Shown in pieces: positions 1-64,000 of a stretch of 64,000 nt of DNA. Both the position numbers and the translations under genes were made by a program. Within the stretch, counting starts at the first letter, position 1. Each line of letters opens with the position of its first letter. Origin of the DNA: Alphaproteobacteria bacterium (GTDB taxonomy: Bacteria > Pseudomonadota > Alphaproteobacteria > Caulobacterales > Parvularculaceae); assembly GCA_016125425.1 (NCBI GenBank), contig WGLT01000002.1, positions 124,001 to 188,000 on the forward strand, written 5' to 3'. The notes under the pieces were generated by a model. It did no database searches. It was given only the letters and a program-made list of their open reading frames with translations, and had not been told where the DNA came from.

Positions 1-506
1 AGCATGATATCGGCGACAGTGAAATCATCGCCGATCGCGAAACTCTGCGCCGCCAGCCTTTCGTCGATCTGCGGCAGGAACCGCCCCAGAATTTCGGCGT
101 TCCACGGACGCAGCCCTTTCATATGAGGATTTGAGTCGCCCATCAGATCGGCGAAGAAAACCGGCAGCGCGAACGGCTCGATATTGCTCAGCGCAGTGAT
201 CAGCCAGCGATAGACTTGCGCGCGCCCTTTGGGATCGCGCGGGATCAGTTTTCCTGATTTTTCGGCAAGGTACAAAAGAATAGCGCCCGATTCCGTTAGG
301 ATGTAGCCGTCATCGTCGATCGCCGGAACCTGTTTGAACGGATTGATCTTTCCGTACCCGGCAAGATCCTGCAGGCCGTTCGGGCCGCAGTCGAGGCCGA
401 TCGTTTCATAGGAGATTTCGCACTCCTCCAGAGCCCAGAGCGCGCGGATGTCGCGCGTGTAACCCCAAAGAGCCTGCGGCAGCGATTTGAAAACGTAGAC
501 TTTCAT
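1..506 (-). CDS. Glutathione S-transferase family protein (partial)
   Basis: The C-terminus lies beyond the left window edge; 168 residues are visible. The start is the ATG at 506 (MKVYVFKSLP). Residues 1-85 look like the thioredoxin-fold glutathione-binding half: NPFKQVPAI near 55-63 provides the conserved cis-proline segment and ESGAILLYLAEK near 72-83 is the classic GST glutathione gamma-glutamyl contact. An all-helical second domain begins after about residue 90 and includes FTVADIM, typical of the GST C-terminal half. Expected to be a cytosolic dimer conjugating or reducing substrates with glutathione; the substrate cannot be told. The ORF track omits it because it runs off the edge. Family assignment is strong, subclass unknown. 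Confidence 0.88.
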   Translation of the reverse strand, partial: MKVYVFKSLPQALWGYTRDIRALWALEECEISYETIGLDCGPNGLQDLAGYGKINPFKQVPAIDDDGYILTESGAILLYLAEKSGKLIPRDPKGRAQVYRWLITALSNIEPFALPVFFADLMGDSNPHMKGLRPWNAEILGRFLPQIDERLAAQSFAIGDDFTVADIM

Positions 507-911
507 GGGCCTGATGTTGCCGGAAACGGGGCGCCGGCCATCGCGCGGGTCGTGAGGCGCGCACATGCTCGCAATTGCCCGCTCGCAAACCGGCGATCCT
601 GGAACCATAGAGCAATTCAATAGGCTGAACAGGCCGCGCGCCGCCGGGGAACGGGAAATCTTCGCCCGCGAAAACGCGAAAACATTGTCGCAAATTTCCG
701 CGCGGCGAAGTTGAAATCGCGCGCTCGCGCAAAATTTTTTCGGTTCCGCGCGGCCGCGCCGCGCGGGCAGACTCGCCCTTCCGGAGACGCCAATAAGGCG
801 AATGCCCCGATGAGGGGGTTCGATAGATATCAACCGGCCTGCGCGCGAGCTTACCTTCGATGCGTCGCCCGTTTCGGCGCGCCTGGCGGCCGGGCGGACG
901 GCGCGCGTTTC

Positions 912-929
912 GCTCTTTGACATTGTGAA
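912..929 (+). promoter_or_regulatory. boxA-like sequence (GCTCTTTGACATTGTGAA)
   Basis: The stretch closely resembles the boxA antitermination element found in leaders and spacers of alphaproteobacterial rRNA operons. No rRNA or tRNA gene follows within the window: the plus strand continues only to a GC stem-loop at 980-1015. It may be a relic of an rRNA leader, the start of a short untranslated RNA, or chance. Confidence 0.3.
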
Positions 930-979
930 AGTCATCGCCGGATCGGCCCTGACGCTGTTCCGGCGCCAAAAGAAACGCC

Positions 980-1015
980 GGTCCCCGCGCGCGCCGCCCC
1001 CTGCGCGCGGGGACC
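980..1015 (-). terminator. Strong stem-loop downstream of the 1043-1405 gene
   Basis: GGTCCCCGCGCGC at 980-992 pairs perfectly with GCGCGCGGGGACC at 1003-1015 (13 bp, 10-base loop). Read on the minus strand it follows the stop of the 120-aa gene and is trailed by GGCGTTTCTTTTGG, a modest T-rich stretch. Likely an intrinsic terminator for that gene. Confidence 0.55.
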
Positions 1016-1042
1016 GCGGCCCGGACGCGCTCTCAGCTTTGA

Positions 1043-1405
1043 CTAGGAGCGCCGGCCGAGCCAGGCGCGGCAGCTCGCCTCATAGGGCTTGGCGGAGAGC
1101 CGCGCATTCCATCCTGCGGTCCAGGCGTCGCCGCCCTGCGCGCCGAACTGACCCTGACAGGCTTCGAAACCGGTGCGGTATTGCGAGGACATCACGCCGA
1201 CATTGCTGCCGGCGAGCTTGAACGCCTTGTGAAAGCATTGGCAGACCGGCGACGTCGCTTCGACCACGATGGGACCGCCGCCGACGCTTGTCGTCTCGCC
1301 GCTCTGCGACGGGCTGCTGACGATATTGGTCGATATCAGCGCATAGAGCGCGACCGCCAACACGATCAGAACGAGAAAGCCGCCGAAAACAGCCTCGATC
1401 TTCAT
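1043..1405 (-). CDS. Hypothetical membrane-anchored protein with four cysteines
   Basis: 120 aa. I do not recognise a family. Residues 6-27 form one hydrophobic segment (FGGFLVLIVLAVALYAL), followed by a Ser/Gly-rich linker and a C-terminal region with Cys at about 55, 57, 83 and 112 (VCQCFHKAF, EACQG, ASCRAW). This suggests an N-terminal anchor with a small disulfide-bonded periplasmic domain, which is inference. A GGGAGAAA ribosome-binding site sits 5-6 bases before the ATG, and a strong hairpin follows the stop, so the gene looks real and monocistronic. It lies downstream of argG in the same direction with about 100 bases between. Confidence 0.65.
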   Translation of the reverse strand: MKIEAVFGGFLVLIVLAVALYALISTNIVSSPSQSGETTSVGGGPIVVEATSPVCQCFHKAFKLAGSNVGVMSSQYRTGFEACQGQFGAQGGDAWTAGWNARLSAKPYEASCRAWLGRRS

Positions 1406-1503
1406 CCCGCTTTCTCCCGACGATACCCCGCGGGCGAGCTTATCGCCGGGCGCGCGCGCGGGAAAGAGGCGAATCGCGGCCCCTCATTCGCTCATCGGGC
1501 GAT

Positions 1504-2724
1504 TCAGCGCCGCTGGCTCCGCCGGGCGAGGAGTTTGAGACGCAGCGCGTTGAGCTTGATGAAGCCTTCGGCGTCCTTCTGGTCGTAGACCGCATCCTCC
1601 TCGAAGGTCACATGGGCCATGGAGTAGAGCGAATTCGGCGAAGTCCGGCCGACCACGCTCGCCGACCCCTTATAGAGCTTCACCTTGACGGTTCCGGCGA
1701 CGAATTCCTGGCTCTTGTCGATCAGCGCCTGGAGCATTTCGCGCTCCGGCGCGAACCAGAAGCCGTTATAGATCATCTCCGCATAGCGGGGCATGAGTTC
1801 GTCCTTGAGATGCGCCGCGCCGCGGTCGAGCGTGATCGACTCGACGCCGCGATGGGCGGCGAGCAGGATCGTCCCGCCCGGCGTTTCGTAAACGCCGCGC
1901 GACTTCATGCCGACGAAACGGTTCTCGACGAGATCGAGCCGGCCGACGCCGTGCTTGCGGCCGAGTTCGTTGAGCTTCGTCAGCAGCGCGGCCGGCGAGA
2001 GCCTCACGCCGTTGATCGAGACGGGATCGCCTTTTTCAAAGCCGATCTCGATCGTTTCGGGCGCGTCGGGCGCGGCTTCCGGATCGACCGTACGCTGATA
2101 GACATAGTCGGGCGCCGGCTCGGCCGGGTCTTCGAGCACCTTGCCTTCGGAGGAGGTGTGCAAAAGATTCGCGTCGACCGAGAACGGCGCCTCGCCGCGC
2201 TTGTCTTTTGCGATTTCAATCTGATGGGCTTCGGCGAAAGCGATGAGTTTCTGGCGGCTGTTCAAATCCCATTCCCGCCAGGGGGCGATGACGCGGATGT
2301 CGGGGTTCAGCGCATAGGCGTTGAGCTCGAAACGAACCTGGTCATTGCCCTTGCCGGTCGCGCCATGCGCAATCGCGTCGGCGCCCGTTTCGCGCGCGAT
2401 CTCGACAAGGCGTTTGGCGATCAGCGGCCGCGCGATCGAGGTCCCGAGCAAATAAAGGCCCTCATACTGGGCGTTGGCGCGGAACATCGGGAAGACGAAG
2501 TCGCGGACGAACTCCTCGCGCAGGTCCTCGATATAGATTTCGCGGACGCCGGCGCGCTCGGCCTTGGCGCGCGCGGGCTCCAGCTCTTCGCCCTGTCCGA
2601 GATCGGCGGTGAAGGTGACGACCTCGCAGCCATATTCGACCTGGAGCCATTTCAAAATGACCGAGGTGTCGAGCCCGCCGGAATAAGCGAGAACGACCTT
2701 TTTCACATCCTTGAGTTTCGCCAT
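1504..2724 (-). CDS. argG: Argininosuccinate synthase
   Basis: Condenses citrulline and aspartate using ATP to argininosuccinate, the penultimate step of arginine biosynthesis, in the cytosol. 406 aa, the usual length. The ORF track begins 29 codons upstream, but the family N-terminus is [21 protein letters not shown], starting at ATG 2724 behind GAAGGAC. The P-loop-like AYSGGLDTS is at 13-21 and the substrate motif [14 protein letters not shown] at 120-133. Single-gene unit, with arfB about 80 bases upstream in the same direction. A 382-aa antisense ORF is a shadow. Confidence 0.98.
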
Positions 2725-2807
2725 GGCGCGCGTCCTTCGAAAAATCCGAGCGACGCATAGCGGAAGATTGCTGCGACGCGAAGGGTTTTCGCGGGGCGGC
2801 GGCCGGA

Positions 2808-3236
2808 TCACCCGTCCTTGTCGACGCGCGGCGTTGCGCGACCCGACTTTATTTCCGAGCGGCGGCGCTTGTCCTCGACGCGCCGGCGCCGCTCGGCTTT
2901 CGGAACGCGCGTCTTCTTCCTCGGTTTCGGCGGGCTCGCCGCGCGTTCGATCAGCGCGGCGAGGCGCTCGCGCGCGTCCTCGCGATTGCGCTCTTGCGTG
3001 CGGAAGCGGCGCGCCTCGATGACGATCTCGCCGTCCCTGGTGGCGCGCCGGCCGGCAAGACGAATGAGCCGCGCCTTCACCGCCTCGGGCAAAGAGGGCG
3101 AACGCGCCGCGTCAAAGCGAAGCTGCACGGCCGTTTCGACCTTGTTGACGTTTTGCCCGCCCGGGCCCGAGGCGCGCAGGAAAATCTCGCGAAGCTCCCA
3201 ATCCTCAAGCGCGATGTCTTCGGTCACGCGCAGCAT
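2808..3236 (-). CDS. arfB: Alternative ribosome-rescue factor / peptidyl-tRNA hydrolase
   Basis: 142 aa, matching the ArfB (YaeJ) and ICT1 family. The GGQ catalytic loop is at residues 26-28 in [13 protein letters not shown], and the C-terminal 40 residues are lysine/arginine-rich ([17 protein letters not shown]), corresponding to the tail that inserts into the empty mRNA channel of stalled ribosomes. It hydrolyses peptidyl-tRNA on ribosomes stalled without a stop codon. Too short to be a full RF1/RF2. Lies between argG and rlmN on the same strand. Confidence 0.93.
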
Positions 3237-3261
3237 GGGTGCGCCTTTCGTCCGGTTTGCG

Positions 3262-4419
3262 TCAGGACGCCGGCCCGGCCGTTTGCGCCCTAAGCCGCTC
3301 GCTCGCGCGCTGTTTGACGCTTTCCGACTTCAACTGTCCGCAGGCGGCGAGGATGTCTCGCCCGCGCGGCGTTCTGATCGGCGAGGCGTAACCGGCGCGA
3401 TTGACGATATCGGCGAAGGCTTCGATGCGCCGCCAGCTCGAACACTCATAGGGCGCGCCGGGCCACGGATTGAACGGAATAAGATTGATCTTCGCCGGGA
3501 TGTTGGAGAGCAGGCGAACAAGCTCGCGCGCTTCGGCGTCCGTATCGTTGACGCCCTTCAGCATCACATATTCGAAAGTGATGCGCCGGGCGTTCGATAG
3601 ATCGGGATAGGCCCGGCAGGCGGCGAGAAGTTCGGCGATCGGGTATTTGCGGTTGATCGGCACCAGACGATCGCGCAGCGCGTCATTGGTCGCATGCAGC
3701 GAGATCGCCAGCATCGCGTTTGTCGTCTCGCCGAGGCGCGGAATTTCCGGCACGACGCCGCTCGTCGAAACCGTAATGCGTCGGCGCGAAATCGAAACGC
3801 CGTCGCCGTCGGCGATGACGGCGATCGCCGCCGCGACATTATCCAGATTGTAGAGCGGCTCGCCCATGCCCATGAATACGATATTGGACAGGCGCCGGTC
3901 CTCGCGGTTCGACGGCCATTCGCCGAGATCGTCCTTCACCGCGAGCACTTGGCCGACGATTTCCGCGGCCGTCAGATTGCGGACGAGCTTTTGCGTGCCG
4001 GTATGGCAGAAGGTGCAGTTCAGCGTGCAGCCGACCTGGCTTGAAACGCAGAGCGCGCCGGCGCGGCCGACATCGGGGATGAAAACGCACTCGACTTCCG
4101 TTCCCGGCGCCATGCGCAGAAGATATTTGCGCGCGCCGTCGGTCGAGACTTGTCTTTCGACGACCTCCGGGCGGGCGATGAAGAACCGCTCGGCGAGGCC
4201 GCCGCGCATCTCCTTGCCGATATCGGTCATGCGGTCGAAATCGGTCGCGCCGAAATGATAGATCCAGCGCCAGACCTGACTCGCGCGCATGCGCGCTTTT
4301 TTCGGCTCGAGCGAAAACGCCTCGCCGAAAAGCGCGGCGAGCGCTTCGCGCGAGAGCCCGACGAGATTGCGGCGCGAACCGGCGCGCGTCTCGGAAAAGG
4401 AAAGTTCGGCGGTCGACAT
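3262..4419 (-). CDS. rlmN: Dual-specificity 23S rRNA/tRNA adenine-C2 methyltransferase
   Basis: 385 aa from ATG 4419 ([10 protein letters not shown]). The 668-aa ORF in the track is an N-terminal over-extension through non-coding sequence. Radical SAM enzyme that methylates C2 of A2503 in 23S rRNA and A37 in some tRNAs. The 4Fe-4S cysteines are C131, C135 and C138 (CTLNCTFC). The methyl-carrier cysteines are both present: C124 in GALCVSSQ and the Cys of ILAACGQL near the C-terminus. Divergent from the MFS gene, with 168 bases between them. Confidence 0.97.
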
Positions 4420-4587
4420 GATGAATTCCGCGGACCGCGTTCGGCCCCGCCGGGATATAGAGGACGGGCGCGGCCGCTTCAATCGACCGCGCCGGCGCGC
4501 TCCGAAATCCAATCCAGCCGCTGAAATCCATTGCAGGCCAGGGCGGCGCGTGATTTCACGGGCGGCCGCATGAAAAGGCGCGATTTC

Positions 4588-5868
4588 ATGGCCATTGAGC
4601 CGCTTCCCCTTCCGGAGGAGTCCGATCCGAACCGCCCGGCGATCGCCCCGAAAGGCGACCGCCGCCTCGCAATCGCGCTCCTTCTTGCGGGCGTCGCCTG
4701 TCTCGGGATGGGCCAGACGATCGTTTTCGCCGTCCTGCCCCCGCTCGCGCGCCGGCTCGGCCTCGCCGACTTCCAGGTGGCCGCGATTTTCATGCTGTCG
4801 GCGATGTTCTGGGTGGCTCTCGCCCCGCGCTGGGGGCGGCGCTCGGACCAGGCCGGCCGCAAGCCGTTTATCCTGACCGGCCTTCTCGGCTTTGCGGTCT
4901 CCACCGCGCTTTTCGCCACCTCGATCAAGCTCGGCCTCGCCGGGACGCTGTCGGGTCTCGGCCTTTACGCCGTCATCGTTGGGACACGGAGCATATACGG
5001 AATCATCGGTTCCGCGACGCCGGCCGCGGCGCAAGGCTATATCGCCGACCGGACGCCGCCGGCGCGGCGCACCGCAGGCGTTTCGAGCTTTTCGGCCGCC
5101 TTCGGTCTCGGCGCGATGGTCGGGCCCGGTCTCGGCGGGGCCGTCACCGCGATCGGACCGCTCGCGCCGCTCTACGCCGTCGCCGCGCTCGCCGCCCTGA
5201 TGTCGGCGGTGATCTTTTTCCTGCTTCCTGAAATGACGCCGCCCGCCCCGCGCGCGCCGCGGCCGCATTTGAAGCTGTCAGACGCGCGATTGCGCCCGTT
5301 TTTGATCTTCGGCCTGGCGTTCGGCGTGGTGAACGCCGCGCCGATCCAGACGACGGCCTTTTACTTCATGGACGTTCTGCATCTTTCGCCAGGCGAGGCG
5401 CCGCAATATGCGGGGATTGGCCTGATGGCCGCGGCGATGGCCTCGCTGTTCGCGCAGGTTGTTCTGGTCCAGCGCTTCGGCCTGCAACCGCATCTGTTGA
5501 TGCGGATCGCCCCCGCATTGCTCGCCATCGGCCATGCGCTTGTCGCGGTTTCGTCGCAGTTCGGGCCGCTCGTTTTCGGGCTTGTCATCGCCGGGCTCGG
5601 CGCGGGGATGGCGCTGCCCGGCTTTACCGGCGCGGCGATGCTCGCCGTCGGTCCGGACGAGCAGGGCGCCGCCGCCGGCCTTGCGAACTCCGCGAGCGCC
5701 AGCGGCTTCATCTTCTCGCCGGTCGTCGCCTTCGCGCTCTACAGTCTCGCCCCGCAGGCGCCCTATGTCCTGACGGCGACGCTTTCGGCCGCGCTTCTCG
5801 TTTTCGCCTTGTGGAGCGGCAAGATTCGCCGCGCCGGCCGGTTCGGGCCGGACGGCCTCAATCCGTAG
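4588..5868 (+). CDS. MFS drug/metabolite exporter (TetA/Bcr-like)
   Basis: 426 aa from ATG 4588, chosen because AAAAGG lies 9 bases upstream; ATG 4570 and 4531 are possible longer starts. About twelve hydrophobic segments are visible. The loop between helices 2 and 3 carries the MFS motif A as [12 protein letters not shown], and the first half contains a TetA-like loop [15 protein letters not shown]. Proton-driven export of an unknown compound across the inner membrane is the likely role. The stop overlaps the convergent HTH gene by 11 bases. Confidence 0.85.
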
Positions 5869-6082
5869 ACGGATTTCCATCGTCTTCGAAAGACAGGAGA
5901 TCGCCGGGCTGGCATTTCAGCTCTTTGCAGATGGCTTCCAGCGTCGAGAACCGGATCGCCTTGGCCTTGCCGGTCTTCAGGATCGACAGGTTGGCGATCG
6001 TCACGCCGACGCGTTCGGAGAGCTCCGTCAGCGACATGCCGCGGTCGAGAAGCACCCTGTCGAGTTTTACCGCAATGGACAT
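5858..6082 (-). CDS. Cro/C1-type small HTH regulator (YozG-like)
   Basis: 74 aa, almost entirely one helix-turn-helix: MSLTELSERVGVTIANLSILKTG at about 16-38, followed by the FSTLEAICKELKCQPGDLL helix pair typical of YozG-type XRE regulators. It lies 3 bases after the DUF2975 gene, so the two are certainly cotranscribed. DUF2975 membrane proteins are very often paired with such regulators, and a membrane-linked control of the HTH protein is a reasonable inference. A candidate operator with CGAT repeats lies upstream of this operon at 7051-7130. Confidence 0.88.
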   Translation of the reverse strand: MSIAVKLDRVLLDRGMSLTELSERVGVTIANLSILKTGKAKAIRFSTLEAICKELKCQPGDLLSFEDDGNPSTD

Positions 6083-6085
6083 GCG

Positions 6086-6604
6086 CTAGACCGTGAGATC
6101 CTGTTCTTCTTTCATCTTCGCGCCCTCGCGGAAGACTTCCGCGAGCACGAAGACCGCGATGATTGCGATCCAGGTCGTCAGCTCGGTGTGGTATTTGAGC
6201 TTTGCGTCAAAGATCGCGCCGAGAAATAGGAAAATGAATTTCGCGCATTCGCCGAAGAGAAGCGCGTAACCGACCTTGTTGAAGCGATCGGCGTTCTCGC
6301 GGACGAAGGGCGAGCCGAATCGGAGCGTGCGCAGGATTTCGAGCAGACGGTTGACGATATAAAGCGCGACGCCGACGCCGACGAAGGCGTTCAGCACTTT
6401 CACATAATCGCCGGCGGTGACGGCGCTGTCCGCGTCGATCTCGAAGCCGCGGACATGCTGGGCGATCGCCATCAGCGCCGGGACGAAAGGCAACACCGCC
6501 GCCGCCACGCACAGCCCGAAAAAGGCGACGAACAGCACGGCCCGGACAATATGCAGCCCGGCCGCGAGCAGAGAGGAAAGAGAGCCCTTGCCGATCGCTT
6601 TCAT
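6086..6604 (-). CDS. DUF2975 family membrane protein
   Basis: 172 aa with four predicted membrane helices (about 15-40, 65-90, 113-132, 142-160). The segment between helices 2 and 3, LRTLRFGSPFVRENADRFNKVGYALL, is characteristic of DUF2975. Function is unknown for the family; the constant partner is a small HTH regulator, which is the next gene here. Two short ORFs with good start signals precede it on the same strand. Confidence 0.85.
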   Translation of the reverse strand: MKAIGKGSLSSLLAAGLHIVRAVLFVAFFGLCVAAAVLPFVPALMAIAQHVRGFEIDADSAVTAGDYVKVLNAFVGVGVALYIVNRLLEILRTLRFGSPFVRENADRFNKVGYALLFGECAKFIFLFLGAIFDAKLKYHTELTTWIAIIAVFVLAEVFREGAKMKEEQDLTV

Positions 6605-6640
6605 GTCAATTCCGTCCTTTGGGCGAGACTTCCGACCGGG

Positions 6641-6784
6641 TCAGAAGATCACGATTCCGCAGAGGGCCTGACACGCCGCCGCCGCGCGATGCGCAGGCGC
6701 TGCGGGTCCGCCCGCCGCGGCGAGAGCGAGGACGGCCGCGGCCGCCAGGGCGGCCGCGGCGAGAAGGCTGGCGCTGCGGGGCAT
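6641..6784 (-). CDS. Small secreted or anchored peptide (47 aa)
   Basis: Not recognised. The ORF track buries it in a 221-aa ORF, but its ATG at 6784 overlaps the TGA of the preceding 44-aa gene (TGATG), an arrangement typical of translational coupling. It starts [26 protein letters not shown], a plausible signal peptide or single membrane helix, followed by about 20 residues with two cysteines (CQALC) ending in VIF. Lies 36 bases upstream of the DUF2975 gene. Confidence 0.5.
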   Translation of the reverse strand: MPRSASLLAAAALAAAAVLALAAAGGPAAPAHRAAAACQALCGIVIF

Positions 6785-6918
6785 CAGACGACCCCCGCGA
6801 TCCGGCCGAGGGCCGAGAAATAGCCGGCGCCGATCAGCGCCAGCGCGGCGATTGTGACAGCGACATTGACAAAGCCGCCGACCCGGGCGACATTGATCGA
6901 AACGTGATTGCGGAACAT
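6784..6918 (-). CDS. Small membrane peptide (44 aa), first gene of the DUF2975 operon
   Basis: Too short for the ORF track. ATG 6918 has an excellent AGGAGA Shine-Dalgarno sequence 7 bases upstream, the best in this neighbourhood. The product begins [15 protein letters not shown] and has one hydrophobic helix ([19 protein letters not shown], about 17-35) with an N-terminal positive patch, suggesting N-in topology. Its stop overlaps the start of the next small gene. Function unknown; likely part of the same unit as DUF2975 and the HTH regulator. Confidence 0.6.
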
Positions 6919-7050
6919 TTGGGCTCTCCTTTTTCTCTCTTGTTTCGCGAAGGCGTTTTGGCTGTTTCTTTGAGCGGCGCGGGGTCTCCCCTCTGCCGCT
7001 CTTTTTTTCTGTTTGGTCTCTCGCGGCGGTGACCTCCGCCGTCTTGTTGT

Positions 7051-7130
7051 TTATCGATATACACTTATCGAAAAACGATGCAAGCCCTTTTTTGCCGAAA
7101 AACGATAATTTTTTGCTGAGAAGCGATATG
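7051..7130. promoter_or_regulatory. Divergent control region with repeated CGAT(A) motifs
   Basis: A notably A/T-rich stretch between the small-peptide operon (minus) and rdgB (plus). It contains TTATCGATAT at 7051-7060, the inverted repeat ATCG-AAAAA-CGAT at 7067-7079, and an exact second copy of CGAAAAACGAT at 7096-7106 (27 bp start to start), then GCGATAT abutting the rdgB start. Good candidate operator for the operon's own HTH regulator. Confidence 0.45.
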
Positions 7131-7739
7131 GAGACGTTCCTGACGGCGCGGAAACTGGCTCCCGGGCGGCTTGTAGTGGCCAGCCACAACGCCGGAAAAG
7201 TTAGAGAAATCAATGAATTGTTGAAAGGGCGCGGGGTTGAGGCGATCGCGGCCGGGGCGCTCGGCCTGAAAGAGCCGGAAGAGACGGAATCGACCTTCGC
7301 CGGCAACGCCCTTTTGAAGGCGCGGGCCGCGGCGCGCGCCTCCGGCTTGCCTGCCCTCGCCGACGATTCCGGTCTTGAGGTCGCCGCCCTCGGCGGCGCG
7401 CCCGGCGTTTATTCGGCCCGCTGGGCGGGCGAGGCGCGCGATTTCCGCGCGGCGATGGCGCGGGTCGAGCAGGAGCTTGCGGGCGCCGCCGACCGGTCGG
7501 CGCGCTTTGTGTGCGCCCTCGCCCTCGCCTGGCCGGACGGGGCTGAGGCGGTTTTTGAAGGCGAGGTCCGGGGAGCGCTCGTTTTTCCGCCGCGCGGAGA
7601 GCAGGGTTTCGGCTATGACCCGATCTTTCTTCCGACCGGCGAGCGCGAGACCTTTGGGGAAATGGCCCCGGCGCGAAAACACGCCATGTCGCATCGCGCC
7701 GACGCGTTCCGGAAGCTGGTCGAGGCCTGTTTCGGCTGA
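7128..7739 (+). CDS. rdgB: XTP/dITP diphosphatase (HAM1 family)
   Basis: 203 aa from ATG 7128; the track's upstream extension runs through the A/T-rich control region. Hydrolyses non-canonical purine triphosphates (XTP, dITP, ITP) to monophosphates, cleaning the nucleotide pool. Family motifs: [10 protein letters not shown] at 19-28 (triphosphate binding), LADDSGLEV at 77-85 with the catalytic acidic pair, GVYSARWAG at 93-101, and MSHRADAF near the C-terminus. In many Alphaproteobacteria rdgB is followed directly by hemW; here an ATPase gene separates them. Confidence 0.96.
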
Positions 7740-7815
7740 GACTTTGCGCGCTTGACTTATAGCCGGCTTATCCCAGTTTATGAGAATTCGATAACTTTGG
7801 GTAAGATCGCTATAA

Positions 7816-9000
7816 ATGGACCCGCGCCGAAACCCATACGCCCCGGGAGCCGGAACCCCGCCGCCGGAATTGGCCGGCCGCAAGGAGATCGTCGAGCGCG
7901 CGGCGATCGCGCTCGACCGCATCCGCGCCGGCCGCGCCGCCAGAAGCTTCGTCTATTATGGCCTGCGCGGGGTCGGCAAAACCGTGCTTTTGAACACGAT
8001 CCGGCAGGACGCCGACGCAAGAGGTTTCGCAACCGTTCCGATCGAAGCCCCGGAAGGGCGCAGCCTTCCCGGCGTTCTTGCGCCCAATCTGCGCGCCGCC
8101 CTTATCCGCCTGAGCCGCGGCGAAGCCTTCAAAGACAGCCTGGCGCGGGCGGGCCAGGCCCTCGCCGGCTTCGCCCGCGCCCTTAAAGTGAAATATCGGG
8201 ATATCGAAGTCGGCGTCGACTTCGAGCCCGAAAGAGGCCTCGCCGACAGCGGCGATCTCGACATCGATCTTCTCGACCTGCTGGTCGCGGTCGGCAAGGC
8301 TGCGCAGGATCACGCAACGGCGTTCGTTCTCTTCATCGACGAGCTTCAATACGTTCCCGAAGAACAGTTGGCCGCGCTGATCTCCGCCCTGCACCGCATA
8401 AGTCAAAGACAGCTTCCGATTACGATGGTGGCGGCCGGCCTGCCGCAATTGCTGGGACAGACGGGAGAGGCGAAATCTTACGCGGAGCGGCTGTTCGAAT
8501 TTGTGATGATCGACAAGTTGTCGCTTCCGGCCGCCAGGGAGGCGCTCTGCAAACCGGCCGAAGACGAAGGCGTTCGCTATACGTCAGACGCGATCGATGA
8601 AGTGCTCGCCGACACGGAGGGCTATCCCTATTTTCTGCAGGAATGGGGCAAGCATTGCTGGGATATCGCCGACAAGTCGCCGATCGACAAGGCGGACGCG
8701 CAAAAGGCGACAAGGGCCGCGCTGGCCGAACTTGACGCCGGATTCTTCCGGGTGCGTTTCGACCGGCTCACGCCGACTGAAAAGAGATATCTGCGCGCGA
8801 TGGCCGAGCTCGGCCCCGGACCGCAGCGCTCCGGCGACATCGCAGAAATCCTCGGCAAGAAAGTCACCGCTGTCGCGCCGACGAGAAACGCCCTGATCAG
8901 CAAAGGGATGATCTTCAGTCCGTCGCATGGCGACACCGCATTCACCGTCCCGTTATTCGAAGGCTTTATGAAACGGACGATGCCGGGTCTCGACAAGTGA
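7816..9000 (+). CDS. AAA/STAND-like ATP-binding protein of unknown role
   Basis: 394 aa. Walker A GLRGVGKT at 49-56, Walker B VLFIDELQ at 171-178, then a sensor-like stretch TMVAAGLPQL and a C-terminal winged-helix-like region (LTPTEKRYLRAMAEL). The layout (PELAGRKEIVERA at the N-terminus, P-loop, DE, winged helix) fits the MoxR/STAND-like archaeal-type ATPase group whose members often belong to mobile or defence loci, but no partner gene is present. It sits between rdgB and hemW and its TGA overlaps the GTG start of hemW. No clear ribosome-binding site; an imperfect inverted repeat (TTATCCCA / TTTGGGTAA) lies just upstream. Role unknown. Confidence 0.8.
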   Translation: MDPRRNPYAPGAGTPPPELAGRKEIVERAAIALDRIRAGRAARSFVYYGLRGVGKTVLLNTIRQDADARGFATVPIEAPEGRSLPGVLAPNLRAALIRLSRGEAFKDSLARAGQALAGFARALKVKYRDIEVGVDFEPERGLADSGDLDIDLLDLLVAVGKAAQDHATAFVLFIDELQYVPEEQLAALISALHRISQRQLPITMVAAGLPQLLGQTGEAKSYAERLFEFVMIDKLSLPAAREALCKPAEDEGVRYTSDAIDEVLADTEGYPYFLQEWGKHCWDIADKSPIDKADAQKATRAALAELDAGFFRVRFDRLTPTEKRYLRAMAELGPGPQRSGDIAEILGKKVTAVAPTRNALISKGMIFSPSHGDTAFTVPLFEGFMKRTMPGLDK

Positions 9001-10154
9001 GCTTGCGATCGCGCAACACGTCCGTCCCTCTCGGCGTTTACGTCCATTGGCCCTATTGCGCGCGGATCTGTCCCTATTGCGATTTCAACGTTTACAAGAA
9101 TCGCGAGATCGACGCGGCGCGCTGGCGCCAGGCGCTGACGCGCGACCTCGAATACTGGGCGGAAAGAACGGGCGCGCGTCCCCTGCGAAGCCTTTATTTC
9201 GGCGGCGGCACGCCCTCGCTCGCGCCGATCGACGTCATCGCCGGCGTCATCGAGACCTGCGCCGATCTGTGGGGCTTCGAACCCGGCGCCGAGATTACGA
9301 TCGAGGCCAATCCGACGGATGCGGAGGAAAAGCGCTTCGCCGATTTCGCCGGCGCGGGCGTGAACCGGCTGTCGCTCGGCGTGCAGTCTTTCGACGACGC
9401 CGCGCTGAAATTTCTCGGTCGCGATCACGACGGCGCGGCGGCGCGGCGCGCCGTCGAGGCGGGCCTGTCGCGCTTTGCCCGGCTCAGCTTCGATCTCATC
9501 TACGCCCTGCCCGGCGAAGACATGCGCGCCTGGCGGCGCGCGCTGCGCGCGGCGCTCGCGATCGGCGCCGGGCATCTCTCGCTCTACCAACTGACGATCG
9601 AGGAGGGGACCGCCTTCGCCAGGGCCGTCGCGCGCGGGCGCTGGGCGCCGCCGGCGCAGGACGTCGCCGCCGACCTGTTCGAGGCCGCGCAGGAGGAAAC
9701 GGCGCGGGCGGGCCTGCCCGCCTATGAGATTTCCAATCACGCGCGGGCGGGCGAGGAATCCCGTCACAACCTGCTTTATTGGACGGGCGGCGATTATATC
9801 GGCGTCGGTCCCGGCGCGCATGGCCGGCTGACGGAGACGCCGGGACGCGTCGCGACCGAAACGCCACTCGCGCCGGCGCTCTATCTTAACACTGTTAAGA
9901 CCGCCGGATGCGGCGCGAGCCTTTTCGAGCGCCTCAGCGACGAGGCCGCGCTGACCGAACGCCTCGCCATGGGGCTCCGCCTGAAAGAGGGCGTCCTGCT
10001 GACGCCCGGTGAAATGGCCGCGCTCGCGCCCTGGCGCGACCGGATCGCCGCGCTCGGCGCGCAAGGATTGCTGCAAGCCGACGGCGCAAGGCTCGCCGCG
10101 ACCGATCGCGGCCGGCGCCTTCTCAACGCCGTGCTCGCCGCGCTTTTCGCTTGA
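8997..10154 (+). CDS. hemW: Radical SAM heme chaperone HemW (CPO-like)
   Basis: 385 aa from a GTG that overlaps the ATPase stop (GTGA). HWPYCARICPYC contains the CxxxCxxC cluster motif at C21, C25, C28; YFGGGTPS and IEANPTD follow, as in HemN/HemW. The absence of the HemN-type fourth CxC cysteine favours HemW, the heme-delivery chaperone for respiratory enzymes, over the true oxygen-independent coproporphyrinogen oxidase. Cytosolic or membrane-associated. Start choice is firm because no other start precedes the conserved core. Confidence 0.93.
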   Translation: MSLRSRNTSVPLGVYVHWPYCARICPYCDFNVYKNREIDAARWRQALTRDLEYWAERTGARPLRSLYFGGGTPSLAPIDVIAGVIETCADLWGFEPGAEITIEANPTDAEEKRFADFAGAGVNRLSLGVQSFDDAALKFLGRDHDGAAARRAVEAGLSRFARLSFDLIYALPGEDMRAWRRALRAALAIGAGHLSLYQLTIEEGTAFARAVARGRWAPPAQDVAADLFEAAQEETARAGLPAYEISNHARAGEESRHNLLYWTGGDYIGVGPGAHGRLTETPGRVATETPLAPALYLNTVKTAGCGASLFERLSDEAALTERLAMGLRLKEGVLLTPGEMAALAPWRDRIAALGAQGLLQADGARLAATDRGRRLLNAVLAALFA

Positions 10155-10196
10155 GCCCGATTGACCCGCGGGCCGGCGCGCTATCAGCTTCGCGCC

Positions 10197-10685
10197 ATGC
10201 CGGACCCTGCAACGCCTTTCGACATCGCCCGAATCATTCAGCTCTCCGTGACGCCGGTCTTCTTGCTCGTCGCGATCGGATCGCTGCTGAATATCGTCAC
10301 CGTGCGGCTCGGGCGCATCATCGACCGCGCGCGCAAGCTCGAGGAGGACGCGTCGAGCCTGAAAACGCCGGCGCGCATCGCCGAGCTTCACGCGCTGGAC
10401 CGGCGGATATCCCACGCCAATCGCGCCATCAATCTTTGCATCATCGCAGCGCTTTTGATCGCATTCGTCGTCGCGCTGCTCTTCATCGGCTATCTCGCGC
10501 GCATCGATATGGCGGGACCGTCGGCGGTTCTGTTCATTATCGCCATGACGGCGATTATCGGCGGGCTCTGGTCCTTTCTTCTCGAAATTTCGATCTCGAC
10601 GAAAACGATACGCGTCAATTCCGAGCTCCTCGTCACGCGCTCAGAAGACGGCGACGGCGGAGACGACGCAGGCGGAGAGCGCTAA
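10197..10685 (+). CDS. DUF2721 family membrane protein
   Basis: 162 aa from ATG 10197; the track start is a TTG 36 bases earlier. Three hydrophobic helices are visible (about 14-34, 84-108, 112-132) with the long amphipathic stretch RLGRIIDRARKLEEDA between the first two, the hallmark of DUF2721. No function is established for the family. The C-terminus is acidic (SEDGDGGDDAGGER). Its last 45 bases overlap the convergent DUF6790-like gene. Confidence 0.85.
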   Translation: MPDPATPFDIARIIQLSVTPVFLLVAIGSLLNIVTVRLGRIIDRARKLEEDASSLKTPARIAELHALDRRISHANRAINLCIIAALLIAFVVALLFIGYLARIDMAGPSAVLFIIAMTAIIGGLWSFLLEISISTKTIRVNSELLVTRSEDGDGGDDAGGER

Positions 10686-11105
10686 AAACACGAAAATGTC
10701 AGTCGTCATGTCAAAGACGCGGCGGCCCCCTCGTTTCGCGCCGAGAAGTTGCGCAGCGCCCGCGAGGCCGTAATAGACGACCCCCACGAGCGCGGCCGGC
10801 ACAAGAAAGCCCACCGACCCCAGAGAAATCAGGCCGATGGCGGCGATCGCCAGATTGGCGAAGCCGAGCTCTCGCACGACCGGCGCGGACTCGGCGGTTT
10901 GCGCGCCGTAAGCCGCCGTCGCGGCGGCGCGGGGCCGCAGCGTCTGGCGCAGCCCCGAAAGAAGCAGCCGCACGCCGACCGCCCAGAACACGAACCATCG
11001 CCCGGCGACGAGCGCGGGATCGCCGCCCGCGCCGAAATGCAGCTCGGCGAGCGCCGACCCGATCGGCAGCGCCGCCGTCAGAAGAAGAACCGTGACGACA
11101 CGCAT
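10641..11105 (-). CDS. DUF6790-like membrane protein
   Basis: 154 aa from ATG 11105 behind a GGAGG-type site; the longer track start is not needed. Four hydrophobic helices; the stretch AGRWFVFWAVGVRLLLSGLRQ followed by VRELGFANLAIAAIGL resembles the DUF6790 family as I remember it, so the family name is given with moderate certainty. Function unknown. Overlaps the end of the DUF2721 gene on the other strand. Confidence 0.7.
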   Translation of the reverse strand: MRVVTVLLLTAALPIGSALAELHFGAGGDPALVAGRWFVFWAVGVRLLLSGLRQTLRPRAAATAAYGAQTAESAPVVRELGFANLAIAAIGLISLGSVGFLVPAALVGVVYYGLAGAAQLLGAKRGGRRVFDMTTDIFVFLALSACVVSAVAVF

Positions 11106-11210
11106 CGCCCCCTCCCCCTTATCCCGCTCCTTCGCCCGGCGGCCGCAAGCGCGCCGGGCCCCCGAAAGGAGAAGAATGCCGCTCAAAGGGTCAAATGAGA
11201 AGGCGCGCGG

Positions 11211-12569
11211 TCAGAAACTCGGCGCGAAGCTGCGCGGCGCGGGGTCGACGACCTGAATCCCGCCCGGCTCGATTTCGAGTATAGCGAGACCGCGGTCGAC
11301 CGAGCCGTCCTGTCTCAGCCGGAACAGTCCGTCCGCGCCGAAATAGCCGTTCGGGTCGGTGATCGCGTCGACATCGAACCGGTCGCGTTTATGCGGCGAC
11401 TTCGCAAGGCGCGCGGCGAGCAGGGTCGCATCGTAACTCAGCGAGGCGAGCCTTGGCGGCGCCGAGCCGAAAGCCGCCTTGAACCGCTCCTCGAACGCTT
11501 TCGTGATCGTCGGATCGGGCGCGGCGAACCAGCCGCCCCTGAGGGCCGGCTCGCGCGTCAGGCGCGGATTGTCCCAGGCCGAAACGCCGAGCAGCTTAAT
11601 CCGGCTGATGTCGACATTGTAGTAAGGCAGGAGCGGGGCGAGCGCGCGCAGGAGCGTGCCCTGTTCGGGAATGAGCACCGCCTGATAGCCCCCGCCATAG
11701 CCGGAATCGGCCGCCGGGTCCTGCGGCTTTGTCGGGTCGTAGCCCTTGCGCATGCTCGCGGGAACGACATCTTCTGCATACTGAGCAAGACGCTTGGCGG
11801 GCGCCAGCATCGCGCTCGGGTCCTGCTCATAGCGTTCTTCATGCACGAGCACGCCGCCGCGCAGGAAAATCTCTTTTGAAAAGTCGCTCGCGACGCGTTC
11901 GCCGTAATCGGTGGCGGGCGCCAGCAGACCGAACCGCGTATAGCCATGCGTCATCGCGTAATCGGTGACGCGCGCGATCTCGATCTCGGGCGGAAAGCTC
12001 AGCAGGTAGACGCCGTCGCCCGCGCTTTTCACATCGGAGGAGAAGGCGATCACCGGCACATGCGCCGCGCGCGCGACCTGCGCGACCGCGGCGACGTCTT
12101 CGGCGAAGAGCGGGCCCAGCAAGATCTCCGCGCCGTCGGCGAGCGCCGAGCGCGCCGCGGCGGCGGCGTCAGCCGCGTCGCCCTTGGTGTCTTTCGGGAT
12201 CAGAAGGAAGCGGCTGTCGCCCGCTTCGAATGCGGCGAGCTGGGCGGCGTCGAACATCGCCGAGGCGACGCGCTGAACCGCGTCGGACGGGGCGGTGAAC
12301 GGAAGCAAAAGGCCGACCCGCACCGGCTCCTCGCCCTGCATGTGCAGGGGCTCGATAAAGCCGCGCCGGTCGTAATGAGTCGCCTCTTCGCCCGACGCCG
12401 GCGGCGGGGCGTATTGCGGTCCGGCGCTGTCGGCCTGGTCGAGATCGGGCCCGCCCGTGCGCGGCGCCGGCGTGCTTGCGCAGGAGGCGAGCGCCGCCGC
12501 CGCGAGCCCCGCGGCCGCCGCCTTGAAGAACCAGGATGCGTTCAACCGAAACGCCGCCATATCGCTCAT
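11211..12569 (-). CDS. LpoA-like penicillin-binding protein activator lipoprotein
   Basis: 452 aa from ATG 12569 (alternative ATG 12560, better spaced from GAGGGA). Signal peptide ends in a lipobox LASC with Cys at residue 30. The mature part is a type I periplasmic binding-protein fold: PVRVGLLLPF opens the first lobe, ILLGPLFAEDVAAVA and PVIAFSSD follow. In E. coli, LpoA (an outer-membrane lipoprotein activating PBP1a) is encoded beside rsmI, yraN and dolP; the same neighbours follow here divergently, which supports the assignment. Could alternatively be described as an extracellular ligand-binding receptor. Confidence 0.82.
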   Translation of the reverse strand: MSDMAAFRLNASWFFKAAAAGLAAAALASCASTPAPRTGGPDLDQADSAGPQYAPPPASGEEATHYDRRGFIEPLHMQGEEPVRVGLLLPFTAPSDAVQRVASAMFDAAQLAAFEAGDSRFLLIPKDTKGDAADAAAAARSALADGAEILLGPLFAEDVAAVAQVARAAHVPVIAFSSDVKSAGDGVYLLSFPPEIEIARVTDYAMTHGYTRFGLLAPATDYGERVASDFSKEIFLRGGVLVHEERYEQDPSAMLAPAKRLAQYAEDVVPASMRKGYDPTKPQDPAADSGYGGGYQAVLIPEQGTLLRALAPLLPYYNVDISRIKLLGVSAWDNPRLTREPALRGGWFAAPDPTITKAFEERFKAAFGSAPPRLASLSYDATLLAARLAKSPHKRDRFDVDAITDPNGYFGADGLFRLRQDGSVDRGLAILEIEPGGIQVVDPAPRSFAPSF

Positions 12570-12718
12570 TCCCTCGTCGCGCGTCGCCGCGCCTGACCGC
12601 GGGCGAACCCTATAGCCCGGCGGTTCCGCAGTAAATGCGCGCAAAGCTTGCAATTCCGCAAAGCGCGCTTTCCCCCCGCGATTGACGGCGCGGCGCGCGC
12701 CGGTCAATCGTCTTCGTC

Positions 12719-13558
12719 ATGGCGCTCGAACCGGGCCTTTATGTGGCCGCAACTCCCATCGGCAATCTGAAGGACGTGACATTTCGCGTCATCGAGACGC
12801 TGAAAGAAGCCGATCTCATTCTCTGCGAGGATACGCGGCAGACCGCCAAACTCTGCGCCGCCTACGGGATCAAGACCCCGCGCGCGCCCTATCATGAGCA
12901 CAATGCGGAAAAGGCGCGCCCGGCCATCCTCGCCCGGCTCGAAAACGGCGAGCGCGTCTGCCTCGTTTCGGATGCGGGAACGCCGCTGATCTCGGACCCC
13001 GGCTACAAGCTTGTGCGCGAGGCGCGCGATCGCGGCGTCCGCGTGACGCCCCTGCCGGGCGCCTCGGCGCTCATCGCCGCGCTGTCGGCGAGCGGGGCGC
13101 CGACCGACCGCTTCCTGTTTCTCGGATTTCCGCCGGCCAAGGCCGGCGCGCGGCGCGCTTTTTTCGAAGCGGCCGCCCGCATCGAGGCGACGCTTGTTTT
13201 CTATGAAAGCGCGGCGCGGCTCGCCGAAAGCCTCGCTGCGATGGCGCAAGCGCTCGGCGACCGGCGCGCCGCCGTCGCGCGCGAGCTGACAAAGCTGCAT
13301 GAGGAGATCGCCGAGGACCGCCTCCCGGCGCTCGCCGCGCGCTACGCCGAGACCCCGCCCAAAGGCGAAATCGTCGTCGTCGTCCATCCGCCCGAGCCCG
13401 CCGCGCCGGCCGAGGCGGGCGATGTCGAGGCGTTTTTGCGCCGCGCGCTCGGCGAAATGTCGGTCAAAGACGCGGCGGCGGCCGCGGCCGACGCGCTCGG
13501 CGTCGCAAGGAAGGAGGCCTATGCGGCCGCGCTTAAAGTGAAGGAAGAAATCTCATGA
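12719..13558 (+). CDS. rsmI: 16S rRNA (cytidine1402-2'-O)-methyltransferase
   Basis: 279 aa. The tetrapyrrole-methylase fold is clear: LYVAATPIGNLKDVTFR at 7-23, CEDTRQTAKL, LVSDAGTPLISDPG and PLPGASALIAALSASG, the SAM-binding loops of RsmI. Methylates the ribose of C1402 in the decoding centre together with RsmH. Starts ATG 12719, divergent from the LpoA-like gene with about 150 bases between. The stop overlaps yraN (ATGA). Confidence 0.97.
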   Translation: MALEPGLYVAATPIGNLKDVTFRVIETLKEADLILCEDTRQTAKLCAAYGIKTPRAPYHEHNAEKARPAILARLENGERVCLVSDAGTPLISDPGYKLVREARDRGVRVTPLPGASALIAALSASGAPTDRFLFLGFPPAKAGARRAFFEAAARIEATLVFYESAARLAESLAAMAQALGDRRAAVARELTKLHEEIAEDRLPALAARYAETPPKGEIVVVVHPPEPAAPAEAGDVEAFLRRALGEMSVKDAAAAAADALGVARKEAYAAALKVKEEIS

Positions 13559-13935
13559 GCGCGCGCGGCGGGACCGCCGGCCGCATCGCCGCCGAAAGGC
13601 AGGGCCGGCGCGCCGAATGGCTCGCCGGGCTCTGGCTCAGCCTGCGCGGATTTCAAATTCTGGCGCGCCGCTTCAAGGCGGCCGGCGGCGAGATCGATCT
13701 CGTCGCGCGGCGGGGGCGCCTGCTCGTCTTTGCGGAGGTCAAAGCCCGCCCGCGCCTCGACGACGGCGTTTTCGCCGTGACGGCCTGCAACCGGCGGCGC
13801 GTCGAGGCGGCGGGGCGCGCCTTTGTCGCGCGTCATCCGAGGCTTGCCGGTTTCGCCATGCGATACGACATCATTGCGGTCGCCGGCTGGCGATTGCGCC
13901 ATGCCCCGGACGCCTGGCGCGAAGACGATGTCTAG
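13555..13935 (+). CDS. yraN: YraN/UPF0102 family endonuclease-like protein
   Basis: 126 aa. ATG overlaps the rsmI stop by 4 bases, so translation is coupled. The restriction-endonuclease-like core is visible as GGEIDLVARRGRLLVFAEVKAR (GEIDLV at 45-50, EVK at 61-63), the D-(E/Q)xK pattern of the fold. The biological role of UPF0102 is unsettled. Conserved company of rsmI in many proteobacteria. Confidence 0.92.
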   Translation: MSARGGTAGRIAAERQGRRAEWLAGLWLSLRGFQILARRFKAAGGEIDLVARRGRLLVFAEVKARPRLDDGVFAVTACNRRRVEAAGRAFVARHPRLAGFAMRYDIIAVAGWRLRHAPDAWREDDV

Positions 13936-14008
13936 GCCGCGCTTTGCAAAGGCGCGCGAAACGGGGCAATCAAGGCGCCGCGCGCCAGAACGCCGTTCGG
14001 AGGATCCG

Positions 14009-14560
14009 ATGCTGATTGCCGCCGCCCGCGCCCTTGTTCTCCTCGCCGCCGCGGCGAGTCTTGCGGCCTGCGCCTCAAGCCGGACCTTGAGCGGAACCGT
14101 GAGCGATCTCGGAACGAGCGCCGAACTTAAATCCGTCCTCTTTACCGACCGCAGCCATGATTATTCCGACGTCGATCTGACGCTGTATGACGGGCGGCTG
14201 ATGCTGACGGGAACCATGCGCACCGAGGCCGGGCGCAAGAAGCTCGTCGAAGACGCATGGAAAGCCAAAGGCGTCAGGCAGGTGATCGACGAAATCATCA
14301 TCGCCGACAAGACCTCCTTCGGCCAGGGGCTCGAAGACACGCGCATCGACCAGACGATCCGCGCCAAGCTGATCGCGAGCGACGACGTCACGAGCGCCAA
14401 TTACAAGATGTCGGTTTCGCGCGGCGTCGTCTATCTGCTGGGCGTCGCGCGCGATGAAAAAGAACTGAACGAGGCGCTCAACGCCGCGCGCTCCGTCAGC
14501 GGCGTGAAAACCGTCGTCAGCCACGTCGTCTACCAGACGCCGCCGGTCAGCGGTCAGTAG
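14009..14560 (+). CDS. BON-domain lipoprotein (DolP/YraP-like)
   Basis: 183 aa from ATG 14009, which has a textbook CGGAGG 6 bases upstream; the 245-aa track ORF is over-extended. Lipoprotein signal ends SLAAC with Cys 21. Two BON domains follow, roughly 35-100 ([16 protein letters not shown]...VRQVIDEI) and 110-175 ([16 protein letters not shown]...VKTVVSHV). DolP is an outer-membrane lipoprotein supporting envelope integrity and Bam function. Position after rsmI-yraN matches the E. coli order. Confidence 0.9.
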
Positions 14561-14588
14561 CCGGAAGAACTGGAAAGGCCTTGCCGCC

Positions 14589-15536
14589 GTGCCGCTCAAA
14601 ATCGCCATACAGATGGACCCGATCGAGGCGGTCAATGTCGACGCCGATACGACATTCGACCTCGCGCTCGAAGCGAGCGGACGCGGACACGAGATTTGGG
14701 TCTACGGCCCGGACGCGCTTCAGCTTTACGACGGCCGCGTCGCGGCCCGCGCCCGCAAGGTCCTTGGCCTGAAACGCGCGCAGGGCCAGCATGCGACACT
14801 CGCCGAAGCAGCGCTGCTCGATCTCGGCGGGACGGATGTCGTGCTCATCCGCCAGGACCCGCCGTTCAACATGGCGTACATAACCGCGGCGCAGATTTTG
14901 GAGCGCCTCCCCGACTCTGTCCTTGTGCTGAACAACCCGCGCGCCATTCGCGACGCGCCCGAAAAGCTCTTCGTGACCGATTTTCCCGACCTGACGCCCC
15001 CGACGCTGATCACGAAAGACATCGAGGCCGTCCGCGCTTTCCGCGCCGAGCATGGCGACATCATCTTGAAGCCGCTCTATGGCAATGGCGGCGCGGGCGT
15101 TTTTCGCCTCGCCGCCGACGACGCCAATTTCAACGCGCTGCTCGAGCTTTTCTCGCAGGCCTTCGCAGAACCGATCATCGCGCAGAAATATCTGCCCGCG
15201 GTGAAGAAGGGCGACAAGCGGATCATCCTGCTCGACGGCGAGGCGGTCGGCGCGATCAACCGCGTGCCCGCCGCCGGGGAGACGCGCTCGAACCTGCATG
15301 TCGGGGGCAAAGCCGAGCCCGCCGACATGACGGCACGCGATCAGGAGATTTGCGACCGGATCGGCCCCGAACTCTCCGCGCGGGGCCTCGTTCTCGTCGG
15401 CATCGACGTAATCGGCGACTATCTCACCGAGATCAACGTCACCTCGCCAACCGGCGTCCAGGAGATCCGCCGCTTCGGCGGGGCCGATATTTCGGCGCTC
15501 TTCTGGGACTGGGTCGAGGGCCGGCTGGAAGGCTGA
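14589..15536 (+). CDS. gshB: Glutathione synthetase
   Basis: 315 aa, GTG start at 14589. ATP-grasp enzyme joining gamma-glutamylcysteine and glycine. Visible: N-terminal [38 protein letters not shown], the ATP-binding [14 protein letters not shown] and the glycine-rich C-terminal INVTSPTG. Length matches E. coli GshB. Lies 28 bases after the BON lipoprotein gene, so probably cotranscribed with rsmI-yraN, and 70 bases before the glycosyltransferase block. Confidence 0.97.
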
Positions 15537-15606
15537 CGGGGCGCGCCTTTTCTGCAAGACGCGTTTCCTCTATGGACGCATCCAGATTCGAACAGGCGAC
15601 AATCCG

Positions 15607-16833
15607 ATGACGGGTGAAAGTGAGGCTGGCGCGCCGCCGGCGCTCGACAAAATCGAGGCGCCGGAGGCCGGCGCAAGCGCGGCGCGAGAGCCGCTGCGCG
15701 TCGCGCTCTTTTCGGGCAATTACAACTATGTGATGGACGGGCCCGTCCGGGTGCTGAACCGGCTCGTCGCCTTCCTTCTCGCCAAAGGCCATTCGGCGCT
15801 GGTGTTTTCGCCGACGACGAAAAAGCCGGTGATCAAGCATGCGGGCGATCTCGTCTCGATCCCCTCCGTCCCGCTGCCCGGCTCGCGCAGCGAATACCGT
15901 CTCGGGCTCGGCCTCACAGGCGCGGCGCTTCGCCGGCTCGAGGCCTTCGAGCCCAATCTCATTCACATCGCGGCGCCGGACATTACGGGCTTCATGGCGC
16001 TGAAATACGCCGAGAAAAACGACATCCCGGTCGTCGCCTCTTTCCACACGCGGTTTGACACCTATCCGCGCTATTACGGCGCGCGCTGGCTCGAAAAATA
16101 CATCACCGGCTATATGCGCAATTTTTACGGCCGGTGCCTTCAGGTCTACGCCCCCTCCCAGTCCATGATCGAGGAGCTGAAACGGGACGGCATCGGCGAA
16201 GATATCCGTCTCTGGACGCGCGGGGTGGACGGCGATCTTTTCAATCCGAAAAGGCGCGATCTCGAATGGCGCCGCGCGCAAGGCTTCGCCGATGACGACA
16301 TCGTCATTTTATTCGTCGGCCGCGTCGTCCTCGAAAAAGGCATCGACGTCTTCGCTGAAGCGGTGAATTCGGCGAGCCGGCGCAACCCGAAGATCCGCGC
16401 CCTCGTCGTCGGCGAAGGCCCCGAGCGGGGCCGTTTCGAGCGGGTGCTGCCGACCGGAGTCTTCCTCGGCTATCAGGAAGGCGAGGCGCTCGCCCGCGCC
16501 TATGCGAGCGCGGACGTGTTCTTCAATCCCTCGGTCACCGAGACCTTCGGCATCGTCACCCTCGAAGCGATGGCCTCGGGGCTTCCCTCAGTGTGCGCGT
16601 CAGCCTCCGGGAGCCGCTCGCTCGTGGTCGAGGGCGAGAACGGCCTGCTCCTGCCGGTTGAGGCCGGCGCGCAGGACTATGCCGAAAAGCTCGAGATTCT
16701 CGCCGCCTCGGCGGAAATGCGGCGGCGTTTCGGGCTGGCGGCGCGGTCTATGACGCGGGACCTCAACTGGGACGCGATTTTCGACGGCCTCATCCGGAAC
16801 TATCGAGACGCAATATTGCAGAAGAAAAATTGA
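15607..16833 (+). CDS. GT4-family glycosyltransferase
   Basis: 408 aa. A disordered N-terminal extension (about 30 residues) precedes a GT-B fold. GPVRVLNRLVAFLLAKGH marks the acceptor domain; FVGRVVLEKGIDVF and VTETFGIVTLEAMASGLPSV are the GT4 donor-binding signatures with the EX7E motif. The acceptor half (VVASFHTRFDTYPRYYG) resembles the SqdX/mannosyltransferase branch, so a lipid-linked or phospholipid acceptor is possible. Retaining transfer from a nucleotide sugar at the inner membrane is expected. Starts a run of genes that ends with lptG. Confidence 0.9.
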   Translation: MTGESEAGAPPALDKIEAPEAGASAAREPLRVALFSGNYNYVMDGPVRVLNRLVAFLLAKGHSALVFSPTTKKPVIKHAGDLVSIPSVPLPGSRSEYRLGLGLTGAALRRLEAFEPNLIHIAAPDITGFMALKYAEKNDIPVVASFHTRFDTYPRYYGARWLEKYITGYMRNFYGRCLQVYAPSQSMIEELKRDGIGEDIRLWTRGVDGDLFNPKRRDLEWRRAQGFADDDIVILFVGRVVLEKGIDVFAEAVNSASRRNPKIRALVVGEGPERGRFERVLPTGVFLGYQEGEALARAYASADVFFNPSVTETFGIVTLEAMASGLPSVCASASGSRSLVVEGENGLLLPVEAGAQDYAEKLEILAASAEMRRRFGLAARSMTRDLNWDAIFDGLIRNYRDAILQKKN

Positions 16834-16927
16834 TCGCGGGGACATTGCGGCGCTGCGCGCCGGAGGCGAGTGTGCGGGGCCGTCAGAGAAGTCAAACCGA
16901 AGCGTTGCGCCTGCGGGGGGCGATTGG

Positions 16928-18112
16928 ATGAAGATCGTCGATATCTGCGAATTCTTCAGCGATTTCGGCGGCGGCGTGCGGACCTATGTCCATCAGAAGC
17001 TCGAAGCCTGCGCCAATCTCGGCTGCGAAGCGACCATTATCGCGCCCGGCCCCAGCGACCGCCGCGAAAAGAGGCTGGGCGGCGAGATCATCTGGGTGCG
17101 CGCGCCGGTTCTGCCCTTCGACCACCGCTACCACCTGTTTTCGCGCGCAAAGCCTGTTCATGACCTTCTCGACGAAATCCGCCCGGACGTGGTCGAGGGG
17201 TCGTCGACCTGGCGCGGCGCCTGGATCGCCGGACGGTGGCGCGGGCCGGCGGCGAAAGTGCTTTTCCTCCATCAGGACCCGGTCGCGTGCTATCCGCAAT
17301 CGCTGCTCTCGCCGGCGATCAGCGAGGAGCGCGTCGACCAGATGTGTTTCTGGTTCTGGTCCTATATGCGCCGGCTCGCCTCGCTGTTCGACGCCTCCGC
17401 GGTGACGAGCGACTGGTTCGCCTCGCGGCTCGAAGGCTTCGGCATCAAACGCCCGCTCGTATCCTCCTTCGGCATCGACAAGAAACTGTTCTCCTACGCG
17501 CTGCGCAGCGACGCGGAGCGGGCGGCGATGCTCGCCGCCTGCGGCGTCGAAGATCCGTCCGCCGTGCTGTTCGTCGCCATCAGCCGACACCATCTCGAAA
17601 AGCGTCTCGGGACCATGATCGAGGCTTTCGACCGGTTCCGGAAAACGCGGCCCGCCGGGCTTTATCTCATCGGCGACGGCCCCGGTTGGCGCACTGTTCA
17701 CAGGCGCGCGGCGCGCGTGCGGAATGTTCACGTCGCGGGCCATATTTCCGACCGCGCGATTCTCGCTCGGCGCCTCGCGAGCGCGGATTATTTTCTTCAC
17801 GGCTGCGGCTCGGAGACATTCGGCCTCGTAATCGCCGAAGCGCTCGCCTCAGGACTGCCTATCGTTGTTCCGAATGCGGGCGGCGCGCTCGATCTCGCGC
17901 ATCCGGCCTATTCGGAAACGCATCGAACGGGCGACGCCGCTTCTTTCGCCGAGGCGATGCTAAGAATCGTCGCGCGCGACTGGCACGAACTTTCGATCGC
18001 GGCGCGTGCGCGTGCGACGCGGCTCGGCGCGCCGGAAGATCACTTCGCGCGGCTCCTCTCGCAATATGCGGTCTTGTCGTCGGAAAAGAAAACCGTGTCG
18101 GCGGCGGCATGA
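16928..18112 (+). CDS. GT4-family glycosyltransferase
   Basis: 394 aa. Starts MKIVDICEFFSDFGGGVRTY, the glycine-rich N-terminus of GT-B enzymes; the donor half has FVAISRHHLEKRLGTMI, LYLIGDGPGWR and SETFGLVIAEALASGLPIV, with the EX7E motif. Not a close copy of the preceding GT4 gene, so a different linkage is likely. It is preceded by about 95 bases and followed by a short hairpin at 18114-18133. Confidence 0.9.
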   Translation: MKIVDICEFFSDFGGGVRTYVHQKLEACANLGCEATIIAPGPSDRREKRLGGEIIWVRAPVLPFDHRYHLFSRAKPVHDLLDEIRPDVVEGSSTWRGAWIAGRWRGPAAKVLFLHQDPVACYPQSLLSPAISEERVDQMCFWFWSYMRRLASLFDASAVTSDWFASRLEGFGIKRPLVSSFGIDKKLFSYALRSDAERAAMLAACGVEDPSAVLFVAISRHHLEKRLGTMIEAFDRFRKTRPAGLYLIGDGPGWRTVHRRAARVRNVHVAGHISDRAILARRLASADYFLHGCGSETFGLVIAEALASGLPIVVPNAGGALDLAHPAYSETHRTGDAASFAEAMLRIVARDWHELSIAARARATRLGAPEDHFARLLSQYAVLSSEKKTVSAAA

Positions 18113-18113
18113 G

Positions 18114-18133
18114 ACGCCATACGCCAATGGCGT
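18114..18133 (+). repeat. Perfect short inverted repeat after the second GT4 gene
   Basis: ACGCCAT and ATGGCGT (7 bp) enclose a 6-base loop immediately after the stop. Without a T tract it is a weak terminator at best; it could also act as an mRNA processing or stability element between the glycosyltransferase genes. Confidence 0.3.
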
Positions 18134-18163
18134 AATTTCACATGAGGGATTGAGTCGAATCCT

Positions 18164-18940
18164 ATGGCTCCCAAAACCGGCATTGTCATGCTCGCCACGC
18201 CCGAGATCGAGGCCTATGCGCGCCATACGAAAGCGGGCTGGCGCGACTATGCGGCCCGGCACGGTTATGAGTTCCGGTCCGAATCGCGCCGGCTCATTCC
18301 TGATATGCACATCAATTGGAGCAAGATCGAACTTGTACGGCGCACGCTCGCGGCGAAAGAGTTCGATATTCTTCTGCTCGTCGACGCCGACACGATCATT
18401 GTCGATCCGGCGCGCCGGCTCGAATCGATCCTCGCCGCCTACCCGGACAAATCGCTGCTGTTCTGCGCCGACACGACCCGGCGCGCCGGCGCGCATTTCC
18501 CGCTCAACATGAAGGGCGCCGCGATATGCCGGACGACGCGGCCGCCGAACGCCGGATTCATTCTTATGCGCGTGGGAAAGTTCGTCGCAGGCTTTTTCGA
18601 CGAATGGCTCGCCCTGGCGCGCGGACCGATGGCGCATTGGGCCGATATTCATCCGCGCAATCAAAATGTCCTCTGGCGGGGGCTCTTTCGGCGACATCGA
18701 AAGAAGGTCGGCGTTCTCGACAAGGAAGTCGCGCGCTGCGGCGTTAATGAGACTCTCGACCGGATCGCGCTCGATTGCGACGGCGCCTTTGTCGTGCACG
18801 ACAAGCGTCTGCCGCTTGAGGCTGAACGCGCGCGCGCGCTGCTTCGATATCATCGCGCCCGGTCAACCTTGCGGTCGGCCGCCTCTGCGCCGCTGCGGCG
18901 CGGCGCGGTCTCTGCGGCTGCAGGCCAGGCAGGGCGCTGA
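18164..18940 (+). CDS. GT34-like (GMA12/MNN10) galactosyl/xylosyltransferase family protein
   Basis: 258 aa. The N-terminal half shows the GT-A pattern of the GMA12/MNN10 family: YAARHGYEF, HINWSKIELVRRTL and LLVDADTIIV with the DxD-type metal site D74-A-D76, then NAGFILMRVG. GT34 members are mostly fungal and plant Golgi enzymes; bacterial members exist but are less common. The C-terminal 30 residues are Arg/Ala-rich and probably disordered. Sits between a GT4 gene and a methyltransferase gene with 3 bases to the latter. Confidence 0.72.
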   Translation: MAPKTGIVMLATPEIEAYARHTKAGWRDYAARHGYEFRSESRRLIPDMHINWSKIELVRRTLAAKEFDILLLVDADTIIVDPARRLESILAAYPDKSLLFCADTTRRAGAHFPLNMKGAAICRTTRPPNAGFILMRVGKFVAGFFDEWLALARGPMAHWADIHPRNQNVLWRGLFRRHRKKVGVLDKEVARCGVNETLDRIALDCDGAFVVHDKRLPLEAERARALLRYHRARSTLRSAASAPLRRGAVSAAAGQAGR

Positions 18941-18943
18941 CAC

Positions 18944-19627
18944 GTGACCCCCGCCCCCTTCCATCATGTCGCCGCCGTGTTCGGCCGCCTGCGCCGGCCG
19001 GCTTTCGACGCGCGGGCGGCGGTCGAGCTGCTTCGCTTTGAACTGCCCTTTTTTCCGCCGACGCGCTACACGCTCGCCGCTTCGGCGCTTCTGACGGTGC
19101 TCAACGACATTCTGATCAACAAGCGCCGTCTCGTCGTGGAGCTCGGAAGCGGATTTTCGACCGCCTATATCGCCAAGGCGCTCGGCGAGACCGGCGGCTC
19201 GCTGATCTCCGTCGAGTCGAATGCGGAATGGCTCGATCATGTCAGCGCCCACGCCCGGCGCTGCGGCGTCGCGGATCGCATTACGCCCGTTCATGCGCCT
19301 TTGAAGCCGCATGAGACCGGCGGCGATTGGTACGCCACGGACATTCTGGCGGCCGCGCTCGAAGGGCGCGAAATCGACCTCCTTCTCGTCGACGGGCCGG
19401 TCGCGAGCAGCCGGGCCAAGCGGCGCGCGCGGGCGCCGGCCGTGCCGGAGCTTTCGCGCTATCTCGCGCCCCGCTGCGCCGTGTTTCTCGACGACCTGCA
19501 CCGGTTCTCGCATGTTCAGATTGCGCGCGAATGGGGCGCGATTCTCGGCGTCAAATTCTCGATCGTCCACGCTCGCGGCGGTTTCGCCTACGCCGCGCGC
19601 GGAGCGGGCTTCGACCCGATCCTGTAG
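18944..19627 (+). CDS. Class I SAM-dependent methyltransferase
   Basis: 227 aa, GTG start 3 bases after the GT34-like gene. LVVELGSGFSTAYIAKAL is the SAM-binding glycine loop; SLISVESNAEW places the acidic ribose contact after strand 2, and LLLVDGP corresponds to motif II. Resembles sugar O-methyltransferases and CmcI-like enzymes in glycan clusters. Possibly decorates the product of the neighbouring transferases, which is inference from position. Confidence 0.8.
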   Translation: MTPAPFHHVAAVFGRLRRPAFDARAAVELLRFELPFFPPTRYTLAASALLTVLNDILINKRRLVVELGSGFSTAYIAKALGETGGSLISVESNAEWLDHVSAHARRCGVADRITPVHAPLKPHETGGDWYATDILAAALEGREIDLLLVDGPVASSRAKRRARAPAVPELSRYLAPRCAVFLDDLHRFSHVQIAREWGAILGVKFSIVHARGGFAYAARGAGFDPIL

Positions 19628-19767
19628 GCAAGCCGCGGCGCAGCGGGCGCGGGCGGGTCCGCCCATCAGGCCAAACCGCTTGCCAGCGCGGCCCGGGCTT
19701 GTCAGGAAAGCCCGACCAGGCCCGCCTGCATGCAGTTCGGGCGATTCGACATGAGCGCCGCAACCGC

Positions 19768-20757
19768 ATGAAATTTCTTTCGAGAGCCGCTGACCTGATC
19801 CTCAGCCATTTGCGCGAGGCGCGCGAGCGCCCGCTTGTGCGTCGGACGCTCGCCATCGGCCACTGGACGCTTCTTGCGGCGATTGTCGCGCTTCTTTTCT
19901 ACCGGCTGACCCAGATCGGCTGGGGCGAGGTCATCCGGTCAATTCCGGCCTCGCCCTGGTTTTTCCTGTTTTTCATTCTGCGCTATCTGACCCTGCCGCT
20001 GTCGGAAGGCGCGATTTACGAAATTATCTGGGACAGGCCGCTCGCGCGGCATTTTCCAGCCTTTATCCGAAAGCGCGTCTACAACAATGCGGTCGCCGGA
20101 TATTCGGGCGAAGGATTTCTCGCCCTGTGGGCGCGCCGCGCGCTCGGCCTTTCCGGCAAGGCGGCGCTGATCTCGATTAAGGACAACAACATCCTGTCCT
20201 CGCTCGCGGCGAATATCTCGACCGTGCTGATCGTGGCCGCGCTGGCGGCGACAGGCGGCCTTCAAAAGGCGATCGCCATCCATCCGGGATCGGCCGCGCT
20301 GGTCGCGTTCTCGACCGTCATAGCCGCGGCGATGGCCGTCGCCGTCATATTTTTCGGCAAGCGCCTGATTACGTTGCCGCGCGCAAAGGTCTTCCGCGTC
20401 GTCTCGATTCACGCGGCGCGACAGGTCGTCACGCTTGTCCTCTTCGCCGCCATGTACGCCTCGGCCCTGCCCAACGCTTCGCTCGGGGCCATTCTGCTCT
20501 TCATCGGATTGCAGCTCGTGATCAGCCGGGTGCCCTTCCTGCCCAATCAGGACCTTGTTTACATGACGGCCGCGCTTTCGATCGCTTCCGTCATCAACTC
20601 CCCGCCCGAGGTCGTCGCCGGCATGCTGGTCGCCGAAGCGGGCCTGTCGCAATTGCTCAGCGTGGCGCTCTTCTTTGCGACCGCCCATCTTGCGCGTCGC
20701 ACCGGCGCGCCGAATCCGCTAAAGCCTCCGGGCGTCGCGCAGGTCGGAACGCCGTGA
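19768..20757 (+). CDS. Polytopic membrane protein, flippase-like
   Basis: 329 aa from ATG 19768; the 476-aa ORF in the track is an upstream over-extension through the methyltransferase gene in another frame. Eight or so hydrophobic helices. The layout recalls the LPG_synthase_TM/UPF0104 group (AglD-like), which includes flippases and glycolipid enzymes, but I see no decisive motif. Its GTGA junction with the MFS gene means coupled translation. Confidence 0.7.
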   Translation: MKFLSRAADLILSHLREARERPLVRRTLAIGHWTLLAAIVALLFYRLTQIGWGEVIRSIPASPWFFLFFILRYLTLPLSEGAIYEIIWDRPLARHFPAFIRKRVYNNAVAGYSGEGFLALWARRALGLSGKAALISIKDNNILSSLAANISTVLIVAALAATGGLQKAIAIHPGSAALVAFSTVIAAAMAVAVIFFGKRLITLPRAKVFRVVSIHAARQVVTLVLFAAMYASALPNASLGAILLFIGLQLVISRVPFLPNQDLVYMTAALSIASVINSPPEVVAGMLVAEAGLSQLLSVALFFATAHLARRTGAPNPLKPPGVAQVGTP

Positions 20758-22112
20758 AAACGCCGCTCTTTTTCGAACGCCGGTTTCTGCCGCTCTGGGC
20801 GGCGTTCTCGCTGAGCGCCTTTAACGATAATGTGCTGCGCCAGGCCCTGATTATCGGCATTGGCTACGGCGCGATTCCGATCGCCGGATTCAACGACCCG
20901 AAAAACGCCATTCCATTCGTCGGCGGCCTCTTCAGCGCGGCGACCCTCGCCTGCACGAGCATCGCCGGACAAATCGCCGAAAAATACGAAACCGCGATGC
21001 TTCTCAGGCGACTCAAATTCGCTGAATTCGTGCTGATGGCGCTTGCAGCCCTCGGTTTTTATCTTGACAACGGCTTGTTTCTCGCCGTGATCTTTGTCGC
21101 GATGAGCGCGCAACTGGCGTTCTTCAGTCCAGTGAGGATTACGGCTCTTCCGAAATATCTTCGTCCTGACGAATTGATACGCGGCAACGCCTTCTGCAAT
21201 GCGGGTATGTTCATCGCGGTTGTCGCCGGTCTCGTTCTCGGAGGCGTGCTGATGCCGCTGCCTTTCGGCTGGATCGTCATTTCGGCGATTTTGCTGACAG
21301 CGGCGATGACGAGCGGGCTCGGCGTTCTGGCGCAGCCGCCCGCGCCGCCCGACGCGCCGCATCTCAAGATCGACTGGAATCCCGCCGGCCAGACGATCCG
21401 GATCATGGCCTTCGCGTTTTCCGAACCCGGCGTCTGGCGGGCGCTGGTCGGCGTGGCGATTTTCTATGTTGTCTCGACCATCACGACGATTCTCGTTCCG
21501 CTCTATGCGATCGAGGAGCTCGGCGCGAACGGCGCGGCCGCAACCGCGATCATGGGCGTGTTCGCCGTCGGCGCCGGATTCGGCGCCATCGTTTCGGCGA
21601 CGCTTTCCAAGCGGCGCAGCGGCCTCGGCTTTTCCGCGCTCGGCATCGGCGCGGCCGGCGCGATGACTTTCGGCCTTTACTGGCTGACCAGCATTGTCGC
21701 CGAGACGGGCGCAAGCGCAACGGTCAGGCAGCTGCTCAGCCACACGCCCGGTCGGCTGCTGCTCGCAGGGTTCTTTTTCTCCTCGGCGTTCACCGGGCTT
21801 TATCTGGTCCCCCTGCAGGCCGCGGCCCAGCGGCGCGCGCCGGCCGCGACGCGGGCGCGCATCATGGCGGCCGGCAACCTGCTCAACGCATGCTGCGCCA
21901 TGTTCGGCTCGCTCTGCGTCCTGCTGATCACGGCGACGCCGCTGACGCCGGCGAGCGGCTTCCTGATTATCTCCGCCGTCGAATTCGGGGTCGCGCTCTA
22001 TATGGTTGCGCGCTGGTTCGTCCTCCCCCAGGGCCTGTATGACGATTCCCTCAATGGGAGCGCCCGCGAGGGAGCCGTTTCCGAGAACGCTCCGACCGAT
22101 CGTGCCGCCTGA
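20754..22112 (+). CDS. MFS transporter, LplT-like (lysophospholipid transporter family)
   Basis: 452 aa, GTG start overlapping the previous stop. The first helix carries FLPLWAAFSLSAFNDNVLRQAL and the loop AFFSPVRITALPKYL matches the FFGP.KYGALP signature of the LplT/Aas branch of MFS proteins, which flips lysophospholipids inward across the inner membrane. No acyltransferase domain is fused or adjacent. A strong 9-bp hairpin follows the stop, before lptF. Confidence 0.82.
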   Translation: MKTPLFFERRFLPLWAAFSLSAFNDNVLRQALIIGIGYGAIPIAGFNDPKNAIPFVGGLFSAATLACTSIAGQIAEKYETAMLLRRLKFAEFVLMALAALGFYLDNGLFLAVIFVAMSAQLAFFSPVRITALPKYLRPDELIRGNAFCNAGMFIAVVAGLVLGGVLMPLPFGWIVISAILLTAAMTSGLGVLAQPPAPPDAPHLKIDWNPAGQTIRIMAFAFSEPGVWRALVGVAIFYVVSTITTILVPLYAIEELGANGAAATAIMGVFAVGAGFGAIVSATLSKRRSGLGFSALGIGAAGAMTFGLYWLTSIVAETGASATVRQLLSHTPGRLLLAGFFFSSAFTGLYLVPLQAAAQRRAPAATRARIMAAGNLLNACCAMFGSLCVLLITATPLTPASGFLIISAVEFGVALYMVARWFVLPQGLYDDSLNGSAREGAVSENAPTDRAA

Positions 22113-22114
22113 CA

Positions 22115-22136
22115 GCGCCGGCGCTTTCGCCGGCGC
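22115..22136 (+). terminator. Stem-loop between the LplT-like gene and lptF
   Basis: GCGCCGGCG at 22115-22123 pairs perfectly with CGCCGGCGC at 22128-22136 around a CTTT loop, starting 3 bases after the stop. No T run follows, so this may be a weak terminator or an RNA-stability element that separates lptF-lptG levels from the upstream glycan genes. Confidence 0.4.
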
Positions 22137-22218
22137 GCGGAATTCGCTACAGACGCTACTTTGCGGCGCGGAGCCCTGCTTTGCGTCTTGCCGCGCTATC
22201 GGGTGAACAGCCGACTTC

Positions 22219-23445
22219 ATGGGCCTTGTCGACCGCTACATTTTGCGCGCTGTCATTACGCCGCTGATCATCGCGCTCTGCATCGCCGGGATGCTGCTGC
22301 TCCTAGAGCAGATGTTGCGCCTGTTCGACTTCGTTTTGGCCCAGAAAGGGCCGATCGACGTCGTTTGGCGCATGCTCGCCAATCTCGTGCCGCTCTATCT
22401 CAGCCTGGCCTTGCCGCTCGGCACTTTCGTCGGGATCATGCTCGCCTTTCGCGGCCTTTCTCTTTCAAGCGAGCTCGACGCCCTCAATTCGAGCGGCGCG
22501 TCGATCACCCGCCTGATGAGACCGATTTATCTTCTTGTGATTGCGCTGATGGCGCTCGATTTTCTGCTCGTCTCCTACATTCAGCCGTTCGCCAGCTATA
22601 AATACCGACAGATCAAATTCGACCTGACAAGCGGCGCGCTCGGCATTCCGATTCCGCAGGGAACCTTTGTCGACATCACCGACAACGTCACCATCCGGCT
22701 CGGCAAGGTGAATTCGAAGACTCATGAAGTCGACGATATCTATCTGGAGCAGCGGGATGCGCGCGGCGGCAAATCCATCATCACCGCGAGCCACGGATCG
22801 ATTTCCACGACGCCCGAGATCAGCCACATCTTGTTGAAGCTGCGCGACGGCCGGCAGGTGTTCATCGATCCGGCGGGCCAGCACGCGAACGCGCTCAGCT
22901 TTGACAGTTTCGACGTGGAGGTCGATTTGCCGTCGGTCGGCGTGTTCCGCGCGCGCGGCGGCGACGAAGACGAATCCACGCTCGGCGAAATTCTCAGGCG
23001 GCTTCGCGCGGGAAGCCCCGGCGGCGATCCTCTCTGGTATGATTTCAGAGCCGGCCTGCACTGGCGGATCATTCATCCGCTGACATTCCTCGTCATGCCG
23101 ATCCTCGCCGTCGCCATGGGCGTGACCGGCCGGCGGCGGGCGTCCAATATCAAGCCGGTCGTCGGCATCGCGATCATCATCGTCTATCACGAATTGCTCG
23201 AGGAATGGGGGCTTGCGACCGCCCGCGCGGGCCACTTGTCGCCCTATGTTTCGATGTGGGGCCTGCTGGCGGCGCTGCTTGTCGTTTCGATCGTCCTTTA
23301 TCGCGGCTCAATCGATCACGCGCGCACGACGCGCGTCATGGCGCGCCGCGATCAGGAGCCGGCGGTGCGCGTATTAAGTCCCTCCGGGCCGCATGAAAGA
23401 GCAAGCGTCGATCTCGGCGCGGCCGCGCAGGGACCGGGCCGATGA
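22219..23445 (+). CDS. lptF: LPS export ABC transporter permease LptF
   Basis: 408 aa. Six membrane helices in a 3+3 arrangement around a large periplasmic jellyroll region (about 120-300). It starts MGLVDRYILRAVITPLIIAL, and the LALPLGTFVGIMLAF stretch is typical of LptF. Forms the LptB2FG complex that extracts LPS from the inner membrane to the LptA bridge. Its stop overlaps lptG by 4 bases. Confidence 0.93.
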   Translation: MGLVDRYILRAVITPLIIALCIAGMLLLLEQMLRLFDFVLAQKGPIDVVWRMLANLVPLYLSLALPLGTFVGIMLAFRGLSLSSELDALNSSGASITRLMRPIYLLVIALMALDFLLVSYIQPFASYKYRQIKFDLTSGALGIPIPQGTFVDITDNVTIRLGKVNSKTHEVDDIYLEQRDARGGKSIITASHGSISTTPEISHILLKLRDGRQVFIDPAGQHANALSFDSFDVEVDLPSVGVFRARGGDEDESTLGEILRRLRAGSPGGDPLWYDFRAGLHWRIIHPLTFLVMPILAVAMGVTGRRRASNIKPVVGIAIIIVYHELLEEWGLATARAGHLSPYVSMWGLLAALLVVSIVLYRGSIDHARTTRVMARRDQEPAVRVLSPSGPHERASVDLGAAAQGPGR

Positions 23446-24533
23446 ACGCAGCGGAAGGGGTCTTCGTTCGTTATGTCGGGTTGCGGTTTCTCATCCGATT
23501 CATAGGCATTCTGGCGCTCTTCGTCGTCGTCATCCAGATGCTGAACCTGCTCAGCAATTCGCGCGAAATCCTTGCGGCGAAAGGGGCGGGATGGGATTCG
23601 CTGACGAAATACGTGCTGCTCCATTCGCCGCAAGTGGTCGCGCAATTCACGCCCTTCGCGGCGCTGCTCGCCGTCGTTGTGACGCTGTCCACGCTGAATA
23701 TGTCGAACGAGATCACCGTCATGCGCGCTGCGGGAATGTCGGTGCATCGCGTGCTGTTCCCGATCGGCTGCGTATGCGCCGGCATTGCGCTGTTTCATTT
23801 CGCGTTCAACGAGACCGTCGCCGTCGGCGCGGAGCGCAGGCTGGCTTACTGGAAGGCCAATGATTACGCGACCGACCTTCCGCCGGATTCAGGAACGCGG
23901 ACCAATGTCCGGCTCGTTCACAACGGCGAATATATTTACGCCGGCAGCGCCGCGCGCGTCGATAAAGGCGTCTGGCTCAACAATCTGACCATCAGCAAGC
24001 TGACCCCGGAAGGTCTTATCGACGGCGAAACGGAGGCGCGCGCCGCGCGCTATCAAAACGGCAAATGGCGTCTTTTCGACGTTCGCTCCTTCGACGTGGC
24101 GACGCTCAAGGTGACCCGGACGGCGAGCGCCGACTGGCCGGAGGGAGTCGATCCGGAAATTCTCTTCGCCCTTTCCTTCAATCCCGATCAGACCAGCCTG
24201 CGCGAGCTCTGGCGCAAGATCGTCGAACTGCGCGAGGAGGGCGCCGACGCAAGGTCGGCGACGACGTCGTTTCTGAGCCGGTTTTCGAAGCCGATGGCGA
24301 CGCTCGCCATGCCCTTGCTCGGCGCGATCGCCGGCTTCGGCGTCGGAAGGCAAGGCAACCAGCTGCAACGGGCGGTGGTCGGCGGGGCCCTGGGCTTCAG
24401 CTATTTCGTCGGCGAAAACATGATGCTGGCGCTCGGCAAACTCGGCGTCGCCCCGGCCATGCTCGGCGCCTTCTTCCCCTTCTCGCTGTTCATGGTGGTG
24501 GGCTTTTCGATCCTCCTCGCCATGGAAAGTTGA
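23442..24533 (+). CDS. lptG: LPS export ABC transporter permease LptG
   Basis: 363 aa, ATGA overlap with lptF. Six helices in 3+3 with a periplasmic domain; QFTPFAALLAVVVTLSTLNMSNEITVMRAAGMSV is the conserved cytoplasmic coupling-helix region that contacts LptB, and TLAMPLLGAIAGFGVG marks the second half. Partner of LptF; lptB is not in this window. Confidence 0.94.
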   Translation: MNAAEGVFVRYVGLRFLIRFIGILALFVVVIQMLNLLSNSREILAAKGAGWDSLTKYVLLHSPQVVAQFTPFAALLAVVVTLSTLNMSNEITVMRAAGMSVHRVLFPIGCVCAGIALFHFAFNETVAVGAERRLAYWKANDYATDLPPDSGTRTNVRLVHNGEYIYAGSAARVDKGVWLNNLTISKLTPEGLIDGETEARAARYQNGKWRLFDVRSFDVATLKVTRTASADWPEGVDPEILFALSFNPDQTSLRELWRKIVELREEGADARSATTSFLSRFSKPMATLAMPLLGAIAGFGVGRQGNQLQRAVVGGALGFSYFVGENMMLALGKLGVAPAMLGAFFPFSLFMVVGFSILLAMES

Positions 24534-24539
24534 AGGGTC

Positions 24540-24560
24540 CGCCCCAGCCTTTACGGGGCG
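24540..24560 (+). terminator. Hairpin after lptG
   Basis: CGCCCC at 24540-24545 pairs with GGGGCG at 24555-24560 around a 9-base loop, followed by TTAGCAAAT. A short, plausible terminator isolating lptG from flbT. Confidence 0.4.
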
Positions 24561-24572
24561 TTAGCAAATAGA

Positions 24573-24602
24573 CGGAATATTCCGATTTACAACTTAAAGT
24601 TG
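24573..24602. promoter_or_regulatory. Two palindromes upstream of flbT
   Basis: A/T-rich leader of flbT holding the perfect 12-bp palindrome CGGAATATTCCG (24573-24584) and, 6 bases on, CAACTT-A-AAGTTG (24590-24602). Either could be an operator. They lie 40-70 bases before the flbT start. Confidence 0.35.
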
Positions 24603-24641
24603 CTGCTCGTAAGTATAGCACGCAAAAGGAGGGGTTGCGGA

Positions 24642-25034
24642 ATGTCGGGACTGATCCTTCGTTTGAGACCGCATGAGGAGCTGCTCATCAACGGCGCCCT
24701 GGTGCAGAATGGCGACCGCAAGACCAATCTGCGGGTGAAATCGGACGGGGCCTCGATTCTGCGCCTCAAAGACGCCATGCGGCCCGAGGAGGCGACGACC
24801 CCCGAGCGGCGCGCCTATTACGTCGCGCAGCTCGCGGTCGCGGGGCAGATGGAGAGCAGCGAAGCGGCGGAGATCCTTTCCGGCGCCCTCACTCAGCTCA
24901 TGAACGACTATCGCGGCCGGGCCGAGCGGACGGCGCTTGAGCTTGCGACGAACGAGCTTGAGGCGGGCCGCCTCTACAGCGTGATGCGACGCCTGCGCCG
25001 TCTGATCGACGCGCCCGCGCCGGCCGCCGTCTGA
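24642..25034 (+). CDS. flbT: Flagellin post-transcriptional regulator FlbT
   Basis: 130 aa from ATG 24642, 9 bases after an AAGGAGG ribosome-binding site. MSGLILRLRPHEELLINGALVQNGDRKTNLRVKS is the FlbT N-terminus. In Caulobacter FlbT binds the leader of flagellin mRNA and, with FlaF, couples flagellin synthesis to hook completion. No other flagellar gene (flaF, fliC, hook genes) is visible within the window, so here it is an orphan between lptG and a GFA-family gene. Confidence 0.9.
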   Translation: MSGLILRLRPHEELLINGALVQNGDRKTNLRVKSDGASILRLKDAMRPEEATTPERRAYYVAQLAVAGQMESSEAAEILSGALTQLMNDYRGRAERTALELATNELEAGRLYSVMRRLRRLIDAPAPAAV

Positions 25035-25100
25035 TTTTTCTGGACAAGCGCCGAGCCGCGCAGTCGATTCGCCACGGCACAATCGACGGGAGAGGCGGCG

Positions 25101-25589
25101 ATGGCGCATGGCAGCGGATTTCCAATCGAAGGCGGCTGCGACTGCCGCGCGGTCCGCTATCGGCTGACGAGCGCGCCGCTTTTCGTGCATTGCTGCCATT
25201 GCCGATGGTGCCAGCGCGAAACCGGATCGGCATTCGCGCTCAACGCGATGATCGAGACTGACCGCGTCGAGCTTGCGGCCGGCGCGCCGGAGCAAACGCT
25301 CACCCCGTCGAACAGCGGCAAGGGCCAGAAAATATTCCGGTGTCCGATCTGCCGGATCGCCCTGTGGAGCCATTACGCCGGCGCGGGAGATAAAATCGCC
25401 TTCATACGCGTCGGCACGCTCGACGATCCGGACCGGCTGCCGCCGGACATCCATATATTCACCGCGTCCAAACAGCCCTGGGTCGTTCTCGGCGACGGCA
25501 AACCCGCCGTCGCTGAATATTACGATCGCGAGCGCTATTGGCCCGCCGAGAGCCTAGAGCGCCGCCGGTCGCTTCTCGGCCTGTCTTAA
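25101..25589 (+). CDS. GFA family (CENP-V/glutathione-dependent formaldehyde-activating-like) protein
   Basis: 162 aa. Zinc-site cysteines are clear: GGCDCRAVRY near 12-20, VHCCHCRWCQRETGSAFALN near 30-48, and FRCPICRIALWSH near 79-91. The fold resembles Gfa, which speeds adduct formation of glutathione and formaldehyde, but most members have unproven roles. Its last 36 bases overlap the convergent cyclopropane synthase gene. Confidence 0.9.
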   Translation: MAHGSGFPIEGGCDCRAVRYRLTSAPLFVHCCHCRWCQRETGSAFALNAMIETDRVELAAGAPEQTLTPSNSGKGQKIFRCPICRIALWSHYAGAGDKIAFIRVGTLDDPDRLPPDIHIFTASKQPWVVLGDGKPAVAEYYDRERYWPAESLERRRSLLGLS

Positions 25590-26843
25590 GCGCGGCGGAC
25601 CGGAGTCCCTCGCGGCCAGCGACCGCTCCGTCTCGCCGAGATAGTCGCGCGTCAACGGGACCGCATCGACGCTTTTCGCCATCTGCATCTGGAAGACCAT
25701 ATGCCCGCCATGGCGGAAAGCGAATTCGGACGTCGTCAGATAGAACTCCCACATCCGGCAGAACCGTTCGTCGAACATCTTTTGCGCCTCATCGCGGCGC
25801 GCTTCGAACCGGCGGGACCATTCGCGCAAGGTCTGCGCGTAATGCATGCGCAGGATCTCAACGTCGGTCACCCAAAGACGGCGCCGCTCGACCGCCGCAA
25901 ACACTTCCGACAACGACGGCGAATATCCTCCGGGGAATATGTATTTGCGGATCCACGCCCCCGTGACATCGGGACCGTCCTTGCGGCCGATGGCGTGCAA
26001 AAGCGCGACGCCGTCTTCGGCGAGCAAGTCATGAATCTTGCGGAAAAAGACGTCGTAATAAGGAACGCCGACATGCTCGAACATGCCGATCGAAACGATC
26101 CGGTCGAAGCGGCCGCCGATCTCGCGGTAGTCGGCGAGCCGGAATTCGACTTTGCCGGACAGTCCCCGCGCGGCGGCGCGCTGGTCGGCGAGCGCTTTTT
26201 GCTCTGTAGACAGAGTGATTCCGACCACGCGCGCGTCGAACTGTTCGGCGAGATAGAAGGCCATCGCGCCCCAGCCGCAGCCAATGTCCAGAACGCGCGC
26301 GCCGGGCTTCATCAGCAGCTTTGAGGCGACATGGCGGAGCTTTGCGCGCTGCGCCTCTTCGAGGCTCATCGCCGGATCGGAAAAATAGGCGCATGAATAA
26401 TTGAGGCCCTCATCGAGAAACAGCCGGTAAAGATCGTTCGAGAGGTCATAATGGCGGGCGGCGTTTTTGCGCGCGCGGCCCGTGGCATTGTGCTGATAGA
26501 AGCGCCGAAGCCGCTTCGCCCCTTCATGCAGCGCGCGTCTTGCGGGTCTTGTCCGCAAATTGGCGGCGTTTTGGTGAAAGAGCCTCAAGAGGTCGCGAAG
26601 CCGGCCTTCCTCGATTGTCAGCGCGCCGTCCATATAGGCTTCGCCGGCTTTCAGCTCGGGGTTCAGAAACAGCGCCGGATAAAGGGCCGGATCGGACAGG
26701 CGCAAGGCGACCCGGGGGGCGCCGCCGTCGCCATATTCGCGTCTTCGCCCTTCGGCGTCGATGAAGACGAGAGAGCCGCGCTTGACCAGCGCGCGCAGCA
26801 TCCGGTTCAGCGCCAACAAGGACCCTTTCTCGATGATGTTCAT
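25554..26843 (-). CDS. cfa: Cyclopropane-fatty-acyl-phospholipid synthase
   Basis: 429 aa with GGAGG 8 bases before the ATG. Transfers a methylene from SAM to unsaturated acyl chains of membrane phospholipids. The SAM loop VLDIGCGWGAMAFYLAEQ lies around 185-203, preceded by HYDLSNDLYRLFLDEGLNYSCAYF, the bicarbonate/substrate region, and followed by SIGMFEHVG and YIFPGGYSPSL. The longer N-terminal domain (about 1-120) is also typical. Divergent from mtaB across 68 bases. Confidence 0.94.
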   Translation of the reverse strand: MNIIEKGSLLALNRMLRALVKRGSLVFIDAEGRRREYGDGGAPRVALRLSDPALYPALFLNPELKAGEAYMDGALTIEEGRLRDLLRLFHQNAANLRTRPARRALHEGAKRLRRFYQHNATGRARKNAARHYDLSNDLYRLFLDEGLNYSCAYFSDPAMSLEEAQRAKLRHVASKLLMKPGARVLDIGCGWGAMAFYLAEQFDARVVGITLSTEQKALADQRAAARGLSGKVEFRLADYREIGGRFDRIVSIGMFEHVGVPYYDVFFRKIHDLLAEDGVALLHAIGRKDGPDVTGAWIRKYIFPGGYSPSLSEVFAAVERRRLWVTDVEILRMHYAQTLREWSRRFEARRDEAQKMFDERFCRMWEFYLTTSEFAFRHGGHMVFQMQMAKSVDAVPLTRDYLGETERSLAARDSGPPRLRQAEKRPAAL

Positions 26844-26911
26844 AAGAAGCGCCTCCGTTCAACCGCGCGCCCCCTTCGACAAGGGACCGTGAAGGCCCTA
26901 CATAGCCGCCC

Positions 26912-28177
26912 ATGACACGAACCGAGGTCATATCTCTGGGCTGCCGGCTCAACGCCCATGAAGGCGAAAAGATCCGCCGTCTTGCGGAGGACGCAGGACT
27001 TTCCTCGACGGTGGTCGTGAACAGCTGCGCCGTCACGGGCGAGGCGGTGCGCCAGTCGCGGCAGGCGATCCGGCGCGCCCGCCGGGCCAATCCCGGCGCG
27101 CGCATCGTCGTCACGGGCTGCGCGGCCCAGATCGATCCCGGCGCATTCGCGGCGATGGCGGAAGTCGACGCCGTGCTCGGCAACGAAGAGAAACTGAACC
27201 CTTCCGATTGGCGCGCGCTGACCGCGGCGGGCGAATCCTTCCGCGTCAACGACATCATGGCGGTGCGCGACACCGCGGGCCATCTCATCGACGGCTATGG
27301 CGACCGGGCGCGCGCGTTCCTGCAAGTGCAGAATGGCTGCGACCATCGCTGCACATTCTGCATCATTCCCTTCGGCAGGGGCAACTCGCGCTCCGTGCCG
27401 GTCGCCGCGGTCGTCGCGGCGGCTGAGCGACTCGCCGCCGCGGGTCACGCGGAGATCGTGCTGACCGGCGTCGACATCACCTCCTACGGCGCCGATCTCG
27501 AGGGCGCGCCGACGTTGGGCGATCTCGTCGGGGCCATTCTCGACGGCGCGCCTTCATTGCGGCGGCTGCGCCTGTCCTCGATCGACGGCGCCGAAGTCGA
27601 CGAGGCGCTTTTCGACCGGCTGACCGGAGACGACCGGATCGCGCCGCATCTGCATCTGTCGCTGCAGGCGGGAGCGGACGTCATTCTTAAAAGAATGAAA
27701 CGGCGCCATAGCCGAGCCGACGCGATCGCCTTTTGCCGCCGGGCGCGCGCCGCAAGGCCCGATATCGCGTTCGGCGCCGATATCATTGCGGGATTTCCGA
27801 CGGAAACGGAGGAAATGTTCGAGGAAAGTCTGTCGCTCGTCGACGAAGCCGGTCTCGACTATGTGCATGTCTTTCCGTTTTCGCCTCGTGAAGGAACGCC
27901 GGCCGCGCGCATGCCGCAGCTTCCCCGCGCCGTCGTCAAGGAGCGCGCGGAAAGGCTTCGCGAAAAGGCGGACGTCGCGCTCCGCCGGTTTTTGGACGGC
28001 CTCGTCGGGCGGGTCTTCGACGCAATCATGGAAAGCGGCGGGCGCGCGCGGCTCGGCAATTTCGCGCCGGTCAGAATGACGGCGCCGGCGGGCGAAATCG
28101 GCGGATTGGCGCGCGTTGAAATTCTTGCGCGCGAAGGGCGCGCGCTTCTCGGCGCGCCCGTTCGAGGGGAGCGTTGA
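26912..28177 (+). CDS. mtaB: tRNA (N6-threonylcarbamoyladenosine37-C2)-methylthiotransferase
   Basis: 421 aa. N-terminal MTTase domain with SLGCRLNAHEGE (shorter Cys pattern typical of MtaB), then NSCAVTGEAV and VTGCAAQ. The radical SAM cluster motif is GCDHRCTFCIIPFGRGNSRS near 141-160, and a TRAM domain ends the protein. Converts t6A37 to ms2t6A37 in tRNAs reading ANN codons. Three bases separate it from ftsY. Confidence 0.95.
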   Translation: MTRTEVISLGCRLNAHEGEKIRRLAEDAGLSSTVVVNSCAVTGEAVRQSRQAIRRARRANPGARIVVTGCAAQIDPGAFAAMAEVDAVLGNEEKLNPSDWRALTAAGESFRVNDIMAVRDTAGHLIDGYGDRARAFLQVQNGCDHRCTFCIIPFGRGNSRSVPVAAVVAAAERLAAAGHAEIVLTGVDITSYGADLEGAPTLGDLVGAILDGAPSLRRLRLSSIDGAEVDEALFDRLTGDDRIAPHLHLSLQAGADVILKRMKRRHSRADAIAFCRRARAARPDIAFGADIIAGFPTETEEMFEESLSLVDEAGLDYVHVFPFSPREGTPAARMPQLPRAVVKERAERLREKADVALRRFLDGLVGRVFDAIMESGGRARLGNFAPVRMTAPAGEIGGLARVEILAREGRALLGAPVRGER

Positions 28178-28180
28178 GCG

Positions 28181-29284
28181 ATGGCGAAGAACATTTTCTC
28201 GGGCTTGTTCGGCCGCAAGCGCGAAGACTCGCCCGCGCCCGACGCGCCGGAGGATAGGCCGGCTTCGCCGGCCGCCCGATCCGGCGCGGCGCCGGGAGCA
28301 GACGAGGACGGCGACGCGCAGAACGCGCGTCCGGCGCGCGCCGGCTTTTTCGCGCGGCTTCGCGCGGGTTTGTCGAAGAGCTCCAGCAGGCTCTCGGAAG
28401 GCGTTTCGGCGATCTTCACCAAGAGAAAACTCGATGACGAGACGCTTGAAGAGCTTGAGGAGCTGTTGATCGCCTCCGATCTCGGCGTCGCAGCGGCCGC
28501 GCGGGTGACGGTCGCACTCGCCAAGGAGCGCTTCGACAAAGAGATATCAGACCGGGACGTGCGCGCCGCCCTTGCGGCGGAGGTCGCTGCGAGTCTCGCC
28601 CCGCTCGAGGCGCCGCTCAAGATCGACCGGACGAGACAACCCCATGTCATCCTGATGGCCGGCGTGAACGGAGCCGGAAAGACAACGACGATCGGCAAGC
28701 TTGCGGCCAAGCTCCGCAAGGACGGATTAAACGTCATGCTCGCCGCCGGCGACACCTTTCGCGCCGCCGCGATCGAACAGCTTCAGGTCTGGGGCGAACG
28801 CACGGGCGCGCCGGTCGTCGCGCGCGAGGTCGGGGCGGATGCGGCGGGGCTCGCCTATGACGCGCTTCAACGCGCGCGCGCCGACGGAGCCGATGTCCTG
28901 ATGATCGACACCGCGGGACGCTTGCAGAACCGGCGCGAATTGATGGACGAGCTCGCCAAGATCGTACGTGTTCTGAAAAAACTCGACCACGCCGCGCCGC
29001 ATGACGTCATACTTGTTCTGGACGCGACGGTCGGACAGAACGCGCTGAGTCAGACGGAGATCTTCAGCGAGATTGCTGGCGTCACCGGCCTTATCATGAC
29101 GAAACTCGACGGAACGGCGCGGGGCGGCGTTCTTGTCGCGCTCGGCGAAAAGTTCGGCCTGCCGATTCATTTTATCGGGGTCGGGGAAAACATCGATGAT
29201 TTGCAGCCCTTCAGCGCCGAGGCGTTCGCCCGCGCGCTCGCCGGGCTCGACGAAAGGGAGGCGGAAGGGCGGCGGAATGGGTGA
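28181..29284 (+). CDS. ftsY: Signal recognition particle receptor FtsY
   Basis: 367 aa. An acidic, Ala/Pro-rich A region of about 45 residues precedes the helical N domain; the G domain has GVNGAGKTTTIGKLAAKL near 165-182, DTFRAAAIEQL, DTAGR and TKLDGTARGG. Docks SRP-ribosome complexes at the inner membrane for cotranslational insertion. Cotranscribed with mtaB and overlapping yciB by 8 bases. Confidence 0.97.
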   Translation: MAKNIFSGLFGRKREDSPAPDAPEDRPASPAARSGAAPGADEDGDAQNARPARAGFFARLRAGLSKSSSRLSEGVSAIFTKRKLDDETLEELEELLIASDLGVAAAARVTVALAKERFDKEISDRDVRAALAAEVAASLAPLEAPLKIDRTRQPHVILMAGVNGAGKTTTIGKLAAKLRKDGLNVMLAAGDTFRAAAIEQLQVWGERTGAPVVAREVGADAAGLAYDALQRARADGADVLMIDTAGRLQNRRELMDELAKIVRVLKKLDHAAPHDVILVLDATVGQNALSQTEIFSEIAGVTGLIMTKLDGTARGGVLVALGEKFGLPIHFIGVGENIDDLQPFSAEAFARALAGLDEREAEGRRNG

Positions 29285-29990
29285 GATTACGAAGCCAAAA
29301 GGCGTGCGGCTTTCGGGCCGCGCGAAGTTTCTGGTCGATTTCGGCCCGCTGCTTGTCTTTTTCGTCGCCTATTTTTTCGGGCGCCGGCTGGCGCCGCTGG
29401 CCGGGCGGCTCGTCGGCCGCGACTGGTCGCTCGCCGCCGGCGATGAGCTTTTTCTGGCGATGGGCGCCTTCATGCCCGCCTTCGCCGCCGCCTTTATCTA
29501 CAGCGTCTGGCGCGAGCGCCGCATCGCGCCGATGCTGCTTGTCAGCGGCGTCGTCATCGGCGTTCTCGGCGGGCTCGCGCTCATCCTGCACGATCGGACT
29601 TTCGTCTATCTCAAGCCCACCATCGTCTATCTGCTCTTTGCGGGCGCCTTAACGGGCGGTCTCGCGACGGGCCGCAATTTCCTCAAGACCATGTTCGACG
29701 GCGCCTTCCACCTCGAGGAAAGCGCATGGCGCGTCCTGACGAAGCGTTACATCGTATTCTTTGTCGTTCTCGCCGTCGCCAACGAAGCCGCCTGGCGCTG
29801 GCTCACGCGCGACTGCAATCTGACCGCCGCCGCGCCATGCGCGGGCGAGCCGGTCTGGGTCAATCTCAAGATATGGGGGTTCACCGCAGTCAATATCGTT
29901 TTCGCCGGCTTGCAGGCGCCATTTCTCGCCAAGCACATGCGGCAAGCTCCTCCGGACGAGGACAAAGGCCCGCCCGGCGGCGCGGTCTAG
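29277..29990 (+). CDS. yciB: Inner-membrane septation protein A family (YciB)
   Basis: 237 aa from ATG 29277, inside the 3' end of ftsY; the longer track start is in ftsY's shadow. KFLVDFGPLLVFFVAYFFGRR at about 15-35 and LKPTIVYLLFAGALTGGL are the family's conserved stretches; six or so helices. Called septation protein A from a Shigella phenotype, and linked in E. coli to envelope and division balance. The ftsY-yciB junction is common in Alphaproteobacteria. Confidence 0.92.
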   Translation: MGEITKPKGVRLSGRAKFLVDFGPLLVFFVAYFFGRRLAPLAGRLVGRDWSLAAGDELFLAMGAFMPAFAAAFIYSVWRERRIAPMLLVSGVVIGVLGGLALILHDRTFVYLKPTIVYLLFAGALTGGLATGRNFLKTMFDGAFHLEESAWRVLTKRYIVFFVVLAVANEAAWRWLTRDCNLTAAAPCAGEPVWVNLKIWGFTAVNIVFAGLQAPFLAKHMRQAPPDEDKGPPGGAV

Positions 29991-30531
29991 ACAAGCGATC
30001 AGCCGCCGGCCAGGCCGGCGGCTGGCGCGATATCCTGCGAATCGCAGCGGCCCGGCGACGCAATCTGCGTCGAAGCGACGCCGCACGAAGATACAGTCGG
30101 CTAAAACCGGCGCGCGGATTCGCCGCGCCCGCCCCTTGGGGCGCCCTGGAGCTGGCCTGAGTTTTCGGCCGGCCCGAACGCGCGGCCCTTCCTGCGGCGA
30201 CGCCCGATCCGGCGGGGCGCGCGCGGTCCGATACAATTCGCAACACAAGGGGTCGGCGGACTTTCGATTCGGTTTTGCGGTCCCGGCATATTCCGCCTCC
30301 GTTACTTTTTGCGCAGCCCGGATTTTCCGTTCAAAGCGCATTTTGACAGTGATCGCGCAAAATTGTTGGTGACTGACGTTGCGCAATCCTTTATTAACAG
30401 GCGCAGTCCAATCGATCAGCGCTGGGCGTTGTTTCAGCGGACGGCGCAACGCCGGATTTGCAGACGCCCGCTCGACAGGTCGCCGCCGGATGCTCCATCG
30501 CAGGCGGAGAGAAAATTAGACGGAGATGAGG
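29991..30531. promoter_or_regulatory. Intergenic region with repeated TTGCGCA motifs upstream of the MarR gene
   Basis: 541 bases without a supported gene; track ORFs here are shadows. From about 30230 the region becomes A/T-richer. Three related motifs occur: TTGCGCA at 30309-30315, CGCGCAA at 30354-30360 and the palindrome TTGCGCAA at 30379-30386. TTGACA at 30343-30348 is a good -35 but no clear -10 follows. Candidate binding sites for the MarR protein encoded just downstream. Confidence 0.4.
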
Positions 30532-31089
30532 ATGGCTTTCACGCTCAAGAACTCCCCCGGGCATTTGCTTCGGCGGGCGCAACAATATGCTCACGACCTC
30601 TACGCCAAAGAAGTCGGGGCGAATGGGCCGACGCCGCGGCAATTCGAGGTTCTTCACACCGTTTCGCAAAATGAGGGCCTGAGCCAGACCGATCTCGTGC
30701 GCGCGACGGGGATTGATCGCTCGACCCTGGCGGACATGATCGCGCGAATGATCAAAAAGGGCCTTTTGTCGCGCCACCGCACGAAAGCGGATGCGCGCGC
30801 CAATGCGGTTTCGATCACGGCGGCGGGGAAACGCATGCTGTCTTCGGCGATGGCGGCCGTCAATCGCGCGGAATCCGGCACGATCGCCGTTCTGCCCGCT
30901 TCGCAGCGTTCGGCCTTTATCCGCGCGCTGAGCGCCTATGCGGAGGCGCTTGATAAAATGGAAGAAGGCGGCGCGCCCGCCAAGAAGGCGCGCGGCGGCC
31001 GCAAGACTGCGAAGAAGAAAGCGGTCAAGAAGCGGAAGGCGCCGGCGAAACGCAAAGCCGCCAAAAAGCGGCGCGCCAAACGCCGTTAA
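30532..31089 (+). CDS. MarR-family regulator with a lysine-rich histone-like tail
   Basis: 185 aa from ATG 30532; GGAG lies 6 bases upstream, whereas ATG 30526 has none. The winged-helix MarR core runs to about residue 135: GPTPRQFEVLHTVSQNEGLSQ, the recognition part ATGIDRSTLADMIARMIKKG, then the RHRTKADARANAV wing. The remaining 45 residues are almost only Lys, Arg and Ala in KKA-like repeats, as in AlgP or H1-type tails. Binding to specific sites plus non-specific DNA contact is inferred. A strong hairpin follows the stop. Confidence 0.88.
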   Translation: MAFTLKNSPGHLLRRAQQYAHDLYAKEVGANGPTPRQFEVLHTVSQNEGLSQTDLVRATGIDRSTLADMIARMIKKGLLSRHRTKADARANAVSITAAGKRMLSSAMAAVNRAESGTIAVLPASQRSAFIRALSAYAEALDKMEEGGAPAKKARGGRKTAKKKAVKKRKAPAKRKAAKKRRAKRR

Positions 31090-31107
31090 TCGCGAGCACC
31101 CATCCGG

Positions 31108-31137
31108 AAGCGCCGCCTGCAAAAGCGGGCGGCGCTT
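31108..31137 (+). terminator. Terminator hairpin after the MarR gene
   Basis: AAGCGCCGCCTGC at 31108-31120 pairs with GCGGGCGGCGCTT at 31125-31137 around an AAAA loop (13 pairs, one wobble), followed by TGCATT. It lies 18 bases past the MarR stop and also faces the convergent TrmH-type gene, so it may serve both strands. Confidence 0.6.
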
Positions 31138-31151
31138 TGCATTCGCGGGGG

Positions 31152-31652
31152 TCAGGCGCGCCGGCCCGCCGGCCGGCGGGCGGCGCCCGATCCGACCGGC
31201 CGGGGCGGAAAGCCGCCCAGCGACAACATGCGGTCATACATGACGATCGCCGCGGCGACCGACAAATTGACGCAGAATTTTGTCGGGATCTTCACAAGAT
31301 GGGCGCATCGCGCTTTGGCCTCGTCCGAAAGATCGCCCTTTTCAGGTCCGAGAATATAGGCCGCATTCAGCGGATGCCGGAAAGCCGGCAGATCAACAGC
31401 ATGCGGATCAAGCTCGACGCCCACAAGCGCGCAGCCTTTTGGCAGAGCCATCTGGTCCGGGCTCGCCCATTCATAGAGCGGCACATGCTCCGTGCTTTTG
31501 GACGTATCGGCGCGCTCGGCCTCGCGCAGGCTGTGGCGCGCGCCGACGGTGAACACAAAGCTGGCGCCGAATGCGTGCGCCGTTCTGAGCACCGCGCCGA
31601 GATTCATCGCTTTCGATATCCGCTCGGCGCCGACGCCGAAATAGCCGCGCAT
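31152..31652 (-). CDS. SpoU/TrmH-family RNA 2'-O-methyltransferase
   Basis: 166 aa from ATG 31652; the track start is a TTG 18 codons earlier without support. SPOUT-fold motifs: ISKAMNLGAVLRTAHAFGA near 11-29 (motif 1), NAAYILGPEKGDLS near 97-110 (motif 2, SAM knot) and IPTKFCVNLSVAAAIVMYD near 125-143 (motif 3). Probably methylates a tRNA or rRNA ribose; the exact target cannot be read from the sequence. Confidence 0.87.
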   Translation of the reverse strand: MRGYFGVGAERISKAMNLGAVLRTAHAFGASFVFTVGARHSLREAERADTSKSTEHVPLYEWASPDQMALPKGCALVGVELDPHAVDLPAFRHPLNAAYILGPEKGDLSDEAKARCAHLVKIPTKFCVNLSVAAAIVMYDRMLSLGGFPPRPVGSGAARRPAGRRA

Positions 31653-31743
31653 AAGCCCGCCCGTGCCGCCTTGGCCCGCGCTAGCTTGGCGCGGCCCCCG
31701 GGTCAAGTAGACGCCGCCGGGGCTTTCGGGGCATCATGGCGCC

Positions 31744-32256
31744 ATGGCTGAGGAATCGCGCGCGACAGCTTCGCCGCCTCTGAGCGACGAACGTCTGAAA
31801 TTTCTTCTCATCGCAGAGGATTGTCCCGAGGCGCGTCTTGCGGCCTTTTTTGCGTCGCGGCGCGCCAAGCGATCGAACGCCGCCGTAACGCTGTTGCATG
31901 TCGTCGAGCCGCCGGAGTTCGGCCAATGGGCCGCGGTCGCCGAAACCATGCGCGCCGAGGCCTATGAACACGCCGAAGCCGTGCTCTCCGAATTCGCCGC
32001 AATCGTCGAAGCCGAATGGGGCGAGCGGCCGGAGAAGATCATCCGCGAAGGCGCCTTGGCCGAAGAGATTCGCAAGCTCATCGATGAAGATTCGCGCATC
32101 GCGATCCTCTTCCTGGGCGCCTCGACATCGGCGGAAGGTCCGGGACCGCTCGTCTCGGCGCTCGCCAACCGCCCCGCCTATCTCAGCGCGCGGCCCATAC
32201 CGGTGACGGTGGTGCCGGGCTCGATCACGCGCGAAGAACTTCGGAAAATCTCGTGA
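31744..32256 (+). CDS. Universal stress protein (UspA) family
   Basis: 170 aa. KFLLIAEDCPEARLAAFFAS at 19-38 is strand 1 with its following helix, TLLHVVEPPEF is strand 2, and ILFLGASTSAEGPGPLVSALANR resembles the ATP-binding G-2X-G-9X-G(S/T) loop in degenerate form. PIPVTVVPGSI closes the fold. Divergent from the TrmH-type gene, 7 bases before the aminotransferase-like gene and therefore probably cotranscribed with it. Confidence 0.82.
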   Translation: MAEESRATASPPLSDERLKFLLIAEDCPEARLAAFFASRRAKRSNAAVTLLHVVEPPEFGQWAAVAETMRAEAYEHAEAVLSEFAAIVEAEWGERPEKIIREGALAEEIRKLIDEDSRIAILFLGASTSAEGPGPLVSALANRPAYLSARPIPVTVVPGSITREELRKIS

Positions 32257-32263
32257 GGCGCGC

Positions 32264-33376
32264 ATGATCGGGCGCGATGCGTTCTTTGCGCCGGAGGCGC
32301 GGTATTTTCTGTCCCATTCGGTCGGCCTGATGCCGCGCGCGGCCGCGTCGGCGTTAGAGGACGGCTTTTTGTCGCCATGGCGGGAAGCGAAGGCCGACGC
32401 ATGGCGTGACTGGCTCGCGGCCATTGAGGCGTTCAGGCGCAGTCTTGCGCCCGTGATCGGGGCGCGCCCGTCCGATATTTGTCCGCAGACGAACATTTCA
32501 GGCGCGCTTTCGAAAATTCTGTTTTCGCTGCCGGAGCGCGCGCGACGCAAGAAAATCGCGCTCACGGAGGACGATTTTCCTACGGTCGGATTCGTCCTCG
32601 CGCAGGCCAGGCGGATCGGCTACGAATTGGTGTTTCTGCCCGGCGGCGCGCGGCTTGCGGATATCGACGCCTGGGCGCCGGCCTTTCATGACGACGTTCA
32701 GCTCGTCCTTGCGACTCATGTCTTCTCCAATTCGGGCGTCAAGGCGCCCGTCCGCGAGATAGCGGAGCGCGCGCGGCGACGGGGCGTTTTTTCGGTTCTC
32801 GACATCGCACAATCCGCCGGCGCGGTTCCGGTCGACCTGGAGGCGTTCGCGCCCGATTTCGCGATCGGAACTTCTGTAAAGTATCTGTGCGGCGGGCCGG
32901 GCGCGGCTTTCTTGTGGACGCCGGCCGAAACGGCCGCGCGCTGCTCGCCGATTGACGTCGGCTGGTTTTCGCACGCTGACCCTTTCGAATTTGACATTCA
33001 TAATTTCCGTTACGCGGAGGGCGCGGCGCGCTATTGGGGCGGAACGCCTTCCGTCGCCCCTTTCGCCGCCGCCGCCGCCGGCGCCGGCGTCATTGCCCGG
33101 GCGGGCGTCGACGCGATATTCGAACGCAATCAGGCGCTGTTTACGCGCTTTGTCGATGCGATGCCTGCGGCCCGTTTTCGTTCGCATACGAAGCAAGGCG
33201 AGCGCGGATCATCGGTGATTGTCGCGGTGCGGAGCCCGGCCGAGGCTTCGGACGCTCTGGCGCGCGCGCGCATATTGCACGACATGCGGCAGGGCGGCGT
33301 CAGGCTCTCCTTCCATCTCTACAACACGGAGGAAGAGGTCGACGCGCTTATTGAAGCGATCGCGCCGCTGACGTGA
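32264..33376 (+). CDS. Class V aminotransferase-fold PLP enzyme, kynureninase-like
   Basis: 370 aa. The fold-type I PLP signature is VLDIAQSAGAVPVDL (cofactor aspartate) followed by GTSVKYLCGGPGAAFLW, whose Lys should form the Schiff base; the KYLxGGPG pattern is typical of kynureninases and relatives. No other tryptophan-catabolism gene is nearby and the protein is shorter than classic KynU (about 410), so substrate is uncertain. Seven bases after the stress-protein gene. Confidence 0.8.
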   Translation: MIGRDAFFAPEARYFLSHSVGLMPRAAASALEDGFLSPWREAKADAWRDWLAAIEAFRRSLAPVIGARPSDICPQTNISGALSKILFSLPERARRKKIALTEDDFPTVGFVLAQARRIGYELVFLPGGARLADIDAWAPAFHDDVQLVLATHVFSNSGVKAPVREIAERARRRGVFSVLDIAQSAGAVPVDLEAFAPDFAIGTSVKYLCGGPGAAFLWTPAETAARCSPIDVGWFSHADPFEFDIHNFRYAEGAARYWGGTPSVAPFAAAAAGAGVIARAGVDAIFERNQALFTRFVDAMPAARFRSHTKQGERGSSVIVAVRSPAEASDALARARILHDMRQGGVRLSFHLYNTEEEVDALIEAIAPLT

Positions 33377-33379
33377 CCG

Positions 33380-34189
33380 CTAACGGGAGAGCTTGAGGGT
33401 CACCGGCGCGTGGTCGGATGGCTTGGCCCATCCGCGGCACCGGTCGTGAATCTGAAACGCCTCGCGGCCGGATCCGACGGCGGCCTTTTTCAGCGCCGGG
33501 CTGACCCAGATGTGATCGAGGCGGCGGCCGCGATTGGAGGCGCGCCAATCGCGCGCCCTATAAGACCACCATGTGTAGAGCTTTTCAGGCTCCGGAATCA
33601 AAGCGCGCGCGACGTCGGTCCATCCGCCGGATGCGATCGCGTCGTTCATCAGTTCGACCTCGACCGGCGTGTGGGACACCACTTTCAGCAATTGCTTGTG
33701 CGACCACACATCGTGCTCGCGCGGCGCGATGTTCAGGTCGCCGACGAGGATCTGTTTTGACTTGCCCGGAGCGCCGCCGTCGGCGAACCAGCGCGCCATA
33801 TCGCGCATGAAATCAAGTTTGTGCGCGAATTTTTCATTGATTTCCGGATCGGGCTCATCGCCGCCCGCAGGCACGTAGAAATTGTGCAGGCGAACGCCTC
33901 CCGGCAGCGTCGCCGCGACATGCCGGCAGTCGTCCTTGCCGCAGAACCGCCTGATCTCGATGTCTTCGAGCGGCAGCCGCGAGACAATCGCCACGCCGTG
34001 ATAGCCCATTTGTCCGGATACGGCTTGATGCGCATAGCCTGCCGCCGCCAGCGCTTTGGCGGGAAACTGGTCGTTCGTGCATTTAATCTCTTGCAGGCAC
34101 AAAACATCCGGCCCTTCCTCTTTGAGGAAGCGCCTGACAGAATCGATTCGCAGGCGGACAGAATTAATGTTCCAGGTGGCGATTTTCAT
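33380..34189 (-). CDS. xthA: Exodeoxyribonuclease III
   Basis: 269 aa from ATG 34189 (MKIATWNINSVRLR), the conserved family N-terminus; the track's 25 extra codons are dropped. Catalytic landmarks: LCLQEIKC with the metal-binding Glu, GDLNIAPREHDVW, and the C-terminal DHIWVS and SDHAPV with the catalytic Asp-His pair. AP endonuclease and 3' exonuclease in base-excision repair. Converges on the PLP enzyme gene with 3 bases between stops. Confidence 0.96.
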   Translation of the reverse strand: MKIATWNINSVRLRIDSVRRFLKEEGPDVLCLQEIKCTNDQFPAKALAAAGYAHQAVSGQMGYHGVAIVSRLPLEDIEIRRFCGKDDCRHVAATLPGGVRLHNFYVPAGGDEPDPEINEKFAHKLDFMRDMARWFADGGAPGKSKQILVGDLNIAPREHDVWSHKQLLKVVSHTPVEVELMNDAIASGGWTDVARALIPEPEKLYTWWSYRARDWRASNRGRRLDHIWVSPALKKAAVGSGREAFQIHDRCRGWAKPSDHAPVTLKLSR

Positions 34190-34332
34190 GGGGCGGCCGG
34201 ACGTAAGGAGGGGCGACCTTAGCAGCCGCCCGGCCATGGGCAAGCGCGACGGATTGAGGCGCAATAGCCTTGTTGACAGGGTCCCGGCGGCTTCGGAAAC
34301 CTCTCGGCGCCGATTTCGAACCGGAGACCGCC

Positions 34333-34872
34333 TTGCCCATCCGCCTCGCCAGCGCTGAAGACGGCCCTGCGCTCGCGGCGATCTACGGCTCGATTGTCCG
34401 TGACACCGCCATATCCTTTGAGACGACGGCCCCGACGCCCGCCGAGATGGCCGGCCGCGTCGAGCGGCTCCTTGCGACCCATCCTTGGCTGGTCTGGGAG
34501 GAGTCGGGGGAAGTCGGAGCTTTCGCCTACGCTTCTCCGCACCGCGAGCGGGCCGCCTATCGCTGGTCGGCGGATGTCTCGGTTTACGTCGCAGAGCGTT
34601 TCCGCCGCCGCGGGCGGGCGCGGGCCCTCTATATGCGGCTGTTCGAAATTCTCGCGGCGCAGAATTTCACCGGCGCCTTCGCCGGCATAGCCCTTCCGAA
34701 CGCGGCGAGCGTGTCCTTTCACGAAAGCATGGGGTTCCGGCCGGTCGGGGTCTATCGCGGCGTGGGCTACAAGGCGGGGGCATGGCGCGATGTCGGCTGG
34801 TGGGCGCGCGATCTGGCGCCCCGTTCGAACCCGCCGGTCGAGCCCGTTCCCTTCGCCTTGCTCGACCTTTGA
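34333..34872 (+). CDS. GNAT acetyltransferase, phosphinothricin acetyltransferase-like
   Basis: 179 aa from a TTG at 34333, chosen because GGAG stands 6 bases upstream and the family begins at PIRLASAEDGPALAAIY. ISFETTAPTPAEM, WSADVSVYVAERFRRRGRARALY (acetyl-CoA loop) and FHESMGFRPVGVYRGVGYKAGAWRDVGWW are hallmark stretches of the Pat/Bar and MddA group. Such enzymes acetylate phosphinothricin, methionine sulfoximine or similar amino acids. Lies divergent to xthA. Confidence 0.88.
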   Translation: MPIRLASAEDGPALAAIYGSIVRDTAISFETTAPTPAEMAGRVERLLATHPWLVWEESGEVGAFAYASPHRERAAYRWSADVSVYVAERFRRRGRARALYMRLFEILAAQNFTGAFAGIALPNAASVSFHESMGFRPVGVYRGVGYKAGAWRDVGWWARDLAPRSNPPVEPVPFALLDL

Positions 34873-34920
34873 GCGAGACGGATTGCGCGCCGCCCCGGCG
34901 CGCCCTAACGCTCGCCGTCG

Positions 34921-35694
34921 ATGGGTCCCGGGTTTCATTTCGCCCCGGAAGGGGTGTCCCTCGCCGCCGCCGCGCTTGTGGTCGCCGCCAGCTTTTTTAC
35001 AGCCGCACTGACGGCCGCCTTCGGATTAGGCGGCGGGCTGGGGCTGCTCGCGGTTATGTCGGCGCTTTTTCCGGCGGCCGCCGTGATCCCGATCCATGGC
35101 GCCGCCCAGCTCGGGGCGAATTCGAGCCGCCTCTTCCTGCAACGAAGGACCGTCGTCTGGCCGATCGTTTTCTGGTTCGCGCTCGGCGGAATTGTCGGCG
35201 CGGCGATCGGCGCGCGCCTTTACGTCGCCTTGCCGGAGGCTGCGCTCAAAGCCGGCGTAGGCGCTTTTGTGCTCTATGCCGTTTGGGGACCGAAACCGAA
35301 AGGCTTCGCTCCGGGGCGCAAGAGCTTCGCCGCGACGGGGGCGGTCGCCGCCTTTCTCACCATGTTTTTCGGCGCGACGGGACCGATCACGGCCTCCATG
35401 CTCGGAACGACGAAGCTCGACCGATTGCAGATCGTGTCCACCCACGCGGCCTGCATGGTGATACAGCATGCGATGAAGACGCTCGCTTTCGGCGCGCTCG
35501 GCTTCGCCTTCGCGGCCTGGGTGCCCTTGATCCTGGCCATTCTCGCGGCCGGATTTCTCGGCAGTTGGCTCGGCACGCGATTGCTGCGGGCCATGCCCGA
35601 CAATCGTTTTCGCGCGGGTTTCCGGGCGGTGCTGACTTTTTTCGGCCTCTATCTGATCCTGACCGCCGCCCTGTCCGCCCTTAGAACAGGTTGA
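34921..35694 (+). CDS. TauE/SafE-family sulfite exporter-like permease
   Basis: 257 aa, about eight membrane helices. The duplicated glycine-rich motif of the family is seen as FFTAALTAAFGLGGGLGLLAVMS near 24-46 and again as AFLTMFFGATGPITASML in the second half. Predicted to export small anions such as sulfite or organosulfonates; the substrate is unknown. 48 bases after the acetyltransferase gene. The last 14 bases overlap the convergent 198-aa gene. Confidence 0.86.
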   Translation: MGPGFHFAPEGVSLAAAALVVAASFFTAALTAAFGLGGGLGLLAVMSALFPAAAVIPIHGAAQLGANSSRLFLQRRTVVWPIVFWFALGGIVGAAIGARLYVALPEAALKAGVGAFVLYAVWGPKPKGFAPGRKSFAATGAVAAFLTMFFGATGPITASMLGTTKLDRLQIVSTHAACMVIQHAMKTLAFGALGFAFAAWVPLILAILAAGFLGSWLGTRLLRAMPDNRFRAGFRAVLTFFGLYLILTAALSALRTG

Positions 35695-36277
35695 ACGAAC
35701 CGCCGACGACGCCGACCGGCCATCTGCCGAATTCGAAAAGCTGGAACTTGGCGGCGAAAGGATGGTTTTCGGCGTCGATATCAGGCGAACTCGCCGCAAG
35801 GAGCAAAAGAGCGGACTGGTGCGCGGCCTGAACGGCGGCGCCGACCGCAAGCTGACGGGCGGCCTCGTCCGTCATATCCCAGATGGCGCTCGCCTCTTCC
35901 ATCGCCCCGCGGGCGGGGCCTGCGACGCGATCGGCGACGAGCGTCATGGCGAGGGTCAGCGCCTCCTCAGACAGATAATCGAGCGCGCGCGCGGTAAGAT
36001 CCGCGCGCAGAAGTTCTTCCGCCTCCCAAGCCGGGCTGTGCCAGTCGAGGCTCTCGGCCGCCGCGGCGGCGTCGTCCCAGTCGACAAGAATCGCCACTTC
36101 CGCTTCCGGAAAACCGAGGGCTTCGACATAACGCGCGGCGACGGCGCGCGCGCCGGCCGTTAACGGTTCGCCGAGATTGGCGAACCACGGTATGGCCGCC
36201 AGCCCTTTCGCAAATCTCGCAATGCGAGAGAGCGCGGGAATCTCGCGCTCGAGGGCGTCGAGATCGTCTTCGTCCAT
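35681..36277 (-). CDS. Conserved hypothetical protein (198 aa)
   Basis: I do not recognise a family. The N-terminus is acidic (MDEDDLDALEREIP); the remainder is helical and alanine-rich with no signal peptide or membrane segment. A GAAAGG site sits 6 bases before the ATG. Upstream on the same strand is a terminator-like hairpin with competing pairings (36353-36503), so its transcription may be attenuated or it may have its own start below the terminator. Ends FNLF, overlapping the TauE gene by 14 bases. Confidence 0.7.
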   Translation of the reverse strand: MDEDDLDALEREIPALSRIARFAKGLAAIPWFANLGEPLTAGARAVAARYVEALGFPEAEVAILVDWDDAAAAAESLDWHSPAWEAEELLRADLTARALDYLSEEALTLAMTLVADRVAGPARGAMEEASAIWDMTDEAARQLAVGAAVQAAHQSALLLLAASSPDIDAENHPFAAKFQLFEFGRWPVGVVGGSFNLF

Positions 36278-36352
36278 AGCGAGCCTTTCAATCGTTCTTC
36301 GGGCGGCGAAGCCCCGAAGCTCTCAAGTTTGTTTCGCCTGCGGAAACGGCAG

Positions 36353-36387
36353 AAAAAAGCGCCCGATCCTCGCGGAGGACCGGGCGC
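36353..36387 (-). terminator. Rho-independent terminator (minus strand)
   Basis: Arms 36359-36371 and 36375-36387 form 12 of 13 pairs around a GCG loop, and on the minus strand the stem is followed directly by TTTTTT (36353-36358). The best intrinsic terminator in the window. It ends either lolA transcripts, a short RNA from the lolA-198-aa gene gap, or acts as an attenuator for the 198-aa gene. Confidence 0.8.
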
Positions 36388-36503
36388 CAAGCTGCGCTGT
36401 TGCGCCTACGCCGGGAGGGGATAATCCGGCGACGCTTCCGGCAAAAGGACCTGCTAGCGGGGGGGCAACGCTGGTCCTCAAAATTGCCGTCCACGTGGTG
36501 TAA
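36388..36503 (-). ncRNA. Candidate structured RNA or leader upstream of the terminator
   Basis: Minus-strand RNA from about 36500 to the terminator would fold into AGGACCAGCG/CGCT-agca-GGTCCT (36446-36479 region) and CGCCGG/CCGGCG hairpins. The segment GAGGACC (36473-36479 on plus as GGTCCTC) can pair either with AGGACC at 36446-36451 or with the terminator arm GAGGACC at 36375-36381, giving mutually exclusive structures. Upstream TTGAAA (36527-36532) with TTAATG 17 bases on is a weak promoter candidate. It matches no riboswitch, 6S, SRP or tmRNA pattern that I know. Confidence 0.4.
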
Positions 36504-36594
36504 CATTAACGCATCAGCCTCCGGCTTTTCAATAGGTCGGGCAAAAAAAAGCTTGCCTGTGGCGGGATGACATGCCCCGAAATCGCCGCAAATC

Positions 36595-37356
36595 CTAATT
36601 TTTGAGAAAGGCGGAGCCGGTGTCCGGAACGGCGAAAAGCCTGTTGGCGAGCCGTTCTCCCGCGACCACATTGTCCAGCGAGACGATCGTCACGCCGTTT
36701 TCCGGATCGCGCACGATCCATTGCCGCAATTTCATCTCGGGCGCGCTCATCACAAGTGTGAGATCGCCTTCGGTCTCCGGATCGCTCGACGCAAAAGTCA
36801 CCGCGACCGAATCGGCGCCGCGATCGACCGCAACGACCTTGGCGTCGCCTATCTCCACCTTCTTCTTGAGCAGGAATTTCAGCGGCGTTTTGCCGAGCGG
36901 ATAGGAGTCCGTCGTCTCCAGCCTGTTGTCGCGGACATAGACCATGCCGCCATTAGCGACGATCAGCAGCGGGCTCGGCCGATCATATTGAAAACGCAGG
37001 AAGCCGGGACGGCGCAAATAGAACTTGCCGGTCGAGATTGCGCCCGACGGCGCGACTTGCGTGAAGTCGCCGCTCAAAGTCGTGATCGCCTCGATCGCTT
37101 CGAGCATTTTGTCCGCCACCGCCTGGTCGCTTTCATCGGCGAAGACAGGCGGCCCGGCGTCTGCGACCGCCGCGTCGATCGCCAGACTTTCGGCGGCGGC
37201 GCCTTCACGGTCCGCGTCCTCGATCGGCGGCGGCGGAGCTTTTTCCGGCGCGGATTCTGCGACGGCCGGCGCCGCGGCGAAGGCGGCGACAACGGACTCA
37301 ACGGGCGCGCTCTGCGCCGCAGCCGTCAGCAAAGAAATAAGCGCAAACCCGATCAC
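36595..37356 (-). CDS. lolA: Outer-membrane lipoprotein carrier protein LolA family
   Basis: 253 aa from GTG 37356, behind GGAG at 7 bases; the track's TTG start 11 codons earlier is less likely. Signal peptide MIGFALISLLTAAAQSAP, then a long Ala/Pro-rich segment (about 70 residues) before the LolA fold. Core landmarks are LSGDFTQVAPSGAISTGKFYLRRPGFLRFQYDRPSPL and NGGMVYVRDNRLETTDSYPLGKTPLKFLL. Shuttles lipoproteins through the periplasm. The N-terminal extension is longer than in E. coli LolA. Confidence 0.92.
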   Translation of the reverse strand: MIGFALISLLTAAAQSAPVESVVAAFAAAPAVAESAPEKAPPPPIEDADREGAAAESLAIDAAVADAGPPVFADESDQAVADKMLEAIEAITTLSGDFTQVAPSGAISTGKFYLRRPGFLRFQYDRPSPLLIVANGGMVYVRDNRLETTDSYPLGKTPLKFLLKKKVEIGDAKVVAVDRGADSVAVTFASSDPETEGDLTLVMSAPEMKLRQWIVRDPENGVTIVSLDNVVAGERLANRLFAVPDTGSAFLKN

Positions 37357-37486
37357 TCGAAGTCTCCCGAATGGCTCGAACCCGTTCAAGCCTTACGCTA
37401 GACCGCCGCGACGGCGAAATCAGGGCGGAAATGAGGCGCGCGCCGCATGCGTCCGTCCGCCGTCGAAGCGAAAATCGCGCGCCGCT

Positions 37487-37699
37487 TTAGAGGCGCGCGG
37501 CTTCTTCCTCCGTCAGCGGACGCGCTTCCTCCGGCAACATAATCGGCACGCCGTCGCGGACCGGATAGGCGAGCAACGCCTGCTTGCTTAGAAGCTCGGC
37601 TTTTTCGCGATCATAGACGAGCGGGCCGCGCGTTTGCGGACACACCAGGATTTCAAGGAGCTTCGGATCGACTTCCGCAGCCGGATTTGTCGAAGTCAT
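37487..37699 (-). CDS. Trm112-family small zinc-finger-like protein
   Basis: 70 aa from ATG 37699, preceded by GGAAGG; ATG 37714 is an alternative. [25 protein letters not shown] matches the UPF0434/Trm112 motif, with one of the expected Cys pairs reduced to CPQT. Trm112 partners activate methyltransferases in eukaryotes; the bacterial role is unclear. Overlap or near-contact with the Lon-N gene stop (37711) indicates one operon. Confidence 0.88.
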
Positions 37700-37710
37700 A
37701 GGCCCTTCCG

Positions 37711-38367
37711 TCATTGCATCGTGCTGTCGCCGCCTTCCGCGCCCGACATCTCCATCAGCGCAATCAGACACTCGGCGCGCGCCGCTGTCGAGTCCGCCTC
37801 AAGAAGCGCCTGCTTTTCGTTGGGCGCAAAAGGGCAGCCCATGGCGAGCGAGGCGACGAGCGCCCCTGTCGGCGCTTCGTCGACGACATCCCAGTCGGTC
37901 TTGAGTCCCTCCGTGTCGAGATAGCGGCGCATCGCGAGAACGAGCCGGTCGCGGTCAACAAAATCCGCACTGGGATCATTCACCTCATCGCTCGCGAACG
38001 CCCGCCATGAAACCGCCGCCTGACGGTAGGGCGTATCGACATTCAGCTCCTCCTTTACGCGAAAGCGTTTCTTGCCGGCGAGCGTAATGAGATATCGTCC
38101 GTCGTCGGTCTCGACAAATGACGTGATGCGGCCCGCGCAACCTACGGAGTAAAGTCCGGCTGCGCCCGACATGTCGCCGTCGCGCGGCTGGATCATGCCG
38201 ATCATGCGCGCGCCGCCGAGCGCATCGTCGACCATACGAAGATAACGCGGCTCGAAAATATTCAACGGAAGCTGCGCCCCCGGAAGAAGAAGCGCGCCCG
38301 CAAGCGGAAACAGCGGGACGACGTCCGGCAAGACGCGCCCCCGCACTATGCGCTCGTCATAGCTCAT
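37711..38367 (-). CDS. LON peptidase substrate-binding domain protein
   Basis: 218 aa consisting only of the Lon N-terminal (LAN/PUA-like) domain: [35 protein letters not shown] near 16-50, [16 protein letters not shown], and a helical C-terminal bundle. No ATPase or protease domain. Function of stand-alone members is not established. Lies between cnoX and the Trm112 gene, same strand, a grouping common in Alphaproteobacteria. Confidence 0.92.
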
Positions 38368-38396
38368 GAATCGAAGTCACTCCGGAGGCGCTCTCC

Positions 38397-39305
38397 TCAG
38401 GAAAAGAGGATCGACGAGAGTCGTCGCCGCCCTTTCACGGTCAGCGGGTGAGCCGGCCCCAACGCGTCGAACACCGTGAGCAGTTTTTTTCGCGCCGCCT
38501 CGTCATTCCAGGCCCGGTCGCGCGAAATGATTTCGAGAAGTTCGTCGAGCGCGGGCTCCATTTGGCCGGCGGCGACGAGAGCGCCGGCCAGATCGAACCG
38601 CGCGGAAAGATCGGCGGGATCGGCGCGCACTTTCGCCGCGAGCGCGTCGATATCGCCGGCGCCGCCTTCGGCGAGCTCGATCGCGGCGCGAATGCTCGCG
38701 AGCGCAGGATCGCCGCGTTTGGATTCGGGAACCATATCAAGGAGGGCGCGCGCCTGTTCGTAGTCCTTTAGAGCGACATGGGCCCGGGCGAGGCCGGCGA
38801 GCCCGCGCAGATTTTCAGGATCGGCCTCGAGAATGCGGGAGTAAATCTCCGCCGCGCCGGCGATGTCCCCGTCCTCAAGCAGCGCGTCGGCGGCGTCGAT
38901 ATGCGCGGCCAGATCGCCCGCCGCATCGCCCTCGCCAAGGGCTGTCAGCCGGCCGATAAACGCCTTGATCTCGCTGTCGGGGATCGCGCCCTGGAAACCG
39001 TCGACCGGCCGGCCCTGGAAAAACGCATATACGGTCGGGATCGACTGGATGCGCAATTGCGACGCCAGCATCTGGTTCTTGTCGATATCGATCTTGACCA
39101 GCCGGACGCGGCCTTTCGCTTCCGTCACGGCCTTTTCGAGCTTCGGGCCGAGCTGTCGGCAGGGCCCGCACCATTCGGCCCAGAAATCGACGATCACGGG
39201 CGTCGTCATCGACGCCCTGAGGACGTCCTCCTCGAAGGTCTCGATCGAAACGTCTTTGATGAGGGGCGGAGCGCCGGCAGGTTTGGCGCCCAGAATCTCG
39301 CTCAT
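38397..39305 (-). CDS. cnoX: Thioredoxin-TPR co-chaperone CnoX (YbbN)
   Basis: 302 aa from ATG 39305 with GGGAGA 6 bases upstream; the longer track ORF start is not supported. Thioredoxin domain at about 20-125 with a fully redox-active WCGPC (C46, C49), then a TPR region (AAEIYSRILEADPENLRGLAGLARAHV). E. coli CnoX has SxxC; many alphaproteobacterial homologues, as here, keep both Cys and can reduce mixed disulfides. Chlorine-activated holdase that cooperates with GroEL/DnaK. Confidence 0.9.
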   Translation of the reverse strand: MSEILGAKPAGAPPLIKDVSIETFEEDVLRASMTTPVIVDFWAEWCGPCRQLGPKLEKAVTEAKGRVRLVKIDIDKNQMLASQLRIQSIPTVYAFFQGRPVDGFQGAIPDSEIKAFIGRLTALGEGDAAGDLAAHIDAADALLEDGDIAGAAEIYSRILEADPENLRGLAGLARAHVALKDYEQARALLDMVPESKRGDPALASIRAAIELAEGGAGDIDALAAKVRADPADLSARFDLAGALVAAGQMEPALDELLEIISRDRAWNDEAARKKLLTVFDALGPAHPLTVKGRRRLSSILFS

Positions 39306-39408
39306 TGGGGTCTCCCGTCTTGGAGTCCATAGATGAGGCGGCGGCCGGCTAAACGCAACCGCCGCGTCCATTTTGCGCGCCCCGGCTCGCCGCGGGACGC
39401 CCTTTCTC

Positions 39409-39930
39409 TCAAGCCGCATTCGGCCGGGCGAGATCAAGGATGACCGGCGCGACCCCCCTATGCGCGAGAAAGGTCCGAAGGCCTTCCGGCGAGACCGCGG
39501 TCGAGGCGGTGTTTTCGAGGGGATGGAACCAGATCGGATCATGCTCGAGGAGCGCCTTGTCGAGGATCACCGCAGCGAGGGCGCGCGCTGAATCGTTGAT
39601 GAGCGCAAAGGGCGTGACCGCGCCCGGAATGACGCCGAGTGTTTCGGTCATCAGTTCGGGCCTGCCGAAGGACAGCCGGCCCTTCGCGCCGATCCGCCGG
39701 CCGAGGCCGACCAGGTCGACACGCGTGTCGGCATGGGCGACTGCGAGGGCGAGCCGGCCGGCCTTGTCCTTCAGAAACAGATTTTTCGAATGCCCCCCAG
39801 GCATCTCCACCTTGAAAGCGCGGCCTTCCTCGACAGTGAAGATCGCAGGATGTTCAACGGTGCGGTGCGCGACGCCGAGCGCGTCGAGCAGCGCGAAGAG
39901 GTCTGCGCGGGAGGCGGGCCGGTCGGTCAT
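39409..39930 (-). CDS. Prolyl-tRNA editing/YbaK-ProX family deacylase
   Basis: 173 aa. FALLDALGVAHRTVEHPAIFTVEEG at 11-35 and GGHSKNLFLKDKAGRLALAVAHADTRVDL near 45-73 contain the substrate-loop Lys and GxxxP surroundings of the ProXp-ala type; GVIPGAVTPFALIND follows. Stand-alone trans-editing domain clearing Ala-tRNA(Pro) is the best guess; it could be another member of the INS superfamily. Confidence 0.9.
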   Translation of the reverse strand: MTDRPASRADLFALLDALGVAHRTVEHPAIFTVEEGRAFKVEMPGGHSKNLFLKDKAGRLALAVAHADTRVDLVGLGRRIGAKGRLSFGRPELMTETLGVIPGAVTPFALINDSARALAAVILDKALLEHDPIWFHPLENTASTAVSPEGLRTFLAHRGVAPVILDLARPNAA

Positions 39931-40076
39931 AGGGTCAGCAAAGGGCGGCGCATGCGGACGTTAAAAGCGATGGTCGCCGCCTTGCGCAAGCGCCGGAGAC
40001 GCTGCTTGCCAAGGCAAGGCCCCTCGTGCATATAGCGGGCCCCGCCGTCGGCTTATGCGCCGGCGGCGCGACGGAT

Positions 40077-40151
40077 GCGGGCGTAGCTCAGGGGTAGAGC
40101 ACAACCTTGCCAAGGTTGGGGTCGTGAGTTCGAATCTCATCGCCCGCTCCA
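40077..40151 (+). tRNA. tRNA-Gly (anticodon GCC)
   Basis: Complete cloverleaf with encoded CCA. Acceptor GCGGGCG (40077-40083) pairs with CGCCCGC (40141-40147); D arm GCTCAGGGGTAGAGC; anticodon stem CAACC/GGTTG around TTGCCAA, anticodon GCC at 40109-40111; T arm GTGAG-TTCGAAT-CTCAT. The gene lies 36 bases from the stop of the TIR-WD40 gene, and tRNA genes often serve as integration sites. Confidence 0.97.
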
Positions 40152-40187
40152 GATTTTCCCAATTCGCGACGAGTCTGCGCCGGGCGG

Positions 40188-42272
40188 TCAGCGCCGGCCG
40201 CCGAAGGCGAGCGCCGCGCCATATCGGAGAGCGGCGAGGATCACCGCGGGGGCGAATGCGGCGGTCAGCCACAAGATGAAGGCTTCGAGGGGCAGCGCCG
40301 TCAGCATCAAGGCCCCTGCATAGGCGAAGCCGAGGGTCATGACCGCGACCACTGCGAATTTCGACGGCCCGCGAAGGCGCGCCAGCGCGAATACGCCTTT
40401 CAGCAGCAGCCCGATCGCGAGGAGCGCAAAAGCGAGCGCGAGCCCCTTGCCGAAGGACAGCAGGATGAAATCGCCGTCCGAGCGCACATTCACCGGCGTC
40501 GGCGCGCGCGATGCGTAAAGCGCCGGCGGCGCGTCGAGCGCGACGGGGCTGCGCAGCGCCGGCTTGACGTGCCCGACGACCGTCAGCTCATTGCCCGTTT
40601 CGATGTCGCGAACGATCGCCGTATTATCCCGCGAGCCAGAAACATAGGCTTTGGCCGCATCGCTTGCAGCGAGGGCCCGCACCGCATCCGTGTGGTCATG
40701 ATGCTCGCTCATCAAAACGCCGGACGCAGCGTCGACGATGCGCACTTCTCCGTCGCCGGACGATATGAGCAACAACTTGCCGCCTTCTGCAAAAGCGACG
40801 TTGAACACGGGCGTCTTGTAGGAAATGCGGCGCAACAGCCTTCCGTCGTCCGCGCTCCATATATAGGCGTCCCCATTTTCGGAGCCGGCGGCGAGCCGCG
40901 CGCCGGAAGGCGCGTAACGGATGCTGGTCAACGCGCCGTCCGCCCCGCGAAGCCGCATGAGCGCGCGTCCCGCGGAGACGCTCCACACGATCGCCGCGCC
41001 GTCCTTTGAGGCCGAGGCGAGCCGCGCGCCGGAAGGACTGAAGTCAAGCGCGACCACGTCGTCGCTATGGCCGGTCAGGGTCCCGGCGAGTTCGCCCGTG
41101 TCGGCCCGCCAGAGACGAACAGTGTTGTCGCCCGATCCCGTCGCGATGAGATCGCCTTTCGGGCTGAATTCGGCGGCGTAAACGGAATTTCGGTGCCCTT
41201 TCAGGATGAGAACCGCCTTCCGGCTGCGCAAGTCCCAAACCCTTGCGGTCAGATCGCGCGACGCCGTCACGAGGCGATCGCCGGCCCCGTTGAAATCGAC
41301 GCTCCACACCCAGTTATCATGGCCGCGCAGTTCGGCGCGCTCGACGCCGTAGCGCGAGTCCCAGACTCTCGCCGTGCCGTCGTCCGAGGCGGTGGCGAAC
41401 AGCTTTCCGTCCTTGGAAAAGGCCGCGGCGTTTATGTCCGCGCCCTCTATGCCCCGCATGCGCACCGCATTGAGAGCGGCCGCGTATATCCTCGCCTCCA
41501 GGATCGCCGGCGCGGTCGCAACCAGCGCTGCGCAAATCAGAGCGAAGTAGGAGCGAGAGATCAAACGCAGCGAAGCCGCGCCGCTTCGTCCGTCTGCGGC
41601 GAATGTCAGATAGCGCGAAACGAAAACGAGAACGCCGACAATCGCGACAAAATACGGTCTCAACGAGGGCAGCGCGAAATTGTCGAGATAGGCGAGGCCG
41701 GCGAACAGCCCTGCGACAATAACCGCGAGAACGAACGCGTGGAGAAAAAGCGCCGCGCGCACTTGCGAGCCCGTGATCGTTCCCCGCTGAGGTTTGCGGC
41801 GCGCCGGCTTAGCCGGCGTCGGTTCTTTCTTTCGCTCAGCCTCCGGTTTCGGTTCGGGCGCAGGCCTGGGGTCAGGGCGCGCGCCGCCAAGAGTTTCTTC
41901 AACCGTGTCGAGAAAGGCGATAAGCGAGCGGTCCGTCGGCGAACCGCGCCACCGCGTTAAATCAGCGGTCTGAATTTGCCGGAATCCGAGGGGGATGTCG
42001 ACGAGGTCGAGCAATACCGGAAAGAGGATGCCGCGCTGCGCGCCGTCGTCAGCTTCGTCCGCAACAAAACGGGACGCGACGGAGTTCACAGACCACGCGA
42101 CGATGACGCATCTCGTCGAGGCGAGAGCGGCTGTAATCTCCTCGCGAAATCCTGCGCCGGTCTTGATATGCGGATCCCACCAGACCTTCAGACCGCGCTT
42201 TGTCAAGCTCTCGGCGATGACGGCGACTTTGGCGCGATCTTCGCGCGCATAAGAAATGAAGATGTCGACCAT
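40188..42272 (-). CDS. TIR domain-six TM-WD40 propeller protein (putative defence component)
   Basis: 694 aa from ATG 42272; the track's GTG start adds six residues. Residues 1-120 are a TIR domain (MVDIFISYAREDRAKV..., GLKVWWDPHI) with the catalytic-position Glu 73 in ASRFVADEADDG, so NAD-cleaving activity is plausible. A Pro/Lys-rich linker (120-170) leads to helices at about 171-196, 206-224 and 241-260, then seven WD40 blades (275-575; e.g. ASDDGTARVWD, GSGDNTVRLW), then helices at 609-630, 638-660 and 663-684. Positive charges flank the predicted inside loops, placing TIR in the cytoplasm and the propeller in the periplasm. 71 bases downstream of the RyR-SLOG gene, same strand. Function is inferred. 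Confidence 0.85.
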   Translation of the reverse strand: MVDIFISYAREDRAKVAVIAESLTKRGLKVWWDPHIKTGAGFREEITAALASTRCVIVAWSVNSVASRFVADEADDGAQRGILFPVLLDLVDIPLGFRQIQTADLTRWRGSPTDRSLIAFLDTVEETLGGARPDPRPAPEPKPEAERKKEPTPAKPARRKPQRGTITGSQVRAALFLHAFVLAVIVAGLFAGLAYLDNFALPSLRPYFVAIVGVLVFVSRYLTFAADGRSGAASLRLISRSYFALICAALVATAPAILEARIYAAALNAVRMRGIEGADINAAAFSKDGKLFATASDDGTARVWDSRYGVERAELRGHDNWVWSVDFNGAGDRLVTASRDLTARVWDLRSRKAVLILKGHRNSVYAAEFSPKGDLIATGSGDNTVRLWRADTGELAGTLTGHSDDVVALDFSPSGARLASASKDGAAIVWSVSAGRALMRLRGADGALTSIRYAPSGARLAAGSENGDAYIWSADDGRLLRRISYKTPVFNVAFAEGGKLLLISSGDGEVRIVDAASGVLMSEHHDHTDAVRALAASDAAKAYVSGSRDNTAIVRDIETGNELTVVGHVKPALRSPVALDAPPALYASRAPTPVNVRSDGDFILLSFGKGLALAFALLAIGLLLKGVFALARLRGPSKFAVVAVMTLGFAYAGALMLTALPLEAFILWLTAAFAPAVILAALRYGAALAFGGRR

Positions 42273-42343
42273 TCGGCCGGCCCCCGCCACGACCGGATCA
42301 CGCTAGCATCGCAAACGCTCAAGCGATAGTCCGCATGCGCCTC

Positions 42344-44800
42344 TCAGGCAGGCGCTATGATCTCGGCCGGCGATATTTCCGGTTGGGCGTAATAATTTCC
42401 CGCAGTGCAATATTCCGGCGGCGGCCCGCCCCGCGCGCGCCATGCGACGATATCGGCCGTGCCGCCGAGACCGCGCGACCGCTCCCCGTCCCAAACCGCC
42501 AGCAGCAAGTCTGCTCGCTCCGCGATATAGGCCCCGGCGAGCGCATATTGCTGTCGCCGCGCAACCGGATCGTCGCCTTCCGACCGGCTCACATCCGCAA
42601 GATCCCCGAAGCGCAGCGGCATCTCAATATAGCGCTCGCTTTTTGCAACAAGACGCAAGAACCGATCGAGCTCTTCTCGGCCTTCGTCCGAAAAGTCCTG
42701 TATCAATGCTTCAAAGGGCAGCGGCAGCGGCACGATGTAAGGCACGCCGAGCTCGAGCGCGATTTCAGCCCCGATAATATCCGTACCCGGCGCCAGCGAC
42801 GTCAGCATCACGGCTTCGCGGTCCGGGCGGGCGTTGATCTCTTTGAGCAGGCGCGCGCGAAGCGCGGCGCGGACACGGTCCGCATCGAACGGACGGTGCG
42901 CGCCGGAGCGGTGACCGACGACGCCGATCGTGAAGGAAGGCCGGGCGTCAAGGCCCGCGGCCTTCAGCGCCTGGCGCATCTGGTCGACAATGCGATAGTC
43001 GACGCGTGTTTCGGCGTCCGGGATCTCGCTCCACGGGCGCAAAAGATTGTGCCTGCGCGCGGCGTCCACGCGCTTTTCGTCAAAGGTCCACCCGGCGAGA
43101 AATCTCTCATTCATCCAGCGATGGTGTTCGACCAATGCGAGCTTTTGCACGTCTTCCGGACTGACATTCATGGGCCGTTCGGAAGGCGCCGAGAGCTCGT
43201 CCGCAGCTTTTGTGATGCGCATACGGAGCACGCGCGCCTTGGCGAACAGATGATCGGCGCTCTGCCGGCAAGAATCCCTGAATTCGGGCGCCAGCGCGGC
43301 CCAGCTTTGCTCCGATCGGCGCTGAATGGCGGCGGCGTCCGCGCCGGGCTGCCGGGTCAGCGTCCGCTGCTCGATATAGAGCGCATGGATGCGCTTGGCG
43401 ACAGCCTCGCGCCGCGGATCGATCAGCGTCGGGATGAAAAGGCGGCCTTTGTCGGCCGACAACAGATCTTCGAGCGTGCCGAAGGCGAACAGGCCGTCGG
43501 GCATTTCCCGTTCGGCGACGCTCGCGTCGAGAGCGAATGCGCCGTCGAGCCGCATCCTGTCGATGTTGGATCGTAGCAGCTCGCCGATCCCGCGCGTGCG
43601 CGCCAACCGAACCAGGATGGGCGCGTTCAGGCGCCGCGATACGTGTCGGGCCTTTTGCGGGCGGACCAGCAGAAGCCGGCGAAGCGACAGGGCGACGCTC
43701 GCCGCTTTCTCCGCTTGCGCGCAGCAAACGACATGGAGCGTCGCATCTTCCGGGATCTTTTGGTAATCGAAGTCGGCGAGACCCGTAGGGTAAAAGGCGA
43801 TCTTTCTATACTCGATATCCGCGATTTCGTCGATCGCCGGATGGGCCGCCCGCAGAAGATCGACGTCGTTTTCGTCCTCTTCGGCCAGGATGGTGAACTT
43901 GACGCGTTCCGTGCAGAGGGTGACGCATTGGCGCAAGGTCTCGGTAATGACCTGTATGCCGAGGGAGTTGAGACCATAAACAGCGATGTGAATGCGCTTG
44001 TGACCGAAGGCGTCAGCGTAAATGTCCGGCGGATGAGCGCGCAGAAGCTGTCGGGCGGCAAGTTCGTCGAGACTGAAAAACCGTGTGTGCAGGCTTTCGG
44101 AAAGGCCTGTGAACTTGAAATATTCGCCGAGGCGGGCGCCGATGGACGCCTCTGTAAGCCCGACCCAAAGCTCAATTTCCGCCGGTTCCGATTTTCTGCT
44201 GGGCGCGGCTCCGGATATTGTCGTATTCGCCGCGAGGATAAATTGCAGCGCGTCGGTCACGCCGGCATGCAGAAATATCGCCTGATTCGCCTTTGAAAGC
44301 CTTGCGCGCGTTAGCGTTTCCGGCGCGCCGGGATCGCCCGGCACTATGATCGCGCCGCTTTTTCTCGCCCGCTGCGCGAATGTTGTATCCAGATTCTTGT
44401 CGATGATGACGGAACGCAGATCAGGGTCATCTTCCCGCAACGCGTCAAGGAGCATCAGACTCTCTTCGCTGAGACCGATCAGGACGAGATGGCCGGACAG
44501 CTGCGAGAGTTTCACGGCGCGTACGACATTCCGGGCCAGATCGCGCGCGAAGAGTTCGATCAGGCCATATACGGCGAACACCGGCGCTATGAAGGCCTGG
44601 ACCAGTATGACCGGATTATCGATATGTTCTTGAATGACCCATGAGCCGTTCAGGGGAAACAGGGTCAGCACCTTGTAGATGTCATGGGCGTAATTGCCGT
44701 CGCTGCCGCCAAACAGACGCAGCGCGACGACCCCGATCAGGACGAAGAGAATGAAAGCGCTGACGATAGCGGCAAGGCGTCGCGATGCGGATTCCCCCAT
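42344..44800 (-). CDS. Membrane protein with RCK/TrkA-N-like, RyR and SLOG-like domains
   Basis: 818 aa from ATG 44800; the track start is a TTG 23 codons upstream. Two hydrophobic helices (9-30, 62-85) precede two Rossmann/TrkA-N-like regions (HLVLIGLSEESLMLLDALRE at 104-123; IHIAVYGLNSLGIQVITETLR at 270-290). Residues 545-612 match the RyR domain (VEHHRWMNERFLAGWTF, SEIPDAETRVDYRIVDQM). The C-terminus (622-795) is SLOG/LOG-like: FTIGVVGHRS, MLTSLAPGTDIIGAEIALELG, DLLLAVWDGE and GGTADIV. The 2TM-RCK plan resembles potassium channels but no TVGYG filter is present. SLOG domains sense nucleotide signals; I infer a membrane effector gated by a TIR-made ligand. Sampled lines are only 52-60% GC. 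Confidence 0.82.
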   Translation of the reverse strand: MGESASRRLAAIVSAFILFVLIGVVALRLFGGSDGNYAHDIYKVLTLFPLNGSWVIQEHIDNPVILVQAFIAPVFAVYGLIELFARDLARNVVRAVKLSQLSGHLVLIGLSEESLMLLDALREDDPDLRSVIIDKNLDTTFAQRARKSGAIIVPGDPGAPETLTRARLSKANQAIFLHAGVTDALQFILAANTTISGAAPSRKSEPAEIELWVGLTEASIGARLGEYFKFTGLSESLHTRFFSLDELAARQLLRAHPPDIYADAFGHKRIHIAVYGLNSLGIQVITETLRQCVTLCTERVKFTILAEEDENDVDLLRAAHPAIDEIADIEYRKIAFYPTGLADFDYQKIPEDATLHVVCCAQAEKAASVALSLRRLLLVRPQKARHVSRRLNAPILVRLARTRGIGELLRSNIDRMRLDGAFALDASVAEREMPDGLFAFGTLEDLLSADKGRLFIPTLIDPRREAVAKRIHALYIEQRTLTRQPGADAAAIQRRSEQSWAALAPEFRDSCRQSADHLFAKARVLRMRITKAADELSAPSERPMNVSPEDVQKLALVEHHRWMNERFLAGWTFDEKRVDAARRHNLLRPWSEIPDAETRVDYRIVDQMRQALKAAGLDARPSFTIGVVGHRSGAHRPFDADRVRAALRARLLKEINARPDREAVMLTSLAPGTDIIGAEIALELGVPYIVPLPLPFEALIQDFSDEGREELDRFLRLVAKSERYIEMPLRFGDLADVSRSEGDDPVARRQQYALAGAYIAERADLLLAVWDGERSRGLGGTADIVAWRARGGPPPEYCTAGNYYAQPEISPAEIIAPA

Positions 44801-45013
44801 AGTCTTTTCGCCTGCGCGCTGTTTCGGGCCGTTTGGCGGCCTTCGTGCAAAAGTCCGGACAAAGAACAATTACCGGTGAAGCCGAATGCGGCGGCGGCGC
44901 GGTTTCTTTGCTCCTCAAAGCGTTCGATTTGATTCCGCCGCGCGCCTGAAGAAGCCTAGCGGCGGCCCGAAGCGCGCGTCAAGCAGTGCGGGCTTCGGCG
45001 TCCTCCGGCCCGG

Positions 45014-45985
45014 TCAATCGGCGATTCTCGATTTTTCGATCAGCGCTTTTGCGCCTTTTTCAAGGAGCGAAATCGCGACTTCCCGGCCGAGCTCGCGGGG
45101 GCGTGCGGCCGGACCGGCGGCGTCGGCTTCGACGATCTCGGACCCGTCTTCGGCGAGCACGGCCGCGCGCAGGAACATCCTGTCGCCGTCGCAGCTCGCA
45201 TGACCGGCGATCGGAGAATTGCAGTGCCCGTTCAGGATCCAAAGGATTTCGCGCTCGGCGGCCGCAGCCGCGCGCGCTCTTTGATCGTCGATGACGGCGA
45301 GACGCTTGCGCGCGTCGAACGCGCGCGCGGGACATTCGATCGCGACAATGCCCTGTCCGATCGCCGGCAGCATTTCTTCGATTGAAAATTCATAGGCCGC
45401 GCGGTCGGCCGCGCCGATGCGGTCAAGGCCCGCGCGGGCCACGACAAGCGCGTCCGCAGGGGGCGTCTCGGCTCCATTCGGCAGCTTTTGCGGAACGCCC
45501 TCATCGAGCTTCCTGATCCTCGTATCGGCCGCGCCGCGAAAGTGAATAATCTCCGCCCCCGGATAAAGCCGGCGCAGATAAGCGGCGCGGCGAACCGAAT
45601 TGGTGCCGATCTTCAGGCCCTCCGCGCGCGTGTCGAGAAAACGCGAAAGCGCGATGTCGGCCCGCAGCACGAGAGCGTCCCGGAACGCTTCGCGCTTCAG
45701 CGTCGCGGCGATCACAAGGCCGGGCGTTTCCTCGTCGCCCGGCATGTCTTTCAGGGAGTGCATCGCCGCTTCGATGCGCCCGTCGCGCATCGCCGCGCGG
45801 ATCTCGGCGACGAAGGCGCCGCCTTTGCCGCCATGCCGCTCGAGCTTTGACACCTGGTCGCGATCTCCGAGCGGCTTGTAAACCGCCGCTTCGAAGTCTT
45901 CGTCCGGCCAGGCCAGACGAAGCTGGCGGATCGCTTCCTTCGTCTGGGCGAGCGCCATGGTCGTGCCGCGCGTTCCGATCCGCAT
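45014..45985 (-). CDS. hemC: Hydroxymethylbilane synthase (divergent)
   Basis: 323 aa. Polymerises four porphobilinogens into hydroxymethylbilane. The catalytic HSLKDMP is at 76-82 (Asp 80), substrate-binding Arg stretches are present (KIGTNSVRRAAYLRR, FRGAADTRIRKLDEG), and the dipyrromethane-cofactor Cys is C255 in LNGHCNSPIAGHA. The N-terminus (GTRGTTMALAQT) and the cofactor loop, normally GGCxxPxA, differ from mainstream HemC, so a specialised paralogue is conceivable. Lies upstream of the RyR-SLOG gene on the same strand with about 210 bases between. Confidence 0.88.
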   Translation of the reverse strand: MRIGTRGTTMALAQTKEAIRQLRLAWPDEDFEAAVYKPLGDRDQVSKLERHGGKGGAFVAEIRAAMRDGRIEAAMHSLKDMPGDEETPGLVIAATLKREAFRDALVLRADIALSRFLDTRAEGLKIGTNSVRRAAYLRRLYPGAEIIHFRGAADTRIRKLDEGVPQKLPNGAETPPADALVVARAGLDRIGAADRAAYEFSIEEMLPAIGQGIVAIECPARAFDARKRLAVIDDQRARAAAAAEREILWILNGHCNSPIAGHASCDGDRMFLRAAVLAEDGSEIVEADAAGPAARPRELGREVAISLLEKGAKALIEKSRIAD

Positions 45986-46042
45986 GAAGCCTCCTTGCCG
46001 GCTGCTTATGCGGGCTATGGCGCGCGGGAGGCAAGAGCCCGG

Positions 46043-46387
46043 CTACAGGATTTCGAGCACCGCTTCGGGCGGGCGGCCAAGCGCCGCCCGGGCGCCATTG
46101 ACGACAATTGGCCGCTCGATGAGAACAGGGTTCTCCGTCATGGCCCTGATCAAGGCCGCGTCGCTAAGCGACGGGTCTTCCAGCCCGAGCGCCTCGTACG
46201 CCTCTTCGCCCTTGCGCAGGATGTCGCGCGGCCGTTTGCCGAGCTTTTCCAGGAGCGCCGTCAGCTCGCCCTTTGTCGGCGGGTGTTTCAAATATTCGAC
46301 GATCCGCGGCTTGAGCCCGCGCGCCTCGAGCAAGGCGAGCGTCGCTCTCGATTTCGAACAGCGCGGATTGTGAAAGATCGTCAGCAT
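46043..46387 (-). CDS. arsC: ArsC-family glutaredoxin-type arsenate reductase
   Basis: 114 aa. HNPRCSKSRATLALL places the catalytic Cys at residue 10, and ENPVLIERPIVVNGARAALGRPPEAVL near 86-112 supplies the conserved Arg contacts of ArsC. Reduces arsenate to arsenite with glutathione/glutaredoxin, although many chromosomal members may act on other substrates. No ars operon gene accompanies it. Three bases after the response regulator gene. Confidence 0.9.
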   Translation of the reverse strand: MLTIFHNPRCSKSRATLALLEARGLKPRIVEYLKHPPTKGELTALLEKLGKRPRDILRKGEEAYEALGLEDPSLSDAALIRAMTENPVLIERPIVVNGARAALGRPPEAVLEIL

Positions 46388-46390
46388 GGT

Positions 46391-47080
46391 CTAGATCGCG
46401 AGCCTGTAGCCGCCGCTTTCCGTCACGAGGAGAGAGGCGTTTGACGGGTCCGGCTCGATTTTCTGGCGCAGCCGATAGACATGCGTTTCAAGCGTGTGCG
46501 TCGTCACGCCCGAATTATACCCCCAGACCTCGTCGAGAAGCACGTCGCGGGTCACGGCGCGCCCGCCCGCCCGATAGAGATATTTCAGGATCGACGTTTC
46601 TTTCTCGGTAAGCCGGATTTTCTTGTCGGCCGGCGTCACGAGCATTTTCACCGCGGGGCGGAACTCATAGGGGCCGATCTTGAAGACCGCATCCTCGCTC
46701 TGCTCATGGCTGCGCAGATGCGCGCGCACGCGTGCGAGCAGCACGGCGAACTTGAACGGTTTGGTGACATAATCGTTCGCGCCGGAATCAAGTCCGAGCA
46801 CCTGATCGGCGTCGGTGTCGGCGCCCGTGAGCATGATAATCGGCGATTTAAAGCCGTTCTTTCGCATCAGCTCGCAGGCCGCCCGCCCGTCCATATCGGG
46901 CAGCGCGACGTCAAGAAGGACGAGATCGATATGCGCTTCCTGCTTCGTCTTCTCCACCGCCTCATGCGCGGTCGCGACCGCTTCGGCGTCGAATTCGTCA
47001 TGGAGATTGAACTGTTCGACAAGCGCCTCGCGCAGGAGCGGGTCGTCGTCGACGAGCAGAATGCGTTTCGCGCGCGCCAT
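46391..47080 (-). CDS. OmpR-family response regulator
   Basis: 229 aa. Receiver domain with acidic pocket VDDDP at 10-14, phosphoacceptor D57 in LLDVALPDMDG and Lys of YVTKPF; then a winged-helix OmpR/PhoB domain (IRLTEKETSILKYLYRAGGRAVTRDVLLDEVWG...THTLETHVYRLRQKIE). No histidine kinase gene is adjacent, so it is an orphan here. It resembles the CenR-like envelope regulators of Alphaproteobacteria, but that is only an impression. Confidence 0.92.
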   Translation of the reverse strand: MARAKRILLVDDDPLLREALVEQFNLHDEFDAEAVATAHEAVEKTKQEAHIDLVLLDVALPDMDGRAACELMRKNGFKSPIIMLTGADTDADQVLGLDSGANDYVTKPFKFAVLLARVRAHLRSHEQSEDAVFKIGPYEFRPAVKMLVTPADKKIRLTEKETSILKYLYRAGGRAVTRDVLLDEVWGYNSGVTTHTLETHVYRLRQKIEPDPSNASLLVTESGGYRLAI

Positions 47081-47154
47081 ATGATCCGTTTTCCGCTTTG
47101 GCTCGTTGGCCGTGCCTTCACTCTTTTAGACGCTCCGGGAGGGGCAGGGCAATC

Positions 47155-47844
47155 TCAGGCGATCGGGCTGGAGCGCGCGCCCATTATGGCCGCGCCCACG
47201 CGCACATGGGTCGCGCCAAGCTGGGCGGCGATTTCGTAATCTCCGCTCATCCCCATTGAGAGATTTTCTATACCATTGCGTGCTGCGATTTTCGCAAGCA
47301 GCGCAAAATGCGGCGCGGGCGGCTCGTCCGCAGGCGGAATGCACATCAAACCCTCGATCTCGAACTCGTAGGTTTTGCGGCACTCGGCGATGAACGCATC
47401 CGCCTCGCGCGGGACGACTCCCGCCTTTTGAGGTTCTTCTCCGGTATTGATCTGCACGAACAGGCGCGGGCGCCGGCCCTGCTTGTCGAATGCGCCGGCG
47501 AGCGCGCGCGCAAGCTTGGGGCGGTCAAGCGATTCAATCACGTCGAAAAGCGCCGCCGCCTCCTTTGCTTTGTTGGTCTGCAACGGGCCGATGAGGTGAA
47601 GCTCGACGCCCGGATAAGCCGCCTTGAGCGCCGGCCATTTCGACTGCGCCTCCTGCACCCTGTTCTCGCCGAAAATCCTGTGGCCCGCCGCGAGAAGCGG
47701 CGCGATGCGGTCCGGCCCGTAGGTCTTGGAGACGACGACGATGTTAATCCGCTCGCCCGCGCGCCCCGCCTCCGCGGCGGCGGCGTTGAGCCGGGCGCGC
47801 ACCTTTGCAAGATTGGTCACGGGATCGGGATCTGTCTCGGTCAT
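47155..47844 (-). CDS. yggS: YggS-family PLP homeostasis protein
   Basis: 229 aa. Single TIM-barrel PLP protein: VVVSKTYG places the Schiff-base Lys at residue 40, then FGENRVQEAQSKW, LHLIGPLQTNK, LFVQINTGEEPQKAG and the phosphate-binding LSMGMSGDYEIA...HVRVGAAIMG. Controls PLP balance and amino-acid levels without known catalysis. Its start codon is only 9 bases from the start of the divergent ThiE-like gene. Confidence 0.94.
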   Translation of the reverse strand: MTETDPDPVTNLAKVRARLNAAAAEAGRAGERINIVVVSKTYGPDRIAPLLAAGHRIFGENRVQEAQSKWPALKAAYPGVELHLIGPLQTNKAKEAAALFDVIESLDRPKLARALAGAFDKQGRRPRLFVQINTGEEPQKAGVVPREADAFIAECRKTYEFEIEGLMCIPPADEPPAPHFALLAKIAARNGIENLSMGMSGDYEIAAQLGATHVRVGAAIMGARSSPIA

Positions 47845-47853
47845 GGAGGTCGC

Positions 47854-48474
47854 TTGCCGAAACTCCTGAAGGATCGGGCTCTCACGCTAGCAGCCGCTGC
47901 GCGCCGCCTCAATTCGGCTCACCGCGCGCGCGCGCCTTTTTCTCTCGCTTTCCTCACCGACAGGACTCGCATTGCAGATCCTGCGTCGATCGCGATGGCC
48001 CTGCCGAGGGGAGCCGCGCTCATCCTGCGCGATTACGATGCGCCCGAAAGGCGCGCAATGGCGCAGACATTGAAGCGCATCTGCGCCGAGCGCGGGGTTT
48101 TGTTTCTCGTCGGCGGCGACGCGGCGCTGGCGCGGCGAATGCGCGCCGACGGCGTTCATCTGCGCTCGGATCAACTTTCCGGGCCGCGCCCGCCATTTGA
48201 TATCGTATCGGCGTCCTGCCACTCCGCCGCCGAACTTCGGCGCGCCCGCGCGCTCGGCGCAGATATCGCGTTTCTGGGGCCCGTTTTCGCGACGGCGAGC
48301 CATCCCGGCGCGGGCGCGATGGGCGCGAGCGCCTTCAAGACGCTGGCCAGGCTGGCGGCCCTGCCCGTTCTGGCGCTTGGCGGCGTCGACGAAAAGAACG
48401 CGGCCCTGCTCGCCGGCGCCAATGTCGCCGGCTTCGGCGCGATCGGAGCGTTCTCACCGGCGCAAAAAAGTTAG
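47854..48474 (+). CDS. Thiamine-phosphate-synthase-like TIM-barrel protein
   Basis: 206 aa from TTG 47854, chosen because GGAGG (47845-47849) precedes it at 4 bases and barrel strand 1 (LAFLTDRTRIADP) needs an upstream start; ATG 47996 would remove it. The 388-aa track ORF is over-extended across yggS. ThiE features: GVHLRSDQL, ADIAFLGPVFATASHPGAGAMG (phosphate loop) and VLALGGVDEKNAALL. No other thiamine gene is nearby, so it may be a TenI-like or salvage relative. Confidence 0.82.
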   Translation: MPKLLKDRALTLAAAARRLNSAHRARAPFSLAFLTDRTRIADPASIAMALPRGAALILRDYDAPERRAMAQTLKRICAERGVLFLVGGDAALARRMRADGVHLRSDQLSGPRPPFDIVSASCHSAAELRRARALGADIAFLGPVFATASHPGAGAMGASAFKTLARLAALPVLALGGVDEKNAALLAGANVAGFGAIGAFSPAQKS

Positions 48475-48497
48475 GGCGGGTTTCGGAAAACCCGCCC
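48474..48497 (-). terminator. Terminator between the ThiE-like gene and the porin
   Basis: GGGCGGGTTT (48474-48483) and AAACCCGCCC (48488-48497) pair perfectly around CGGA. On the minus strand the stem is followed by TAACTTTTTTG, so it ends porin transcripts. On the plus strand it begins at the last base of the ThiE-like stop codon and lacks a T run. Confidence 0.7.
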
Positions 48498-48526
48498 CAG
48501 CTCGCCATCCCCTCTAAGCTAGGCGC

Positions 48527-49747
48527 CTAGAATTTGATCGAGCTTTCAATGACGGCGGTTGCGGCTTCTTCCTGGCCGCCGGCCGCCGCCGGTTTTTTGG
48601 ATTCGACGAATTGCGCCGCCGCGCCGATCGTGATGCCGCGGCCGATGAAATAGGTGACGCCCGCCTGCGCCGTCTGCGTGTTGCGGAAGAGAATGGGATC
48701 AGCCGGATTGATGCCGACGGGATCGGCCTCCGACTGGCCGTAGCCGAGCATGAAGCCCCAGTCGCCCTTCTCCTCGCCTGTGCGGAACGTGACGCCCGCG
48801 TCGAAGGCGAGATACCCTTCCTTGTCAAGATTGGCGAGGCCTGCATTGGTCGTCTTCAAAGACCCGCCGATCGTGATGCCGCGGAAACCGAGATTGAGGC
48901 CGACCGAATACGCCTTGTAGTCGCCGAAGATCGGAGACAGCGCTTGCGAGCTGTCTTTCTGCGCGGTGACCACGCTGGCGCCGAGGCCGACGAGAAGACG
49001 GTCGCCGCCGATGCGGACGCCTTTTTGATAATAGAGGGCGCCTTCAAGAACGTCTTGCCAGTGCGCGGTGTCCGTCAAAAGCGTGCCGTCCGGCGCGAGA
49101 ACGAAGCCCTTGTCCGGCGCGCAAAGCCTGTCGCCGCAATCGGCCAGCGCCGGCGAATAGGAAACGCCGAGCTGCAGGCCGCCGACGACGCCACCGAGAA
49201 AATTCGCCGGCGGCATATAGGTGATCTTGGTGGAGTAGCCGGAGAAATCGTTGACAGTATGAACGTCATTCAGGCCGGAAAGATCCGTTCGCCAATCATT
49301 GACGTTGATGGAGCGGAAAATCGTCGGCGACGTGACCGCAAGCTGGCGCGCAATGCCGGGCGCGCGCCCGACGATGATCTCGCCGAACGATCCGCGCGAA
49401 TAGGCGTAAGCGCCTTCGAGAAATGCGTCCGAACCGAGAGGGGCGATGCCCCGAGGCCCGCCGATCAACAGGCTTGAATACCGTCCGCCGGCGTAAAGAC
49501 GGTCGGGCTGCTGCCCGTCGAGTCGCCCCTCGACGACCGCGCCGATTTCGACGCCGTTTTCAAGAACGGTCGACCCCTTCAATTTTACGTCGGCGTCGGC
49601 GTCGCCTTTCGCCTTGCCGTCGCTGACGCCGGCGACGGCGGTCGCCTCGCCCGAGACCTGGAGTTTCACCGGGTCGGCGGCGTGCGCGGCGCTGGCGGCT
49701 GCGACAGCCGCGCCCAAGCCCAGGAATATCTTTCGCGTCAGCCGCAT
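48527..49747 (-). CDS. Outer-membrane porin
   Basis: 406 aa. Signal peptide MRLTRKIFLGLGAAVAAASAAHA cleaved before ADPVKLQVSG. The mature part is a series of alternating beta strands, starting LQVSGEATAVAGVSDG and ending in IESSIKF with the C-terminal Phe recognised by the Bam complex. It contains the general gram-negative porin pattern (FGEIIVGRAPGIARQLAVTSP, YSTKITYMPP). Passive uptake of small solutes across the outer membrane. A 341-base leader with phased CTCAAC repeats lies upstream. Confidence 0.88.
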   Translation of the reverse strand: MRLTRKIFLGLGAAVAAASAAHAADPVKLQVSGEATAVAGVSDGKAKGDADADVKLKGSTVLENGVEIGAVVEGRLDGQQPDRLYAGGRYSSLLIGGPRGIAPLGSDAFLEGAYAYSRGSFGEIIVGRAPGIARQLAVTSPTIFRSINVNDWRTDLSGLNDVHTVNDFSGYSTKITYMPPANFLGGVVGGLQLGVSYSPALADCGDRLCAPDKGFVLAPDGTLLTDTAHWQDVLEGALYYQKGVRIGGDRLLVGLGASVVTAQKDSSQALSPIFGDYKAYSVGLNLGFRGITIGGSLKTTNAGLANLDKEGYLAFDAGVTFRTGEEKGDWGFMLGYGQSEADPVGINPADPILFRNTQTAQAGVTYFIGRGITIGAAAQFVESKKPAAAGGQEEAATAVIESSIKF

Positions 49748-50088
49748 GGGAGGTCGGGGGCCTTCAAGCTCGTCTTCTTCAGTTCAGGGTCGTCCGACGG
49801 ACATCATCCTCGAGGACCCGCTCTTGCGTCGCGAAGGCCGTCGCCAGCCAGCTCAACGCCTCTCAACAAACTCAACGCAACAAACGCGCCGCCGCCTGCA
49901 GTCGACTGACGGGCGCTTTCGCCGCAGCGCACGCCGAGGCGCGCGCTTCACCATGCCCCGTCAATTCATAAAGTCGCGGGGAAGCGCCGGTCAAGAAACC
50001 GCGGGGGCCGCCAGTTGTGTAATCGAAGGTTTGTGGTAGGAAAGCCACGTTAGCGGCGCGGGCCGCTGCGGGTGCGGATTTCTCTCCT
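49748..50088. promoter_or_regulatory. Divergent control region of porin and DUF3576 gene
   Basis: 341 bases with no supported gene. On the plus strand CTCAAC occurs at 49852, 49862 and 49871 (GTTGAG in the porin direction), spaced 10 and 9 bases, i.e. about one helical turn, 105-130 bases before the porin start. They could bind an activator or repressor on one DNA face. No convincing -35/-10 pair was found by eye. Confidence 0.35.
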
Positions 50089-50559
50089 ATGACGGCGGAA
50101 AAGGCCAGACTTATCAAAGTATTGCTGCTCGCGACGCTGGCGGGCGTGTTGGCCGCCTGCGCCAGCAAAGGCGGCAAGGACCCCAAAGACGCCGCGCTCG
50201 CGTCATACCGGCTCGCTTCGCGCGGCGGCGAGGCGACCACGGTTAACCGCTATTTGTGGGCGGCCTCGCTCGAAACCTTGGACTTTCTGCCGGTTTTCTC
50301 GGCCGATCCCATCGCCGGTCTGATCATCACCGACTGGTACCAGAACCCGGAAACGCCGAATGAGCGCTTCAAGGTTACGGTCTATATCCTCGACAGCTCG
50401 CTGCGGGCCGACGCGCTGAGGGTCTCCGTTTTTCGCCAGCAGCGCGACGAAAAGAGCGGCGGCTGGCAGGACGCCAGCGTCAATCCCGCGACGTCGCGCG
50501 AGATCGAGAATGCGATCCTGACGCGCGCCCGTCAGATCCGCCTCAACGAAATCAGCTAG
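50089..50559 (+). CDS. DUF3576 family lipoprotein
   Basis: 156 aa. Lipoprotein signal ending LAAC (Cys 24) after MTAEKARLIKVLLLATLAGV. The mature domain contains NRYLWAASLETLDFLPVFSADPIAGLIITDWYQNP and VTVYILDSSLRADALRVSVFRQ, typical of DUF3576, a family confined largely to Alphaproteobacteria. Function unknown. It normally precedes leuS; here a cupin gene lies between. Confidence 0.9.
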   Translation: MTAEKARLIKVLLLATLAGVLAACASKGGKDPKDAALASYRLASRGGEATTVNRYLWAASLETLDFLPVFSADPIAGLIITDWYQNPETPNERFKVTVYILDSSLRADALRVSVFRQQRDEKSGGWQDASVNPATSREIENAILTRARQIRLNEIS

Positions 50560-50566
50560 GCCCCCC

Positions 50567-51028
50567 TTGCCAAAGATCGACCTCGCCGCCGTTCCGGAAC
50601 GAAAAGGGTCGAGCTATCCCGCGCCTTTTGACGCGCCCTGCGCGCCGCGGGTCAGGAAGGCGCTCGGCGACGCCGGCGGGCTTTCGGATTTCGGCGTCAA
50701 CCTCCTCACCCTCGAGCCCGGCGCCTGGTCGAGCCAGCGGCACTGGCATTCGGACGAGGATGAATTCGTCTGGATCCTGTCGGGCGAGGCGACGCTCATA
50801 ACCGATGACGGCCGGCGGGTTTTGCGGGCCGGCGACTGCGCCGCCTTTCCGAAGGGCGCGGCGAACGGCCATCACCTTGTCAATGAATCGAACGCGCCCG
50901 CCGTCTGTCTTGAGGTCGGAACGCGCACCGAAACGGACGTCTGCGACTATCCGGACATCGACATGCGCTATGACCCGAAAGCCGGCGGGTACGTCCATCG
51001 CGACGGGACGCTCTATCCGAAGCGCTGA
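50567..51028 (+). CDS. Cupin-domain protein
   Basis: 153 aa from TTG 50567, 7 bases after the DUF3576 stop; no better start precedes the conserved part. The cupin core has RHWHSDEDEFVWILSGEATLI (metal-site His/Glu set) and GDCAAFPKGAANGHHLVNES, with a second C-terminal strand pair DVCDYPDIDMRYD. Resembles the small cupins that accompany sugar or detoxification genes. Substrate unknown. Confidence 0.85.
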   Translation: MPKIDLAAVPERKGSSYPAPFDAPCAPRVRKALGDAGGLSDFGVNLLTLEPGAWSSQRHWHSDEDEFVWILSGEATLITDDGRRVLRAGDCAAFPKGAANGHHLVNESNAPAVCLEVGTRTETDVCDYPDIDMRYDPKAGGYVHRDGTLYPKR

Positions 51029-51109
51029 CTTTCCGTCCCTTGGGGATGACGGGCGACGCGCGGCGCTGTAATGCTCGCGCCTTTCCGACATGCGTAATTC
51101 GACAGAGCC

Positions 51110-53728
51110 ATGACCCGCTATAATTTCAAGACCGTCGAGCTGAAATGGCGACAGCGCTGGGAAGAGGCCGGCGCCTTCAGAACCGGCGAGGACAAGGACC
51201 GGCCCAAATACTACATCCTGGAGATGTTTCCCTATCCGTCGGGGCGCATCCATATCGGCCATGTGCGCAACTATGCGATGGGCGACGTCGTGGCGCGTTA
51301 CAAGCGCGCCTGCGGCTTCAACGTCCTCCATCCGATGGGCTGGGACGCCTTCGGCCTGCCGGCCGAAAACGCCGCGATGCAGACGGGCGAACATCCGCGA
51401 AAATGGACCTACGCCAATATCGAGGCGATGCGCGAACAGCTGAAGTCGATGGGCCTTTCGATCGACTGGAGCCGCGAGTTCGCGACCTGCGACCCGGAAT
51501 ATTACGCGCATCAGCAGCGGCTTTTTCTCGATTTCTGGAAAATGGGGCTCGTCGAGCGTCGCGAAAGCTACGTGAACTGGGACCCGGTCGACATGACCGT
51601 GCTCGCCAATGAACAGGTGATCGACGGCAAGGGCTGGCGTTCGGGCGCGCCGGTCGAGCGCAAAAAACTCTCGCAATGGTTTTTCAAGATCACCGACAAG
51701 GCTGAAGACCTTTTGGCCGCGCTCGACGACGGGCGCCTGTCCGGCTGGCCGGACAATGTGCGCCTGATGCAGCGGAACTGGATCGGCAAGTCGAAGGGCG
51801 CGCGGCTGAAATTCCGTTTCGCCGGCGCGGCGCCGAAAAGATTTGACGGAATCGAGATTTACACGACGCGCCCGGACACCCTGTTCGGCGCGTCCTTTGT
51901 CGCGGTCGCCCCCGATCATCCGCTTGCGGCGCATTTCGCCAAGGATGACCCCGAGCTTTCCGTCTTCATCCACGAATGCCAGCAGACCGGCACGTCGGAA
52001 GAAGCGATTGAAAAGGCCGAGAAAAAGGGAAAACGCCTTCCCGTCGAAGTCGAACACCCCTTCGCGCCCGGAAAGACGCTGCCCGTTTACGTCGCGAATT
52101 TCATTCTGATGAACTACGGGACCGGCGCGATCTTCGGCTGCCCGGCGCATGACCAGCGCGACCTCGATTTCGTGCGGAAATACGGCCTTCCCGTCATTCC
52201 GGTCGTTCTGCCGCCGGGCGCCGATCCGAAAACATTCGCCGTCGAGGACGAGGCCTATGCCGGGCCCGGCACGCTTTTCAACTCCGGATTCCTCAACGGC
52301 CTCGCCGTCGAGGAGGCGATTTCGACCGCGATCAAAAGAATCGAGGATCTGGGCCTCGGCGCCGGCGCGACGAACTGGCGTCTGAGAGACTGGGGCGTAT
52401 CGCGCCAGCGCTTCTGGGGCTGTCCGATTCCCGCCATTCACTGCGGGAAATGCGGCGTCGTTCCGGTTCCCGAAAAGGACCTGCCAGTCAAACTGCCCGA
52501 GCTCGACGCGAGCGAATTCTCAATTCCCGGCAATCCGCTCGACCGCGCGGAAGGCTGGCGCGACGTTCCATGTCCGGAGTGCGGCGGGCGGGCGCGCCGG
52601 GAGACCGACACGATGGACACATTCGTCGATTCCTCGTGGTATTTCGCGCGGTTCGCGGCCGGCCGGCCGGACAAGCCCGTCGAAAAGGCGGACGCCGATT
52701 ACTGGCTGCCCGTCGACCAGTATATCGGCGGCATCGAGCACGCGATTTTGCATCTACTCTATGCGCGCTGGTTTACGCGCGCGATGAAAGATACGGGCTG
52801 GCTGTCCGCCGAGGAGCCTTTCGCGCGGCTCTTCACGCAAGGCATGGTCACGCATGCGACGTATAGGGACAAAAAAGGCGCCTGGCTTTCCCCGGACGAG
52901 GTGGTCTCGCGCGACGGTAAGGTGGTGACGATTGCGGGCGAGCCCGTAATCGTCGGCGCCATCGAGAAAATGTCGAAGTCGAAAAAGAACGTCGTCTCGC
53001 CGGAGCGGATCGCCGAAACCTATGGCGCGGATGCGGCGCGCTGGTTCATGCTTTCCGACTCGCCCCCCGAGCGCGACGTCGAATGGACCGAAGACGGCGT
53101 CGCCGGCGCCTGGCGGCTTGTCCAGCGCATCTGGGACGTCGTCGAGCCGGCGAGGGGCGCGCTCAAAGCGCATGACCTTTCGAAACCGCCGGCGAAGGGG
53201 AGCGAAGCCGACCTTTATCTCCGCCGGGCGACCCACGCCGCGATCGCCGGCGTCACGGACGACATCGAGCATTTCCGTTTCAACAAGGCGATCGCGCGCA
53301 TCTATGAATTCCTGAATGCGCTCAAAAAGGCCCCGCCCATGACCAAGGCCGACGGAACGCCGGCCATGGGCGCGCGGGCGGAAGCCTTCGCGCAGGCCGA
53401 AGCGCTGTCGGCGCTGACGCGGCTCATCGCGCCCTTCATCCCGCATCTCGCCGAAGAATGCTGGGAGACGCTGGGCGGAGAAGGTTTCGTCTGCGACGCG
53501 CCCTGGCCCAAGGCGGACCCGGCTCTCCTCGTCAGGGAGACCGTGACGCTCGGCGTTCAGGTGAACGGCAAACGCCGCGCCGAAATCGAGGTCCCGGCCG
53601 AGGCGGACGCAAAGGCGGTGGAAGAAGCGGCCTTGTCCGATGAGGCGGTGAAGCGGCATATTGACGGCAAGACGATTCGGAAAGTCGTCGTGGTGCCGGG
53701 CCGGATCGTCAACATCGTCGCCGGCTAG
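51110..53728 (+). CDS. leuS: Leucyl-tRNA synthetase
   Basis: 872 aa, normal length. HIGH-type motif [11 protein letters not shown] at 41-51, editing (CP1) domain in the middle with TTRPDTLFG, zinc-like CPECGGRA region, KMSKS at about 620-624 (EKMSKSKKN), and an anticodon-binding C-terminal part. The plain ATG at 51110 starts [10 protein letters not shown]. Followed by lptE after 38 bases, a linkage conserved in Alphaproteobacteria. Confidence 0.98.
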
Positions 53729-53766
53729 CGCGGCGCGTTCGCGCCCTCAAACGCGGTGAAACCAGA

Positions 53767-54294
53767 ATGCGCAAGCTGATCCTGTCCGCCGTCGCCGCCG
53801 GTCTTGCGCCGCTCGTCGCCGGCTGCGGATTCACGCCGCTCTACGCAACGCATGAGGCCGGCGTTCCGCAGGGTCTGCTGGCGGTGCATTTCGCGGGCGT
53901 CAGCGCCAGCGAAGAGGCCGCCGACGCCGTGACCCGGGCCTTCCGCGATCGCACGGCGCGGGCCGGCGCGCCGGCGCAATACGACCTTTCGATCTCCGTC
54001 ACCGAGACGGCCCAGCCGCTCGCCGTCCAGATCGACAATTCGGTCACGCGCTTCAATTACCAGATGAAGGGAAAATACACGCTGACGCGCCGCTCCGACG
54101 GCAAATCGTTCAGCGGCAAGGCGATGTCGGTCGCATCCTTCAACATCGTCAATTCGCAATATTCGACTCTGTTCGCCGAGAACGCGGCGCGCGACAAAGC
54201 CGCCCGCATGCTCGCCGAAGAAGTGGAGCGCGACATCCTCGTCAAACTCGATATGGCGCGGGGAGCGCAAGCGACGGCCGCGCGCGGCGAATGA
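53767..54294 (+). CDS. lptE: LPS-assembly lipoprotein LptE
   Basis: 175 aa. Lipobox AGCGF with Cys 20 after MRKLILSAVAAGLAPLV; the mature start GFTPLYATHE is the alphaproteobacterial LptE pattern. Plug of the outer-membrane LPS translocon LptD. Stop overlaps holA (ATGA). Confidence 0.92.
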   Translation: MRKLILSAVAAGLAPLVAGCGFTPLYATHEAGVPQGLLAVHFAGVSASEEAADAVTRAFRDRTARAGAPAQYDLSISVTETAQPLAVQIDNSVTRFNYQMKGKYTLTRRSDGKSFSGKAMSVASFNIVNSQYSTLFAENAARDKAARMLAEEVERDILVKLDMARGAQATAARGE

Positions 54295-55352
54295 CGGCGC
54301 TCTCGAGCCGGCAGATCGCGGATTTCGTCAAACGCGGCGTCAAGGCCGGCGGCGCGGTGCTGATTTACGGCCCGGATGCGGGCCTCGTGCGCGAGCGCGC
54401 CGACGAACTCGCCCGGCGCGTCGTGCGCGACTTCAAGGATCCTTTCAATTACATAGAGCTGTCCGACGCCGATGTGAAAGCCGATCCGGCGCGTCTCGCC
54501 GACGAAGCGGCGGCGCTGTCTTTCGCCGGCGGCGAGCGCGTCGTGCGGCTGAAGACGGCGGGCGAAGCCGGCGCTTCAGCCGCCAAGACCCTCGTCGACG
54601 CCCTCGAAAAGGGGAGCCTCAAAAGCAATGCGCTTGTTCTCATAGAGGCGGGCGATCTCGCAAAATCATCCGGACTCAGAAAAACATTTGAGAAGGCGTC
54701 GCGGGCGACGGCCTTGCCCTGTTATGCGGATGCGCCGGCGGACATACGCGCCCTGGCGGTCGAAAGCGCGCGCGCCGAAGACCTCTCTTTCGAGCCGGAC
54801 GCGCTTGATCTTCTGGTCTCGCTGCTGGGCGAGGACCGCGGCGTCAGCCGGTCGGAGGTCGACAAGCTCATCGCGTTCAAGGGCTTCAAAAACCAACGCT
54901 CCGGACCCGGAACGATCACGCCGGAGGACGTGCGCGCGACCCTGTCGGACGGCGTCGGCGACGCGCTCGACGAGGCCGCGGCGGCGGCGGCCGACGGCGC
55001 GGCGGGCCGGCTTGCGCGCGCGCTTTCAAAATCCGCGGCGGCCGGCGCCAACCCGGTCACGCTGATCCGCGCGCTCTCGCGCTCCTTTTCGCGGCTTCGC
55101 GAGGCGCAAGGACTGATCGCGGCCGGCGAAAGCGCGCAAGGCGCGATGAAACGTCTGCGGCCGCCCGTTTTTTTCCTCGAGGCGCGCGCCTTTGAAGCGC
55201 GCCTCCATAAATGGCCGATCGCAAGTCTCGATCGGGCGCTTGACCTTCTCATCGAGGCCGAACTCGAGGCGAAATCGACGGGCGCGCCGCAGCGCGAAAT
55301 CGCCGAGCGCGCGGCGCTGCGCCTCGCGCTGATGGCGGCGCGGCGCCGCTGA
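54291..55352 (+). CDS. holA: DNA polymerase III subunit delta
   Basis: 353 aa. GGAVLIYGPDAGLVRERADEL near 17-37 is the family N-terminal nucleotide-binding-like region, LVLIEAGDLAKSSGLRK and FEPDALDLLVSLLGEDRGVSRSEVDKL follow. Opens the beta clamp in the clamp-loader complex. In Alphaproteobacteria holA converges on parB; here 2.6 kb with an amidase and a TonB-like gene separate them. Confidence 0.93.
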   Translation: MTALSSRQIADFVKRGVKAGGAVLIYGPDAGLVRERADELARRVVRDFKDPFNYIELSDADVKADPARLADEAAALSFAGGERVVRLKTAGEAGASAAKTLVDALEKGSLKSNALVLIEAGDLAKSSGLRKTFEKASRATALPCYADAPADIRALAVESARAEDLSFEPDALDLLVSLLGEDRGVSRSEVDKLIAFKGFKNQRSGPGTITPEDVRATLSDGVGDALDEAAAAAADGAAGRLARALSKSAAAGANPVTLIRALSRSFSRLREAQGLIAAGESAQGAMKRLRPPVFFLEARAFEARLHKWPIASLDRALDLLIEAELEAKSTGAPQREIAERAALRLALMAARRR

Positions 55353-55573
55353 GCGGGCGGGCGCCGTCGAAGGCGGGTGGCCGGCGCATCCTCTTGAGGC
55401 GATCATCTCTGAAGGTACGCGCGCCGGCCGGACGTCAACGGACGCATGACGCGCGAGTAAATGCCCGAGGCTTGTGGCGCCTTGGTGAAGGGGCGATGAC
55501 AGCGCGGTGAAAGCCCGCGCTCCGGACGGCCATTCTTTCCACAGCGCAAGGGAAAACCGCCGGGCGGAGCGGC

Positions 55574-57070
55574 CTAGCCGGCGAAAATCTCCGGCGTTCT
55601 CGCCGCCCATGGCCGGGCTTCCTCGAGCGCGAAGGCGAGCTCGAGGAGCGTTTTCTCCGCGCCCTTGGCCGCGCCGAACTGAACGCCGATCGGCAGGCCC
55701 GCCGCGCTCCAGCCCAGCGGAACGCTCATCGCCGGCGCGCCGGTGACATTGAACAACGGCGTGTAGCCGATCTCTTCGAACAGCCGGGAGCGGAGGGTTT
55801 CGAACGGAACGTCGCCCCGGAAGAACCCCAGCTCGTGCGGCGGCGAACGAAAGCATGGCGAGATCACGACGTCATAATTCGCGATCCAGGAATCATAGGC
55901 GGCCTCCGCCGCGAGAAGGCCCTTAATGGTCGCCTCGACCTTTTCGGGCGGCAACGCCCTCGCTTCGCGCGCCATTTCGAGCGTGAACGGCTCGAACATT
56001 TTCTCGTCGGGCGGGCGTCCCGCGCGCGCGGCGGCGAGGGCGACGTCCTTCGCCGCGCCGAGCGCCCAGTAATTGAAGAAATTATCCGTAAACGATGCAT
56101 CGACGGGCCATGCGCCCTCCTCGACCGCATGGCCGAGGGTTTCGAGCAGCGAGGCCGAAGCCTCGACGGCGGTTGCGACTTCAGCAGACGCATCGAGCCC
56201 GGTGACCGTTTTGGTGATGAGCGCGACCTTGAGCTTCCTTGTCCCCGGCCCCGCGACAAGGCCGACGGGCGCGAAAGCCGCCTCGGCGCCCGCCTTTTCG
56301 GTCGCCGCCAGCATTCCCGCCGAATCCCGCACGCTGCGGGAAACGCAGTGCCGGACCGACAGATCCACCGGCGCGCCGGTGGGCTCGTCGCCGATCATGC
56401 GCCGGCGCGACGGTTTTAATCCGAATACGCCGCAATTCGAGGAAGGAAGGCGTATCGAGCCCCCGCCGTCCGAGGCCTGCGCCATCGGCGTGACTCCGGC
56501 CGCGACGGCCGCAGCCGCGCCGCCGGACGAGCCGCCGGCCGAACGCGTCGGGTCCCAGGGATTTTTCGTCGGACCGAATGCGAGCGGCTCGGTCGTCGGC
56601 AGATATCCCTCCTCGGGGGTCGCCGACTTTCCGATCGAAATCACGCCCGTGCGAAAGACGGCGTTGATATAGTCGGTCTGAACCTCCGGCGGCGGCAGGC
56701 CTTCGGTCGAGCGGCTGCCGCGCCGCGTCGGCACGCCCGTGACGTCCTCGAGATCCTTGATGAGATAGGGAACGCCCGCAAAGGGGCCGGGACGCGTCTG
56801 CTTCGCCCGCTCGCGCGCGCGGTCATAAGTCGCCGTTACGAGGAAATTGATCTCGGGCTGGACTTTCTGCGCGCGCGCGATCGCCGCGTCGACCGCTTCG
56901 CTCGCGGTCATTTCGCCTTTGCGGATGAGATCGGCGGTCTCCGTCGCATCCGGAAGGCGGCGCGTCTCGGCGAGCTTTGCGCCGGAGTCCGCCTCGGGTT
57001 TGCGCGAACAGGCGGCGAGCCCCGTCGCGCCCGCCGCCGCGAGCATGGCGCGTCGGTTTAATCTTGTCAT
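55574..57070 (-). CDS. Secreted amidase-signature enzyme (Tat lipoprotein)
   Basis: 498 aa from ATG 57070. Twin-arginine signal MTRLNRRAMLAAAGATGLAAC with lipobox Cys 21. Amidase-signature catalytic Lys in YLIKDLEDV, the cis-Ser/Ser pair in RSAGGSSGGAAAAVAAGV and QASDGGGSIRLPSSNCGVFGLKPS. Hydrolyses amides in the periplasm; substrate unknown. Converges on holA and is divergent from the TonB-like gene. Confidence 0.93.
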   Translation of the reverse strand: MTRLNRRAMLAAAGATGLAACSRKPEADSGAKLAETRRLPDATETADLIRKGEMTASEAVDAAIARAQKVQPEINFLVTATYDRARERAKQTRPGPFAGVPYLIKDLEDVTGVPTRRGSRSTEGLPPPEVQTDYINAVFRTGVISIGKSATPEEGYLPTTEPLAFGPTKNPWDPTRSAGGSSGGAAAAVAAGVTPMAQASDGGGSIRLPSSNCGVFGLKPSRRRMIGDEPTGAPVDLSVRHCVSRSVRDSAGMLAATEKAGAEAAFAPVGLVAGPGTRKLKVALITKTVTGLDASAEVATAVEASASLLETLGHAVEEGAWPVDASFTDNFFNYWALGAAKDVALAAARAGRPPDEKMFEPFTLEMAREARALPPEKVEATIKGLLAAEAAYDSWIANYDVVISPCFRSPPHELGFFRGDVPFETLRSRLFEEIGYTPLFNVTGAPAMSVPLGWSAAGLPIGVQFGAAKGAEKTLLELAFALEEARPWAARTPEIFAG

Positions 57071-57236
57071 TTTTATCCCCCCCTTTTGCGACCTCAAAAA
57101 GAAAGGCTAATTCCGAAGCGCTGGCAAGTTGGAGCCGCAGGGACAGGCGCCAGGCCGCTCGTTGGCGAATCCAGCAAGAACACTGGCGCTTTTCGCTATT
57201 TTGTTGTCCACTGTTTGAGAAGGCGGGGGTTCGACA

Positions 57237-57917
57237 ATGTTGTTTAGGAATGGCGGCGCGGCGCTTTTGTTTTTATTGTTGGCGGCCAGTCGTGCATTTG
57301 CGGCAAGCACGCCTGTTTTCGGGCCGGCTCATTTCGATAGCAAAGGCCCAATCCGGATCGTGATCGGGACAACCCGCGATGGCGCTCTCGTCTGGGCGTT
57401 GAATCTGAGTTCACACACCCGCGTTATCCATTTGACCGTCGCGCACTACAAGAACGCCGCGACAGGCGAAACAGAGTCCCGGCAAGAGTCCATTTCTCTT
57501 GGCCCCTATGCGGACAGCGGACCGATATTGCTGTCGGCTATCGAGCCATCGCCGTCATGGCTCGAAAGTTGGACAGTCGATCCGGCAGCCGACCCGGTCG
57601 AACAATGGGCGGGCTATGCGCCGCTCGAAACGCCCGCGCCCGACCGCGAGGCGCATCCGATCTACCGGAAGGCGCCAACCTATCCCCAATGGTGCATGGC
57701 TGATGCGCGCGACGAGGAAACGGTCTTTGTAAGGTTCATCGTTTCAGAGCGCGGGACGACCAAATCCGCGCGGGTTTTACGCTCAACCGACAAATGCCTG
57801 GAGCAACCGGCGCTCTGGGCGATTTCGAGCTGGCTCTATGCTCCAAAAATCCAGAACGGCAAGCCTGTGATCTCGACCTATGAAGAGGTCCCGATCGTCT
57901 TCCGGCTTTCAGGCTAG
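57237..57917 (+). CDS. Secreted protein with a TonB-like C-terminal domain
   Basis: 226 aa. Signal peptide about residues 1-22 (LLFLLLAASRAFAAS); residues 140-226 fit the TonB C-terminal fold (PTYPQWCMADARDEETVFVRFIVSERGTTKSARVLRSTDK...ALWAISSWLYAPKIQNGKPV). No N-terminal membrane anchor or Pro-rich spacer, so it is not a classic energiser; no TonB receptor or ExbBD gene is nearby. Sampled lines have 52-58% GC, below flanking genes, suggesting recent arrival. Confidence 0.75.
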   Translation: MLFRNGGAALLFLLLAASRAFAASTPVFGPAHFDSKGPIRIVIGTTRDGALVWALNLSSHTRVIHLTVAHYKNAATGETESRQESISLGPYADSGPILLSAIEPSPSWLESWTVDPAADPVEQWAGYAPLETPAPDREAHPIYRKAPTYPQWCMADARDEETVFVRFIVSERGTTKSARVLRSTDKCLEQPALWAISSWLYAPKIQNGKPVISTYEEVPIVFRLSG

Positions 57918-57949
57918 AGCCAATCCGGACATTAATCTCTATACGGATG

Positions 57950-58869
<920 letters not shown>

Positions 58870-58873
<4 letters not shown>

Positions 58874-59676
58874 GCGGCCTCCTTCTTCGCGCGCTCGCGC
58901 TGAATGACTTCGCTCGCAAGGCCGATATAGGCCTGGCTGCCCGGACATTTGAGGTCGTAAAGAAGCGCCGGCTTGCCGAAACTCGGCGCCTCGGAAATGC
59001 GCACATTGCGGGGGATCACGGTCTTGTAGACCTTGTCCTTGAGATGCGCGCGCACATCTTCCTCGACCTGGGCGGACAGATTGTTGCGCCGGTCGTGCAT
59101 GGTCAAAACGACGCCCTGCAATTCGAGTTTCGGATTAATCCGCGCCCGGACCGTATCGATCGTGCGCATGATCTGGGAGAGCCCCTCGAGCGCGAAGAAC
59201 TCGCATTGAAGCGGAATGATGACGGCGTCGGCCGCCGCAAGCGCGTTCACCGTCAAAAGCGACAGCGAGGGCGGGCAGTCGATGACGACATAGGAGACCG
59301 GATCGCCCGTGCGCACATAGTCGGCGAGCGCGTCGGCGAGACGGTAATGGCGCCGGTCGGCGTCGATCAGCTCGACTTCGGCGCCGGCGAGATCGACCCC
59401 GCCCGGCGCCAGAGAAAGACCCGGAATGCCCGTCTCCTTGACCGCGGCCTCGAGCCGGCGCTCCCCCATCAGGACGTCATAGGTCGTCACGGAGCGATCG
59501 GCGGCGAACAGGCCGAGCCCGGTCGACGCATTTCCCTGCGGGTCGAGATCGACGAGAAGGACCGTTTCGCCGACTGCGACGAGCGCGGTCGCGAGATTGA
59601 TCGCCGTCGTCGTTTTGCCGACGCCGCCTTTCTGATTGGCGATGGCGAGAATGCGGGGCTTACCGGGCGTGCTCAC
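58870..59676 (-). CDS. parA: Chromosome-partitioning ATPase ParA
   Basis: 268 aa, GTG start. Deviant Walker A KGGVGKTT at 16-23, LLVDLDPQGNAST (A'), VVIDCPPSLSLL (Walker B-like). Gradient-forming ATPase that moves ParB-parS complexes. Start overlaps the rsmG stop by 4 bases. Confidence 0.98.
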
Positions 59677-60305
59677 GGGCGGGGCGCCTCAATCGGGACG
59701 ATATGGCGGACGGCGAGAATGGTAGAACCGGCGCTCGTCGCGCTCGGATATTTGACTGTCTCGGTATGCCAAGATTTAGCCGCTTCGGTCAATTCGGCCT
59801 CAACATCTTGTCCCTTGAGAAAAAGACACAGCGTCTTTTCTCCCGCGATTTCATGGGCGTAGGCAAGAAGCTTCGCAAGCGGCGCCAAGGCGCGCGCGAC
59901 GATCACATCCGGCGGCGAAATCTCAAGGCTTTCAATGCGTTGCGGCACTACCGCGATGTTATCAAGGTCCATGGCTTGCGCGGCCGCGCGCAAAAAGGCG
60001 GCCTTTTTGCCGATCGATTCGACGAGCGTGACGGCGAGCCCGCGTTCTTTCCCCATGGCGGCGAGGACGAGGCCCGGAAACCCGGCGCCCGAACCGAGGT
60101 CGACAAGCGCGCGCGCGCGCGCCGGGATGAGCGGGAAAAGCTGCGCGCTGTCGAGGTAATGCCGGCGCCAGCGGTCTGGCAGGGTCGAGCGCGCGACGAG
60201 GTTATGGCGCGCCGACCAGTCGAGCAGGATCGCATCGTATGACTTGAGGCGCCGGAGTGTTTCACGTGAAACACTACTCGCCGCAGCGAAGTCTTCCGGC
60301 GTCAT
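59673..60305 (-). CDS. rsmG: 16S rRNA (guanine527-N7)-methyltransferase
   Basis: 210 aa from ATG 60305; the longer track ORF is not needed. SAM loop VDLGSGAGFPGLVLA near 69-83, LVESIGKKAAFLR, VIVARALAPL. Residues 12-16, VSRET, are the reading of a perfect parS site at 60258-60273. Followed by parA with a 4-base overlap. Confidence 0.97.
   Translation of the reverse strand: MTPEDFAAASSVSRETLRRLKSYDAILLDWSARHNLVARSTLPDRWRRHYLDSAQLFPLIPARARALVDLGSGAGFPGLVLAAMGKERGLAVTLVESIGKKAAFLRAAAQAMDLDNIAVVPQRIESLEISPPDVIVARALAPLAKLLAYAHEIAGEKTLCLFLKGQDVEAELTEAAKSWHTETVKYPSATSAGSTILAVRHIVPIEAPRP
60258..60273. other. parS site (perfect consensus)
   Basis: TGTTTCACGTGAAACA matches the parS consensus in all 16 bases. 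It lies in the N-terminal coding part of rsmG. A degenerate relative (TGTTTCACGCGAGCCA) stands 70 bases on, at 60328-60343. Confidence 0.92.
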
Positions 60306-60378
60306 GGACGATTGTTCGGGTGCGGATTGTTTCACGCGAGCCAAATCCCCCCGCCGGCCGCGCGCGAAGGCGCGCAAA

Positions 60379-62253
60379 TCATGATTTGGCCGCCTTCGCG
60401 GCCGGGGCGCCGTTCTTCTTCACCCAGGCGAGGACGACGGCGAGCGCGGCCGGCGTCACCCCCTCAATCCGCCCCGCCTGGCCAAGCGTCAAAGGCTGCG
60501 CCTCAAGCAGTTTCGTCCGCACTTCGTTCGAAAGTCCGCGGATTTCGCCGTAAGGAAGATCGGGCGAGAGCCTGAGCGACTCGTCCCGCCTGAAAGCGAG
60601 AATGTCCGCCTCCTGACGGTCGAGATAGCCCGCGTAAAGCGCCTCGATTTCGAGCTGTTCGGCGATCGCGCGCGGAAGCGCGCCCAGCCGCGGCCAGATC
60701 CGCGCGAGCGCGCCCAAAGAAACGTTCGGAAGCGCCAGCAGATCGAGGACGGAGCGCCGGCGGCCGTCCTGATTGAGCGCGATGCCGTGGCGCGCCGCCT
60801 CATTCGGCGTCAGCGTCGTCTCGCGCGCAAAGGCCCGCGCCTCTTCGAGCGCGGCTTGTTTCACATGGAACGCCCGCCGCCGCTCCGCCCCCACAAGGCC
60901 GAGCGCGATCCCCTTGGCGGTGAGGCGCTGATCGGCGTTGTCCGCGCGCAGGCTCAGCCGGTATTCGGCCCGGCTTGTGAACATCCGATAGGGTTCGGTG
61001 ACGCCGCGCGTCGTCAGGTCGTCGATGAGAACGCCGATATAGCCTTCCGCCCGGTCGATGAGGATTTCCGCCGAGCCGCCGGCCTTCGCCGCCGCATTGG
61101 CGCCGGCGACAAGGCCCTGCGCGGCCGCCTCCTCATAGCCCGTCGTGCCGTTGATCTGCCCGGCGAGGAACAGGCCCTTGAGACGCTTGGTCTCCAGGGT
61201 CGGCAGGAGCTCGCGCGGGTCCACATAGTCATATTCGATGGCGTAGCCATAGCGGATGACCCGGGCGGCCTCGAGGCCGGGGATCGTCTTCAAAAAGGCC
61301 GCCTGCACCTCTTCGGGAAGCGAGGTCGAAATCCCGTTCGGATAGACGGTGTCGTCTTCGAGCCCTTCCGGTTCGAGAAAGACCTGGTGGCTGTCCTTCT
61401 CGGCGAAGCGGACAATTTTGTCCTCGATCGACGGGCAATAGCGGGGCCCGCGGCCTGAAATCGAGCCGGAATAGACCGCCGATTTCGACAGATTCTCCGC
61501 GATGATCCGGTGCGTTTCACGTGACGTATAGGTGATGCCGCAGGCGATCTGCGGGACCTCGATCCGCTCGGTCAGGAAAGAAAAAGGGACGGGCTCGGCG
61601 TCGGCCGGCTGCATTTCGAGCCGGCTCCAGCCGATCGTCCGCCCGTCGAGACGGGCGGGGGTGCCGGTTTTCAGCCGCCCGAGTTTCAGCCCCGAAGCGT
61701 AAAGCCGGTCCGAAAGCCCAAGCGCCGGCGCCTCGCCGACACGGCCCGCCGGGATGCGCTTGTCGCCGACATGGATGACGCCTTTGAGAAAGGTCCCGGT
61801 GGTCAGCACCACCGCGCCGGCGCGGATCTCGGTCCCGTCGGCGGCGACGACGCCTTCGACTGTTTCACGTGAAACAAGGAGGTCCTCGACCGCGCATTCG
61901 AGAACATCGAGATCTGCGGTCTCGGCGATCGCCGCCTGCATATGCTTTTTGTAGAGCGCGCGGTCGGCCTGGGCGCGCGGCCCCCTCACCGCCGGCCCTT
62001 TCGAGCGGTTGAGCATCCGGAACTGGATGCCGGCCTTGTCGGTCACCCGGCCCATCAGGCCGTCCAGCGCGTCAACCTCCCGGACGAGGTGGCCCTTGCC
62101 GAGCCCGCCGATCGCCGGATTGCAGGACATTTCGCCGATCGTCGCGGCGCGATGGGTCGCAAGCAGAGTCCTCGCGCCCATGCGCGCGGCGGCGGCGGCG
62201 GCCTCGCAGCCCGCATGGCCTCCCCCGATCACGATGACATCGTAAGTCTTCAT
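60379..62253 (-). CDS. mnmG: tRNA uridine-34 carboxymethylaminomethyl synthase subunit MnmG (GidA)
   Basis: 624 aa from ATG 62253 (AGGA 8 bases upstream; ATG 62262 is possible); the 803-aa ORF in the track is over-extended by 170+ codons. FAD loop [12 protein letters not shown] at 8-19, [31 protein letters not shown]. Works with MnmE. The gene carries parS sites read as VSRET, SRET and FHVKQ. Confidence 0.97.
61512..61527. other. parS-like site (degenerate)
   Basis: GCGTTTCACGTGACGT keeps the core GTTTCACGTGA inside mnmG (TSRET reading). Other weaker relatives in the block are at 60857-60872, 62326-62341 and 62842-62857. Confidence 0.5.
61861..61876. other. parS site (perfect consensus)
   Basis: TGTTTCACGTGAAACA, 16 of 16 bases, inside mnmG where it encodes VSRET on the minus strand. 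Confidence 0.92.
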
Positions 62254-62593
62254 TCGGCTCATCCTGTGGCGGCCTGATATAGGCCAACGCCAGTCATAAT
62301 AAAGCGGCCCGCAAGGCGTTCGATAACTTTCACGGGAAACGGGAAAAAATCGCGCAGGGGGAGGACGGCCCTCGAACGCTCGCGCGAGGCGCGCGCCGGA
62401 CAAGGGCTCCAGGCCGCCTTTCTCCGCCAATAAGGCGAGCGGATTTTCCGCCAAATGCGGGAAAACAGCTCGCCCCGCGGATGAAAACGCGCGCCGAGTC
62501 TTAAAAATCCGCAAAGCCCGTCCCGGCGGCGCGCCGATGGCGCCGCCGCTGCATTGACCCCGCCCGGGGCTTTCGCAATCGGGGGCGAATAAG
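62254..62593. other. Intergenic region upstream of mnmG
   Basis: 340 bases without a supported gene. It would hold the mnmG promoter. The only item seen is a parS-like stretch, ACTTTCACGGGAAACG at 62326-62341. Track ORFs here are extensions of mnmG or shadows. Confidence 0.5.
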
Positions 62594-62833
62594 ATGAGAC
62601 ACACGCCGCTCACAGGACCGCGACCCGTCAGAAGCTTCGGCCGGGCGCCGCTCGGCCGACTGGAGATCGCTTCCCGGACCCGCCGCCGGCTCCGCGACAA
62701 AATCGACAGCCTGGAGCGCGAGGCCAAGCGCCTCTCGCTCCGCGGCGAGAAGGACGCAGCGACCGCGCTCGAGCGCGCCGCCGCCCGCACGCGCCTGCTG
62801 CTCCGCGAAGATATCGGCGAGACGGGGACTTAA
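62594..62833 (+). CDS. Small hypothetical protein (79 aa)
   Basis: Not recognised. Opposite in strand to its neighbours and lying wholly between mnmG and mnmE. The product is Arg-rich with a likely amphipathic helix or coiled coil ([31 protein letters not shown]). Third positions are very GC-rich, as in real genes here, but no good ribosome-binding site precedes the ATG. Could be a chance ORF. Confidence 0.4.
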
Positions 62834-62866
62834 CGTCCGCCTGTTCCACGGGAAACGGGCGGGCGC

Positions 62867-64000
62867 CTATTTCCCGATACAAAAGCTCGAAAAGATTTCG
62901 CCCAAGACGTCCTCGACGTCGACGGCGCCGGTGATTTCGCCGAGCGCGCGCGCGGCGAGGCGGGCGTCTTCCGCGGCGAGTTCGGGCTCGCTGGCGGCGA
63001 GGGCCCGCGCGCGTTCGAGCGCCGCAATCGCCTTGTCGACCGCCTGAACATGGCGCAGCCGGGTCAGCGCCGCGCCCTCCGACCCGCCCGCGAGGCGCCC
63101 GGCGGCCTCGGTCAATGCGACCAGGAACTCGGCCATACCCTCGCCGGTCCTGGCCGAGAGGGCGAAGGCCGAAACCCCCGGCGGCGCTTTTCCGGCGGCC
63201 CCGCCCAGATCCTTTTTCGACCAGACGAGGAAGTCGCCGGGCCGAAGGAGCGTTTCACGTGAAACAGGCGCGGCGGGATCGACGATCAGCACCCTCAGGT
63301 CCGCCTTTTCGGCGCGCGCGAGCGCCCGGCGCATGCCTTCCGTCTCGATTTCGTCCGTCGTCTGATCTCTCAGGCCCGCCGTGTCGGCGAGAATGACGGG
63401 AACGCCGCCGAGATCGAGACGGGTCTCGACAATGTCGCGCGTCGTGCCGGCCGTCGCGGAGACGATCGCGACCTCGGCGCCGGCGAGCGCGTTCATCAGG
63501 GATGACTTGCCGGCATTGGGTGCCCCGATGATCGCGACATGGACGCCTTCGCGCAGCCGCCGCGCGGCGCCCGCTCCCTCCCGGTATGACCGGAGCTCGG
63601 ACAAAAGCGCGTCGATCGCGGGCCCCGCTTTCGCCGCCACGGCGGCCGGCACCCCCTCTTCATCGGGGAAATCGATGTCGGCTTCGAGGGGCGCGAGCAC
63701 GGAAATGAGACGCTGTCGCCAGCCCTCGGCGAGCGCCGAAAGCCGGCCTTCGAACTGGACCAATGCAGCTTTGCGCTGCTTGGTCGTTTCGGCGTCGATA
63801 AGATCGGCGAGCGCCTCGACCTGGGCCAAATCGAGCTTGCCGGCGCCGAGCGCGCGGCGGGTGAATTCGCCCGGCCCCGCCGGCCGCGCCCCGGCCGACG
63901 CGCACGCTTCGGCGAAGGCCGCTTCGACCGCGCGGCTGCCGTGAAGGTGAAATTCGGCGACGTCCTCGCCGGTGAAGCTCGCCGGTTTTTCAAAAAGTAT
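62867..64000 (-). CDS. mnmE: tRNA modification GTPase MnmE (5' end outside window)
   Basis: Partial: 377 C-terminal residues are visible, reading in frame to the right edge from FEKPASFTGEDVAEFHLHGS, the tetrahydrofolate-binding domain. The track's start at 63829 is an internal TTG. G domain GAPNAGKSSLMNAL, TAGTTRD, DTAGLRD and the catalytic C-terminal CIGK are present. Forms the cmnm5U34 complex with MnmG. Includes the parS-type site at 63251. Confidence 0.97.
   Translation of the reverse strand: MLFEKPASFTGEDVAEFHLHGSRAVEAAFAEACASAGARPAGPGEFTRRALGAGKLDLAQVEALADLIDAETTKQRKAALVQFEGRLSALAEGWRQRLISVLAPLEADIDFPDEEGVPAAVAAKAGPAIDALLSELRSYREGAGAARRLREGVHVAIIGAPNAGKSSLMNALAGAEVAIVSATAGTTRDIVETRLDLGGVPVILADTAGLRDQTTDEIETEGMRRALARAEKADLRVLIVDPAAPVSRETLLRPGDFLVWSKKDLGGAAGKAPPGVSAFALSARTGEGMAEFLVALTEAAGRLAGGSEGAALTRLRHVQAVDKAIAALERARALAASEPELAAEDARLAARALGEITGAVDVEDVLGEIFSSFCIGK
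63251..63266. other. parS site (15 of 16)
   Basis: CGTTTCACGTGAAACA differs from the consensus only at the first base and encodes VSRET within mnmE. Confidence 0.88.

Follow-up and report, generated by a model that had tools for sequence, protein, structure and literature searches.

The question raised by this locus is whether a bacterial protein that joins a TIR domain to a WD40 propeller is a membrane receptor with its sensor outside the cytoplasm, and to what such a receptor might signal. The window, i.e., the whole stretch of DNA that was analysed, consists of 64,000 nucleotides from an alphaproteobacterium of the family Parvularculaceae (GCA_016125425.1, contig WGLT01000002.1). A preliminary description of one of its reading frames had proposed a cytoplasmic TIR domain, three helices, an extracytoplasmic seven-bladed propeller, and three further helices that return the C-terminus to the cytoplasm. 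The features of this gene, with the tRNA gene that adjoins it, are as follows:

40077..40151 (+): tRNA-Gly, immediately past the TIR gene on its 3' side, at the edge of the two-gene module
40188..42272 (-): TIR-3TM-WD40-3TM gene, P0001, 694 aa, ATG start
41853..42272 (-): TIR_2 domain, residues 1-140 (Pfam, PDB alignment, relatives)
41772..41882 (-): Pro/Lys/Arg-rich linker preceding TM1, residues 131-167, where the 'inside' signal is strongest
41685..41771 (-): TM1, residues 168-196 (GES scan and AlphaFold)
41583..41669 (-): TM2, residues 202-230 (GES scan and AlphaFold), lowest hydropathy of the six
41493..41555 (-): TM3, residues 240-260 (GES scan and AlphaFold)
40572..41435 (-): seven-bladed WD40 propeller, residues 280-567 (Pfam, AlphaFold, Foldseek), predicted periplasmic
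40383..40475 (-): TM4, residues 600-630 (GES scan and AlphaFold)
40296..40373 (-): TM5, residues 634-659 (GES scan and AlphaFold)
40200..40289 (-): TM6, residues 662-691 (GES scan and AlphaFold)

The TIR-3TM-WD40-3TM layout of this reading frame is real and was confirmed by several methods. The TIR_2 family (PF13676) was matched by Pfam at residues 4-108 of the 694-aa protein with 73.2 bits, against a gathering cutoff of 28, and the WD40 repeats were matched with an E value of 6e-54. In the AlphaFold model (pLDDT 78.7, from an input alignment of 20 sequences), six long helices were observed together with 28 strands at residues 280-567, which make up seven four-stranded blades. This model was matched in Foldseek to solved seven-bladed WD40 proteins with target TM-scores of 0.92-0.96, one of them bacterial (5yzv), and the propeller of the preliminary description is thus upheld by structural prediction. 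Outside the TIR domain and the propeller, a GES hydropathy scan revealed six segments (173-193, 204-224, 238-258, 608-628, 637-657, and 660-680, numbered from D3). The scan and the AlphaFold model agree on the six membrane helices that had been described, of which TM2 is weakly hydrophobic and has the lowest GES score (1.19 in the window protein, 0.74-1.5 across its relatives). The basic segments to which attention had been drawn, RRKPQR, RSGAASLRLISR, and ARLRGPSK, were all found in the translated reading frame. The PDB sequence matches of the TIR domain were bacterial TIR NADases; in the PDB alignment its residue E73 falls on the Glu conserved among the solved enzymes and, like D33, was invariant in 20/20 relatives.

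About 20 relatives, with 45-49% identity to the window protein, share the same layout, which indicates that it did not arise by chance. A search with the membrane segments, in which each species was represented by one genome, led to 21 loci, all of them alphaproteobacterial, that belong mainly to the Parvularculaceae (Marinicaulis MAGs, Parvularcula lutaonensis, and P. mediterranea) and otherwise to a few unclassified alphaproteobacterial MAGs. In a class-wide sample this protein family was present in 4/385 genomes from two families; it is a rare yet well-kept architecture.

On which side of the membrane the propeller lies was examined by comparing the K+R content of the loops within each half of the protein. 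In the N-terminal half, the linker and the TM2-3 loop, both predicted to be internal, exceeded the TM1-2 loop and the TM3 exit in 20/20 rows of the alignment. Independently of this, the TM4-5 loop and the C-terminal tail exceeded the TM4 entry and the TM5-6 loop in all 19/19 complete rows, and the charges of the C-terminal half alone place the propeller outside, regardless of TM2. The cysteines of the propeller provide a further indication. Among the 19 complete propellers, 12 contain no Cys and seven contain exactly two, both of which sit within a single inserted loop that follows the first blade and varies in length, although these rows share ancestry and no formal statistic attaches to the pattern. 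The two residues would thus have been gained and lost as a pair, as is expected of a disulfide, a metal site being the alternative.

Other TIR proteins support the same orientation. In distant TIR-WD40 proteins (L009, L015, L025, and L160), a single hydrophobic segment separates the TIR from the WD40 domain, by which the sides of both are nearly forced, and a second, weak segment was seen in this position in L158 and marginally in L015. The sister receptors of the TIR-1TM-FGE type contain six Cys in the FGE domain, after the TM segment, in 16/16 copies, and likewise in L046/L047. For the TIR-1TM-FlgO-TPR type, all 11/11 Parvularculaceae copies examined have four Cys after the TM segment, in two pairs that are usually ten residues apart, whereas a homolog from another family (L157) has none there and this pattern is consequently not universal. 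At L124 5819-6778, just upstream of a TIR-WD40 gene, lies a gene for an FGE-sulfatase-like protein whose signal resembles a lipobox (GLMAGC), and this lipoprotein-like signal was counted as support for the outside topology.

The cytosolic location of APAF-1-like WD40 sensors would suit a different arrangement, in which only two of the three N-terminal helices cross the membrane, which would make the protein a cytosolic TIR-WD40 sensor with a membrane anchor. TM2, whose crude insertion energy reaches up to +3 kcal and whose GES scores are the lowest (0.74-1.5), is a natural candidate for the helix that does not insert. With the propeller in the cytoplasm, however, the C-terminal tail and the TM4-5 loop (2-7 K/R) would lie on the outer side and the TM5-6 loop, which has no K/R, on the inner side, while both the occurrence of either no or two Cys and the odd number of TM segments in the sister receptors would be left without explanation. 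We consider this arrangement quite improbable. As computed from loop charges, the Cys pattern, the single-TM relatives, and the sister receptors, the most likely topology has the TIR domain inside, the propeller outside the inner membrane, and the C-terminus inside, in keeping with the preliminary description.

A second gene, which the preliminary description had missed, lies on the same strand, 71 bp upstream of the ATG of the TIR gene; its reading frame is open from a TTG at 44869. Its features are:

42344..44800 (-): partner gene P0002, ~817 aa, 2TM + RCK-like + RyR + SLOG, ATG at 44800
44504..44800 (-): TM helices 3-29 and 63-99, separated by a short pore-like helix (structure model)
43601..44488 (-): RCK/TrkA_N-like Rossmann region (Pfam and fold; nearest folds the GsuK K+ channel, TrkA, MthK, and Slo1)
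42953..43150 (-): RyR domain PF02026 (Pfam; PDB matches to ryanodine receptors and bacterial RyR domains)
42356..42952 (-): probable SLOG domain (homology to the N-terminal SLOG of SLOG-SLATT proteins)

The RyR domain of the partner was recognised by Pfam with 33.2 bits (cutoff 27.4) and in a PDB profile search with an E value of 9e-24, and a trace of TrkA_N was also detected by Pfam. In Foldseek, the RyR part of the structure model (pLDDT 82, pTM 0.81) matched repeats of ryanodine receptors, some of them nucleotide-bound. The model points to a channel-like protein, for which ion conduction is uncertain, and no recognisable K+ filter was found in the 2TM segment. The window SLOG sequence by itself had no match in Pfam, and its assignment needed its relatives. 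The C-terminus of the partner shows 27-34% identity to the N-terminus of SLOG-SLATT proteins, the SLATT part of which matches DUF4231/SLATT_3. Three of 10 homologous SLOG members matched YAcAr weakly (best Pfam E 1e-4) and one matched YpsA (E 0.0095); the PDB match of SLOG to a YpsA structure was also weak (E 0.34). No match of the partner SLOG to the ThsA fold was present among the Foldseek matches listed for the whole model, which were dominated by RCK and RyR.

The association of these two genes was found to extend well beyond the window. Among the alphaproteobacterial SLOG-bearing membrane effectors with readable flanks, 27/27 were encoded beside, or one gene from, a gene for a TIR-TM-sensor protein; 25 of the 27 loci were unselected, L121 and L122 having been found via the TIR gene, and L150 and L152, which are cut by contig ends, were left out of the count. 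The RyR-TrkA-SLOG type of effector accompanies TIR-WD40 in the window and in P. mediterranea, TIR-FGE in two other genomes (G011 and G019), and, in a frameshifted copy, is one gene from TIR-TPR in G179. The SLOG-SLATT type accompanies TIR-WD40 in P. lutaonensis, L121, and L122, and TIR-FGE at fifteen Parvularculaceae loci, which represent largely one inherited arrangement and are not independent. It was further found one gene from TIR-TPR (G023), with TIR-FlgO-TPR (G288), and with TIR-1TM-WD40 (G164). In one split version, RyR-TrkA and SLOG are encoded by separate, adjacent genes (L158 3969-6470 and 924-4085) beside a TIR-WD40 gene. In Marinicaulis, the neighbour of the TIR-WD40 gene is a TIR-TPR gene; SLOG-SLATT is encoded elsewhere, together with its own TIR-FGE gene. 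The sensors (WD40, FGE, and TPR) and the effectors (RyR-channel-SLOG and SLOG-SLATT) are thus freely exchanged between loci. The pairs are variously tandem, convergent, or divergent, and because their orientations differ the link must have been kept through rearrangement.

A number of related genes were noted in the course of this survey. The G179 homolog of the partner (L103 3709-6213) is broken across two frames, or contains a sequencing error. The same SLOG also forms the C-terminus of a patatin-like phospholipase (L156 3830-5656), which is encoded on a short contig without a TIR gene and was left uncounted; its sequence points to a further membrane-acting SLOG effector. Some of the TIR-FGE receptors paired with SLOG-SLATT (L130 1811-3712 and similar) have a divergent TIR domain that falls below the Pfam cutoff. 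In another family of the order, a long TIR-1TM-WD40 protein with many repeats (L160 761-3739) is encoded by a gene that runs in the same direction as a SLOG-SLATT gene and overlaps its end. A TIR protein with approximately eight predicted TM helices (L159 7011-9035) lies roughly 2 kb from a RyR-TrkA gene. Proteins that combine a caspase-like domain with a WD40 propeller and what appears to be a signal sequence (L011 and L014 1111-3396), from another family of the order, look exported, yet they are not TIR receptors. A general link of RyR-TrkA proteins to TIR was rejected, as most of those lacking SLOG had no TIR gene within ~5 kb by a profile built from few sequences, which divergent TIRs may escape.

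At the genomic site itself, the interval from tRNA-Gly to hemC in a congener (G006) contains neither gene of the pair and has a short, unrelated ORF instead. The absence of both genes marks the module as an accessory one here, and, given the different short ORF in the congener, the tRNA-Gly site may be an insertion hot spot.

Based upon these observations, we favour, with a probability of roughly 0.58, a reading in which a membrane TIR receptor makes an NAD-derived messenger that acts upon a SLOG/RyR membrane effector. The TIR-WD40 protein would be an inner-membrane receptor with its propeller in the periplasm, flanked by three helices on each side, and its TIR domain in the cytoplasm. Binding of an envelope-borne cue by the propeller would bring TIR domains together, and the clustered domains, as their family and invariant Glu suggest, would cleave NAD+ to an ADP-ribose-type messenger. 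By analogy with the SLOG of ThsA, this messenger could bind SLOG and/or RyR of the 2TM-RCK channel-like partner. The activated partner would then pass ions or break the membrane potential and lead to arrest or death, as might be expected from its exchangeable membrane parts. In the relatives, the same receptor would act with a SLOG-SLATT membrane protein, and the same effectors with TIR-FGE or TIR-TPR receptors. The likeliest role for the pair is that of an anti-phage or anti-competitor alarm. Weighing against this reading are the low hydrophobicity of TM2, the lack of a recognisable K+ filter in the partner, the weak family matches of SLOG, the SLOG-less RyR-TrkA proteins that mostly had no TIR neighbour, the arrangement in Marinicaulis, and the want of a system-level match among the PADLOC and NCBIfam models.

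The same domains could also be ordered in the reverse direction, with the RyR/RCK/SLOG protein sensing ions or nucleotides, the TIR domain as the terminal, NAD+-depleting effector, and the propeller serving as a scaffold for assembly. NAD+ depletion is the effector function of several bacterial TIRs, and RCK and RyR are ligand-sensing modules, for which the fold matches included ADP-bound GsuK and an RyR3 repeat with ATP. However, it is the TIR partner that bears exchangeable, Cys-paired ectodomains, typical of inputs, and the SLOG partner that bears exchangeable membrane-acting parts (the RCK channel, SLATT, and one patatin), typical of outputs; a reversed flow of information is consequently judged unlikely. 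A receptor of the same topology might alternatively respond to envelope stress or nutrients, its TIR domain serving as a scaffold for other proteins with no enzymatic link to the neighbouring gene. This would fit the housekeeping genes (Pfam) that flank the module and the lack of a PADLOC match for the partner, no curated defence system having been called. The invariance of the catalytic Glu, the linkage with SLOG effectors in 27/27 cases and in mixed orientations, and the absence of the module from the tRNA-Gly/hemC site of the congener, as is seen for accessory modules, all argue against it, and we assign such a role a low probability.

The housekeeping surroundings, and the presence of one copy each of the partner and of the full-length receptor in the window genome, would also be compatible with a chance adjacency of the two genes. 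Matches to the query TIR or WD40 numbered at most ~17 per genome, of roughly 3000 genes; with so few TIR genes, random adjacency is expected at ~1% or less per locus, whereas the pairing recurs across several orientations and partner types, and we regard coincidence as very improbable.

In the favoured reading, that of a receptor signalling to a membrane effector, the two proteins resemble an alarm at the bacterial cell surface whose action is directed at the membrane of the cell itself. The TIR-SLOG systems known from bacteria have been described as intracellular sensors of infection, and an outward-looking TIR receptor would allow a response to attack or envelope damage before entry. The varied combinations of three sensors and several SLOG effectors provide a direct handle on the messenger-sensing domain, and the RyR-bearing version raises the testable question of whether a TIR product could be a ligand of RyR domains. 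More tentatively, and as a possibility that we hold to be doubtful, these proteins could constitute one family of transmembrane TIR receptors in bacteria, in which the periplasmic sensors (WD40, FGE, and TPR) can replace one another and the signal passes by an NAD-derived messenger to a membrane effector. In the version found in the window, the target would be an RyR-domain channel, and the system would be a prokaryotic counterpart of cyclic-ADP-ribose/ryanodine-receptor signalling with a Toll-like receptor at the surface as its driver.

The PADLOC and NCBIfam models gave no system-level match for the pair; with PADLOC, among the window proteins, the receptor received TIR- or WD40-level matches only and the partner none. 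In a literature search of partial coverage, which is no proof of novelty, no TIR receptor was found that has exchangeable sensors in the periplasm and is paired with SLOG/RyR channels, nor any account of RyR with SLOG and TIR, of TIR with FGE and TM segments, or of an extracytoplasmic sensor with a bacterial TIR. Nucleotide-signalling conflict systems composed of SLOG, SLATT, and TIR were reportedly described by Burroughs in 2015. The same domains have been predicted to form one nucleotide-driven, membrane-permeabilising network, with TIR-SLATT association and nucleotide-gated membrane effects (PMC9503650, PMC7159879), and TIR with SLATT has been predicted as an antiviral pairing (PMC9503650). 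The input in the present case differs, as it is a TM TIR receptor with an exchangeable, predicted periplasmic sensor, which is absent from the portions of those accounts covered here.

Thoeris, which comprises the TIR protein ThsB and a ThsA of the SIR2-SLOG or TM-macro type, the SLOG of ThsA binding a TIR product (PMC11204291), resembles the pair in that a TIR enzyme gene stands beside that of an effector containing SLOG or a membrane part and that an NAD-derived messenger is expected. The pair was rejected as a Thoeris system, since ThcB4 reached 19.5 bits against 220, no ThsA was found among the window proteins, and the partner has neither SIR2 nor macro. It also differs from Thoeris in that the TIR protein is a membrane receptor with a predicted extracytoplasmic sensor and the effector is 2TM-RCK-RyR-SLOG or SLOG-SLATT. 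By analogy, we infer a Thoeris-like logic with an extracytoplasmic input. The partner model shares its 2TM and RCK fold with the GsuK, MthK, and Slo channels, in contrast to which it has no recognisable K+ filter and has RyR and SLOG in addition.

For the receptor, the nearest parallel in layout is provided by the membrane Ser/Thr kinases of Planctomycetota, which are mostly of a single span and for which periplasmic WD40, TPR, and FGE domains have been reported (PMC11032199), i.e., the same three sensor modules, likewise predicted to be periplasmic. The earlier statement that most bacterial WD40 proteins are assumed to be cytosolic was, in view of these kinases, too strong. Unlike them, the proteins described here have a TIR output, no protein kinase being among the Pfam families listed for the TIR-WD40 protein, and the WD40 receptor has six TM segments. 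With animal Toll-like receptors, of which the preliminary description had been reminded, the likeness in layout stands, viz., an extracytoplasmic repeat sensor, a membrane passage, and a cytoplasmic TIR domain, but homology does not: the sensor is WD40 and not LRR, there are six TM segments and not one, and the TIR domain is N-terminal and not C-terminal. The bacterial protein is, moreover, likely an enzyme and not an adaptor-recruiting scaffold. Its Toll-like layout is convergent, and an outward-looking TIR receptor of this kind would parallel that of the animal receptors using unrelated parts.
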